The translations under genes were made by a program, and so were the position numbers. Shown here one piece after another: positions 1-40,558 of a stretch of 40,558 bases of DNA. Each line of letters begins with the position of its first letter. Positions within the stretch are counted from its first letter, which is position 1. The stretch comes from a virus, in IMG/VR virus record IMGVR_UViG_3300027987_000054, positions 1 to 40,558 of that record. The stretch is one strand, 5' to 3'. Under the pieces are notes generated by a model. The model worked only from the letters and a program-made list of their open reading frames with translations. It made no database searches and was not told the origin of the DNA.

Positions 1-29
1 ACGCCGAGACCGAGCACGCGGCCGCGTAG
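1..29 (+). CDS. C-terminal end of a rightward gene (partial)
   Basis: In the third plus frame the window opens with codons reading AETEHAAA followed by TAG at 27-29. A strong hairpin terminator follows 20 bases later, as expected for the last gene of a rightward unit. Only about nine codons are visible, so no function can be given. The assignment rests on frame plus terminator position and is tentative. Confidence 0.3.
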
Positions 30-48
30 GTTCGCGCGCTCCACACCA

Positions 49-82
49 CGCCTCCCCCGCCACGCGCGCGGGGGAGGCGTTT
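49..82 (+). terminator. Strong intrinsic-type hairpin terminator
   Basis: CGCCTCCCCCGC (49-60) pairs perfectly over 12 bp with GCGGGGGAGGCG (68-79) across a 7-base loop, and is followed by TTT. The stem is almost all G/C. It sits just after the stop codon at 27-29, so it probably ends the rightward transcript entering the window. Confidence 0.75.
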
Positions 83-83
83 C

Positions 84-108
84 GGCCGCCCTGTTTTTTT
101 GGGTGGCC
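84..108. repeat. Second inverted repeat with a T-rich loop
   Basis: GGCCGCCC (84-91) faces GGGTGGCC (101-108), giving an 8-bp stem with one G-T wobble; the 9-base loop contains seven consecutive T. It lies only 4 bases after the first terminator stem. It may be a backup terminator or an alternative fold; the T-run is in the loop, so its role is uncertain. Confidence 0.4.
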
Positions 109-257
109 GGCCCCTGGGCGACGACTGTCTCCGACTGATCTATCCACCACCGATCCGACAACAGGCGTTGTCATTTCCAGCATGTGTCACTCTGGGCATA
201 TGCGGTGGTTCGTTCCACGGGTGTTCTCGCCGTACCGGAGAGCGGTGAACCGCAACC

Positions 258-356
258 ATGCCCAGTACCCGCATCAGACAGAAAGGCAGCAGGATGGCGT
301 GCAAGAGCAAGGGCAAGAGCGGCAAGCGTAAGGGCGGCGGCAAGCGCAAGAAGTAG
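258..356 (+). CDS. Very small Lys/Arg/Gly-rich basic peptide
   Basis: A 32-codon frame from ATG 258 to TAG 354-356. An internal ATG at 294 would give 20 residues. From residue 13 on, the product is almost only Lys, Arg, Gly and Ser (for example KSKGKSGKRKGGGKRKK), so it is strongly positively charged and could bind nucleic acid. GGAGAGCGG lies about 14 bases before ATG 258 and AAAGGCAG lies before ATG 294, so the start is undecided. A terminator directly after the stop supports a real transcript. No enzymatic function can be assigned. Convergent with the leftward block that ends at 407. Confidence 0.5.
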   Translation: MPSTRIRQKGSRMACKSKGKSGKRKGGGKRKK

Positions 357-364
357 GCACAGAA

Positions 365-393
365 AAGCCCCGAGCGCGATGCCCGGGGCTTCT
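365..393. terminator. Bidirectional terminator between convergent units
   Basis: AAGCCCCG (365-372) pairs with CGGGGCTT (384-391), an 8-bp stem with an 11-base loop. A-rich sequence precedes it and T-rich sequence follows, so it can work on both strands. It lies between the stop of the basic peptide gene (356) and the stop of the leftward gene (407). Confidence 0.7.
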
Positions 394-406
394 GTCTAGC
401 GTGTGT

Positions 407-619
407 CTAGCGTGGAACGATCGGTGGGAATCTACCGTAGAAACCGACGACGTTGTCCGTCATCACCATCTGGTGCTGCACCTCGGCGTCGCGCAACAAC
501 CGCTGACGATAGAGGCGTTGCCGCTTCCACCACACATGCAAGACGGTGACACTTCCTATGAGGATCATCGGTGAGGTGTATACCGCCAGGGCGGCAAGGG
601 CTGTGATCGTGTCACTCAT
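407..619 (-). CDS. Small single-pass membrane protein, unknown function
   Basis: A 70-residue product starting at the ATG complementary to 617-619. Residues about 5-31 are strongly hydrophobic (ALAALAVYTSPMILIGSV), followed by a basic stretch WWKRQRLYRQRLLR, which predicts one transmembrane helix with a cytoplasmic tail by the positive-inside rule. A longer reading from further upstream is possible but would run into the repeat-rich leader. GAGAAAGAGAG lies upstream as a weak ribosome site. It is the last gene of the leftward block and has its own consensus promoter at 719-747. Function unknown. Confidence 0.65.
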   Translation of the reverse strand: MSDTITALAALAVYTSPMILIGSVTVLHVWWKRQRLYRQRLLRDAEVQHQMVMTDNVVGFYGRFPPIVPR

Positions 620-651
620 GTCTGTCTGCTCTCTTTCTCTCGCGGGGAAAC

Positions 652-692
652 GTCCGGCTGCCGGACAGGTTTGCCGGACAGGTTGCCGGACA
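652..692. repeat. TGCCGGACA repeats and palindrome in a promoter leader
   Basis: TGCCGGACA occurs at 659-667, 672-680 and 684-692, the first two as 13-bp TGCCGGACAGGTT units. The first copy also forms a 15-bp palindrome GTCCGGC-T-GCCGGAC (652-666). All lie about 20-60 bases downstream of the expected start of the promoter at 719-747, where a repressor or an attenuator would act. No binding protein is identified. Confidence 0.6.
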
Positions 693-718
693 CCGGGCCT
701 GACTCGACCCTTACTACT

Positions 719-747
719 ATTATACGCTGGACATTGCCTTATGTCAA
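719..747 (-). promoter_or_regulatory. Perfect-consensus sigma-A/70 promoter, leftward
   Basis: On the minus strand TTGACA (747-742), a spacer of exactly 17 bases, and TATAAT (724-719). All twelve positions match the vegetative sigma consensus. It faces the small membrane protein gene starting at 619, leaving a leader of about 90 bases that contains the TGCCGGACA repeats. It is the strongest promoter by sequence in the window. Confidence 0.85.
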
Positions 748-759
748 ACAGACGCAACG

Positions 760-942
760 TCACATCTCGGCGTTCCATCCCACCAGCGTGAATCCGTGCT
801 GGACCTCGTAGTCGGAGAATACCGTCCAGCGATCCCAGTCAGCACCCACCAGCGGCGACCAGCCGTCCTCGAAGCGCTTGAGCTTGTTGCCCCACGCCGT
901 GGTGACCACCGCCCCTACCGGAGCCGGTCCGCGCCAGTCCAT
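760..942 (-). CDS. Hypothetical 60-residue protein
   Basis: A 60-residue product with many Trp and charged residues (for example GNKLKRFEDGWSPL and DWDRWTVFSDYEV). There is no signal peptide or transmembrane segment and no recognised family. No good ribosome site precedes the ATG at 942. Instead a -10-like TATGGT sits six bases upstream, which could produce a leaderless transcript. It follows the gene at 956-1402 in the same direction with a 13-base gap. It is likely a real small phage gene of unknown role, but the start is uncertain. Confidence 0.5.
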   Translation of the reverse strand: MDWRGPAPVGAVVTTAWGNKLKRFEDGWSPLVGADWDRWTVFSDYEVQHGFTLVGWNAEM

Positions 943-948
943 GCCGTA

Positions 949-954
949 ACCATA
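949..954 (-). promoter_or_regulatory. -10-like element six bases before a start codon
   Basis: The minus strand reads TATGGT (954-949), then six bases, then the ATG at 942. The same -10/six-base/start spacing is seen at 9674, 9254 and 24115. No convincing -35 is visible, so this is weaker than those. Confidence 0.25.
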
Positions 955-955
955 C

Positions 956-1402
956 TTATGTCAGCATGGGCCAGCCCAGCTGCAACCCGAGCGCGCCATG
1001 CATGAACGCACGTTCCTGGACGTTTCTGGATGAGAACAGCCCCACATCGGGGCTGCCGACGTGAGGCTGTTGCCGCGCTCTTGGGGAAGACCGCGTGGCA
1101 ACCGTATCAGGCCCCTGGGTGATCGCCGCCAGTTCCTCCGCGGCCGTATTCGCAGCGGTGATCGCCGCCAGTGCCTCATGCAGCCACTCCAGCGGATCGA
1201 CCATCATGAACGAGGAGAAGGCGTCCGCCAGACTGTTCAGCCAGTCGGCGATGTCGTCCACGTTGCCCAGTGCGCCCAGCACGCCCAGGTCGGGAGCGGC
1301 ATCCGGGGTGTTCTGGATATGCGCGGCGGGGCTGTCGGCCATCTGCCAGTCCACCAGTTCGTCGATGGCGTCGATGACGCGCTGCTCCGGGTTGGCGGTC
1401 AT
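956..1402 (-). CDS. Hypothetical 148-residue protein
   Basis: A 148-residue product, acidic and Ala-rich in its first 90 residues (IDELVDWQMADSPAAH, then AALAAITAANTAAEELA), predicted mostly helical, with a more basic C-terminal third. Its ATG overlaps the stop of the upstream HNH gene in an ATGA arrangement (1399-1402), so translation is probably coupled. No domain is recognised. It could be an early host-interaction protein, but that is only from position. Confidence in coding is fair because of the coupling and the codon pattern. Confidence 0.6.
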   Translation of the reverse strand: MTANPEQRVIDAIDELVDWQMADSPAAHIQNTPDAAPDLGVLGALGNVDDIADWLNSLADAFSSFMMVDPLEWLHEALAAITAANTAAEELAAITQGPDTVATRSSPRARQQPHVGSPDVGLFSSRNVQERAFMHGALGLQLGWPMLT

Positions 1403-1827
1403 GCCGGTGATTCTCCCTCGATGTCACAGGTATTGTCAAGGGCGCGGGCCGGCGGGTCATGCAGGTACTCCAGCGCGCGCACCAGCGATCCCTGGCCGAG
1501 TCGACCGAGCATCTGGTTGCACGGGCCACACAGAAGTCCGCGAACCTCTCCGGTGTCGTGATCGTGATCGACCGCGAGCCGCTTCACCTTGCCGGTGGCG
1601 ACCCGGCAGATGGCGCAGACGCCACCCTGAGCCGCGTAGAGCGCCCAGTATTGCTCGCCGGGTATCCCGTAGGTGGTTTCGACCTTTCGGCCGTGAGCGT
1701 TGATCTGAGCCCGTTTCTTGGCCGCCCTGGTATGGGTGGCGCAGCGTGGCTTGCGGGTGCCGCTGGCGATGGGACGCGCCGTGGTGACGCCCTCCGCGAT
1801 GCAGTCGACGCATGTGGGTGATGCCAT
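1399..1827 (-). CDS. HNH endonuclease, recombination endonuclease VII type
   Basis: A 142-residue product. The core reads GGVCAICR, then LAVDHDHDTGEVRGLLC and GPCNQMLG, which is the Cys-x2-Cys / DHDH / C-x2-CN pattern of the T4 endonuclease VII (Recombination endonuclease VII) family, with zinc bound by the two Cys pairs and the His-rich turn forming the metal-dependent nuclease site. An extra Cys-x2-Cys (PTCVDC) lies near the N terminus. GGAGGG lies nine bases before the ATG at 1827. It may be a free-standing homing nuclease or a junction-resolving enzyme; the sequence cannot separate these. It lies next to the putative origin. Confidence 0.85.
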   Translation of the reverse strand: MASPTCVDCIAEGVTTARPIASGTRKPRCATHTRAAKKRAQINAHGRKVETTYGIPGEQYWALYAAQGGVCAICRVATGKVKRLAVDHDHDTGEVRGLLCGPCNQMLGRLGQGSLVRALEYLHDPPARALDNTCDIEGESPA

Positions 1828-1860
1828 GTCTAGTCACCCTCCGTCAGCAATTTGCAAAGT

Positions 1861-2060
1861 GTGGACCTGCTGTGGACCCGTGGACCCGGTCCACACCCCC
1901 TCTGCCCCTGAGAGCCTCGCATGAGGAATGAACATATAGTTAGTTTATATATATACATACTCTAACCTGCTCTTACTGTTTCTTAAAAATAAGGGCAACC
2001 TAACCCACAGACGCACATTTTCGGAGATAGGTGTGGACCGGGTCCACAGGGGTCCACACC
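1861..2060. other. Putative replication origin: GTGGACC boxes around an AT-rich core
   Basis: This non-coding interval carries seven copies of GTGGACC or its complement: 1861-1867, 1872-1878, 1880-1886, 1888-1894 (inverted), 2033-2039, 2041-2047 and 2051-2057 (both inverted). They form two clusters flanking an AT-rich core (about 1925-1993) with runs such as AGTTTATATATATACATA, very unlike the GC-rich surroundings. The right cluster forms a 10-bp-arm inverted repeat, 2030-2039 with 2051-2060. Iteron clusters beside an easily melted core next to a primase-helicase gene suggest an origin. A promoter-operator region for the leftward genes is the main alternative. Confidence 0.55.
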
Positions 2061-2072
2061 TGCCAGCAAACA

Positions 2073-4121
2073 TTAGGTTGCCTTCCACCTGTCGGTTTCC
2101 ACCCTGAAGATCATCCCCGCGGCCTCCAGGTAGACCAACGCGTCGTCGACCAGATCGCGCAGCCCGCCCCTGCCGTTGAACCTCTGGCTGATCTCCCGCC
2201 GCGTCATCCCGTCGGGTGACGCAGCGACCACTTCCAGAATTCGCTTCTTCACCTTCTGCACCCGCTCATACTCAGAGGCGCGACCCACCTCTGAGGCCAT
2301 CCCCTCCACCCCCTTGATCCGCCCCCGCTCGCGAGCCTCGGTATCCCGCGCCACCTGATACCACATGGCCACCTTGTCGCGTGTCCAGTCCGACACCTGG
2401 GAGGCGATGGCCGACAGTCGCCAGTCCTCCAGGCTGATCTCGAACCGGCCGTTGATGTAGGCCAGCGCGTAGGCCAGCTTCTCCCGACAGAACAGAGCGT
2501 GGCCGTCGAGTGCGTTGTCGTCGCCCCTCATCGACGCCGCCCGGGCCTCCCTGATCTCGGTGATCACCTCGTCGGGCACAGGGACGACTCGCGGAGCATT
2601 GGCGACCTCCCACGCAGCGGGCAGCGGCAGGTTGAGCCGAGCGCCCAGCTGGTCCATCGGCCACTCCGGAACGTCGGCGACCACCCGAAGATCACGGGCC
2701 GGGAACCACATGAACCGCTGCGGGGTGCCGCCACCGGAGTCCTCCAGCAGCACCCCGGCGTTGGACGGCTGCACCGACATAAGCAACGTCATGCGATAGG
2801 TGTGGGCCATGACCCGTTCCTTCTGCCGACCCCGGTAGGAGAATCCCAGCGACTCGCCGGAGAAGCCCTGGCGCAGGATCGGCATGGTGGTCTGTCCGGT
2901 TCTGCTCTTCTGCGCCGTCAGCGAGTCCACCTCGTCAATGGAGAACAGCACCGAGATCACCTCGGGCCGGTCGTCGTCGGGCTTGCGTGGACCCCGGTCG
3001 TAGCAGTCCAGCATCCCCTCGCCGGAGCCGATGCTGTGGATGTTGACATCGCCGGGGACCAGCCTTGACGCGATGGACATGGCGACCCCCTTGCCGCCAC
3101 CGGACTTGGCCGCCAGTGTGGCGAACCAGTTCAGCGAACCCCTGCCGCCGATGATGGCGGGCAGGGTGATGGAGGGAGGTATCTGGGACAGAACCCGCGC
3201 GATGCAACAGGCGAACACCGCCCACGGTGAGCCCATCTGGGACAGCGCCGCGGTGTAGATCAGTTCCAGTTCCGGCCGTGCCGTCCAGAAGTCCTCCTCC
3301 AGCGCTTCCAGCACTCCGGTGGCGACCGGGCCGGTATCATCAGGAGGCTCCACTTTCTGGGCAGGAGCGGCCCCGGCGTCAGCCCGATCCGCGTTGGCAA
3401 TTTGGACGCCGGGGTCTCCAGGAGCGGCGAAGGGCTCCAGTTCCTCCATCGAATATCCGGCGCTGATGTGTTCGACGACGTCGGCTTTGGCACCCGGGTA
3501 TTTCGACTGCACCACCCGTACCGACTTCGCGATCGGTATCAGCGCCTGCATGTTTCTCAGCGCCCAGGTGTACCCGGCGGCGTCCCGGTCGGCGATCACC
3601 GTCACGTCGCGCCCGGTCAGCGGCGTCAGGTCGCAGGTGCGTTGCGCGCCGCCGGTGGCCACCGCCTGGTAGCCCAGCGGACGCAGGAACTCGACGGCCT
3701 TCTCGCCCTCGCAGAAGTACACGACCTCGTCGGCGGTGAGCCGCTCCACCCCGTACAGCGAGTCGTCCTTGGAGTTCTCCTGCCAGAACGACTTCCTTCC
3801 GTTGCGCAGGACCCGGTAGTTCTTCCGTCCCCCGGCGTAGATGTAGGTCTGGGTCGGTCCGAGACTGTCGCGGATCGCCTTGTCGTCGTAGAGGTCGGAC
3901 TCGGTCATGGTCATCGCCGCGAGAACCTCGCGGTAGTCGCATCCGGCGAAGCAGTTGACCACGAATCCGGTGCCGCTGCGGTTGGTGGTGATCGACAACG
4001 ACGGGTTGGTGTCGTCATGGGCCGGGCACTGGGCGAGGTAGTAGCTTCCGCAGTCCTTGGTGATCCGTCCGCTGTCGGTCAGCGCGTCGAGGAACTTCTG
4101 CAAAGCTGGACCGGGCGTCAT
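2073..4121 (-). CDS. Bifunctional DNA primase-helicase (zinc finger, TOPRIM, P-loop ATPase)
   Basis: A 682-residue product from the ATG at 4121, just after the preceding gene stops at 4133. Residues about 20-65 hold a CHC2-like zinc finger (CPAHDDTNPSLSI, then CFAGCDYREVL). A TOPRIM domain follows with the conserved Glu in VVYFCEGEKA and the Asp pair in VIADRDAAG, which bind metal for primer synthesis. The C-terminal half carries a Walker A-like AKSGGGKGV and a Walker B-like VLFSIDEVDSL, resembling DUF3987-type phage primase-helicases. It should prime and unwind DNA at the phage fork. The frame is open further upstream, but that part lies over the previous gene. The start has only a weak ribosome site; a GTG 12 bases upstream is possible. 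Confidence 0.88.
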   Translation of the reverse strand: MTPGPALQKFLDALTDSGRITKDCGSYYLAQCPAHDDTNPSLSITTNRSGTGFVVNCFAGCDYREVLAAMTMTESDLYDDKAIRDSLGPTQTYIYAGGRKNYRVLRNGRKSFWQENSKDDSLYGVERLTADEVVYFCEGEKAVEFLRPLGYQAVATGGAQRTCDLTPLTGRDVTVIADRDAAGYTWALRNMQALIPIAKSVRVVQSKYPGAKADVVEHISAGYSMEELEPFAAPGDPGVQIANADRADAGAAPAQKVEPPDDTGPVATGVLEALEEDFWTARPELELIYTAALSQMGSPWAVFACCIARVLSQIPPSITLPAIIGGRGSLNWFATLAAKSGGGKGVAMSIASRLVPGDVNIHSIGSGEGMLDCYDRGPRKPDDDRPEVISVLFSIDEVDSLTAQKSRTGQTTMPILRQGFSGESLGFSYRGRQKERVMAHTYRMTLLMSVQPSNAGVLLEDSGGGTPQRFMWFPARDLRVVADVPEWPMDQLGARLNLPLPAAWEVANAPRVVPVPDEVITEIREARAASMRGDDNALDGHALFCREKLAYALAYINGRFEISLEDWRLSAIASQVSDWTRDKVAMWYQVARDTEARERGRIKGVEGMASEVGRASEYERVQKVKKRILEVVAASPDGMTRREISQRFNGRGGLRDLVDDALVYLEAAGMIFRVETDRWKAT

Positions 4122-4132
4122 AGATCGGGACA

Positions 4133-4393
4133 CTACAACTCTGCGCCCTCGGAGAAGCCCGCTTGGTGTGCGAGGGCGAGCTCGTTTTCCATCTGGTCGA
4201 GCGACATGATCGTCCAGCCCGCGTCCCGCAGTGCGTTCACCACCGCATTGCTGACGTGACGGTAGGGGCTGCCCACCGCCGACGCATCCGTTCCCCAGCC
4301 GCAGGAGCAGGTGTACTCCCGCGCTCCTGTTCTCAGGCTGGCGACGAAGCGCCATTCGTGTAGTCGGAGTTGCTCCTCGATGATGTCGTGCAT
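4133..4393 (-). CDS. Hypothetical 86-residue protein with a CSCGW motif
   Basis: An 86-residue product starting at 4393, preceded by GGAAGAGAG. Centrally it reads REYTCSCGWGTDAS, a single Cys-x-Cys knuckle that could hold part of a zinc ribbon, followed by a helical C-terminal half. Small proteins with a YTCSCGW-like core are common next to replication genes in actinobacteriophages, but I know no tested function. Its stop lies 11 bases before the primase start, so the two are probably co-translated. Confidence 0.65.
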   Translation of the reverse strand: MHDIIEEQLRLHEWRFVASLRTGAREYTCSCGWGTDASAVGSPYRHVSNAVVNALRDAGWTIMSLDQMENELALAHQAGFSEGAEL

Positions 4394-4441
4394 TCCGGCT
4401 CTCTTCCGTGGGATTTCAGGGTAGACCTGCCGCAGATCCGT

Positions 4442-4750
4442 TTACATCGTGGCAGCTCGGACCTTTTCGGTGGCCAGTTCGTCGTACAGCTCCTGGATGC
4501 GGTTGACTCTCGTCAGGATGCGGACCACCCGTGCGGCGTCCTCGGGGTGTGCGTTCATCCACCGGATCAGGTCGGCGTGGATTCCACCGAGCACGCCCAG
4601 TAGCCGGTCGTTCACCGTCAGGATGGCCAGCATCTTGCTCTGGGGGTAGGCGATCCAGCGTTCGCCCTCATGGGTGAACGTCGCGCAGGTGCCGCGTGGC
4701 AGGCCGGTATCGAAGGTGACCTCACGCCGTTTCTTCTCAGTCTCGGTCAT
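4442..4750 (-). CDS. Hypothetical 102-residue protein
   Basis: A 102-residue product from ATG 4750 with GAGAGAGGTG about five bases upstream. The N-terminal 50 residues look beta-rich (GTCATFTHEGERWIAYP), and the C-terminal half is a likely amphipathic or coiled-coil helix (DAARVVRILTRVNRIQELYDEL). No family is recognised. Upstream lies a structured leader formed by a 12-bp inverted repeat (4772-4866), so translation could be controlled by RNA folding. Part of the leftward replication operon. Confidence 0.65.
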   Translation of the reverse strand: MTETEKKRREVTFDTGLPRGTCATFTHEGERWIAYPQSKMLAILTVNDRLLGVLGGIHADLIRWMNAHPEDAARVVRILTRVNRIQELYDELATEKVRAATM

Positions 4751-4771
4751 GGAGCACCTCTCTCGGGGGTT

Positions 4772-4866
4772 GGGGCTGGGGCGCAGTACCGGACTCGCCG
4801 GGAGAGTTCTCCGGCATCATGGCCCGGACTTGGCGGGATGTGTGGCCGCTTTGACGCCCCAGCCCC
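4772..4866. repeat. 12-bp inverted repeat closing a structured intergenic element
   Basis: GGGGCTGGGGCG (4772-4783) is the exact reverse complement of CGCCCCAGCCCC (4855-4866), with 71 bases between. Inside is a second hairpin, GCCGGGAGA against TCTCCGGC (about 4798-4815, one bulged G). On the leftward transcript this folds between the stop at 4879 and the ATG at 4750. It may be a processing or attenuation structure. No T-run makes a simple terminator. Confidence 0.5.
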
Positions 4867-4878
4867 GTGTTCAGGACA

Positions 4879-5622
4879 TCAGAACGGGGGTGTGTCGCCC
4901 GCCATTTCCGACATCGTGTTGGCCACCGCCTTCTTGGTCGAGTCGTCCATCGCCGCCCAGGCGGCGTCTGAGATGGACGCCGGCTTAGCCGGTCCCGATC
5001 CTGTCGGCTGGGGCGCGGGGCCCCATGGATCGGGGCGCGGGGCCTCGGCCGGGATGGGCTCCTGCATGGACTTGTACGCGGCGATCGCCTTGTCGGTCCA
5101 CTCCGATTTCGCATCCGGCACCGCTAGCGTGAGCGGGCCATAAATGCCGACGCTGCGACCGCGCTGCCGGGCATCGACGACGGCGCTCTGGTCGGAGATC
5201 TCCCCGCCGGACGGGTTGCCGTTCGCGTCGTACACCTGGGCGACCTTCGTGATCGTGGTGACCACATCGCCCACCGACGGAGTCTCGCCGGGCAGCGTCT
5301 TCTTCGCGTCGATCCAGTCCCCGAAGGCCTTCCCCTTCAGGATGAGCCGAACCAGGGCTCCAGGCTCCGGCACCTCCTCATAGTCACCCAGGCCCGCAGG
5401 GGCGGTCGTCCCCGGCAGGGTCAGGCAGGTGACGACGAGTTCCTGGCGGGCCTTGCCGTCAGGCTTGTAGAGGATTTCGCGGACCCCGCCAACTCCCATC
5501 TTGGTCCGGTCACGGCTCTCCACCTTGACGAGTGCGCCCTTGAACGTCTGGCCGATGGCCGTCCGCTTCACCACCGGAAGTCCGGAGGCGTGTGCATCTT
5601 CGAGCGAAATGCGTTCTGTCAT
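4879..5622 (-). CDS. OB-fold-like ssDNA-binding protein candidate
   Basis: A 247-residue product. The ATG at 5622, after AAGGGAAACGAAA, is preferred over one ten codons upstream. Residues about 20-150 alternate short beta-like strands (FKGALVKVESRDRTK, ARQELVVTCLTL, ALVRLILKGKAF) as in an OB fold. The Pro/Ala-rich linker (EAPRPDPWGPAPQPT) and a last part ending GDTPPF resemble the flexible tail and partner-binding tip of single-stranded DNA-binding proteins, whose classic ending is acidic and finishes with IPF. Position between the Cas4-like nuclease and the primase genes fits replication or recombination. The assignment is by architecture only. Confidence 0.5.
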   Translation of the reverse strand: MTERISLEDAHASGLPVVKRTAIGQTFKGALVKVESRDRTKMGVGGVREILYKPDGKARQELVVTCLTLPGTTAPAGLGDYEEVPEPGALVRLILKGKAFGDWIDAKKTLPGETPSVGDVVTTITKVAQVYDANGNPSGGEISDQSAVVDARQRGRSVGIYGPLTLAVPDAKSEWTDKAIAAYKSMQEPIPAEAPRPDPWGPAPQPTGSGPAKPASISDAAWAAMDDSTKKAVANTMSEMAGDTPPF

Positions 5623-5685
5623 TTTCGTTTCCCTTGCGATCACTTGTTTCACTGCTCCCCCGACACCGAGTGTGCCAGGGGATGT

Positions 5686-6426
5686 CTAGGGGTTGCCGCT
5701 GCATTGCAGCGGACCGGTCGGCCGGTCTGCATGCCATTCGCAGAACCGGCAGTCGTAGGGCTCGGCCGGAATCCAGGTGTGGCGTTCCGGATGGTTCTCC
5801 ACGTCGAGGTCGCTGAGCAGGGCGATGACTGCCTCGCGCCGCTTCAGGCAGTCGTCGGCGACGCGCGGATCGTAGTCGGCTCGCCACAGGTGGAATGAGT
5901 GCAGGGTGGCCCCACGGGGGACGAAGGCGATGGCCACCCGCTTCACCGCGTACCCGGCGTTCTCGAAGCCCTTTCCATACAGGAACACCTGGTTCCGGTA
6001 GGCGGGGCCGGGGTCCTTGCGGTACTTCGCCAGCCGGGGTGTGCCGACCACCTTCCAGTCGATGACCGTCGCGGTGTCGGTGTCGTACAGGTCGCACGAT
6101 CCGGCCAGGCCGGGGGTGACCTGCACTCGCGTCTCGGTCAGCCAGCGCTCGCGGCCCAGCACCATGTTGGCGTGACTGGCTGCCGAGTCCAGCCATGCGT
6201 GGGTGGCGGTGCCGATGATCGACGGCAGCGGGTCGAACTGCGGATTGCATTCCTCGACCTCCAGCATCCCGAAGGCCATTTTGCGCATGCACGGATGACC
6301 AACCTCGCTGGGGCCGAGTTCGCGCTGCAGGTGCCGGGGAGTGGCTGCATCGCGGGCGCGGATCATCGTCAGCAGATCGTCGCGTAGTGAATCGCGGAGT
6401 TCGATCCTGTTGAGTCGGTCATTCAT
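5686..6426 (-). CDS. Cas4/RecB-like PD-(D/E)XK exonuclease with Fe-S cysteines
   Basis: A 246-residue product. Residues about 105-130 contain GSCDLYDTDTATVIDWKVVG, matching the Asp...(D/E)xK core of RecB/Cas4 nucleases, with Gln later in AYRNQVFLYG as in motif III. A Cys near residue 47 (HPCMRKM) and a C-terminal Cys set (YDCRFCEWH, QCSG) fit the four-Cys iron-sulfur site of Cas4-type enzymes. It probably processes DNA ends in phage recombination or replication. No Cas1/Cas2 or CRISPR array is nearby, so a CRISPR role is unlikely. Its start overlaps the end of queD by 8 bp. Confidence 0.85.
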   Translation of the reverse strand: MNDRLNRIELRDSLRDDLLTMIRARDAATPRHLQRELGPSEVGHPCMRKMAFGMLEVEECNPQFDPLPSIIGTATHAWLDSAASHANMVLGRERWLTETRVQVTPGLAGSCDLYDTDTATVIDWKVVGTPRLAKYRKDPGPAYRNQVFLYGKGFENAGYAVKRVAIAFVPRGATLHSFHLWRADYDPRVADDCLKRREAVIALLSDLDVENHPERHTWIPAEPYDCRFCEWHADRPTGPLQCSGNP

Positions 6427-6778
6427 GTGTGTTCAGTCCCAGACGTCCTTCGTTGTTGAGTCCCTCGCGGAGCCGTAGCTCAACGACGGGAAGGGTGGCG
6501 AGCTTGTCCCACAGCCACTGCAACTGCACTTCAACGGTGGGGTTGTCCAGGCCGGGAACATCGTTGAGGTAGCAGTGGTCGAGCAGGTCGATGATTGGGG
6601 TCACGACCTGTTTGATGTCGGCGAAATCGCACACCCAACCGGTGTCGGGGTCGACCGGGCCTGCAACGGTGACGGTGAGTAGATAGGTGTGGCCGTGGAG
6701 CCGTCCACACTTGTGACCGTCAGGCACGTTGGGCAGCAGATGCGCGCTGTCGTAGTGGAACTCGCAGGAGATGTTCAT
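6419..6778 (-). CDS. queD: 6-carboxytetrahydropterin synthase, QueD
   Basis: A 119-residue product, normal for QueD. It catalyses conversion of 7,8-dihydroneopterin triphosphate to 6-carboxy-5,6,7,8-tetrahydropterin, the second step of preQ0 synthesis. The zinc-binding His set is visible in FHYDSAHLL and GRLHGHTY, with a catalytic Cys in HKCGRLHGH; GWVCDFADIK and LLDHCYLND match the family. AGGGGTGAA precedes the ATG at 6778, and longer starts would cut deep into queE. It overlaps queE by 4 bp. GTP cyclohydrolase I (FolE) is not in the window, so the first step is probably from the host or from elsewhere in the genome. Confidence 0.93.
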   Translation of the reverse strand: MNISCEFHYDSAHLLPNVPDGHKCGRLHGHTYLLTVTVAGPVDPDTGWVCDFADIKQVVTPIIDLLDHCYLNDVPGLDNPTVEVQLQWLWDKLATLPVVELRLREGLNNEGRLGLNTHE

Positions 6779-7377
6779 TTCACCCCTATCACTTTGTGGG
6801 TTTGGATGTTGAGTCGCCAGCACTGATCTGCCAGGACGCGCAGGAACACTGTCGCCGTGTGCGCGTCCTTGTCCGGGCCGTCCATTGGCGACAGCCAATA
6901 GTGGTCGAACCGCAACTGTCGCAACACGTCGAGGTCCAGGCCGGGTTGCGGCCACACCACCTTCAACTCGTCACCGTGATCCTGGTACAGCGGTGCGCCC
7001 GCTTTCGGGCTGACGCACACCCAGTCGACCTTGTCGGGGACCGGGCGGGTGCCGTTCGTTTCGATCGCGATGTACGCGGGCTGCAACGCCGTAAGCAGTT
7101 CATCATCGACTTGCAGGGTCGGCTCGCCGCCGGTCAACACCACGAACGCATCGTCCCCGTCCCACAACTCACGGACCTGGGCCGCGATCTGGTCGGCGGT
7201 CATCCGATTGGCGTGGGTGAAGTCGGTGTCGCAGAACCGGCAGATCGCCGTTGCGCGGTCCTCCTCGCGGCCGGTCCATAGGTTGCAGCGGGAAAACCTG
7301 ACGAACACGGCAGGCCGTCCCGTCCAATATCCTTCGCCTTGCAACGTGTAGAAGATGTCGTTGACGAGGTAGGTCAT
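6775..7377 (-). CDS. queE: 7-carboxy-7-deazaguanine synthase, QueE (radical SAM)
   Basis: A 200-residue product from the ATG at 7377, which overlaps the queC stop as ATGA. It is the radical SAM enzyme that contracts 6-carboxytetrahydropterin to 7-carboxy-7-deazaguanine. The N-terminal NDIFYTLQGEG is a family signature. The cluster cysteines read C-x14-C-x2-C (CNLWTGREED through CRFCDTDF) rather than the usual C-x3-C-x2-C, a variant known in some QueE enzymes with an inserted cluster loop. VVLTGGEPTLQ and the later ETNGT match the SAM-binding and substrate motifs. It sits between queC and queD in one coupled set. Confidence 0.93.
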   Translation of the reverse strand: MTYLVNDIFYTLQGEGYWTGRPAVFVRFSRCNLWTGREEDRATAICRFCDTDFTHANRMTADQIAAQVRELWDGDDAFVVLTGGEPTLQVDDELLTALQPAYIAIETNGTRPVPDKVDWVCVSPKAGAPLYQDHGDELKVVWPQPGLDLDVLRQLRFDHYWLSPMDGPDKDAHTATVFLRVLADQCWRLNIQTHKVIGVK

Positions 7378-7949
7378 TGGCATGCCCCGCACTGTCCGCA
7401 CGGTGTGTCCCCGCCCCGGTAGCAGGACCATGTCAATTCGACGGGCACGTCGAGGTCTATGGCGAGAGACCGTATCTCGGTCTTGGTGAGGTGAATGATC
7501 GGTGCTGCCACCCATACATGTCCGATCGTTCCGAGGGTGAGTACGTCGCGGAACTGCTCGATGTATGCGCGACGGCAGTCTGGATAACCAGCGGCGTCAT
7601 CAGCGTTAGCGCCGATGACGATGCGCTTCGCCCCGACTGTTTCCGCGCGGGCAGCCGCCAACGCCAGCAACACAGTGTTACGGGCGGGGACGTAGGTGGC
7701 GTCCGGTGTTTCAGCATGACCAGTCGGGATGGCTTGGTCCCCGGTCAACGCGGACCCGCCGAACAGGACCGGATCAAGATGCACAACAGTGTGGGTGCAG
7801 GCGTAGTGTTTCGCCACAGCGTGTGCCGACTCGATCTCCCGTACATGGGTTTGGCCGTAGTCGACAGTGAGGCAGTCCACTCCGCCACCAGTCATGGCCA
7901 GCGCGACCGCGGAATCCAAACCACCCGACAACAGGACGACGGCGCTCAC
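7374..7949 (-). CDS. queC: 7-cyano-7-deazaguanine (preQ0) synthase, QueC
   Basis: A 191-residue product. It converts 7-carboxy-7-deazaguanine and ammonia to preQ0 with ATP. The N terminus has the ATP-pyrophosphatase loop LLSGGLDSAVAL, followed by LTVDYGQTH and YVPARNTV typical of QueC. The C terminus carries the zinc site CYRGGDTPCGQCGACQ. I choose the GTG at 7949, which overlaps the stop of the transglycosylase gene as GTGA; an ATG 15 codons earlier would lie inside that gene. With no QueF or amidotransferase fusion in sight, preQ0 is the likely pathway end product. Confidence 0.93.
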   Translation of the reverse strand: MSAVVLLSGGLDSAVALAMTGGGVDCLTVDYGQTHVREIESAHAVAKHYACTHTVVHLDPVLFGGSALTGDQAIPTGHAETPDATYVPARNTVLLALAAARAETVGAKRIVIGANADDAAGYPDCRRAYIEQFRDVLTLGTIGHVWVAAPIIHLTKTEIRSLAIDLDVPVELTWSCYRGGDTPCGQCGACQ

Positions 7950-8614
7950 AGTTGCATCTCCAACCCTGGTTCGCCCCTCATCCGTGTCACCCACGACAGG
8001 ACGAGGGGAAGGGCCACGTCAGGCTCGAACGTCAATTTGGTGCCGTCCACACTGTCGACACCAAGCGCTTCCATTGCACGGCAACGCTTGTAGGAGTTGA
8101 CCCGTCCGACGTGGACCCACATGCCGCGACGTTTCGCGCTTCTGATGAGTGCGCGGGCTGCGGGCCCCAACTTAAACTCGGTGCTTCCGCCGACGAAGAG
8201 GACATCGAACTGTGTCCACGGCATCTCATCTGGGGTGGCCCCGTCCTGGGCGACGAACGCGGCTGGATAGCCCAGGTCGCGGATCTTCGGCAACCACGGC
8301 AGCGACCGGGACAGTGTGGCGTGGTGATCGCCGACAACGTCGGGGGCGGCCGCGAACACGCAAGAATCAGCGTCGCCAGCATGCTTGACCAGGAACCGCC
8401 ACCATCTGTGTTCGTCCCATTTGTCTGTGTAGCAACTATTGTCGGCGCACCACATGACCCCGTCCGGCCGTAGGCTTCGCTGGCGCGGACTGTCGATGAA
8501 TCCGAGCAGACCGTCGCACATGGCCTGTTTAGCTGCCAGAGATGATGGGGTCGCGAAATATATCACTCGCCACCCTTCTGGTTGTTCGTGGTTCCCCCAT
8601 TCAAACAGCGCCAT
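7946..8614 (-). CDS. dpdA: DpdA-like DNA-guanine transglycosylase (TGT superfamily)
   Basis: A 222-residue product, short for the tRNA-guanine transglycosylase superfamily but in the range of phage DpdA relatives. Family members exchange guanine in DNA for a 7-deazaguanine base. Supporting motifs are WCADNSCYT (like the DNGA region of phage relatives), APDVVGD with candidate catalytic Asp residues, AFVAQDG, and DVLFVGGSTEFKLG, matching the base-recognition segment of DpdA. Being translationally coupled to queC-queE-queD is the best functional evidence: the cassette should place preQ0 in phage DNA, which is known in related phages to block restriction enzymes. The exact subgroup is not proved by motif reading. 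Confidence 0.85.
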   Translation of the reverse strand: MALFEWGNHEQPEGWRVIYFATPSSLAAKQAMCDGLLGFIDSPRQRSLRPDGVMWCADNSCYTDKWDEHRWWRFLVKHAGDADSCVFAAAPDVVGDHHATLSRSLPWLPKIRDLGYPAAFVAQDGATPDEMPWTQFDVLFVGGSTEFKLGPAARALIRSAKRRGMWVHVGRVNSYKRCRAMEALGVDSVDGTKLTFEPDVALPLVLSWVTRMRGEPGLEMQL

Positions 8615-8619
8615 GCCGT

Positions 8620-8967
8620 TCAGTCCCAGACGTCCCAGAGGATGGCGCGGCGTCCGGTCGGCAGGACCTGCTTCTCTCCGGTGTCGACGACCAGGCCCCG
8701 GTCAACGAGTTCGTGGCGGCGCGTTCTGATCCCCGACGGCGACTGTTCGATGACCTCTCCGCGCCTCGCGAGTTCGGTGTAGGCCTCCACCAGTCCGGTA
8801 TCGGTGATCGGGCCCCGCTCCAGCAGGACCGACAGGAGGTCTCGCTGGCTGATCCTGATCTTCTCGGAGGATTGCGACCGGGCGGCTTCCCACGAGGTCT
8901 CGGGGTCACTCCGCCTGGCCCAGGCCTCGTAATCGTCACCCTCGTCGTAGTCGTCACTCTCCGTCAT
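8620..8967 (-). CDS. Winged-helix DNA-binding protein
   Basis: A 115-residue product from ATG 8967, preceded by GGAGGATC. It overlaps the end of the upstream gene by 14 bp. After an acidic start (TESDDYDEGDDYEAW) it has a winged-helix pattern: ISQRDLLSVLLERGPITD, a recognition-helix stretch with SPSGIRTRRHELVDRGLV, and a wing ending in TGRRAILWDV. This domain type is frequent in actinobacteria and their phages. It lies directly upstream of the transglycosylase gene, so it might regulate or direct the modification cassette, but that is inference from position. Confidence 0.7.
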   Translation of the reverse strand: MTESDDYDEGDDYEAWARRSDPETSWEAARSQSSEKIRISQRDLLSVLLERGPITDTGLVEAYTELARRGEVIEQSPSGIRTRRHELVDRGLVVDTGEKQVLPTGRRAILWDVWD

Positions 8968-9247
8968 GATCCTCCACTTCAAAACGCCGTACCTCGGTGG
9001 TGCGGCGGCACACCTCGTAGATGTCGGGGAACGTGGTCTTGAGCGCCTGCTGATCCAGTGCGGTGCGCTTGTGGTAGCGCCAGGTGACGGCTACGTCGCC
9101 GTCCAGGATGCCCTCGGTGTCGTGGCCGAGCGCCTCCTCGATGGCGTCGCGGGCCTTCTCCTCCAGCTCCTTGAGTTCCTGCTTGCGGGTCTTGGTCCAG
9201 CGCAGCGTCTCGACAGCCCAGCGCAATTGGTCCAGGTCAACGGCCAT
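8954..9247 (-). CDS. Small helical protein resembling the tail of YqaJ-type nuclease partners
   Basis: A 97-residue product. Residues 15-45 form a charged helix (TKTRKQELKELEEKARDAIEEALG). The second half reads VAVTWRYHKRTALDQQALKTT then FPDIYEVCRRTTEVRRFEVE, a pattern (TW...D..A....P..Y......RRF) I recognise from the C-terminal parts of YqaJ-type recombination proteins and their small companions. It may assist the Cas4/RecB-like nuclease encoded further along the operon. A promoter with TTGACA lies immediately upstream. The family match is from memory, so treat the role as a suggestion. Confidence 0.55.
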   Translation of the reverse strand: MAVDLDQLRWAVETLRWTKTRKQELKELEEKARDAIEEALGHDTEGILDGDVAVTWRYHKRTALDQQALKTTFPDIYEVCRRTTEVRRFEVEDHDGE

Positions 9248-9253
9248 ACCACT

Positions 9254-9294
9254 ATCAAACCCCTGGTCACCGACAGTGTCAATAGCAGTGACAC
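9254..9294 (-). promoter_or_regulatory. Leftward promoter with overlapping palindrome
   Basis: On the minus strand TTGACA (9282-9277), 17 bases, TTTGAT (9259-9254), six bases, then ATG at 9247. The spacing equals that of the promoter at 9651. The -35 overlaps a palindrome GTGTCA-N7-TGACAC (9276-9294), a possible operator. The -10 is weak. It would drive the modification and replication operon. Confidence 0.45.
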
Positions 9295-9316
9295 GTTCTG
9301 CGTGTCGCGGGCATAC

Positions 9317-9330
9317 CTGACATAAGTCAG
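9317..9330. repeat. Short hairpin at the end of the whiB-like gene
   Basis: CTGAC (9317-9321) and GTCAG (9326-9330) flank ATAA, overlapping the stop codon of the whiB-like gene. The stem has only 5 bp, so a weak terminator at most. The 11-mer CTGACATAAGT here recurs on the minus strand at 952-962. Confidence 0.3.
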
Positions 9331-9626
9331 AGCTTCGCCCGGGTCAGCCTCCGCAGCAGGGTGCGTCCGTGATGCATGTCGCGTCGGGTGCCGACGCCAT
9401 GCCAGGGGAGCCATACTCCAGCGTAGAAACCTCCGCCGGTTGGGGAGTCGGCCAGGGCGAAGGACGCACACTGAACGATGACCGGGCACTGCTTGCACAC
9501 CGACGACATCTTCTCGATCTCCGTCGGAATCGGCATGAAGTCGGCTGTCCACGGCAGGTCCTGGTGGTTCACGCATTCAGCGTCGCTCATCCAGCGTGGA
9601 GACGGTGCGCGCAACCGGGTGGCCAT
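9327..9626 (-). CDS. WhiB-family iron-sulfur transcription regulator
   Basis: A 99-residue product. The four cluster cysteines are visible: one in AECVNHQD, then CKQCPVIVQC, giving the C-x2-C-x5-C spacing of WhiB proteins. It is followed by GGFYAGVWLP, matching the beta-turn G(V/I)W motif, and a basic C terminus (TRRDMHHGRTLLRRL) for DNA contact. WhiB proteins bind a 4Fe-4S cluster and act with the vegetative sigma factor; phage copies such as WhiB of TM4 alter host WhiB-controlled genes. It is the first gene of the leftward block, facing the late operon promoter, so it could control the early-late switch. Confidence 0.9.
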   Translation of the reverse strand: MATRLRAPSPRWMSDAECVNHQDLPWTADFMPIPTEIEKMSSVCKQCPVIVQCASFALADSPTGGGFYAGVWLPWHGVGTRRDMHHGRTLLRRLTRAKL

Positions 9627-9650
9627 AGGACGAAGCGTAAGACACTGTCG

Positions 9651-9679
9651 TTGACATGGTGTGTGACGCGCCGTAGTTT
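9651..9679 (+). promoter_or_regulatory. Rightward promoter of the structural operon, leaderless type
   Basis: TTGACA (9651-9656), 17-base spacer, TAGTTT (9674-9679). The -10 keeps the TAnnnT pattern. Only six bases (CGGAAA) separate it from the ATG at 9686, so transcription should begin on or next to the start codon. TGTC-GTT-GACA (9646-9656) overlaps the -35 as a small palindrome, and GACACTGTC (9641-9649) repeats inverted at 9272-9280. Confidence 0.7.
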
Positions 9680-9685
9680 CGGAAA

Positions 9686-10123
9686 ATGCCCAACAAGCGC
9701 ATAGCCGACCTCATCACCAACGGTTTGCGCTCGGGTCTCGTCCACCCCGGCGATCCTGCGACGAACACCCCGGCGATGCCGATCTCGCTCGGCCCGGCGT
9801 TCCAGACGTCGGGTATGCCGCCCCAGATGGCCGAACTGGCGAACAAGACCGCCGAGCTACTCGGCGAGGCGATCGTCGCACTCATCGAGTCCGAGGGGAA
9901 GTGCGAGATCGTGGACTCCGAGGAGCTGGCCACCCTGCGCATCGCCGAACGCAACGCCCCGGCGCGGACCATCCCGGTGCACTGCCAGTGCGACACCACC
10001 CGCACCGATCCACTGGCGATTTTCACCGTCACCAGCAGTCCGCGCATCGTCATCGACGGCAAGCAGCTCATCACCGGCCTGACTGCGCGGTCGGTGGAAT
10101 GCCCACACCGGAAGGCGCGCTGA
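9686..10123 (+). CDS. Hypothetical protein, first gene of the rightward operon
   Basis: A 145-residue product with a Pro/Thr-rich N-terminal third, a helical centre (AELANKTAELLGEAIVALIESEG) and a C-terminal part with Cys and His residues (HCQCDTTR, ECPHRKAR) that could bind a metal. No family is recognised. No ribosome site lies before the ATG; the promoter position predicts a leaderless mRNA. The next gene's ATG overlaps its TGA. Small unknown genes at this place before the terminase are typical in related phages. Confidence 0.7.
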   Translation: MPNKRIADLITNGLRSGLVHPGDPATNTPAMPISLGPAFQTSGMPPQMAELANKTAELLGEAIVALIESEGKCEIVDSEELATLRIAERNAPARTIPVHCQCDTTRTDPLAIFTVTSSPRIVIDGKQLITGLTARSVECPHRKAR

Positions 10124-10374
10124 TGTCCTACGTCCGCATTGTCATCGACAACGAGAAGGTCTTCGACGGCGAGCTGGAGCAGTGGCAGGCCACCCCGCCC
10201 GACTACTTCAGGGACCGCATCCGGCCCGACGCCAAGCCGGAGCCGTGGCTGAAGGCCATCATGATAGTGATGGCCGATGCTGCGCTGACCAATCAGTCGG
10301 TGAGCATCGAGGCGATCACCGGGCCGTCCTGGTGGTCGATAGAGGTCACCAATCTACTCGGAGGTCGAGGATGA
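10123..10374 (+). CDS. Hypothetical 83-residue protein
   Basis: An 83-residue product from ATG 10123, which shares one base with the preceding TGA. It has a beta-rich start (MSYVRIVIDNEKVFDGEL) followed by a helix (EPWLKAIMIVMADAALTNQS). No domain is recognised. Its stop overlaps the HNH gene start as ATGA, so the three small genes at the head of this operon are translationally linked. Function unknown. Confidence 0.65.
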   Translation: MSYVRIVIDNEKVFDGELEQWQATPPDYFRDRIRPDAKPEPWLKAIMIVMADAALTNQSVSIEAITGPSWWSIEVTNLLGGRG

Positions 10375-10679
10375 AACGCCGACAGGTCAGTCAACTCAGC
10401 CATCGCCGCTGGCGACGGTTACGCGACCAGGTGGTCAAGGAGGAGCCGCTGTGCCGCCTGCGTCTTCCCGGCTGCACGATCGTCTCCAATACCGCCGATC
10501 ACATCATTCCCGTCAGGAACCGGCCCGACCTGAAGTTCGAGCGGGCCAATCTGCGCGGGTCGTGCCACCACTGCAACATGCGGCGCGGTCACCGTCCGCT
10601 GGAGCGGGTGCGTCAGGAGATGAAGTCGCGAGAGGTGTACGGAACCCGTACACCCCAGGCGCTGGAGTTCTTCCGGTGA
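10371..10679 (+). CDS. HNH endonuclease next to terminase
   Basis: A 102-residue product with a very good ribosome site (GGAGG, ten bases before the ATG). It is rich in Arg at the N terminus and carries the HNH core: CRLRLPGC, TADHIIPVRNRPDLKFE, NLRGSCHHCNMRRG, meaning two Cys pairs for zinc, the catalytic His in ADHI, and the Asn and His of the motif. HNH proteins beside the terminase genes are known to stimulate terminase cutting in several phages, so a packaging role is more likely than homing. The last codons contain a 21-bp palindrome (10634-10654). Confidence 0.87.
   Translation: MKRRQVSQLSHRRWRRLRDQVVKEEPLCRLRLPGCTIVSNTADHIIPVRNRPDLKFERANLRGSCHHCNMRRGHRPLERVRQEMKSREVYGTRTPQALEFFR
10634..10654. 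repeat. 21-bp palindrome, copy 1 (inside the HNH gene)
   Basis: GGTGTACGG (10634-10642), AAC, CCGTACACC (10646-10654): perfect 9-bp arms. The arms are identical to copies at 12330-12350 and 23592-23612; only the centre differs. It is within the last codons of the HNH gene, 22 bases before the small terminase start. Confidence 0.8.
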
Positions 10680-10918
10680 CCAGCATCTCGGGGGCTGCGG
10701 CCAGCAACGACGAGCTGAAGCTGCTCTACGCCGTGCGCGATCGGCTGGCCGAGGCGCTGGAGGACTGCCCGACCCGGGACTTGTCGCCACTGACCCGGCG
10801 ATTGCAGGATGTGGTCAAGGAGATCCGCGAGGCGGAGGAGCGCCAGAAGCAGGAAGGTGGTGGTCCCGGTGGCGGTAGCCGCACCAGCGCCAAGTGGAAC
10901 CCTGCCGACGATCTCTGA
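10676..10918 (+). CDS. Terminase small subunit
   Basis: An 80-residue product from GTG 10676, overlapping the HNH stop as GTGA and preceded by GGAG at seven bases. The pattern NDELKLLYAVRDRLAEALEDC then DLSPLTRRLQDVVKEIREAE is typical of short actinobacteriophage small terminase subunits, which recognise the packaging site and load the large subunit. The C terminus is Gly-rich (EGGGPGGGSRTS) and ends NPADDL. Position between HNH and the large terminase supports the call. It overlaps the large-subunit frame. Confidence 0.75.
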   Translation: MTSISGAAASNDELKLLYAVRDRLAEALEDCPTRDLSPLTRRLQDVVKEIREAEERQKQEGGGPGGGSRTSAKWNPADDL

Positions 10919-12329
10919 TGACGAGCGGCGGGACCGTAAGCTCTCCGAGGTGACCCGGCGGCTGGTCGCTCCCTCGGACATCACCGGGTCGTACTGGCCC
11001 GACATTCGTGACACCTGCAACGAGCGGCTCGGCATCTTCCTGGATCGCTGGCAGGACGGTATCGCCGGGCTGCTGCTGGCCCACCGCGAGGACGGCGTGA
11101 TCGCCCACACGGTCGGCGGATTCGGTATGAGCATCGCCCGCCAGGTCGGCAAGACCCACACGCTGACCGCGGTGCTGTTCGGGTTGTGCGTCCAGCATCC
11201 CGGCCTGCTGGCCATCTGGACCAGCCATCATGTCAAGACCAACTCCGAGACGTTCCAGGCAGTGCAGGCGTACTGCAAGCGGACCAAGGTCAAGCCGTTC
11301 ATCAAGAAGGTCTATCTCGGCTCCGGCGACGAGGCCGTCGAGTTCTCCAACGGTTCGCGCATCCTGTTCGGCGCGCGGGAGCGCGGGTTCGGCCGAGGCA
11401 TTCCCGGCGTCGATGTGCTGATGTCCGACGAGGCCCAGATTCTGTCGCAGCGTGCGATGCAGGACATGCTCGCCACCCTGAACACCTCGCGGCTCGGGCT
11501 GCACATCTACGTCGGGACGCCGCCCAAGCCCACCGACAACGCCGAGATGTTCACAGTGATGCGCCAGGAGGCGCTGACCGGCGAGGCCACCGACATTGCC
11601 TGGGTTGAGTGTGGTGCCGACGAGGACGCCGACATCGACGACGTCGACCAGTGGATGCAGGCCAACCCGTCGTGCCCGCACCGCACCCCGGTGATCTCGA
11701 TCCGCCGGCTGCGTCGCCGGTTGAGCGATGACGGGTTCCGCCGCGAGGCGCTCGGCATCTGGGACAGTCCCGACGCGAGTGCGTTCGACCTCGCGGCCTG
11801 GGCGAAGCTGGCCGATACCGGTGCGGAGATGCCCGCACGTGCGGCGCTGGTGGTCGACATGAGTCCGGATCGGCGACACTGCTGCATCGGGGTGGCCGGT
11901 GACACCGATGACGGCCGGGTGCTGTTGCTCGCCGAGTCGATGGGTGACACCGGTTCTGTGGTGCCGAGGGTGCAGGCGCTGCTGGAGCGCCGTGACATCG
12001 TTGAGGTGGCCATCACCAGCGGTGCGGCCCGCGCGATCGAGCCCGCTCTGGTCGACGCCGGTATCGAGTATGTGCGACTCACCCAGTCCGACGTCGCGGC
12101 GGCGTACTCCCGGCTGCAGGAGGCGATCAAGGAGGAGGCGATCAGTCACGTCGACCAGGCCGAGTTGAACACCGCGATGATGATGACCCGTACGCGGTTC
12201 GTCACCTCCGGTGAGTCCGAGATCTTCGACCGTAAGAACTACAGCGTGGATCTCTCCCCTGCGGTGGCCTGCGCCTGCGCGCTCTTTCGCTGGGGAATGA
12301 TGGCCACGCCGATGCCGGTGGTGTTGTGA
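10857..12329 (+). CDS. Terminase large subunit
   Basis: About 490 residues. The N-terminal ATPase has a Walker A-like SIARQVGKTHTL and Walker B VDVLMSDEAQ, followed by a coupling region TLNTSRLGLHIYVGTPPKP. The C-terminal RNase H-like nuclease begins with the catalytic Asp in AALVVDMSPDRR. It cuts concatemeric DNA and pumps it into the prohead. The start is uncertain: no ATG gives a sensible N terminus, and GTG codons at 10857, 10860 and 10869 all follow AGGAAGG. A start at 10809 would give a basic tail read from the small subunit gene. A 21-bp palindrome begins right after its stop. Confidence 0.92.
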   Translation: MVVPVAVAAPAPSGTLPTISDDERRDRKLSEVTRRLVAPSDITGSYWPDIRDTCNERLGIFLDRWQDGIAGLLLAHREDGVIAHTVGGFGMSIARQVGKTHTLTAVLFGLCVQHPGLLAIWTSHHVKTNSETFQAVQAYCKRTKVKPFIKKVYLGSGDEAVEFSNGSRILFGARERGFGRGIPGVDVLMSDEAQILSQRAMQDMLATLNTSRLGLHIYVGTPPKPTDNAEMFTVMRQEALTGEATDIAWVECGADEDADIDDVDQWMQANPSCPHRTPVISIRRLRRRLSDDGFRREALGIWDSPDASAFDLAAWAKLADTGAEMPARAALVVDMSPDRRHCCIGVAGDTDDGRVLLLAESMGDTGSVVPRVQALLERRDIVEVAITSGAARAIEPALVDAGIEYVRLTQSDVAAAYSRLQEAIKEEAISHVDQAELNTAMMMTRTRFVTSGESEIFDRKNYSVDLSPAVACACALFRWGMMATPMPVVL

Positions 12330-12350
12330 GGTGTACGGATTCCGTACACC
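12330..12350. repeat. 21-bp palindrome, copy 2 (terminase-portal gap)
   Basis: GGTGTACGGA (12330-12339), T, TCCGTACACC (12341-12350): perfect 10-bp arms. Identical over all 21 bases to the copy at 23592-23612. It begins one base after the terminase TGA and fills half of the 41-base gap before the portal ATG. It lacks a T-run, so a simple terminator is unlikely; an operator or processing site fits better. Confidence 0.88.
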
Positions 12351-12370
12351 CGGGGTCGTAGAATCCTGAC

Positions 12371-13624
12371 ATGAGCTTCCTGACGTGGCTCCTGGGGACC
12401 ACTCCGAACACGGCCGGTGTTGTGGCCAACGCGAACGATCCGGCTCCGCCGCCGGGCACTGTCGGGCCTCCCGACATCAACTTCGGCGATCCCGACATGG
12501 TCGACGTCAGTGCGCTGACCAACCTGGAGACGCGCCAGCTGCCGTGGATTCAGCCCAGTGCCTGGTCCGGCTATCCCGAGTCGTGGTCGACCCCGAACTG
12601 GGGTCAGCAGGCCGGGATCAACAAGCTCATCGACGTCGCCTGGGCGTGCATCGACCTCAACTCCTCGGTGCTGAGCAGCATGCCGATCTACCGGATGAAG
12701 AACGGCCGGATCATCGAGCCGACCAGTTGGATGAAGAATCCCGATCCCGACATCTACACCTGCTGGCAGGAGTTCGCCAAACAGCTGTTCTGGGACTACA
12801 TGCTCGGCGAGGCGTTCATCCTGCCGATGGCGACCAATTCCGACGGGTATCCGATCCGGTTCAGGGTCGTTCCGCCGTGGTTGATCAGCGTGGAGATGCG
12901 CGGGGGGACGCGCGAGTACAAGCTCGGATCGACCGACGTCACCGGTGAGATCCTGCACATCCGCTACTCGTCCACCACCACCGACGCCCGCGGTCACGGT
13001 CCGCTGGAGCAGGCCGGTGCCCGTCAGGTCACCGTCGGGCTGTTGCAGCGTTACACCCAGAACCTCGCCGAGACCGGCGGAATACCGCTGTACTGGATGG
13101 GCCTGGACCGCAAGATCACCCAGTCCGAGGGTGTCGACCTGCTGGACCGTTGGATCGAGTCGCGCACCAAGTACGCCGGGCATCCCGCACTGGTAGCCGG
13201 TGGTGCCACCCTCAACCAGGCGAAGTCGATGAGTGCCCAGGACCTGACCCTGATGGAGCTGACCCAGTTCAACGAGGCGCGCATCGCCATTCTCTGTGGT
13301 GTGCCGCCGTTCCTGGTCGGACTTCCCGGTGCCACCGGTTCGCTGACCTACTCCAACATCGAGCAGCTGTTCGGGTTCCACGATCGCTCGAGTCTGCGCC
13401 CGAAGGCCAATGCGGTGATGTCGTCGCTGGACGGCTGGTCGCTTCCGTCGACGCAGACGCTGGAACTGAACCGCGACGACTACACCCGACCGGGCCTCAA
13501 GGACCGCGCCCAGGCGTTCAAGGTGCTCATCGAGGCGGGGATTCTCACCGTTGACGAGGCCCGGGCGATGGAACGGCTGTACGGCGAATCGGCGGCGATC
13601 CGCCTGACCGGCGGCGAAGATTGA
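12371..13624 (+). CDS. Portal protein (HK97 type)
   Basis: A 417-residue product forming the dodecameric ring at the head vertex through which DNA passes. Family signs include the N-terminal region with AWACIDLNSSVLSSMPIYR, the wing and stem region with ILHIRYSS, HGPLEQAGARQVTVGLL, and the clip/crown part with LTQFNEARIAILCGVPPFLVG, then SNIEQLFGFHDRSSLRP. Length and order (after terminase, before protease) are standard for HK97-like siphoviruses. The ATG at 12371 follows the palindrome; a clear ribosome site is not obvious. Its stop shares one base with the next start. Confidence 0.93.
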   Translation: MSFLTWLLGTTPNTAGVVANANDPAPPPGTVGPPDINFGDPDMVDVSALTNLETRQLPWIQPSAWSGYPESWSTPNWGQQAGINKLIDVAWACIDLNSSVLSSMPIYRMKNGRIIEPTSWMKNPDPDIYTCWQEFAKQLFWDYMLGEAFILPMATNSDGYPIRFRVVPPWLISVEMRGGTREYKLGSTDVTGEILHIRYSSTTTDARGHGPLEQAGARQVTVGLLQRYTQNLAETGGIPLYWMGLDRKITQSEGVDLLDRWIESRTKYAGHPALVAGGATLNQAKSMSAQDLTLMELTQFNEARIAILCGVPPFLVGLPGATGSLTYSNIEQLFGFHDRSSLRPKANAVMSSLDGWSLPSTQTLELNRDDYTRPGLKDRAQAFKVLIEAGILTVDEARAMERLYGESAAIRLTGGED

Positions 13625-14853
13625 TGCTGGGGGTTGCGATCAGCACCCGCAATCGACGGGCGCTGTTCGAGCGCACCGTGCGGCAGTGGCGTAGATGGTT
13701 GCCGCCGAACTCCGTACTGGTCGTGGTCGATGATGCTTCCGACGTCCCGCTGCGCGGGGAGACGATGTTGCTTCCGCACGGCTGTGTGGTCAGGCTGATC
13801 TTCAATCCGTACCGCAAGGGCGTGGCCGCGACCAAGAACCTGGGCATCGCCGCCCTGATGGATGCAGGCTGCGATCACCTGTTCCTGGTTGACGACGATG
13901 TGTTTCCGGTGTCGGACCGATGGTGGCGTCCCTACGTCGATTCGCCGGAGCCACACCTGTCGTTCCAGCGGCCCGAGAAGTCGGGGTCTGGTGATGACCT
14001 GCACTTCGCCGTCGGGTTCCCCAGGGGCTACATGCTCTACGCCGAGCGCAGGGTCATCGACGCGGTCGGCGGGATGGACCCGGCCTACGGGGCGTGGGGC
14101 GGTGAGCACGTCGAATGGCAGATGCGCATCCACGACGCCGGCCTGACCAGGTGGCCCTACGCCGATGTTCGCGGGTCGGGTGCGCTGTGGAATGCCATCA
14201 CCACCAGGTCGACCGTCAACTACCAGGAGCGCAAGCGGATGCTCGCCGCGACCGGGATTCAATGGCAGAAACCCCGGCCGCGGTTCGTCGCCTATCGGGA
14301 AGGACACGGAATGCAGGACTACAGCCTCGGGCCGGAGATCGGACCATTGGAGCCGTGGCATGTGTTGAGGCACGTGCTCGACCTGGCCCCCTCTGGGGTG
14401 GCTGTGGAATTCGGCGTGGGAGAAGGAAAGTCGACGCGGGTGATCGCCGAGCGGATGCCGGTGTTCGGGTTCGACTCCGGTGAGGGGCTGCCCGAGGAGT
14501 GGCGGAGTGGATACCCGAAAGGCTCACTGGCGTGGGACATTCCACAGATCCCCAACACGACGGTCACCAAGGGTTGGTTCGATGACACGCTGCCCGGGTA
14601 CGACTTCGCGGCACTCGGGCATATCGGGCTGGTCCACTTCGACGCCGATCTCTACTCCTCGACGCGAACGGCGCTGAAGTACATCGGCCCCTTCCTGCAG
14701 CCGGGAACCTACTGCGTGTTCGATGAGTACCACGGTTACATCGGCGACACCGACCATGAGCAGCGGGCCTGGCGGGAGTTCGCCGAGGACACCAAGATCG
14801 GCTGGACGGTCGTCGGGCACGGCGACCAGCAGTGGGCGATCAGGATCGGATGA
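13624..14853 (+). CDS. Glycosyltransferase family 2 fused to TylF-like methyltransferase
   Basis: A 409-residue two-domain enzyme. Residues 1-220 are a GT-A glycosyltransferase: VAISTRNRRALFERT, VVVDDASD, GVAATKNLGIAALMD, the metal-binding LFLVDDDVFP, and GGMDPAYGAWGGEHVEW. Residues about 235-409 are a class I methyltransferase of the macrocin O-methyltransferase (TylF) type: VAVEFGVGEGKST for SAM, FGFDSGEGLPEEW, HFDADLYSSTRTAL and VFDEYHGY with likely metal-binding Asp residues. A single protein could add a sugar and methylate it. Start ATG 13624 overlaps the portal stop. It heads a five-gene island unrelated to head assembly. Confidence 0.88.
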   Translation: MLGVAISTRNRRALFERTVRQWRRWLPPNSVLVVVDDASDVPLRGETMLLPHGCVVRLIFNPYRKGVAATKNLGIAALMDAGCDHLFLVDDDVFPVSDRWWRPYVDSPEPHLSFQRPEKSGSGDDLHFAVGFPRGYMLYAERRVIDAVGGMDPAYGAWGGEHVEWQMRIHDAGLTRWPYADVRGSGALWNAITTRSTVNYQERKRMLAATGIQWQKPRPRFVAYREGHGMQDYSLGPEIGPLEPWHVLRHVLDLAPSGVAVEFGVGEGKSTRVIAERMPVFGFDSGEGLPEEWRSGYPKGSLAWDIPQIPNTTVTKGWFDDTLPGYDFAALGHIGLVHFDADLYSSTRTALKYIGPFLQPGTYCVFDEYHGYIGDTDHEQRAWREFAEDTKIGWTVVGHGDQQWAIRIG

Positions 14854-15479
14854 TGCCCGAACCGAAGTTCGTCATCGTCGGCACCGGCCGCTCCGGGTCC
14901 ACCTACATCTCCCAGCTGCTCACCAGGTCCGGCATTCCCTGCGGTGGAGAGTCCTGGTGGAGTCCGAGTGGCCGTCATCGCGAAGTCGGGCCGTGGAGTG
15001 ACGAGAAGATCGTCGGCGACTCGTCCTGTTGTGCCCTGGCCCAGGGCCTCGACGGCTACGAGGGCATCGTCTTCCACCAGATCCGGCATCCCCTCGACGT
15101 GATTCTGTCCTATATCCGTGCGCCCGTTCAGGACCCGCACCTGAGCATCTTTCGCAGACTGATCCCCGATGCCGACCCGGCGGACATTCCCGGCTTCGCC
15201 ATGCGGTTCTGGCTGGCGTGCGCGGAGACCGCCGAGTTGTACACCACCGGCGGCTGGTGGCGTCTCGATCAGATCGACTCCATGCTCATCCACCAGATCG
15301 GCAACCTGATCGGTATGCCGGTCGCTGATGATGCCGTCGAGGCCGCTTTCGCCAACACGCCGGTCACCGTCCACTACGAGCAGCGTGAGCCCAGGTTGAC
15401 CTGGGAGAGCCTGGAGCGCCACGACCTAGAGGTGGCCGAGCAGATCAGAAAGGTCGCAGACCGCTATGGCTTCGAATGA
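14850..15479 (+). CDS. PAPS-dependent sulfotransferase-like protein
   Basis: A 209-residue product. The N terminus FVIVGTGRSGSTYISQLL matches the 5'-phosphosulfate loop of sulfotransferases, and HQIRHPLDVILSYI matches the 3'-phosphate-binding Arg and Ser motif. Together these indicate use of 3'-phosphoadenylylsulfate to sulfate a hydroxyl, here probably a sugar made by the neighbouring glycosyltransferases. It overlaps the preceding gene as ATGA (14850-14853; a second ATG follows directly) and the next gene by 14 bp. Sulfotransferases are uncommon in phage structural operons. Non-catalytic P-loop relatives cannot be ruled out. Confidence 0.8.
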   Translation: MMPEPKFVIVGTGRSGSTYISQLLTRSGIPCGGESWWSPSGRHREVGPWSDEKIVGDSSCCALAQGLDGYEGIVFHQIRHPLDVILSYIRAPVQDPHLSIFRRLIPDADPADIPGFAMRFWLACAETAELYTTGGWWRLDQIDSMLIHQIGNLIGMPVADDAVEAAFANTPVTVHYEQREPRLTWESLERHDLEVAEQIRKVADRYGFE

Positions 15480-16332
15480 GCGCCCGGTCGTCATGTTCAT
15501 GTTCGCCGGCCGACGCGGCAACATGGAACTCAACCTGCCGATGATCGAGCGCATCCTGCGGCAGTACCCGCAGGTGCAGTTCCACGTCTGGAACCTGACG
15601 CGCAACAACCACGACAGCAGTTACCTGAAGACGATCAAGATGTCGGACGTCTTCGTGTATCACACACATGCCGGTCCGCGTGCCTTCCAGCGGCTGCCGC
15701 GGGTGTGGCGGCACTACACGAACCCGCGGTTCAGGGATTGCCTGTTCGTCAAGGTCGATGATGACGTGGTGTTCCTGGAGACCGAGCGGTTCGGTGATTT
15801 CCTGGACGCCGTCGAGAACAACCCCGAAACGGTGGTCAGTGCCGACGTCGTGAACAACGGGGCCTGCACCCCGCTTACGCCGGGACTCTGGGAGGGCTTC
15901 TCCGCGCTGGACATCCCACTGCTCGACGTGCACATGAGCAACGAGTACGCGCACATGGCGCACGGGTACATGTTCGATCACTGGCAGGAGATGATCGGTC
16001 AGCCGGTGCGCCTGGTCGACACCGAGGACTGGTTGTCGATCAACTTCATCGGCCTGCACCATTCGCTGCTGTGCCGGATCTCCGACTGGGTCGGCCGCCG
16101 GTCTCCGAAGTTGATCGCCGGTCGGGAGTGGACGCCGCGTCACCGGGTCGGTGACGAGGGTGCGGCCAACATGTATCCCCGTGCCATCGTCCAGGGGTTC
16201 ACCGTCGCCCATCTCGGGTTCGGGCCGCAGGACCTGACGCCCGAACAGGAGACGGCGTTGCGTGCCGAGTATGCGGTGATCGGGGATAAGTATCTGGCGG
16301 GTGTCCGGCAGCCGGACAGGGCGCTGCCGTGA
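15466..16332 (+). CDS. GT-A-type glycosyltransferase-like protein
   Basis: A 288-residue product. It opens with a Rossmann-like strand VVMFMFAGRRGNMELNL, and at about residue 100 has CLFVKVDDDVVFLE, a DxD-type metal and nucleotide-sugar site. Later EDWLSINFIGLHHSLLC and HRVGDEGAANMYPR probably build the acceptor side. I cannot name the GT family; the hydrophobic-VDDD pattern suggests GT-A fold. Start ATG 15466 lies within the end of the sulfotransferase gene, and the next gene starts as GTGA on its stop. Most likely role: a sugar added to a virion protein or glycan. Confidence 0.7.
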   Translation: MASNERPVVMFMFAGRRGNMELNLPMIERILRQYPQVQFHVWNLTRNNHDSSYLKTIKMSDVFVYHTHAGPRAFQRLPRVWRHYTNPRFRDCLFVKVDDDVVFLETERFGDFLDAVENNPETVVSADVVNNGACTPLTPGLWEGFSALDIPLLDVHMSNEYAHMAHGYMFDHWQEMIGQPVRLVDTEDWLSINFIGLHHSLLCRISDWVGRRSPKLIAGREWTPRHRVGDEGAANMYPRAIVQGFTVAHLGFGPQDLTPEQETALRAEYAVIGDKYLAGVRQPDRALP

Positions 16333-17021
16333 CCACCGCGGTGGTGATCCCCTTCAGGGACCGCGGGCTCGACCCGTTGAGGCGGGCCAACCTGACGCGG
16401 GTGGTCGACCAGTGGCTCTCCTACGGATGCGAACCGATCGTCATCGACGACGGCCGCACCGGCGATGCCCAGTTCAATCGCAGTGCCGCCTACAACCGTG
16501 GGGTCGCCCAGACCGATGCCGACACGCTGATCTTCGCCGAGTCCGACATGATCATCGACCGGGGGCAGGTCGACCGCGCCGTCAGGCTGGCCGTCGACCC
16601 CGGCATGGTGATCCCGTTCAGCTGGTTCATGGCGCTGTCCGAGGAGGACTCGCGGTGGGTGCGGGTACACATGACCGATCCTGTCGACTGCAAGGCATCC
16701 CCGGTGAAGGGGCATCGCGGCAGTATCGGTGCCGTCAACGTCATGTCGCGCGAGACGTACGAGCTGGTCGGCGGGTACGACGAGACGTTCGAGGGTGCCT
16801 GGTTCGATGACGATGCGATGAAGATCGCCTTCGAGGTGTGTGCTGGACCCATTCGGTGGGTCGAGGGATCGGCGTACCACCTGTACCACCTGTCCGGCGG
16901 GAAGGGCACGCACCTGTCCGGACCGGACCGTGCTGCCACCGCCCGTAACCGGCTGCGATACCGCCTGTATCAGCGGGCGAAGACGCCGGATCAGATCAGG
17001 GCGTTGACGGCACGCGCATGA
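16329..17021 (+). CDS. Glycosyltransferase, galactosyltransferase-like (GT2/GT7 type)
   Basis: A 230-residue product from GTG 16329. Motifs are AVVIPFRDRGL at the N terminus, PIVIDDGRTGDAQFNRSAAYN (a truncated galactosyltransferase N-terminal pattern with FNRSAAYNRG), TLIFAESDMII as the DxD equivalent, and GGYDETFEGAWFDDDAM, like the acceptor/metal region of polypeptide-GalNAc and beta-4-galactosyltransferases. It is coupled to both neighbours by 4-bp overlaps. It likely extends the glycan started by the other enzymes in the island. Donor sugar unknown. Confidence 0.8.
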   Translation: MTTAVVIPFRDRGLDPLRRANLTRVVDQWLSYGCEPIVIDDGRTGDAQFNRSAAYNRGVAQTDADTLIFAESDMIIDRGQVDRAVRLAVDPGMVIPFSWFMALSEEDSRWVRVHMTDPVDCKASPVKGHRGSIGAVNVMSRETYELVGGYDETFEGAWFDDDAMKIAFEVCAGPIRWVEGSAYHLYHLSGGKGTHLSGPDRAATARNRLRYRLYQRAKTPDQIRALTARA

Positions 17022-17641
17022 TCTCCATCGGGGTGGTCGCCGACGCCCGTCGCGGCGAGATGGGCACCAGGCTTGCCCGCCAGGTCGAGGCCGACTACCT
17101 CAGTGTCGACTCCGGATCGCTGGGCTGCACCGGGAACCACTCCGCAGTGTGGAAATGGCACGCCGACCATCCCGCCGACTGGAACGTCGTCCTGGAGGAG
17201 GATGCCCTTCCGGTCGACCGCTTCCGTGATCAGCTGACCGCTGCCCTGGCAGTCGCACCGGCGTCGATCGTGTCGCTCTATCTGGGGCGCGGCTACATCG
17301 AGGATCGCCGGATGGAGGCGCTCCTGCACAGCGCCGACACCACCGGGTCGCACTGGGTCGTGGCCCACGGCCGCATTCTGCACGCGGTGGCTCTCGCCGT
17401 GCGCGGTGATCTGCTTCCGTCGATGACCACACGCTTTCCGCTGCGGCGCACCCAACAGATCGACCGGGTGCTGTCGCAGTGGGCTCGCAGCCACGGCCAC
17501 CGGGTGGCCTACAGTGTGCCGTCGCTGGTCGACCACGCCGACGAGCCGAGTCTGGTCACCCGGTACCGGCGGCTGCCCCGAAAAGCATGGCGCATTGGTA
17601 GCCGCGATGACTGGAGTGACCGGATGATACGCATGGTATAA
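17018..17641 (+). CDS. GT25-like glycosyltransferase
   Basis: A 207-residue product overlapping the previous stop as ATGA. The stretch SLGCTGNHSAVWKWHADHP followed by NVVLEEDALPVDRF resembles the GT25 family used in lipooligosaccharide synthesis, where a GC..SH..W segment precedes an ED(D/A) metal site. The middle (APASIVSLYLGRGYIED) and DHADEPSLVTRYRR also fit. It is the last gene of the glycan island; a 45-base gap with its own AAGGAG ribosome site separates it from the protease gene. Family assignment by motif only. Confidence 0.7.
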   Translation: MISIGVVADARRGEMGTRLARQVEADYLSVDSGSLGCTGNHSAVWKWHADHPADWNVVLEEDALPVDRFRDQLTAALAVAPASIVSLYLGRGYIEDRRMEALLHSADTTGSHWVVAHGRILHAVALAVRGDLLPSMTTRFPLRRTQQIDRVLSQWARSHGHRVAYSVPSLVDHADEPSLVTRYRRLPRKAWRIGSRDDWSDRMIRMV

Positions 17642-17686
17642 GTCCTTGCTGCGGTAATCTGTCAACAGTTCTCGTAAGGAGAAAAG

Positions 17687-18571
17687 ATGGCTGACGACGT
17701 CACTTATGCCAATACGCTGACAGATCAGCGGAAAGCGCCGATCGAGATTCGGTCGGCTGCTATCGACAAGATCGACGCCCTCGAGCGGATCGTGACGGTC
17801 ATCGCTGTTCCCTACGAGCAGTCGACGCCCGTCCCGTTCCGTGGGGAGGTCTGGGAAGAGGTCGTTCAGCGGGGGGCGTTCGACGGTATCGAGACGAGCA
17901 CTCATACCTACCGGGTCAACCGAGACCACGACAAGCGCCGCCTGGTGGGCAAGATCGTCAACTACTATCCCGAGCGCAATGACGGTCTGATCGTGGACGC
18001 CTACATCTCGGAAACCGACCTGGGCAACGAGACGTTGCAGCTGGCCAGGGACGGCATTCTGGGCGGATCGGTGGGCATGGCGGTGCGGCCCTCCGACCAA
18101 CTGCTCGACAAGCGCAGCGGCACCCGCATGCGCCGTATCCGGCGGGCGTTCCTGGACCACCTGGCCCTCGTTCCCGATCCGGCGTATCAGGGCGCGGAGG
18201 TGCTTTCTGTGCGTGACAGCGACAACGGGGATGAGCCACCCGAGCCGACGATTCACACCCCACGGATGGATCAGTTCGCCGATGACCCCATTCTGTCGTG
18301 GATGTTCGAGCGGGCTGCCACGCTCGATGAGCGCGCCGAGGACTCGTCGAAGCCGTACGGCGATGTCGCCTACGCCGATCCTGGCTACCAGGACGACAAC
18401 AAGAAGCGGTATCCGATCGACACCGAGGAGCACGTCAGGGCGGCGTGGTCCTACATCAACCAGGGCGACAATTCCTCCAAGTACAGCTCTGAACAGGTGG
18501 CGTCGATCAAGGCGCGCATCAAGTCTGCAGCGAAGAAGTTCGGGATAGAGATCTCCGATAGCAGCAAGTGA
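17687..18571 (+). CDS. Prohead (capsid maturation) protease with C-terminal extension
   Basis: A 294-residue product. Residues 20-180 are an HK97-type U35 peptidase: AVPYEQSTPVPFRGEVWEE, catalytic His81 in NRDHDKR, and Ser128 in GGSVGMAV, then FLDHLALVPDPAY. It cleaves the scaffold or delta domain of the capsid protein during maturation. Residues about 225-294 form an extra domain (SSKPYGDVAYADPGYQD, IDTEEHVRAAWSYINQ, SIKARIKSAAKKFGI), seen fused to phage proteases of actinobacteriophages, perhaps acting as the scaffold. AAGGAG lies just before the ATG. Confidence 0.92.
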   Translation: MADDVTYANTLTDQRKAPIEIRSAAIDKIDALERIVTVIAVPYEQSTPVPFRGEVWEEVVQRGAFDGIETSTHTYRVNRDHDKRRLVGKIVNYYPERNDGLIVDAYISETDLGNETLQLARDGILGGSVGMAVRPSDQLLDKRSGTRMRRIRRAFLDHLALVPDPAYQGAEVLSVRDSDNGDEPPEPTIHTPRMDQFADDPILSWMFERAATLDERAEDSSKPYGDVAYADPGYQDDNKKRYPIDTEEHVRAAWSYINQGDNSSKYSSEQVASIKARIKSAAKKFGIEISDSSK

Positions 18572-18608
18572 CTCTGTTACCCTCGTACTCAACTCGCCCG
18601 TAGGGGTT

Positions 18609-18673
18609 GGGTCGCTGGCCGAGAGGGCTTCTCACTCCGCCTGAAGAGGCGCGGGTCGCTGGCCGAGAGGGCT
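18609..18673 (+). repeat. Two 21-bp direct repeats in the capsid gene leader
   Basis: The 21 bases at 18609-18629 (beginning GGGTCGCTGG, ending CGAGAGGGCT) recur exactly at 18653-18673, a 44-base period. Each copy can form a small GGCC-GAGAG-GGCT hairpin. They lie in the 135-base gap between protease and major capsid genes, the latter having TGGAGGG before its ATG. The placement suggests an RNA element, for instance for processing, stability or translation of capsid mRNA. Confidence 0.75.
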
Positions 18674-18706
18674 CGATTTCGTCAACTCTCAAACTGGAGG
18701 GCCATT

Positions 18707-19939
18707 ATGGGCAACGCATCGTCCGGCGACGAAATGATCCGTCGCCTCGAAACCGAGCTTCGTGAGAAGGAGACCCTCATCCGGGGGATCTTCGAACGCG
18801 CCAATGCCGGCACCCGCGACATCAACGACGAAGAGTCCGAGATGGTGGCGGAGACCCGCAGCCGCATGGAGAAGATCAAGTCTCAGCTGGAACAGGTCGA
18901 GGACGTCAACCGCATCGCCTTCGAGACGCGCAACCGCGCCAAGGAGGTCGACCAGGCGATCAGCACGATGAAGGGCCGTCCGCAGATGGCCGATGTCGAG
19001 TACCGCTCGGCAGGTGCCTACATGCTGGACATGTGGCAGTCCTCGCAGGGCAGCCGGGAGGCCACCGAACGTCTCGACATCTACATGCGTGCCGCCGAGC
19101 ACCAGAAGACCGGCGACTCGCTGGGCGTGATCCCCGATCCGATCGTGGGTCCGGTCATCGACTTCATCGACGCGGCCCGTCCGCTGGTGTCGACGATGGG
19201 CACGATGCCCTTGACCAACGCGACGTTCTACCGGCCCTACGTCAGCCAGCATCCGACGGTGGGCCTGCAGGGAACCGATGGTTCGGCGACCTACGAGAAG
19301 TCGGAACTCGACAGCCAGAAGATGGTGATCGAGCGCAAGACCGTCACCGCGAAGACCTACGGCGGCTACGTCAACGTCTCGCGGCAGGCGATCGACTTCT
19401 CCAACCCGTCGGCCCTGGACCTGGTGGTCAACGGACTCGGCCAGCAGTACGCCATCGAGACGGAGGGTGCGGTCGGCGATGCGTTGGCTGCCACTACCAC
19501 CGCCGCGGTGTCCTACGGTGCGGTGCCGACCGACGACCTGGTGTCTGCGGCCGTGTGGGATGCGGTGGCCACCTGCTACTCGGTGACCAAGGGTGCGGGG
19601 CGGGTACTGCTCGCCGTGGCTCCCGACGTGCTCCAGGTGTTCGGTCCGCTGTTCCCGCCGATCAGCCCGCGCGACGCGCAGTCGCCTGGGTTCATGGCGG
19701 GGCAGTTCGCACAGGGGCAGATGGGCACGATCGGTGCGGTGCCCTGCGTGATGTCGGCGGGGCTGGGTGCCGGTGAGGCATACGTGTTCTCGACGGCGGC
19801 GCTCGAGTTGTTCGAGCAGCGGGTCGGGACGCTCCAGGTGGTCGAGCCTTCGGTGTTTGGCCTCCAGGTCGCCTACGCCGGGTACTTCTCGACGCTGACG
19901 GTCAACGACGACGCCATCGTCCCGCTGGTGCAGTCCTGA
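18707..19939 (+). CDS. Major capsid protein (HK97 fold)
   Basis: A 410-residue product. Residues 1-95 are a charged coiled coil (MIRRLETELREKETLIRG, RSRMEKIKSQLEQVEDVN) like the HK97 delta/scaffold domain removed by the protease. The remaining part is the HK97-fold capsid: DSLGVIPDPIVGPVIDFID, the E-loop region YEKSELDSQKMVIERKT, TYGGYVNVSRQAIDFSNP, and the C-terminal domain ending AYAGYFSTLTVNDDAIVPL. It forms the icosahedral shell. TGGAGGG lies nine bases before the ATG. The next gene starts on its stop. Confidence 0.95.
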   Translation: MGNASSGDEMIRRLETELREKETLIRGIFERANAGTRDINDEESEMVAETRSRMEKIKSQLEQVEDVNRIAFETRNRAKEVDQAISTMKGRPQMADVEYRSAGAYMLDMWQSSQGSREATERLDIYMRAAEHQKTGDSLGVIPDPIVGPVIDFIDAARPLVSTMGTMPLTNATFYRPYVSQHPTVGLQGTDGSATYEKSELDSQKMVIERKTVTAKTYGGYVNVSRQAIDFSNPSALDLVVNGLGQQYAIETEGAVGDALAATTTAAVSYGAVPTDDLVSAAVWDAVATCYSVTKGAGRVLLAVAPDVLQVFGPLFPPISPRDAQSPGFMAGQFAQGQMGTIGAVPCVMSAGLGAGEAYVFSTAALELFEQRVGTLQVVEPSVFGLQVAYAGYFSTLTVNDDAIVPLVQS

Positions 19940-20178
19940 TGTTTGTCCGCAAGGATAAGAACGGCAACCTGGTTGCAGCTGGGTCGATCAACCACGCACG
20001 GTTGGCCCAGCTGCAAGCAGATGCCAAGAAGCCGAAGAAGGCTGCGTCGAAGGCTGCCCCGAAGGCAGAGGCTCCGAAGGCAGAGGCTCCGAAGGTGGAG
20101 GCTCCGAAGGTGGAGCCCGAGCCGAAGCCGAAGCCCGAGGAGCCGGTGTTCAAGTCTGCGCTCGACAAGGAGGCGTAA
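19939..20178 (+). CDS. Small Lys/Glu/Pro-repeat protein after the capsid gene
   Basis: A 79-residue product. The first 30 residues (FVRKDKNGNLVAAGS, HARLAQLQADA) are followed by a repeat region of PKAEA/PKVEA pentapeptides. The repeats are encoded by four tandem 15-bp units (20059-20118). It resembles low-complexity head proteins found after the capsid gene in other phages and may be a minor head or assembly protein. The start shares one base with the capsid stop. Function unknown. Confidence 0.7.
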   Translation: MFVRKDKNGNLVAAGSINHARLAQLQADAKKPKKAASKAAPKAEAPKAEAPKVEAPKVEPEPKPKPEEPVFKSALDKEA

Positions 20179-20328
20179 ATGGCTACCACCACGGAAACGC
20201 ACGACTATCTCGGTCGCGCTCTGATCAACGACAATCCGGGCACCACCGATCCGGCGAAGGACTACCTGAGCCGCAACACGATCGCCGGTGACAAGGATTA
20301 CGTCGGTCGGGCACTCCAGACGCCGTGA
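20179..20328 (+). CDS. 49-residue structural-region protein with DY(L/V)xR repeats
   Basis: A short gene read directly from the sequence: ATG 20179 directly after the preceding TAA, TGA at 20326-20328, with AAGGAGG eight bases before the ATG. The product contains three copies of a D-Y-(L/V)-(G/S)-R motif (DYLGRAL, DYLSRNT, DYVGRAL) separated by Asn/Gly/Thr-rich links. Proteins with this repeat occur beside connector genes in related phages. The excellent ribosome site and tight packing make it very likely real. Possibly a minor head protein. Confidence 0.75.
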   Translation: MATTTETHDYLGRALINDNPGTTDPAKDYLSRNTIAGDKDYVGRALQTP

Positions 20329-20333
20329 TCTGA

Positions 20334-20939
20334 ATGGGTGAACTGACCACCTCCGATGTCGAGCAGTTCACCGCAGGACGGCTGCTCGCCAATGACCCGG
20401 AGGTCGCGCGCCTGCTCGACGCCGCTCTGGTGATCGCCCGCCGGGAGTGTGGCTGGCATGTCTCTCCGGTGCGTTACGACGACGAGGTGACCATCGACGG
20501 ACCGGGCAGCCGCATCTTGCTGCTCCCGACGCGCAAGCTCATCACGCTGACCAGTGTCACCGAGGATGGAACCCTGCTCACCCTGGGTGATCTCACCTGG
20601 TCGGCGGGTGGGCCGCCGGGAATCCTGGAGAGGCCGGCGGCGATCCGCAAGCGGTCCAAGCTGTGGTGGTCGGAGGACTACCAGGCGGTCGTGGTGGTGA
20701 TGGACCACGGCTACACCGAGGAGGAGGCCGCCGACTGGCGACAGGCGATTCTGTCGATGGTCGACCAGATGGGGTCGCTGGCCCTGTCCGGCCGCGGCGA
20801 TGCCGACCTGGTGTCCAAGCGGGTCGATGATGTGACCTACACCTGGGGCAACCCCTACGCGGCGATGGCCGAGTCGGCGCTGTTCTCGGTGAAGAACATC
20901 CTCGACGACTACCGGCTGCCCCGGCTGGAGTTTCTGTGA
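20334..20939 (+). CDS. Head-to-tail connector (adaptor), gp6-like
   Basis: A 201-residue product. The N-terminal helices (TTSDVEQFTAGRLLANDPEV, RLLDAALVIARRECGWH) and the central beta part (DEVTIDGPGSRILLLPTRKLI, LTSVTEDGTLL) are typical of HK97 gp6-like adaptors that join the portal ring to the neck. The C-terminal part returns to helices (AILSMVDQMGSLAL). It follows the capsid genes by the expected order. The next gene has ATG codons at 20939, sharing a base with this stop, and at 20960. Confidence 0.85.
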   Translation: MGELTTSDVEQFTAGRLLANDPEVARLLDAALVIARRECGWHVSPVRYDDEVTIDGPGSRILLLPTRKLITLTSVTEDGTLLTLGDLTWSAGGPPGILERPAAIRKRSKLWWSEDYQAVVVVMDHGYTEEEAADWRQAILSMVDQMGSLALSGRGDADLVSKRVDDVTYTWGNPYAAMAESALFSVKNILDDYRLPRLEFL

Positions 20940-20959
20940 TGGCCACTGTAGGAGATGCC

Positions 20960-21097
20960 ATGCCTGTCACCGTTCAGATCAAGCCCGACCTCTCGGCGTT
21001 CCGCGAGGCGACGATCAACGACATCGTCTCAGCCACCGGCTGTGACATGCTGACTGCCCAGTCCCTGCTGGAACACTTCTGGGTGGTTCCGAGGTAG
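20960..21097 (+). CDS. Small helical protein, UBA-like pattern
   Basis: A 45-residue product (52 if the ATG at 20939 is used). AGGAGA before the ATG at 20960 favours the short form. The centre reads REATINDIVSATGCDMLTAQS then LLEHF, a three-helix pattern similar to UBA-like domains, which bind small partners. It sits between the adaptor and stopper genes, tightly packed, with 2 bases before the next GTG. Function unknown; a neck accessory or regulator is possible. Confidence 0.6.
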   Translation: MPVTVQIKPDLSAFREATINDIVSATGCDMLTAQSLLEHFWVVPR

Positions 21098-21099
21098 TC

Positions 21100-21459
21100 G
21101 TGACGTTCGGTCCTGATGTCGTCACCCTGGTTCGCCGCACCGATGGTCCGGTGCCGGGCGAGCTGGGCACTTATCCGCAGGTGGAGACGACGACCGATCT
21201 GCCCGGGTGTCATCACCGGCCGCTGACGTTCGCCGAGACGGCCGAGCTGGAGTTCGACATCGCCACCGAGATGTGGCGGACCACCATCCCCATCGGGGAG
21301 TACAGCAGCGACCTGCGGGACGCGGTGCTGGCCGCCCAGCCGCGGGATGCCCTTCGGGTGGACGGTGAGGAGTACGAGATCATCGGCGGCGCACGTTCGC
21401 ACAAGGACTTCAGCAGCCTGTTCAAGACTACGATCATCTCGAAGAAGCACATCGGATAG
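21100..21459 (+). CDS. Head-to-tail stopper
   Basis: A 119-residue product from GTG 21100. It is beta-rich, with GPDVVTLVRRTDGPVPGELG at the start, AELEFDIATEMWRTTIPIGE in the middle, and the ending DGEEYEIIGGARSHKDFSS, the last like the VDG..YEV.G pattern of phage stopper/closure proteins (SPP1 gp16 type). It closes the neck after DNA packaging. Order between adaptor and gp10-like protein supports the call. Confidence 0.75.
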   Translation: MTFGPDVVTLVRRTDGPVPGELGTYPQVETTTDLPGCHHRPLTFAETAELEFDIATEMWRTTIPIGEYSSDLRDAVLAAQPRDALRVDGEEYEIIGGARSHKDFSSLFKTTIISKKHIG

Positions 21460-21468
21460 GAGGGCGTC

Positions 21469-21819
21469 GTGCCCCAGTACGAAGTGACGACAGGGTGCTA
21501 TGTCTCGGTGGGATCGGGGCTGAAGTTCAAGAGGCCCGGCCAGGTGGTGACGCTCGATGACGACGAGGCGGTCGACTACCTGGAGACGGGATATGTGGTG
21601 CCACTCGATCGGGCTGTGTACACCGACTACATCGAGTCTGTCGTGCTGTCCGAGTCAGTGCCGTCCGAGTCCATCGAGGAGCCCGTCATCAAGGTTCCCG
21701 TCGAGGAGTCGAAGTCCCGCAGCCGCCGCAAGAAGCCCGAGCCAGAGCCAGAGCCAGAGCCAGAGCCCGTGGAGGAGGTGAGCCCTGATGCCGGTGACAC
21801 GGACGCAGGTGATGAATGA
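21469..21819 (+). CDS. Hypothetical protein with a charged Pro-Glu repeat tail
   Basis: A 116-residue product from GTG 21469 with TAGGAGGG before it, one of the best ribosome sites in the window. Residues 1-55 form a beta-like domain (YEVTTGCYVSVGSGLKFK, GQVVTLDDDEAVDYLETGYV). The C terminus is disordered: a basic SKSRSRRKK patch, then PEPEPEPEPEP, then an acidic end. The repeat is encoded by hexanucleotide units GAGCCA (21739-21768). It overlaps the next gene by 32 bp. Probably a neck or head-tail accessory protein. Confidence 0.65.
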   Translation: MPQYEVTTGCYVSVGSGLKFKRPGQVVTLDDDEAVDYLETGYVVPLDRAVYTDYIESVVLSESVPSESIEEPVIKVPVEESKSRSRRKKPEPEPEPEPEPVEEVSPDAGDTDAGDE

Positions 21820-22201
21820 GATTCTGGTCGAGGCGGCCCATGACTCCGAGGCACGGTACGCGACCAAAGTGTTCGCCGAGCGGGTCAAGGAATACTGGAA
21901 GTCCATTGCGCCGAAACCGGGAGATCCTGATCACCCCTATGCGACGGGCACCTATCGAAAGTCGATCAAGCGCCGCAGTAAGCGGGGGGCCAACATCGGG
22001 AGGATTCCTTACTACCGGCACTGGGTCGGTACTAACGATCCTGTCGCTGCGCACCTGGAATACGGAACCGGTCCTGACGTACTGGGTGTCGGCATGTGGT
22101 GGGGCCTGGACGGCAGGCGTCACCGATCGGCCAAGACCCCGACTGAAGCTTTTGCCTTCGCCGCCCGTACCGCCCTGCGCTTCGGGGGAACGCCTGACTG
22201 A
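21788..22201 (+). CDS. HK97 gp10-like neck/tail completion protein
   Basis: A 137-residue product. Features are an N-terminal helix with AHDSEARYATKVFAERVKEY, then HPYATGTYRKSIKRRSKRG, RHWVGTNDPVAAHLEYGTG, and a C-terminal PTEAFAFAARTALRF. The A..LEYGT core is the signature of the HK97 gp10 family of neck/tail proteins. GGAGGTG is present before the ATG at 21788, inside the previous gene. Its stop overlaps the next ATG by one base. It probably connects neck and tail. Confidence 0.85.
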   Translation: MPVTRTQVMNEILVEAAHDSEARYATKVFAERVKEYWKSIAPKPGDPDHPYATGTYRKSIKRRSKRGANIGRIPYYRHWVGTNDPVAAHLEYGTGPDVLGVGMWWGLDGRRHRSAKTPTEAFAFAARTALRFGGTPD

Positions 22202-22608
22202 TGACCGCTGAACTGCTCGACGTCGGGCCGGGGGATCTGGAGACCCTGGTGGTGGCTTGGCTGCTGCCGCTGCGGCGCAGCGCCAACACCCGCAAGGCGG
22301 GCGATCCGTTGCCGTTCACGCTCGTTCAGCAGGTTGCCGGGAACGAAAACCTGGAGGAATCCAGCGCCGATCAGGTGGTGCAGGTGGACACCTTGTGCGA
22401 CAAGAGTCTTGGCGAAGATGCAGCACGCGATGAGAAGGATAAGACTCACCGGCGAATGTTGTTGCTGGGGCGCTATCTGGAATCGGATGGCACGGTCGAT
22501 TACATGAACGTGTTCGAATCACCGCGTCGCGAGTCGTACGGAAACGACCAGATCATCCGCTATGTTGCGCGCTACCAGTTCGGGCAGACTTACGACGAAA
22601 TAGCATAG
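22201..22608 (+). CDS. Tail terminator protein
   Basis: A 135-residue product in the position of the tail terminator, between gp10-like and major tail genes. Core LETLVVAWLLPLRRSANTR, LPFTLVQQVAGNENLEES, and VVQVDTLCDKSLGEDAARDE, then MLLLGRYL fit the alpha-beta fold of these proteins, which cap the tail tube and join it to the head. Start ATG 22201 overlaps the preceding TGA. Confidence 0.75.
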   Translation: MTAELLDVGPGDLETLVVAWLLPLRRSANTRKAGDPLPFTLVQQVAGNENLEESSADQVVQVDTLCDKSLGEDAARDEKDKTHRRMLLLGRYLESDGTVDYMNVFESPRRESYGNDQIIRYVARYQFGQTYDEIA

Positions 22609-22635
22609 AATCACCGTGAGGAAAGGGCGTCGACT

Positions 22636-23451
22636 ATGACCATTCCAGCAACAGGCACTTCGTGGCGCGCAGGCGGATTCGAGGATGTCGATTCTCGGTT
22701 CAACACCCGCGGCGGTCTGGCGGCGATCCTGATCCGCGACAACCGTGGAGCCGAGACCAACATCAGCCCGTGGGCTGCGGGCAATCCCCCGACGCGGAAC
22801 TGGTCGCCGTTCGCCGAGGACGGCACGCCGCGCGACGACCTGTTCGCCCACATCCTCGTCGACGGCGACTGGATCACCAACCCCGAGGCGAACGAGGGCT
22901 TCGAGCTGATCGGCGCGCTCACCGAGGACGGCGGTCCGGAGCGGGCACCCGATATCACGAACGACAACCAGATGATCCTGCAGTCGAACTTCCCGTTCGA
23001 TTCGGACCTGACCGGTGAGGGTCTGACGATCAACTTCACCGGCGTAGAGACGGTCAAGCCGCTCATGAAGCGCCTGCGGATGAACCTGGCGCTCGCCGAC
23101 TCCAACGGCGTGTCGATCGTGGAGGACCCGGGTACCGAGGACTTCAACATCGGCAAGCCGATCGACAACGAGGCCCCCGAGTACCAGATCATCCTGATGT
23201 TCGCCCGGCGCAAGCGGGGACAGTTCATGTACACCGCCGAGGGCTACTCGCTGTGCAAGCTGACCGACATCGGTTCGTTCCGCCGGTCCAAGACCGATCC
23301 GGATGCCGGCTCGCTCGGCTACACGGTGCTGCCCGACCCGTACTTCGTCGGCAAGGACCCCAACGACCCGACGAGCAACGAGCTCATCCCGCTGTACTAC
23401 TGCGAGTGGGTTGACGGCGAGTCGTGGACCAGCATTAAGGGTGCCAGCTAG
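22636..23451 (+). CDS. Major tail (tube) protein
   Basis: A 271-residue product with a beta-rich body, for example NTRGGLAAILIRDNRGAE, FAHILVDGDWITNPEANEG, NDNQMILQSNFPFDSDLTGE, GLTINFTGVETVKPLM, and the ending SLGYTVLPDPYFVG. Position after the tail terminator and the NFTG...KP pattern match major tail proteins of actinobacteriophage siphoviruses. It forms the tail tube. GAGGAAAGG lies before the ATG. Its TAG abuts the reverse-strand membrane protein gene, whose stop starts one base later. Confidence 0.88.
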   Translation: MTIPATGTSWRAGGFEDVDSRFNTRGGLAAILIRDNRGAETNISPWAAGNPPTRNWSPFAEDGTPRDDLFAHILVDGDWITNPEANEGFELIGALTEDGGPERAPDITNDNQMILQSNFPFDSDLTGEGLTINFTGVETVKPLMKRLRMNLALADSNGVSIVEDPGTEDFNIGKPIDNEAPEYQIILMFARRKRGQFMYTAEGYSLCKLTDIGSFRRSKTDPDAGSLGYTVLPDPYFVGKDPNDPTSNELIPLYYCEWVDGESWTSIKGAS

Positions 23452-23580
23452 TCACCTGCCGTAGCCGCGGGTGTTCATCTCGATCGCTCTGAGCGTGGCT
23501 GTGGTGTTGGCGTTCGCGCCGAACTGCAGCAGCCGGAAGAACAGGTCGATCGACAGGATGATCAGAATTGCCGTGAGCAT
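23452..23580 (-). CDS. 42-residue membrane protein on the reverse strand
   Basis: Read from the minus strand: ATG at 23580, TGA at 23454-23452, with an excellent AAGGAGGACC ribosome site. Residues 1-19 are hydrophobic (LTAILIILSIDLFFRLL), predicting one membrane helix, followed by a short polar tail rich in Asn, Thr and Arg. It stands between the major tail protein and the repressor-like gene, both on the cassette side transcribed against the late operon. The palindrome at 23592-23612 lies directly upstream of its ribosome site. It may act on the host membrane, for example in superinfection exclusion; this is only a guess. Confidence 0.7.
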   Translation of the reverse strand: MLTAILIILSIDLFFRLLQFGANANTTATLRAIEMNTRGYGR

Positions 23581-23591
23581 GGTCCTCCTTG

Positions 23592-23612
23592 GGTGTACGG
23601 ATTCCGTACACC
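23592..23612. repeat. 21-bp palindrome, copy 3 (between cassette genes)
   Basis: Identical base for base to 12330-12350: GGTGTACGGA, T, TCCGTACACC. It begins two bases after the AAGGAGGACC/ATG region of the small membrane gene (start 23580) and ends one base before the stop codon of the repressor-like gene. It is thus placed to control the membrane gene, or to mark the cassette. Confidence 0.88.
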
Positions 23613-23613
23613 T

Positions 23614-24045
23614 TCATCGCCGGTGGGCACCGAGCGTCTCCTCCATCGCGTCGCGCTCCCAGCGGGGCAGCGCCTCGTTGTAAAACGCCAGCACCGACCC
23701 ACTCAGCGGGTAGGAGCCGTTCAGCCAGGACCAGACACGCTGGGCGGGGATGTCTCCGGTGCCGGTCAGCTGGACGTACGTGTCTTCTGTGGTGCCGTCG
23801 CGCGGCATGAGCAGCGTGATCGGCGAGACCTCGAAGACGACGGCCAGCGCGGTCAGGGCATCGACGTCCACGCGCCGCTCCCCGGCTTCGATGCGTCCGA
23901 GGCCCAGTGGGGGGATGTCGCAGCCGACCTTGGTCAGTTGTCGGGACAGCTGGGCGTATCCCCAGCCGAGTCGCTCACGGTGGTGGCGGATGGTCGCAGC
24001 AATGGCGCGACCAGATGGCCCTAATTCTGATTTGACTCCAGCCAT
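23614..24045 (-). CDS. XRE/Cro-C1-type HTH repressor-like protein
   Basis: A 143-residue product. Residues 13-72 hold the HTH domain: IAATIRHHRERLGWGYAQLS, then RQLTKVGCDIPPLGLGRIEAG and VDVDALTALAVVFEVSPITLL, the five-helix XRE layout. The C-terminal half, with VQLTGTGDIPAQRVWSWLNG and a final basic HRR, resembles actinobacterial XRE proteins and may mediate dimer formation. ATG 24045 is chosen because it directly follows the predicted -10 by seven bases (leaderless); a GTG at 24054 is possible. Being transcribed against the structural operon and beside a palindromic site, it is a candidate immunity or late-gene regulator. No integrase is in the window. Confidence 0.82.
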   Translation of the reverse strand: MAGVKSELGPSGRAIAATIRHHRERLGWGYAQLSRQLTKVGCDIPPLGLGRIEAGERRVDVDALTALAVVFEVSPITLLMPRDGTTEDTYVQLTGTGDIPAQRVWSWLNGSYPLSGSVLAFYNEALPRWERDAMEETLGAHRR

Positions 24046-24052
24046 GATCGAC

Positions 24053-24081
24053 ACAATAGAGCATCATTGTTGAGTCTGCAA
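24053..24081 (-). promoter_or_regulatory. Promoter of the repressor-like gene, leaderless type
   Basis: On the minus strand TTGCAG (24081-24076), a 17-base spacer, TATTGT (24058-24053), then seven bases to ATG 24045. Transcription should start on or just before the ATG. The -35 matches consensus in three of six positions only. Confidence 0.55.
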
Positions 24082-24091
24082 AATGCATGTT

Positions 24092-24122
24092 TTGATACCA
24101 CGAGGTTTATGTGGTAGACCAC
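24092..24122 (+). promoter_or_regulatory. Divergent promoter with operator-like palindromes
   Basis: TTGATA (24092-24097), 17 bases, TAGACC (24115-24120), six bases, ATG 24127. The -10 is non-ideal. A perfect palindrome GTGGT-AG-ACCAC (24111-24122) covers the -10, and TACCAC (24096-24101) with GTGGTA (24111-24116) forms a second inverted pair. These lie between divergent genes, where the adjacent repressor would be expected to bind. It would restart rightward transcription after the reverse cassette. Confidence 0.5.
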
Positions 24123-24126
24123 GGCT

Positions 24127-24684
24127 ATGCCCAAGAATCTCCCCCGTAATCTCCCCAACACCGCGGCGAACGCCGCACGTCAGGCCCGCGAACAGGCCGA
24201 GGCCTACGACTCGATCTTCTCCGACACCGACATCGAACTCGACGACGGCACTACCGTCTCCATTCCGCCACACCCCGATCTCGGAATGCTCGATGACGAG
24301 CAGATGGCCGAGTACGAGGAACTCCTGGTCGAGATCGAGGAGTACGACCGCGAGGAAGACATCTTCATCCCCGAGCAGCGCCTCCTCGACTCCGAGGGCA
24401 ATGAAACCGGCGTGGTCCTGCCGTCGTCCACTCAGCAGGGTGCGCTGAAGCGGCCGTTCCGCAAGGACGGCGTCCTGGTGAAACCTCCGCACTCCGTGCG
24501 GGTAGCACAGATCGCTCTCGGCGAGTCCGAGTACAAGCGGTTGCGCGAGGGCGGTCGCAGCGCCGCCGATGTGTGGCGGGTGTGGGGCAAGCAGGCCGCG
24601 AAGCTGAAGGAGCGTCAGGATGGCGATCCCAAAAGTGTTGGAGGCGGCCTGGATCTGGCGGCAATATCCACGTCAGATAGCTAG
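24127..24684 (+). CDS. Tail assembly chaperone, upstream frame (G-type)
   Basis: A 185-residue product, acidic in its first half (QAEAYDSIFSDTDIELDDGT, EQMAEYEELLVEIEEYDRE) with a more conserved C-terminal region (VRVAQIALGESEYKRLREG, RSAADVWRVWGKQAAKLKER) typical of the first tail assembly chaperone gene of siphoviruses. It should coat the tape measure protein during tail building. Near its end it carries CCCAAAA (24628-24634), where a +1 shift enters the frame of the following gene. Upstream promoter elements suggest a leaderless start. Confidence 0.85.
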   Translation: MPKNLPRNLPNTAANAARQAREQAEAYDSIFSDTDIELDDGTTVSIPPHPDLGMLDDEQMAEYEELLVEIEEYDREEDIFIPEQRLLDSEGNETGVVLPSSTQQGALKRPFRKDGVLVKPPHSVRVAQIALGESEYKRLREGGRSAADVWRVWGKQAAKLKERQDGDPKSVGGGLDLAAISTSDS

Positions 24685-25075
24685 CGACCTCTCTCAGTAC
24701 CACCGTCGGCGCATCGCGGAATGGCATGATGGCACCATGTCGTCGTACGAACTCCTCGAGTTGCTGGAGTTCATGCCCGAGCGGGGGGCACTGAAGACCG
24801 CCATCCGTGGTGGGGAGTATTGCGGAGAAGAGGCGATCTGGGCACAGGTGGCCAACGAGCTGGCCGTGCTGCGCGCCGCCTATGTCCCGAAGGTCAAGGG
24901 TGAAGAGTACGGGTCGAGGATCCACTACTCGCCGGCCCGCCTGAGGGAGATGGTCACCGAGGCCGATTCGCAGGCCGAGGTGCGTGATCACTTCTACTCG
25001 TTCGCTTCCCGTCCGTCGCTGTCGCTGGCGGGCCCCGAGGTCGAGTCGATGGTCGAGGACGAGGAGGCCGTCTGA
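24620..25075 (+). CDS. Tail assembly chaperone, downstream frame (GT-type)
   Basis: A 151-residue open frame lying +1 relative to the first chaperone gene and ending on the tape measure start. Continuous reading through CCCAAAA would join residues 1-168 of the first gene to this frame, giving about 315 residues. Features include LEAAWIWRQYPRQIASDLSQ, RRIAEWHDGTMSSYELLELL and RGALKTAIRGG, typical of the second chaperone domain. An independent ATG at 24620 with AAGGAG eight bases upstream could also start it. Frameshifted fusion is the usual arrangement in such phages, so that is preferred. Confidence 0.8.
   Translation: MAIPKVLEAAWIWRQYPRQIASDLSQYHRRRIAEWHDGTMSSYELLELLEFMPERGALKTAIRGGEYCGEEAIWAQVANELAVLRAAYVPKVKGEEYGSRIHYSPARLREMVTEADSQAEVRDHFYSFASRPSLSLAGPEVESMVEDEEAV
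24628..24634 (+). promoter_or_regulatory. Putative +1 programmed frameshift site CCCAAAA
   Basis: In the first chaperone frame codons read GAT CCC AAA AGT. Reading CCC then skipping one A gives AAA GTG in the downstream frame. The downstream frame is +1 (or -2) relative to the first, so a classical -1 slip cannot join them. Pro-tRNA on CCC moving to CCA is the likely mechanism. Confidence 0.6.
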
Positions 25076-28000
25076 TGGCCATCCACATTGACATCATCGC
25101 CCACCTCCGGAAGCGGGATTTGATCCGCGAAGGGGAGGAACTCAAGCGCTACATCAATTCGCTTGAGCGCGACGTCACCAAGACGATGACGGAGGGGGCC
25201 CGGGGTCGCACGGCTCAGATCACCAGGCTGATCGACACCCAGGCGGCGGGGTACAACGACCTCATCAACAAGGCCGATGCCGCCACCGCCGCGAGGAAAA
25301 GAGAGGCCGCCGCCGAGGCAGAGATCGCGAGAATCAGCCAGTGGTCTGAGAGGACCAAGGCATCCAGAACCAAGAAGACCAAGGCTCTTACCAAGGCTGA
25401 GAACGAGTATCGCGACGCGTTGATGGATCGGGTCTACGCAGAGCAGCAGCTAGACAAATCGTCTCGCACCCACCAGCGCAATGTCAGGGCCGTCACTGAT
25501 GCGGAGGCTGCGTACGCCAAGCGGGCCCGCGAGGTCAGCAATCTGATTAGGCGGACCAGCGAGGACTTCCACCGGCTCTCGATAGAGACCAACAGGGAAC
25601 GCCGGGAGGTGGACGATCTCAATTCGGCGCTCGCCGTTCTGGGTAAGCAGGGTGCCCTGTCCGCCAAGTCTCTCGACAAGATGAGCGATGCCACCAGGAA
25701 GCGGATCGCCGACGAGGAAAAGCTCAAGCGGATGTATCAGGAGAACACCGCTACCTACGAGCAGATAGAAGCTCAGGCGCAGAGGACATACATCTCCCGC
25801 GAGGCGGAGCGACGAGCCATCCGTGACACGGCCACGGGCCTACGGGACGAGGTCAACAAGCGCCTCGACCTCACCAATGTCATCGAGGACAATCGCAGCT
25901 CGATGCAGGGCCTGACCAATGAGGCTGCCCGGTACCGCCGGGAGCTTATGGACCTGGCTCGCCACGAAGAGCGCCACCTTCGCAACAACAAGCAGGCGGC
26001 CGGAGCCTACGATCGCGCCCGCGCCGCAATGCATTCCTCCAACATCGAGTTCGATCGCCTCAACCGGATGATCTCCGGTGGGACGGCCACCCGCGAGCAG
26101 ATCATCCGCCAGATAGAGAACACCCGGCGTGCCTTCGACCGGGAGGGTTCGGCCGTCCGCACTGCGACCCGGGCGATGCGTGAACTGTTTCAGGCCACCA
26201 ACGAGGTCGGCCGCCTGAGGCAGGTGAACGATGTTCTTCGTGACATGGTGTCTGCTGCCGGCAGGTGGGGCGCGCGTAACCTCGGTGCGCTGACCCCCTT
26301 GGGCATTGTCACTCCGACGCTGGTCATTCCGTTGGTCACGATCTTCAGCGAACTTGCCAAGAGCATCACGACGGCGTCACAGGCGTTGTGGCTGGTTCCC
26401 GCTGCCGCCGCCGCTGCGGGCGCTGGGTTGGCGACCCTTCAGATGGGGTTGCTGGGTATCAGTGATACCTGGGGTGCTTTGACGGATCTGATGGCGAGCT
26501 ATGACCCGAGGAAGCCCTTCATTGAAGGGAAGCCCTGGAACCAGTTCGATGTCGGAAAGTGGAACGAGTTCAGCAATCAGCTGGGATTGCTGGGAGATAA
26601 CGCGGCGCAGGCCATGTTGGCGATTCGCGACCTCCTTGGGCCGATCAAGGAGTTGCAGAAGGCCGTCCAGAACGTCATGTTCGCTGACGTCGCTCAGATG
26701 ATCGACACGTTCTATGCGAGACTCGGGCCCCACCTGGAGGCCATGTTTGTCGGCATCGGCGGGGCGTTCAACTCGATGCTGCGCGGCGCGTTCGATGAGC
26801 TTATGACGCCGACCGGCACGGGTAATTTCAAGAACATTCTCCAGAACATCGCCGATGCTTTCGTTGCTCTGGGTCCGGCAGCGCGGTCATTTACCCAGGC
26901 CATTCTCGACATCACGTCGGCCGGATCGGATGTCCTGCCCAGCCTTGCCGAATCGGTCACCGTTCTTGCGAAGGAGTTCGCCGACTTCATCCGCGAAGCC
27001 AAGAAATCTGGCGACTTGCGCAAGTGGATGGACATGGGCGTCGAGGCGGTCAAGTCGCTGTTCCGGATCCTCGGGCGTGTGGGCAAGATGCTCTACGACG
27101 TGTTCGCGATCAAGTCCCAGCAGGACCTCAAGGATTTCGAAGAAACGATGATGGACCTCATCGGTGCCTTCGAAATGTTCTTTCGTGTTGTGCGGCGGTT
27201 CGGCGAATTCTTCGCGACTGTCGTTCGACAGATAGGCCGCGCGATTGATGATCCAGAGACCGCGATGAAGCGGATGCTCAACACGGTCATTGATCTCGGA
27301 AACGGCATTGTGGAACATCTGGTGAACCCTCTGAAGCTGTTCATCAACATGTGGAATTCGATACCGGGCCTGCCGGATATTCCAGTGCTGGATGCCGTTC
27401 CCGACGCCCCCCACCTCCCAACCGGTAGTCCCGGCAAGGGTGGCAAGCCTATGCGTGAACCGGGCGGATACGAGGAGACCCCGTTCCCCTGGTTGCAGCC
27501 GCACAAGGATCGGGAGAAGCCGGGCCTGGCACCGGAGGATTGGCAGTCCGCTCCCGGCACCTACGAGATCGGCAATATCCCGATCGGAGCCTTCCCCGGT
27601 TCGGAGTGGCAGATGCCCGGCATGATGCCCGGCATTCCCGGCAGTGGCGCACCGGGCACTCCCGGCGCTACCGGCGCGCCGGGGAGTTACCTGCCGCCTG
27701 GCTCAGGCACACCGCACGGAGGGCAGAAGCCGGGCTACTGGGAGGTAGACCCGTGGGAGGTCACCCAGGCGCAGTGGCGGCTGGAAGATGCCGCTCAGTC
27801 CGTCGAGGACGCCCGCAAGAACGTCTTGAGGTTGCGGGAGTTGGGGGCCACCGCTGACGAGATCAATGATGCGCAGCGTGCAGTTATTCGTGCCGAGCAT
27901 TCCTGGTATGAATCCCTGATCGCTCTGAGGAAGGCCGAGCAGGGCACCTTCCAGGAACTCGAGGACCAGACCAAGCAGACCGGCGACATCCTCGGTGACA

Positions 28001-30126
28001 TCAGCGCATCGCTGGACAACGATCTCGGCATCAGCAAGGGCCTCCCTGGCCTGGCCGACAACCTGGTGCGGTTCATCGCAACCCTGGCCGCAGCCCCGGT
28101 GTATGGAGCGCTGCGTGGCACCCAGGCCGCATTGGGTTTCCCGGGCGGCGAGGGTTCCGGCTCCGGCCTGATGGGCATGGTTGCGTCCAGTCTCGGCTGG
28201 TACAAGGGCGGTCCGTACGACACCAGCACGCAGGGTAATGGCAACTACGGTCCGCAGCAGTTCGGGCCGATGATCCCCGGCGGGATGATTCCCGGCGTGT
28301 ACGGTCCGTCGCCGGGACCGGGCGGGCCTCGGTACTACATGACCCCCAATGGAGCCACATTCGGGCCGAATGGGCAGCGGACCGGGAACATGTCCGGCTG
28401 GACCAGCGCCCTGAACGCCAACGGGCCGTCGAAACTCGTTGACACCGGGACCAATCCTTCGGTGCCCAACGCGCGCGGTGCGGCCGCGTTCCTCACCCAG
28501 CTGTTCCCCGGTATCCCTTCGATCGGTGGGAGTAACGACCGCCCGCCCGGTACTCCGCAGATGCATACGATGGGCCGCGCCCTCGACATCATGATCGGTG
28601 AGGTCAACGAGAAGAACCAGGCGATGGGCGACCAGATCAACCAGTGGTTGCGCGCCAATGCCGACTGGCTCGGGCTGGAATCTACGATCTGGCGGGATAG
28701 CTGGCAGGACTTCAACGGCAACCAGTCGATCGTCGGCGGGCACCAGAACCATATTCACGCCCAGTTCCGCGCGGGGCCATCGCTGTATGGCGGCGGAGGA
28801 GGTGCCAGCTTCTTCGCAAACCAGGGCGGTGGTGGAAATCAGAATCTGATGGCGGCGCTGATGCAGGCCGGCATCGACCCGGCGATGTATCCGCTGCTGC
28901 AGGCTTTCGCCCAGGCCGAGGGAAACAACCCGGGGGGCATTCCCACGCTGGGGTTCACCGATGCGCAGGCCGGTCCTACCCTGGGTGGTCACGTTCAGGC
29001 TTTGGCCAATCAGCTCCTGTCTCGCCAGGGGGTGGCCGGGCCGTTCCCCTACGGGGCGTCACCGGCAGAACAGGCGGCATGGATGGCGACCGTTGTAGGC
29101 CAGAACGGTGTCGTCGACTGGCAGGGCAACCAGCAGCCCGCCCGAGGCGACTACATCAGCAGCATCCTGGCGGGCTGGCCGCAGTTCAACAGTGGCGGTG
29201 CGGTGCCGATCGTCGCCCACGGCGGCGAGCATGTTCTCACCCGTGGCGACGTCAAGGCGATGGGTGGGCAGCGCGGCGTCTACAACTTCCGCAAGGCCCT
29301 GCACTATGACCTGGGCGGCGAGGTTCCGTTCCCGCTCGGACCTCCCGGTCAGCCGCCCAGTCCGCCGTCGCCGCCGCCGCCTGGTCCCAACAAGGGACAG
29401 GGGCCTGCCCTCCCCGGCGGCGTTCCCTCGCCAGTGGCGATCCCGGGTTATCCGGGGCGCACCCAGATCACCGGGACACAGGCACCGACATCGCCGGGGC
29501 CGACACAGATCGGTGGCAATGCGCCGCCCGAGGGTTACGGGCCGGGGTTGTCGATCGGCGGCGGCCTGGTCGGGATGCTGGAAGGTGCTGTCGGGTCAGC
29601 CATCTCGGCGGCGGGCATGGCTGGGGATGCCGCAGGCGGCGGTGGCGGTGGGTCGGTCGGCGCAGCTGTCGCCAACGCGGCCATCCAGATCGGCATCAAG
29701 GAGATGCAGCGAGCCATCGAGTTTGCCGGTCAGGCCGCAGCCATCGGCGTCCAGGGGCTGATGGAGACGTTCCTGCCCGCAGGTGCGTCGGACCTGGCCA
29801 ACAACAACTGGCTCACTCGGTGGCTGGGTGGCATCGCTGGTGCCGCTCCGGCCATCGCCAACATCTCGGGTGGCATGCTCGGTGCGATCGGCCAGAAGCC
29901 GGGGAACATGCTACTGCCCCAGCAGCAGACGCCCGAGCAGATCGCGGCCGCGGGTATGGACCCGAATCGCACCCAGCACACTGGGACGCAATACGCGCCG
30001 GGGCCGGTCAACATCAACTACAACGTCTCCAAGCAGACCGAGGACAGTGACGGTCGTGCTCTCAAGGGCAGGCTCGACCGGCTGACGTACGAAGGTGCGG
30101 GCGCGAGCAAGGGGCTGGGACCGTGA
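25075..30126 (+). CDS. Tape measure protein with M15-like peptidase motif
   Basis: A 1683-residue product setting tail length. Residues 1-380 are charged coiled coil, about 405-465 are hydrophobic (LVIPLVTIFSELAKSITTA, WLVPAAAAAAGAGLATL), as expected for membrane insertion. The C-terminal half is Gly/Pro-rich. At residues about 1150-1235 lies a peptidase-like domain: His1164 and Asp1171 in HTMGRALD and HIH ending at His1228 in GHQNHIHAQF, the HxxGxAxD...HxH zinc pattern of M15-type/ARB_07466-like cell-wall hydrolases. This may open peptidoglycan locally during DNA entry. ATG 25075 shares a base with the chaperone stop. Confidence 0.95.
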   Translation: MAIHIDIIAHLRKRDLIREGEELKRYINSLERDVTKTMTEGARGRTAQITRLIDTQAAGYNDLINKADAATAARKREAAAEAEIARISQWSERTKASRTKKTKALTKAENEYRDALMDRVYAEQQLDKSSRTHQRNVRAVTDAEAAYAKRAREVSNLIRRTSEDFHRLSIETNRERREVDDLNSALAVLGKQGALSAKSLDKMSDATRKRIADEEKLKRMYQENTATYEQIEAQAQRTYISREAERRAIRDTATGLRDEVNKRLDLTNVIEDNRSSMQGLTNEAARYRRELMDLARHEERHLRNNKQAAGAYDRARAAMHSSNIEFDRLNRMISGGTATREQIIRQIENTRRAFDREGSAVRTATRAMRELFQATNEVGRLRQVNDVLRDMVSAAGRWGARNLGALTPLGIVTPTLVIPLVTIFSELAKSITTASQALWLVPAAAAAAGAGLATLQMGLLGISDTWGALTDLMASYDPRKPFIEGKPWNQFDVGKWNEFSNQLGLLGDNAAQAMLAIRDLLGPIKELQKAVQNVMFADVAQMIDTFYARLGPHLEAMFVGIGGAFNSMLRGAFDELMTPTGTGNFKNILQNIADAFVALGPAARSFTQAILDITSAGSDVLPSLAESVTVLAKEFADFIREAKKSGDLRKWMDMGVEAVKSLFRILGRVGKMLYDVFAIKSQQDLKDFEETMMDLIGAFEMFFRVVRRFGEFFATVVRQIGRAIDDPETAMKRMLNTVIDLGNGIVEHLVNPLKLFINMWNSIPGLPDIPVLDAVPDAPHLPTGSPGKGGKPMREPGGYEETPFPWLQPHKDREKPGLAPEDWQSAPGTYEIGNIPIGAFPGSEWQMPGMMPGIPGSGAPGTPGATGAPGSYLPPGSGTPHGGQKPGYWEVDPWEVTQAQWRLEDAAQSVEDARKNVLRLRELGATADEINDAQRAVIRAEHSWYESLIALRKAEQGTFQELEDQTKQTGDILGDISASLDNDLGISKGLPGLADNLVRFIATLAAAPVYGALRGTQAALGFPGGEGSGSGLMGMVASSLGWYKGGPYDTSTQGNGNYGPQQFGPMIPGGMIPGVYGPSPGPGGPRYYMTPNGATFGPNGQRTGNMSGWTSALNANGPSKLVDTGTNPSVPNARGAAAFLTQLFPGIPSIGGSNDRPPGTPQMHTMGRALDIMIGEVNEKNQAMGDQINQWLRANADWLGLESTIWRDSWQDFNGNQSIVGGHQNHIHAQFRAGPSLYGGGGGASFFANQGGGGNQNLMAALMQAGIDPAMYPLLQAFAQAEGNNPGGIPTLGFTDAQAGPTLGGHVQALANQLLSRQGVAGPFPYGASPAEQAAWMATVVGQNGVVDWQGNQQPARGDYISSILAGWPQFNSGGAVPIVAHGGEHVLTRGDVKAMGGQRGVYNFRKALHYDLGGEVPFPLGPPGQPPSPPSPPPPGPNKGQGPALPGGVPSPVAIPGYPGRTQITGTQAPTSPGPTQIGGNAPPEGYGPGLSIGGGLVGMLEGAVGSAISAAGMAGDAAGGGGGGSVGAAVANAAIQIGIKEMQRAIEFAGQAAAIGVQGLMETFLPAGASDLANNNWLTRWLGGIAGAAPAIANISGGMLGAIGQKPGNMLLPQQQTPEQIAAAGMDPNRTQHTGTQYAPGPVNINYNVSKQTEDSDGRALKGRLDRLTYEGAGASKGLGP

Positions 30127-31808
30127 CGATAGGGCCGACGATCCGCTACCCGGCAGGGCCGATCACCCCGCATGGGACGTATTACCTGATGCGCGACAAG
30201 ATCCCCCAGGTAGCGCTGCGCTCCTACGACGACTCGATCGTGTTCAACATGATGGGCGGGCTGGCCATCGCCGACCGCACCGTGCCCGAACGGGTGGAGA
30301 TCAGGGAACTGCGCGGACTGGTTCCCCCGTGGAAGCTCATCGACCAGAAGGGTGCCACCCAGGACGGCACCACGTTCATCGACGCGTTGTACGACCCGAT
30401 CGAAGTGACGATGGTGGTCGACGTCACTGGGCGCGATGCCGTGTACGCCAACCGGGTGCAGCGGCACCTGCTCGACTCTCTAGACCCCAAGCTGGAGAGC
30501 GAACTGTCCTGGACCACACACGAACTCGGGCGCTGGTGGGCACCGCTGCGCTGGTTTCGGACGCCCGACGATCCGATCCGCATCTCCGGAAACAAGCGGC
30601 GCTGGACGCTGCTGCTGCGCGCCGACAACGGCTTCTGGCAGACCTACCCCGACGTCGCGAGCTTCATGTTCGGCTACGAGGCCGACTACGAGGACTTCGG
30701 CACGGCCTATGATCCCGGCCTCGGCTCCAACTGGACGCTCGGCTACAGCGGGGCCGGTGCGGGCCATATCTACTCCGACGGGGTACAGGCCTTGTGGTCG
30801 GAGTCGGGCACCGACGAGTATCGGGTGGCCTGTCGTCGCGTCGGTTATACCTCAGACGACGACGATCAGGTGGTGACGATCCGGCTCGGGTCGTGCGCGG
30901 AGTGGCACGTCATCGACCAGGCGTACAACGACATCTGGGTACGGATGGCCAACACCGGCACGCCTGGTGATGACGGGGTGCGGCTGCGGTTCGGCCTCGG
31001 GCTGCTCAGGTTGTCGAGCTTCAACTCCGGGGTGGAAACGGTACTGCGCCAGCAGCCGCTGCTCATTCCGCCACTTCCCGGTGAGAAGTGGACGGTTGTC
31101 GCTGGTGTCGACGGCAACACTCGGCGCTACCGGGTGCTGCGCGGTCTCGGTGCACCCATCATGAACGTGATTGAGAACGGCACCACCTCGCAGGTCGGAT
31201 CGTCTTTCCGCAGTGCCGGATTTGGCATGGAGGCCGGGGCCGGCGTGTTCAGCCAGGCCCGTCCGATGGGCGTGTTCCAGTGGAACACCGGGACCAACAC
31301 CACCGGCAGCAGCCAGTCGGGAATGATCCCGCGCATCAACATCGGCGACCAGCCGTACTGGGATCGTTACACCTGCTTCGGCCCCGGCACCTTCTACATC
31401 GGCAACGGCCCCGGCTCCGACGAGATGGTGGAGTTCGGGCCGCTGACCCGTGGCCAGGTGATGCAGATCAACGCCGATCCCGGCAAGCGCGGCGTCAAGG
31501 ATCTCACCGCCACCCCGGCCACCGTTGACGAGCAGTCGGCGTTCGCCAATGCGTTGGAGGACTTCGTGAACTTCGCGACGGGCAACAACGTCCCGCCGCT
31601 GTTGGAGTCGATTCTGTCCATCTTCGGGGTGCAGCCACCGCAGGGTAATCCCTACTCGCTGCTCAATGGTCGCTTCTCCGAGCCGATCCCGGGCAAGTCT
31701 CCCGGCAACCCGGCCGAGCCGTACTACGTCAACGTCCGCATCGACGGGGGAGACGCCGACTCGCAGATCATCGCGTCGGGCACCCCGTTACGGAGGTTCC
31801 CGTACTGA
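30123..31808 (+). CDS. Distal tail / minor tail protein
   Basis: A 561-residue product from GTG 30123, overlapping the tape measure stop as GTGA. The N terminus TIRYPAGPITPHGTYYLMRD is followed by a beta-rich body, with RVEIRELRGLVPPWKLIDQK, EVTMVVDVTGRDAVYANR, and RRWTLLLRADNGFW matching distal tail proteins (Dit-like, siphovirus-type tail component) that join the tube to the tip. A later lectin-like segment (NWTLGYSGAGAGHIYSD, EYRVACRRVGYT) may contact other tip proteins. Placement directly after the tape measure agrees. Confidence 0.8.
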   Translation: MTIGPTIRYPAGPITPHGTYYLMRDKIPQVALRSYDDSIVFNMMGGLAIADRTVPERVEIRELRGLVPPWKLIDQKGATQDGTTFIDALYDPIEVTMVVDVTGRDAVYANRVQRHLLDSLDPKLESELSWTTHELGRWWAPLRWFRTPDDPIRISGNKRRWTLLLRADNGFWQTYPDVASFMFGYEADYEDFGTAYDPGLGSNWTLGYSGAGAGHIYSDGVQALWSESGTDEYRVACRRVGYTSDDDDQVVTIRLGSCAEWHVIDQAYNDIWVRMANTGTPGDDGVRLRFGLGLLRLSSFNSGVETVLRQQPLLIPPLPGEKWTVVAGVDGNTRRYRVLRGLGAPIMNVIENGTTSQVGSSFRSAGFGMEAGAGVFSQARPMGVFQWNTGTNTTGSSQSGMIPRINIGDQPYWDRYTCFGPGTFYIGNGPGSDEMVEFGPLTRGQVMQINADPGKRGVKDLTATPATVDEQSAFANALEDFVNFATGNNVPPLLESILSIFGVQPPQGNPYSLLNGRFSEPIPGKSPGNPAEPYYVNVRIDGGDADSQIIASGTPLRRFPY

Positions 31809-33532
31809 TGACGACGGCAGCGGTGACGGCGACCAAGAACCAGATCGAGCAGTGGCAGGAGACGCTGGTCAGTTCCGGCAGCATCGTGTCACGGGCCGAG
31901 GCCGCCAACCTGCTGGCCGACGCCCAGGTCAGTTATGACAAGGACTGGATCATCACGGTCTACGACCGCATGTGGAATCCGGTCGGCGAACTCGGCGACG
32001 ACCTGATGGAACTGTCGGGCACCGATCCACGGAACAACATGCCGTCGGCCCAGATGAAGATCAAGGGCAACTCGCCGCTCACCAAGGAGTTCATGGCGTG
32101 CGAGACGACGATGGTCGGGGTCACCGTCGAGACCGGCGGACTGCGGTTCCCGTTCTACGTCAAGAAGTTCGAGATGGAGTTCTCCGAAGCCGAGTGGACC
32201 GGCAACGTCGAGCTCTACGGCATCTGGGATATCCTCAACCATCTGGTGATCTGGCCCAATTTCCTGCTGCCGATCCAGGCCCAGATCCCTTCGCACGCAG
32301 TGTTCTTCTGGGGCCTGTGCACCGTGATCGAGTCGATGATCTGCGAGTGTGCGCTGCGCATTCAGGCCGGTCTGTGGGAGTTCGTCAACAACGCCCTGAG
32401 TCTCAACCCCGACATTCGCGCCTGGTTCGGCACGCTGCTGCAGTCCAACGGGAACATCTTCCAGATGCTCAAGACGCCGATCTATGTGGTGCGCACCAAC
32501 CCGTTCACCGACACCAGCCCGCTCTATGTGCGAACCGTCCGGATGGAAACCTGCGGCGAGGTGATCATCGACGCCACCAAGTCGCACGGGGTAGATGTGC
32601 GAGTGGACCTGTGGCTGCCCGGTGATGAGCAGCCGGACTTCTGGACCAGGAACTTCCCGTTCCTGGCGCTGACCCAGCCCACCTACGTCGTGACGGTGAA
32701 GGATCGCAGCCGGATCACCGGGCCCACCGGAACGATCATCGACAGTGTGCTGCGCAACGTGGTCGACCTGACGGGCATCTTCCTGTCCGACATCATTCCG
32801 GTCATCGAGCAGGTTCCCGGCCGGGAGGGTGTGTACATCGCTCCGATCATCGGGGTGGACTACACGCCGCCCTGGACTGTCCTCATCGCACCGGACACCG
32901 GCAAGAAGGGATCAGTGCTGTCCTGCACCATCAGTCACCACACACCCGATGCGTGGCAGCACATTATTGGCGGCCGTAGCCCGAAATGGCTTAATGACCT
33001 GATGAACGCGACGTTCGCCTGGATCATCGACTCGATCTCGATCCTGATCGGCGTGACCGGCATCCCGAGCAACCTGCTCGACGGCTTCCTGAACAACAGC
33101 TTCCTGGCCTTCCAGCTGATTCAGCACTATGGGCGTCGCAACGAGGTCGGTCCCTACCATCCCGGCATCGAGAAGTTCCACGCCACTGCCAGCGCCCCGT
33201 ACAACATCGAGACGCTGTTCGCGTTCATCAACGCGCTGTGGGACTCTCGCGGCTGGGTATCGGCCATCGTGATGTTCCGCAACGACGAGGTCTACAAGCT
33301 GGGCAAGGACTTCTGTCGGGGGGCGCTGATGTCCCTGGTGTACTACGGGCGCACCCGGCTCTACACCGACTACATCGAGAACGTGATGTTCCGGCTCAGT
33401 CCGACCGAGCGTGACCTGTTGGTGCAGATCGGCGATGGGCGCGCCGAGGAGTCGCCGCTGGCCAAGCATCAGCGGTTCATCACGTCCACGATGGAGGCTT
33501 TAAACGTCTTGACACTCGCCCCCCAGAGTTAA
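31808..33532 (+). CDS. Tail tip protein, ReqiPepy6 Gp37-like
   Basis: A 574-residue product. Residues 40-140 (WIITVYDRMWNPVGELGDDL, GTDPRNNMPSAQMKIKGNSPL) and the end (HYGRRNEVGPYHPGIEKFH, RLYTDYIENVMFRLSPTERD) match the Gp37-like tail proteins of actinobacteriophages, related to baseplate hub or tail-associated proteins. Three hydrophobic stretches (IPSHAVFFWGLCTVIESMI, FAWIIDSISILIGVTGIP) lie in the middle. It probably forms the tail tip with its upstream partner. Start overlaps the previous stop by one base. Confidence 0.8.
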   Translation: MTTAAVTATKNQIEQWQETLVSSGSIVSRAEAANLLADAQVSYDKDWIITVYDRMWNPVGELGDDLMELSGTDPRNNMPSAQMKIKGNSPLTKEFMACETTMVGVTVETGGLRFPFYVKKFEMEFSEAEWTGNVELYGIWDILNHLVIWPNFLLPIQAQIPSHAVFFWGLCTVIESMICECALRIQAGLWEFVNNALSLNPDIRAWFGTLLQSNGNIFQMLKTPIYVVRTNPFTDTSPLYVRTVRMETCGEVIIDATKSHGVDVRVDLWLPGDEQPDFWTRNFPFLALTQPTYVVTVKDRSRITGPTGTIIDSVLRNVVDLTGIFLSDIIPVIEQVPGREGVYIAPIIGVDYTPPWTVLIAPDTGKKGSVLSCTISHHTPDAWQHIIGGRSPKWLNDLMNATFAWIIDSISILIGVTGIPSNLLDGFLNNSFLAFQLIQHYGRRNEVGPYHPGIEKFHATASAPYNIETLFAFINALWDSRGWVSAIVMFRNDEVYKLGKDFCRGALMSLVYYGRTRLYTDYIENVMFRLSPTERDLLVQIGDGRAEESPLAKHQRFITSTMEALNVLTLAPQS

Positions 33533-33544
33533 CCGGAGGATGAC

Positions 33545-34399
33545 ATGGCAGAGGTAACAAACTGGACGACGACCACGATCGACGGCAAGGAGTATCTCGT
33601 TGTCGAGGTCGCGCAGTTCCGCATCCCGCTGGACTGGGACCCGAGCAGCAACATGTTCTTCGCTGTGGCCGTGCCCGACGGTGGTTTGGGGAACTTCCCG
33701 GCCCTGGTGAAGGGTGATACCGGCGACACCCCCAGTATCGACTCCACCGTAGTCACCGTCCCGCTGACCTACGACGATGTCACCGCCGATGCGGCGTCGT
33801 TCTCGGAGATCAGCGCCAATCTGTTCCGGCTCACCATGACCAACCGGCAGGGGCCGCCTGGGGAGCTGGGCCCGTTCGACCTGATGGACGCCGACGATGT
33901 GTCGGGCACCGCTGCCGCCGGGGACATTCTGGTGGTGAACGCCACCGCCGACGGGTTCGACTACACCACTCAGCCGGTGGGCGATATGTACTGGCCGGCC
34001 TCGATTTCCAACACGCCGTCCGGTAACGCCGCCTATACGCTGTGCTCGGTGTCGATTCCAGCGCAGGACTTCGACTGGCGGCCGGAGGTGGACGGCTGGT
34101 GTGTCGTCACCGGGACCGGAGCCGACGTTCAGGTGGACCTGATCGCCCGCCTGGACAACGCTACGTCGGGGAACATCGTCGGCCGGGGCCGGGGCCATGT
34201 CGGCGAGAACACCGAGGGCTTCTCCACGGTACTGTCCAGTGGGCCACCGGCTGGTTCGGCTGACGCCTACAACAAGATCGCCGCGGGCGCAGGGCCGACG
34301 GTGGTGTACCTGCGTGCTGAGCGGCAGTCCGGTGCGAACACGTTCACCACCACGTCGGCGGCGACCGCCTTCAAGGTGAGGGTGGCACCGGTACCGTGA
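33545..34399 (+). CDS. Minor tail protein with collagen-like GPPG segment
   Basis: A 284-residue product with a strong CCGGAGGATGAC ribosome site. The N-terminal 100 residues are beta-rich (KEYLVVEVAQFRIPLDWDP), with a short collagen-like NRQGPPGELGPFDLMD near residue 100, a usual joint in phage fibre proteins. The C-terminal 150 residues (YTLCSVSIPAQDFDWRPEVD, GAGPTVVYLRAERQSGANTF) look like a receptor-side beta sandwich. The next gene starts on its stop as GTGA. Probably part of the tail fibre. Confidence 0.75.
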   Translation: MAEVTNWTTTTIDGKEYLVVEVAQFRIPLDWDPSSNMFFAVAVPDGGLGNFPALVKGDTGDTPSIDSTVVTVPLTYDDVTADAASFSEISANLFRLTMTNRQGPPGELGPFDLMDADDVSGTAAAGDILVVNATADGFDYTTQPVGDMYWPASISNTPSGNAAYTLCSVSIPAQDFDWRPEVDGWCVVTGTGADVQVDLIARLDNATSGNIVGRGRGHVGENTEGFSTVLSSGPPAGSADAYNKIAAGAGPTVVYLRAERQSGANTFTTTSAATAFKVRVAPVP

Positions 34400-37300
34400 C
34401 AGCCGTTCCTGACTGGGTCACCGGCGTTCCCTCGACGTCCGGTGTCCACACCGAGCCGTCGCGCTGGACGCAGTGGAATGATATCTCTGATGAGCAGCTC
34501 CACACGATGCGGGACCGGCTGTGGGAATCCATCATCTCGTCGATCACCCAGGCGCTCACCGGTCTGTTCGTTCCCGGGCCACTCGGGTCAGCTCTCTCGC
34601 AACTGACGGCGTGGGCGGCAGACCTACCCGTGATCGGCCCGCTGGTGGAGGCGCTGACCGGCATTATCGGCGGCGACCTGTCCGACATCGCCGATTTCTT
34701 CGGCGGGTTCCTCGATGGCATTACCGGCGGCTCGCTGCTGGAGCAGTTGGTCAACGCGCTCACCGGTCTGCCGGGCGGTCTTGATGACATCACCTCCTGG
34801 GTGGGGGACATCCCGATCCTCGGAGATATTGTCGAGGCGATCACCGGCATCATCGGTGGCGGCCTGTCTGATATTGCCGACTGGTTCGGCGGGTTCCTCG
34901 ACGGTTCGAACGGCTCACTGCTGGACCAGCTTTCGGAGGCGTTGACCTCTGCGGTCGGCAGCCTGGACGACATCACGGTGTGGGTACAGGGCCTCATCTC
35001 GGGCGAGTGGATTCGACAACTGGTCACGGTGTTGACCGGCCAGCCCGGCGGACTGGGTGACATCCAGGCGTGGGCGTCGAGCCTGCTCACCAACGCATCA
35101 CAGATACCCGCCACCCTGATCGACGGACTGTCGGACTTGCTGGGTGGGTTGATCCCGGTCAGCCAGGTCGGTGAGCCGGTCACGTCATCGAACCTGCTGA
35201 CCAACCCGGCGTTCAGCCTCCCGGTTGACCCGCAGGACGGGTTCACCTGGGAGGGCCCGGCCTGCTTTCTGTTCACCCTGAACGGCACCGACACGCTGTT
35301 CGCGGACACCTACCCCCAGACGGTGGCCCCGGTGGGCAGGCGTGTCGACGAGGACTACTGGTCGGCATACGCCATCGAATACCCCGCTGCGACAGTGCCT
35401 TTGCAGGACTCTATCGACGATGGTGTCGCGAATCTGGTAGCCGCCGTCCAGGCCCTGAAGCCCGGCACGCCGTTCGCATTCTCGGGGGAGTCGCAGGGCG
35501 CGGTCGTCGCGAGCCTGGTGTACGAAAACGAGTTGCTCGACGTGGGCGGGGCCATCCACGACCGGTTGTCCGACTTCGTCGGTGGTGTGATGTTCGGGAA
35601 CCCGCGCCGCAAGCTCGGCGAGGTCGCGCCCGGCATCGCGGACCCCGGCGGAACCGGTTTCGCCACAAACGATCTCATGGTGAGCGTCCCGGCCAGTTGG
35701 TACGAGTACGTGCTGGACGGCGACATCGCGGCAGCGCTCAGCACATCGCTGGCAAGTTGGGGCGGGCTGGTCTACGACTTCGCCACCCAAGACTGGGACG
35801 GCAACCCGTGGACGGTTGTGCAGACGGTGATCAATGGATTCGGCAACCCGCTCGGGTCGCTGTCCAAGCTGATCCGCGCCCTGGAATCGCTGATCGGTTT
35901 CGTCGGGAAGAATTCGTCGAGCATCCCGCACGGCAACTACGGCATCACCCCGATCGACACCGCGACCGGGACGCTGACGGCCTACGACATGGCCGTCGCG
36001 TACCTGGATGGACTCGGATCGACTTATCTGCCAACGGTTTACGAGGACCATACCGCCGGAGGCAGTGGCTCCATCGGAGTCGACGCAGATGGTTTCGCGC
36101 ACACCTGGACACATCCAGATGTCATCAAGGTGGCCGAGAATCAGACCATTGACGCCTCGGTCTGGGTGAAGACGGATGGTTCCTATTCTTATACCGGCAC
36201 TCCGCTGTCGCTGGTGGTGCAGTGGTTCCTGGACGGTTCTCCGGTGTCCACCAGCACCATCGACACTCTCGCCTCGGCGACGGCGTGGACCGAATTGGCC
36301 GGAACCGTCGCGGTGCCCGAGAGTGTGGACTCCTGCCAGGTGTATGTGCAGGTTGGTTCCACGGCTATTTCCGGCAGGGTGAACTTCGATGATCTGTCCC
36401 TAGCGAAAACCGGCAAGCTGCAACAGTCCTGGGTCAATGGGTTGCTCGACTGGATGGGTGATCTGATCCAGAACATCACCGGCCTGGTGGGCGGTGGGCT
36501 CTCCGATGTCGCTGATTGGTTCGGCGGATTCCTCGACGGCTCCAACGGCTCACTACTGGATCAGCTGGTCAACGCTTTCACCGGATTGGCCGGTGGCTTG
36601 GACGACATCGTCAGCTGGGTGGAGACCCTGCCGCTGATCGGCCCACTGGTGCACGCGATCACCGGGGCGGTCACCGGGACACTCGATACGCTGGCCGATT
36701 GGCGTGACGACCTGCAGGCCAGGTTCGCCGGGGTGCATCCCACCAGGATTCCGGCCAGCGTTGTTTCCGACACCGGCACCAACATCGTGCTGAACGCAAC
36801 CTTCGACACCGACATCTCGGTGATCGAGGAGGACGGCTGGGAGTGGGACGGCACCCAGGGCAAGCTCACCGCCGGGTCGGCGAAGGTCACCGCCGACGCC
36901 ACCCTGAAGAAGCTGGAGTCCAACCCGTCCTACGTGGTGGCGGGGGACACGTTCGACGGTAGCGTCTGGGCGAAGTGGGACAGCCTGTCCTACGCGGGCA
37001 GCGATCCGATCATCCTGTCCGTCAACGAGTACAACGCCGCCGGTATGGTCCTCAACACCGAGCAGCTGGCCGCAGTGAATACGCCTGCGGCAACGGATGA
37101 TTGGACTCAGCTGACCTTCACCGAATACACGGTGCCTGACGGTGTCGACCATGTCAGGCTCGCCCTGATGCTGCCCACCACTGCATCGTCGGGGACGGTG
37201 TGGTGGGACGAGGCGATGCTGTACAAGACCGGCGGCCTGCGGGATTCCTCGGTTCCCGGCATCGGCACCATGCTCGGCAACGTCATGCTCGGCCTGGAGG

Positions 37301-38052
37301 ATCTGATCGGCGTCGACATCAACCACGATGGTGCGCTGGGGACCTATCAGACCACAGCTGCGGCGCTGCGGGCGAACACGTCGGCGATCGCCTACCTGAA
37401 CGGCCTCCTCACCGGCGGTATCGCGGTGTTCGACGACTTCGAGCGCGACGACGTAAACACGCTGGGGGATGACTGGGTTCAGCGGTACAGCGGGTCCGGT
37501 GGCGGTGAGATGGAAACCGACGGGCATGCCGCTGGCTGGGACCAATCCGGATGGGTCACCCGCGCCTGCCTGGCTCAGTGGAACGGCACCAATCCGGTGC
37601 TGAACACCGACCGCCAGAAGGTGGTCGGTGTCCTCGGCTCCAAGGGGCAGAACTTCACCTGGTGGTCGAAGTGCGGCTACAACTTCCTGATGGCGCGGAT
37701 GTCAGCCGACGGCACCCACTACATCAGGGCGGCGTTCGGGGCCGACGGTGAGGTGGCCATCGGGTATGCGGCGGGCGGGAGCTACGTGCAGTGGGACACC
37801 ACCGACGTGAGCCCGGTTCCGGGCAACGGCTCTATCATCAGCCTGGAAGCCGGTGTCATCGGCGACGACCGCTACTACCTCGCCAAGATCAACGACGCCA
37901 TCATCCTGGCGGTGGACGAAGTGGGTACGGCATCGAGCCTGGGTAGTGACTACCGGGGCATCGGGTGCGGCATGATGGCCGAGGGTGCCATCCTGGCGTT
38001 CCAGCAGGCCAACCCGGCGAAGTTCAATTCCTGGGCGGCATGGGACAACTGA
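34396..38052 (+). CDS. Large minor tail protein with embedded lysin B/cutinase-like domain
   Basis: A 1218-residue protein. Residues about 65-200 hold two tandem hydrophobic repeats, each with an (A/V)(L/I)TGIIGG element followed by SDIAD(F/W)FGGFLDG. Residues about 280-540 are an alpha/beta hydrolase like mycobacteriophage lysin B: FLFTLNGTDTLFADTYPQ, FAFSGESQGAVVASLVYE with nucleophile Ser366, GGVMFGNPRRK, candidate Asp441/Asp443, and His512 in PHGNYG. Next are two CBM-like beta sandwiches, separated by a third copy of the repeat (LSDVADWFGGFLDGSNGS), then a C-terminal domain ending FNSWAAWDN. It may be a tail fibre that cuts mycolyl esters in the outer layer. The start GTG overlaps the previous stop as GTGA. 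Confidence 0.88.
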   Translation: MTAVPDWVTGVPSTSGVHTEPSRWTQWNDISDEQLHTMRDRLWESIISSITQALTGLFVPGPLGSALSQLTAWAADLPVIGPLVEALTGIIGGDLSDIADFFGGFLDGITGGSLLEQLVNALTGLPGGLDDITSWVGDIPILGDIVEAITGIIGGGLSDIADWFGGFLDGSNGSLLDQLSEALTSAVGSLDDITVWVQGLISGEWIRQLVTVLTGQPGGLGDIQAWASSLLTNASQIPATLIDGLSDLLGGLIPVSQVGEPVTSSNLLTNPAFSLPVDPQDGFTWEGPACFLFTLNGTDTLFADTYPQTVAPVGRRVDEDYWSAYAIEYPAATVPLQDSIDDGVANLVAAVQALKPGTPFAFSGESQGAVVASLVYENELLDVGGAIHDRLSDFVGGVMFGNPRRKLGEVAPGIADPGGTGFATNDLMVSVPASWYEYVLDGDIAAALSTSLASWGGLVYDFATQDWDGNPWTVVQTVINGFGNPLGSLSKLIRALESLIGFVGKNSSSIPHGNYGITPIDTATGTLTAYDMAVAYLDGLGSTYLPTVYEDHTAGGSGSIGVDADGFAHTWTHPDVIKVAENQTIDASVWVKTDGSYSYTGTPLSLVVQWFLDGSPVSTSTIDTLASATAWTELAGTVAVPESVDSCQVYVQVGSTAISGRVNFDDLSLAKTGKLQQSWVNGLLDWMGDLIQNITGLVGGGLSDVADWFGGFLDGSNGSLLDQLVNAFTGLAGGLDDIVSWVETLPLIGPLVHAITGAVTGTLDTLADWRDDLQARFAGVHPTRIPASVVSDTGTNIVLNATFDTDISVIEEDGWEWDGTQGKLTAGSAKVTADATLKKLESNPSYVVAGDTFDGSVWAKWDSLSYAGSDPIILSVNEYNAAGMVLNTEQLAAVNTPAATDDWTQLTFTEYTVPDGVDHVRLALMLPTTASSGTVWWDEAMLYKTGGLRDSSVPGIGTMLGNVMLGLEDLIGVDINHDGALGTYQTTAAALRANTSAIAYLNGLLTGGIAVFDDFERDDVNTLGDDWVQRYSGSGGGEMETDGHAAGWDQSGWVTRACLAQWNGTNPVLNTDRQKVVGVLGSKGQNFTWWSKCGYNFLMARMSADGTHYIRAAFGADGEVAIGYAAGGSYVQWDTTDVSPVPGNGSIISLEAGVIGDDRYYLAKINDAIILAVDEVGTASSLGSDYRGIGCGMMAEGAILAFQQANPAKFNSWAAWDN

Positions 38053-38065
38053 TGGAGGAGCAGAG

Positions 38066-38353
38066 ATGATCGAACGCGCGGTGCGTCAACCCCAGGATGT
38101 CGAAGCCATTCTCCTCGACAGTCCTGCGGCGATGATGGAGGCCCTGGAGTTCGCCCTGACGGTCGGGTATCGGGGACAGGCCGGCGGATATGTCAAGGAC
38201 GGCGAGCAGGTGTGGTTGCTGGAGCTCAATGGTCCCGGCTCGGGGAAGTCCATTCCCGCCACACTCGGACAGGTGGTGGTATGGAACTCGGCCGTCGAAG
38301 TGATGGAGATCCTGTCATCGGACACATACCAGAAGCTCTACCGGGCAGGCTAA
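38066..38353 (+). CDS. Hypothetical small tail-region protein
   Basis: A 95-residue product from ATG 38066, with GGAGGAGCAGAG immediately before it. No membrane segment is present. It reads as a compact alpha-beta protein (SPAAMMEALEFALTVGYRGQ, VKDGEQVWLLELNGPGSGKS, QVVVWNSAVEVMEILSS). Its place between two fibre genes suggests a fibre assembly or chaperone role, but nothing in the sequence proves that. It stops 3 bases before the next GTG. Confidence 0.7.
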   Translation: MIERAVRQPQDVEAILLDSPAAMMEALEFALTVGYRGQAGGYVKDGEQVWLLELNGPGSGKSIPATLGQVVVWNSAVEVMEILSSDTYQKLYRAG

Positions 38354-38356
38354 CCG

Positions 38357-39883
38357 GTGAGTTGGGCCACCAGTCCTGACCTCTACACTCCGCCGCCACA
38401 GCGCTCCTGGTGGCCGAATCCGCCGTCCAATCAGTGGGGGTCCCGGTCCTGGCGGAAGTTCCCGTTTCTGTACCGGTTCATGGGTGACGGTGCACTGTCG
38501 GCAACGACGTCGGCGACGACGTTCCTGGAGGAGATGCTTTGGGCCGAGGGTGAACTCTCGGTAGCGTTGACCAACTTCCTGGTGTTCCTGTCAGAGGAGT
38601 TCTCCAGCGAGGGCGAACTGTCCGGCGAGATCTCATCCTCGCAGCCAGGCGTCGCGCCGATCTATGCCGAGGGTTTCCTGACCGCGACGGCGTTCGAAGA
38701 CGAGGGCGGCCTGAGCGGCACGGCGTGGCACAACGTGAACATCCCGCTGAATGCCCTTGGTGCGCTGGATGTTCTGGCCGACATCTTCGCGGCCGCGGGC
38801 ATGGACGCCGAGGGTGCGTTGACCGGCCTCATCACCGGGGCCGAGATCGCCGACGGCTTGAGGGCGGACGCATGGCCTGGTGCGGCCGTCGCTGTGGCCC
38901 TGGCCGCTGCGGGCCTGCTGGAGGGTGAGGTCACCAACTTCCTGATCACCGTGTCTACGACACTCACCGGATCGGCCACCCTCTCCGCCGAGGTGGAGGG
39001 CATCATCCCCATCCTCGCGGCCCTGGCGGCATCCGGAGACGTGACGGCATTCGCATATCAGTTCGTCGAGGCAGTCGCCACCCTTACGGGTTCGGGGCAA
39101 CTTGCCGCTGCTGCTGTGCAACAGTTTCTTCGCACCGGCGACCTGGCCGGTGTCGGTGCGGACATAGCGGCGGCATTCGCCAAGTACGCATCCGCCAGTG
39201 CCGAGGGCGGTGTTGGCACGGTAACGGCTTCGGCCTACCCCAACTACCCCCGCAGTGTGGCGCTGGCCGGTTCCGGAACGGCATCGGCCACAGCGGCTTT
39301 CCCGGCGATGTCTGCCGCCTATACCACCTACACGACAGCAGGGGCGTTCTCCTACGACATTCCGTACTGGGCCACGCACGTCGATGTGGTGCTGATCGGT
39401 GGTGGCGGCGGCGGGCAGGGCGGTGCCGGTGCGTTCATCATCGGTTCGGGTGGCAAGGGTGGGCACTGGGGTTACACCACGCTGGTGAGGGGAACCGACA
39501 TCGGCTGGAGCGTCACTGCGATCACCGGCAGCGTTGGTGCCGGTGGGTTGCACGGCAACGGCGGTGTCGGCAACGGCCCCGCAGCGGACGGCTCCCCGAC
39601 CACCGCGACGGCGACAGGATGGGCCGGACTGTCCGGCGACGGCGGCGAGGAGCAGAATGCGACAACCGAAGGCCGCACCGGCCTGGCTCCCAGTCCCGAC
39701 CCGCTGTCGTTCAACGGTGAGAGCTATGACGGCGGCAACGCGCAGAGTTCCGGCGGGAACACCGGGGCAGCGGGCAACGCGCCGGGAGGCGGCGGTCAGG
39801 GCGGTGCTGGCGGTATCTTCACCGGCTACAACGGTGGTGACGGGGCTGTCGGCAAGGCGTGGTTCAAGGCGTATCAGGCGTAA
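38357..39883 (+). CDS. Minor tail / receptor-binding protein with Gly-rich tip
   Basis: A 508-residue product from GTG 38357. After a short N-terminal head-piece (SPDLYTPPPQRSWWPNPPSN) comes a long series of loosely repeated beta units (for example GAGALTG-like: AEGALTGLITG, TTLTGSATLSAEVEG, VATLTGSGQLAAAA). At about residue 340 is a Gly-rich domain: HVDVVLIGGGGGGQGGAGAF, then runs of GG and GN up to FTGYNGGDGAVGK. Gly-rich tips of this kind bind receptors in other tailed phages. It should be a tail fibre or tip. Confidence 0.78.
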   Translation: MSWATSPDLYTPPPQRSWWPNPPSNQWGSRSWRKFPFLYRFMGDGALSATTSATTFLEEMLWAEGELSVALTNFLVFLSEEFSSEGELSGEISSSQPGVAPIYAEGFLTATAFEDEGGLSGTAWHNVNIPLNALGALDVLADIFAAAGMDAEGALTGLITGAEIADGLRADAWPGAAVAVALAAAGLLEGEVTNFLITVSTTLTGSATLSAEVEGIIPILAALAASGDVTAFAYQFVEAVATLTGSGQLAAAAVQQFLRTGDLAGVGADIAAAFAKYASASAEGGVGTVTASAYPNYPRSVALAGSGTASATAAFPAMSAAYTTYTTAGAFSYDIPYWATHVDVVLIGGGGGGQGGAGAFIIGSGGKGGHWGYTTLVRGTDIGWSVTAITGSVGAGGLHGNGGVGNGPAADGSPTTATATGWAGLSGDGGEEQNATTEGRTGLAPSPDPLSFNGESYDGGNAQSSGGNTGAAGNAPGGGGQGGAGGIFTGYNGGDGAVGKAWFKAYQA

Positions 39884-39912
39884 GGTGCATACCAGCGGAA
39901 AGGGGCGATCAG

Positions 39913-40287
39913 GTGGCATGGACGTACACCCGGGCGCAGATTCTCGGACAGGTGGATGGCTACCTGGAGAATGCGCTTGCTGCCCAGTCTGACTCTGCGA
40001 TCACCCAGTACCTCGACGGTGCCGGCGGCCTGTCGCTGGCCGTGCTGGCGCGGGTGTGGGACCGGGTCATCGTCCACGAGTTCGGCGACCTGGATACCGG
40101 ACATGACATCACCCGCGAGCAGATTCTGACCCGTATTGAGCAGTACCTCGTCTCCGCGCAGGGCGCGGCCACCGCTGCTGAACGGGAGAAGCTGATCGGG
40201 TGGTGCCAGTCGCTGAGCCTGGTCGTGCTGGCGCGGTGCTTCGACGTGATCGTGAAGAACTCGCTCAATGATCAGGACACCCTCTGA
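39913..40287 (+). CDS. Tail-region protein made of two similar halves
   Basis: A 124-residue product from GTG 39913 after AAAGGGGCGATCAG. It contains an internal duplication: YTRAQILGQVDGYLENAL...SLAVLARVWDRVIV, then ITREQILTRIEQYLVSAQ...SLVVLARCFDVIVKN, each about 55 residues. All helical; no signal peptide. It may be a fibre-assembly chaperone or a structural linker. Its stop shares a base with the next gene. Family not recognised. Confidence 0.7.
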   Translation: MAWTYTRAQILGQVDGYLENALAAQSDSAITQYLDGAGGLSLAVLARVWDRVIVHEFGDLDTGHDITREQILTRIEQYLVSAQGAATAAEREKLIGWCQSLSLVVLARCFDVIVKNSLNDQDTL

Positions 40288-40558
40288 TGGCCGGACATCT
40301 GGCAGCCGTCGTTGCTCCGGGCACCGAGCGGGCGTTCGATCTGACCGCCAGCGCCGCCCTGGCGGCGGCGGTTTACGGGAACGTGGGAATCGTGTCTGCG
40401 CTGGAGGGCGCTGGGCAGATCTCGGCCGAGCAGTTCGCGTCCTACGCCAGAGAGGCGATCACGTCGGGGGTCGGCGCACTGGCCGGGACCGGTCCGTATG
40501 CGAAATATGCTGGCAGTGGCGCACTCTCGGGAACCGCCGCGTTGGGTATGTCTGCTCC
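40287..40558 (+). CDS. Tail fibre-like protein, cut by the window end
   Basis: From ATG 40287 the frame is open to the window edge (90 codons seen). The visible part, with RAFDLTASAALAAAVYGNVG and YAKYAGSGALSGTAALGMSA, has the same Ala/Gly/Ser-rich repeat style (GSGxLSG) as the 38357 gene, so it is probably another fibre protein of the same class, perhaps a paralogue. C terminus and function are outside the window. Confidence 0.65.
   Translation, partial: MAGHLAAVVAPGTERAFDLTASAALAAAVYGNVGIVSALEGAGQISAEQFASYAREAITSGVGALAGTGPYAKYAGSGALSGTAALGMSA

What the first reader, a model, noticed from the sequence alone, without database searches (positions are those of the whole stretch)
13624..17641. 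Five-gene glycan decoration island between portal and prohead protease
A GT2-methyltransferase fusion, a sulfotransferase-like protein and three further glycosyltransferase-like proteins form one translationally coupled run in the middle of head genes. Virion glycosylation is known in some actinobacteriophages. A set able to add sugar, methyl and sulfate groups would predict a sulfated, methylated glycan on a virion protein, which I do not know to be described.
Basis: partly seen in the sequence, partly recalled or inferred. Interest (0 to 1): 0.78.

Follow-up and report, generated by a model that had tools for sequence, protein, structure and literature searches.

The report
Phage capsid-glycan island with added sulfotransferase
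A mycobacteriophage-like virus carries, among its head genes, a known kind of sugar-decoration gene set plus an extra enzyme predicted to add sulfate, hinting that some phages coat their particles with sulfated sugars, which I did not find described.

Summary
The five-gene run is real. Four genes form the glycosylation locus known from cluster O (Corndog-type) mycobacteriophages: a methyltransferase (here fused to a GT2 domain) and three glycosyltransferases, at the same place between portal and prohead protease. That part is known; papers say such enzymes modify capsid and tail-tube subunits.

The new part is gene 2 (14853-15479). It has no PHROG or NCBIfam match, only a sub-threshold Pfam match, and no tblastn relative in 50,697 phage records (E 0.01). 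Distant relatives exist on 25 other viral contigs and in two actinobacterial genomes. A model from 22 aligned sequences, gene 2 included (pLDDT 90.8), has the PAPS-sulfotransferase fold; all 50 listed VIA rows are sulfotransferases. The PAPS-site Arg/Ser and the presumed catalytic Glu are kept, but gene 2 alone lacks the His before that Glu and a Val-Pro pair.

In at least 7 of those 25 contigs (five groups) the sulfotransferase also lies among head genes, with glycosyl- and/or methyltransferase neighbours; one is gene 2's nearest relative, beside a homologue of gene 4.

Best reading: an enzyme that sulfates the virion glycan. Activity and substrate are inferred, not shown. New variant of a known kind.

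The parts
13624..14853 (+). g1: GT2 glycosyltransferase domain (about residues 1-225) fused to a TylF/Methyltransf_24 O-methyltransferase domain (about 230-409)
   Evidence: Pfam PF00535 E 1e-6, PF05711 6.2e-10, PF13578 1.7e-8; phrog_8858 1.1e-83, phrog_6608 7.3e-74; full-length fusion relative in prophiGD102-1 at 55%
14853..15479 (+). g2: predicted PAPS-dependent sulfotransferase, 208 aa
   Evidence: AlphaFold2 model pLDDT 90.8; 50 of 50 listed VIA rows are sulfotransferases, best Z 13.8; family profile hits SULT2A8 chains at E 5-6e-5
14880..14903 (+). g2 residues 10-17 (GTGRSGST), 5'-phosphosulfate-binding-type loop; R13 invariant (motif name recalled)
   Evidence: alignment A7; aligned to the TPST Arg loop
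14949..14951 (+). g2 residue E33, predicted catalytic Glu (22 of 22 in A7); the preceding His of the other 21 is Gly in g2
   Evidence: TPST catalytic Glu per PMC5562738 (passage)
15084..15110 (+). g2 residues 78-86 (R.P.....S), 3'-phosphate-binding-type motif; R78, P80 and S86 invariant (motif name recalled)
   Evidence: alignment A7
15466..16332 (+). g3: glycosyltransferase (phrog_4447)
   Evidence: phrog_4447 E 2.4e-121
16329..17021 (+). g4: GT2/galactosyltransferase-like (phrog_1721), GTG start
   Evidence: PF00535 E 4.6e-5; phrog_1721 E 1.7e-100
17018..17641 (+). g5: glucosyltransferase (phrog_854), weakly GT25-like
   Evidence: phrog_854 E 5e-68; PF01755 E 0.02, below cut-off
12371..13624 (+). 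portal protein, upstream border
   Evidence: PF04860 E 1.1e-35
17687..18571 (+). prohead protease with DUF6582 C-terminus, downstream border
   Evidence: PF04586 5.6e-8, PF20223 1.6e-24
18707..19939 (+). major capsid protein; C-terminal Ser (IVPLVQS), a candidate acceptor
   Evidence: phrog_2263 3.3e-81; terminal Ser also in Catdawg and in the four other loci aligned
22636..23451 (+). major tail subunit; C-terminal Ser (IKGAS), a candidate acceptor
   Evidence: 87% identical to Catdawg gp47, which also ends in Ser

Best explanation
The island builds a short glycan on virion proteins, most likely the C-termini of the major capsid and tail-tube subunits. The GT2 domain of g1 and g3-g5 assemble the sugars from host nucleotide sugars, the C-terminal domain of g1 O-methylates one, and g2 transfers sulfate from host PAPS to a hydroxyl of that glycan, leaving negatively charged, methyl-capped sugars on the particle. 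Shown: gene order, domain families, the sulfotransferase fold and PAPS-site residues of g2, and recurrence of a similar pairing in other phage groups. Inferred: catalytic activity, glycan as substrate, virion as location, and any benefit (shielding, charge, adsorption).
For: Same-place locus in cluster O phages: Catdawg portal-MT-GT-GT-GT-protease. Twelve loci have a strong portal match and then g4 in the same order, none of them with g2, so g2 looks like an insert in a known locus. g2 model and fold. Family profile to PDB sulfotransferases at E 5e-5; 9 of 22 members match Sulfotransfer_3 at E 0.01, best 1.3e-8. R13, E33, S58, R78, P80 and S86 are invariant in 22. Head-gene context of relatives: L193 TerL-GT2(weak)-MT-ST-portal; L197 MCP-adaptor-GT(phrog_1721)-ST; L187/L191 MCP...NT-like-ST-MT-GT-like-g5-like; L176/L179 protease-MCP...ST fusion...epimerase-ST-NT-like-GT2; L166 MCP...ST...MT-epimerase-like. 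g2 and the L197 ST pair at 99/96. Cellular relatives: a GT2-ST fusion near FliS and FliD genes, and an ST in a polysaccharide locus.
Against: g2 alone among 25 members has Gly for the His before the Glu. In A7 it also alone departs at V62 and P63 and has Cys59 where the rest have Trp or Tyr; it departs at T16 (with L197) and W123 (with L166). It may be altered or inactive. g2 itself is below Pfam's cut-off. Foldseek TM-scores are modest (query-normalised 0.43-0.58 for the nine matches at E 0.001). g2 is known from one phage species only: two further records carry it at 100% protein identity, and the one compared by DNA is 100% identical over 9,128 bases. No other same-place island has it. APS kinase (PF01583) was sought in the window and not found, so PAPS would have to come from the host. 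No biochemical data.
Confidence: 0.6

Rival explanations
1. g2 is a protein sulfotransferase that sulfates a tyrosine (or other residue) of a virion protein directly, not the glycan.
For: Among the closest solved folds are tyrosylprotein sulfotransferases (Z 12.3-13.2; the top rows, two polyketide-pathway sulfotransferase domains, have 13.7-13.8 and are tied with the best of them), and E33 aligns with their catalytic Glu.
Against: The head-gene relatives have glycosyltransferase and/or methyltransferase neighbours, and relatives are fused to a GT2 domain (L158) or a LicD-like domain (L181).
Confidence: 0.12
2. The island, or g2 alone, modifies host envelope glycans (for example to block superinfection or change adsorption) and not the virion.
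For: The acceptor cannot be read from sequence; related islands in other phages lie outside the portal-protease interval (L011; L015).
Against: Placed between portal and protease; published statements that such enzymes modify capsid and tail tube; sulfotransferases in head modules of five further groups.
Confidence: 0.13
3. g2 has lost or changed its activity: a decaying or repurposed member, bearing no sulfate chemistry.
For: It alone lacks the family's His before the Glu and the Val62-Pro63 pair.
Against: Intact, coding-like, overlapping its neighbours; the PAPS-site Arg/Ser and the Glu are kept; tyrosylprotein sulfotransferases have Glu, not His, at the aligned place.
Confidence: 0.15

Closest known systems
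Glycosylation locus of cluster O mycobacteriophages (Corndog, Catdawg; O-methyltransferase plus three glycosyltransferases)
   Same: Same place between portal and capsid maturation protease, same order; Catdawg identity 56% (methyltransferase domain), 55% (g3), 70% (g4)
   Different: Here the methyltransferase is fused to an N-terminal GT2 domain, and a sulfotransferase gene sits between it and g3
GT2-methyltransferase fusion of a M. abscessus prophage (prophiGD102-1 gp73)
   Same: Full-length relative of g1, 55% over residues 2-408, followed by g3- and g4-like genes
   Different: Island lies before the terminase genes, not between portal and protease; no sulfotransferase
Sulfotransferase genes reported in other phages (for example Sulfotransfer_3 in OM43-phage genomes and a Synechococcus phage, PMC10580990, passages; sulfotransferase-named viral proteins)
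   Same: Same enzyme superfamily
   Different: That paper says the function in phages 'remains unclear', and the passages seen do not tie it to a virion glycan locus; g2 has no tblastn hit in the 50,697 phage records at E 0.01
Tyrosylprotein sulfotransferases and polyketide-pathway (CurM, OLS) sulfotransferase domains
   Same: Fold (Z 12.3-13.8, 181-191 residues aligned, rmsd 3.5-3.8), PAPS-site Arg and catalytic Glu positions
   Different: 14-18% identity in these rows; unrelated context

Membership tests
Cluster O-type virion glycosylation locus | Located between portal and prohead/capsid maturation protease | tested here: met
Cluster O-type virion glycosylation locus | O-methyltransferase followed by the three glycosyltransferases of phrog_4447, phrog_1721 and phrog_854 | tested here: met
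   identities; g2 interrupts the order
Cluster O-type virion glycosylation locus | Glycan present on capsid and tail-tube subunits | not testable with these tools
   needs virions; only the conserved C-terminal Ser of both subunits was seen
PAPS-dependent sulfotransferase superfamily (fold) | Sulfotransferase fold | tested here: met
   model pLDDT 90.8; Foldseek ranks 1-25 are sulfotransferases or PAP-bound retinol dehydratase, E 2e-4 to 1.5e-2, TM-scores modest; VIA 50 of 50 listed rows
PAPS-dependent sulfotransferase superfamily (fold) | 5'-PSB loop with basic residue and 3'-PB Arg/Ser | tested here: met
   R13, R78 and S86 invariant in 22 sequences; motif names recalled
PAPS-dependent sulfotransferase superfamily (fold) | Catalytic base | tested here: inconclusive
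   E33 kept and aligned to TPST catalytic Glu, but the neighbouring His of 24 of 25 members is Gly in g2
PAPS-dependent sulfotransferase superfamily (fold) | Sulfate transfer from PAPS | not testable with these tools
   needs an enzyme assay
Pfam PF13469 Sulfotransfer_3 | Score over the gathering cut-off (27 bits) | tested here: not met
   g2 scores 20.6; so g2 is not filed in this Pfam family

The most novel reading that the evidence does not exclude
Sulfation is a recurrent, unnoticed arm of phage virion glycosylation. Divergent sulfotransferases sit in glycosyl- and methyltransferase islands inside the head-gene modules of at least six groups of high-GC phages, so that some phages wear sulfated, methylated glycans, a charged coat for which I found no described phage precedent. 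One cellular branch of the same family would do the same to flagella.
Probability: 0.5. Interest if true: 0.78.

Novelty: new variant of a known kind. Interest (0 to 1): 0.62.

Why it matters
Published passages say that phage capsid glycosylation weakens antibody responses or recognition (PMC11600133; PMC12691614). A sulfate would add fixed negative charge to the particle and could change adsorption, stability and recognition. The locus gives a gene-level, testable prediction (+80 Da on virion glycopeptides), and the 22-sequence alignment gives a profile with which such islands can be sought in other phages.

Tried and rejected
Single-sequence fold of g2: useless (pLDDT 35). phmmer of g2 against PDB: no match. 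First family profile (7 sequences) against PDB: best E only 0.024. 22-sequence profile against PDB at E up to 1: 33 of 50 rows are sulfotransferases by my count (4gox and Teg14 counted), the first 11 rows among them; the other 17 are syntaxins, designed helical proteins, gp41 pieces and the like. Fold search in viral models: one match at E 0.001, an unnamed protein; several lower ones are named sulfotransferases.

tblastn of g2 at E up to 10: three weak partial matches in phages and three in plasmids; the Streptomyces match lies opposite an annotated gene and was dropped as a shadow frame, though phmmer gave it 5e-4 in a small local set; the Rhodococcus one was dropped as well. Genome-contig scan with g2: 263 pattern stretches, no relative. 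301 genomes of one family (that of a Mycobacterium genome): 46 with a match at E 0.1, best 5e-4, none full length. 396 genomes of a phylum (centre a Nocardioides genome): 74 with a match at E 0.1, two full length; the 3-sequence profile, on what looks like the same 396, found four at 1e-3, two of them N-terminal pieces only. tblastn of four other family members (L193, L187, L165, L166) against phages at E 0.001: no match in any. A last viral scan with A8 gave 16 relatives, no new contig. Pattern-based scans miss relatives without the pattern, so 25 contigs are a lower bound; some are near-copies of each other.

Only some neighbours were put to family libraries. L183:401-1096 gave no PHROG. L176:4101-4997, L176:5947-6600, L187:6310-7041, L187:7025-7747, L187:4201-4995, L166:4143-4973 and L166:5587-6252 gave no Pfam match, so calling them GT-like or NT-like rests on local phmmer links or on the eye. 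18 of the 25 contigs were not shown to be head modules. The tree has 4 strong inner branches of 22; head-module members are clustered on it (3 changes against 7.0 for shuffles), and one origin is not ruled out. Rows dropped as copies or near-copies before A7 and the tree: L174, L180, L186, L189, L191, L195, L196. In the count of twelve same-order loci, L083, L089 and L091 were left out (weak portal matches of 30-47 bits further upstream), as were the own-species loci.

Freeman et al. 2023 could not be read. Literature on sulfotransferases in phages: searches (listings; 15 of 2,186 seen, 15 of 127), with passages from six of the listed papers, none of which describes virion or glycan sulfation by a phage. 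Glycosylation searches: 8, 15, 24. The library is open-access papers only.
Full report
Observation. The five ORFs exist at the stated places on the + strand, overlap their upstream neighbours at every border (read from the sequence), and have third-position GC like the flanking genes. They lie between the portal and the prohead protease, with the major capsid protein next. The window is a 40,558-base virus record, shorter than the about 70-kb cluster O genomes (record lengths), so probably a fragment.

What four of the genes are. g1 has a GT2 domain and a TylF/Methyltransf_24 domain; g3, g4 and g5 belong to phrog_4447, phrog_1721 and phrog_854, annotated as sugar transferases. blastn of 13000-19000 finds 162 records, all Mycobacterium phages, 159 of them at 60-80% identity. 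Catdawg has portal-methyltransferase-GT-GT-GT-protease. A scan with g4 relatives found 95 viral loci, of which the best 80 were kept. In these and the phage loci the transferases recur in varying sets, with or without a methyltransferase or the GT2-methyltransferase fusion. Twelve loci besides the window's own species have a strong portal match and then g4 in cluster O order (L003, L021, L023-L029, L033, L035, L053); nine of them also reach the protease, the other three end before it. None of the twelve has a g2-like gene; L024 lacks g3, and L025, L026 and L029 lack the methyltransferase. g2 appears only in records of the window's own species, of which the one compared is 100% identical over 9,128 bases and is not independent evidence.

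What is known of such loci. The 2015 cluster O paper noted the four enzymes, found them in infected cells and not in virions, and proposed methyl and glycan modification of the capsid (PMC4351075, passages). [quoted passage not shown] 2023 (PMC11600133, passages), and that glycans were seen at the C-termini (PMC12619734, passages). The 2023 paper itself was not held. In the window the major capsid protein and the major tail subunit both end in Ser. So do Catdawg's and the capsid proteins of the four other loci aligned (L020, L023, L027, L053). This fits O-linked C-terminal glycans (the O-link is recalled).

What g2 is. Alone it is nearly invisible: PF13469 at 20.6 bits under a cut-off of 27, no PHROG, no NCBIfam, no phage record at tblastn E 0.01. 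Two full-length relatives were found among 396 genomes of one phylum: L157 (31% in the alignment) and L158 (28%). The alignment then led to viral relatives: 25 viral contigs besides the window's species. In 22 aligned sequences R13, E33, S58, R78, P80 and S86 are invariant. The 22-sequence profile matches solved sulfotransferases at E 5e-5; among the 22, nine match Sulfotransfer_3 at E 0.01, the best at 1.3e-8, and four Sulfotransfer_1. The AlphaFold2 model has pLDDT 90.8 and pTM 0.88. Foldseek's best PDB matches are sulfotransferases (E 2e-4, with modest TM-scores), and all 50 rows listed by VIA are sulfotransferases, best Z 13.8 with 181 residues aligned at 3.6 A. E33 aligns with the second Glu of the TPST CGEE stretch; PMC5562738 names R79 and E100 of TPST1 among the catalytic residues (passage). 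That the aligned Glu is E100 itself follows from the recalled sequence numbering. Against this, g2 alone among 25 members has Gly for the His before the Glu; in A7 it alone departs at V62 and P63 and has Cys59, and it departs at T16 together with L197 and at W123 together with L166.

Where its relatives live. Seven of the 25 contigs, in five groups (near-copies pooled), place the sulfotransferase among head genes, shown by PHROGs for structural genes and by local phmmer on longer stretches. L193: terminase (5e-36), GT2 (weak, E 0.0025), Methyltransf_24 (4e-6), sulfotransferase, portal (1.8e-140). L197: major head protein (5e-40), head-tail adaptor, a galactosyl transferase of phrog_1721 (1.3e-24), sulfotransferase. 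L187 and L191: major head protein (1e-127), a nucleotidyltransferase-like gene, sulfotransferase, rhamnosyl O-methyltransferase (RMNT_CmcI, 1.5e-33), a GT-like gene and a g5 homologue (2e-11). L176 and L179: head protease, major head protein, a sulfotransferase fused behind a domain that looks GT-like by eye only, an epimerase, a second sulfotransferase, an NTP-transferase-like gene and a GT2 (2.3e-5). L166: major head protein (3e-33), a gene related to that fused domain, sulfotransferase, a methyltransferase (1.4e-6) and an epimerase-like gene. L166 and L176 share several relatives, so the groups are not all fully separate. The other 18 contigs were not shown to be head modules; some are large-phage sugar loci (L165 with GT2, radical SAM, epimerase and a Sulfotransfer_4 gene; L168 with UDP-galactopyranose mutase). 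g2 and the L197 sequence form a supported pair (99/96), but most deep branches are open.

Cellular relatives. In one actinobacterial genome the domain is the C-terminus of a 912-residue protein with a GT2 domain, near FliS and FliD genes; in the other it lies in a polysaccharide locus with a sugar transferase, a PglD-like gene, a group-1 glycosyltransferase and a polysaccharide deacetylase. Both fit a glycan-directed enzyme.

How it most likely works. Shown: families, fold, active-site residues, gene order, recurrence. Inferred: that g1 and g3-g5 build a methylated glycan on capsid and tail-tube C-termini, as stated for their relatives, and that g2 sulfates it from host PAPS (APS kinase was not found in the window; other PAPS enzymes were not sought). 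Confidence 0.6 for the whole statement; higher (about 0.85, my estimate) for sulfotransferase ancestry and fold alone.

Novelty. The island itself is known. The sulfotransferase within it, and its recurrence in head modules of other phages, I did not find in print within searches (listings, and passages of six listed papers). Sulfotransferase genes in phages as such are known, with function 'unclear' (PMC10580990, passages).

Noticed in passing
L158:6787-9525: Actinobacterial GT2-sulfotransferase fusion protein of 912 aa near FliS and FliD genes: suggests a sulfated flagellin glycan.
   Followed up: partly
L176 / L204 and L179 / L210: Phage head-gene island with two sulfotransferases, an epimerase, an NTP-transferase-like gene and a GT2 right after protease and major capsid genes.
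   Followed up: partly
L165:1875-11093: 398-kb phage contig with a sugar locus holding two GT2 genes, a methyltransferase, radical SAM, two kinds of sulfotransferase and an epimerase, plus rmlC/rmlD-like genes by eye.
   Followed up: partly
L181:4986-6239: Sulfotransferase-family domain fused to a LicD-like domain (E 9.7e-5) in a phage contig.
   Followed up: no
L029:3804-4040: Small glutaredoxin-like ORF (by eye) between g4- and g5-like genes of a cluster O-like island.
   Followed up: no
L024:5643-5978: A 111-aa ORF of unknown kind stands where g3 would be in a cluster O-like island.
   Followed up: no
L021:2602-3273: HNH-endonuclease-like ORF (by eye) between portal and the GT2-methyltransferase fusion.
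   Followed up: no
L013:2482-6605: Phage Pound (Omegavirus) has annotated serine/threonine kinase and UDP-glucose dehydrogenase genes among the glycosyltransferases near its major capsid gene.
   Followed up: no
window:17687-18571: The prohead protease carries a C-terminal DUF6582 domain (E 1.6e-24).
   Followed up: no
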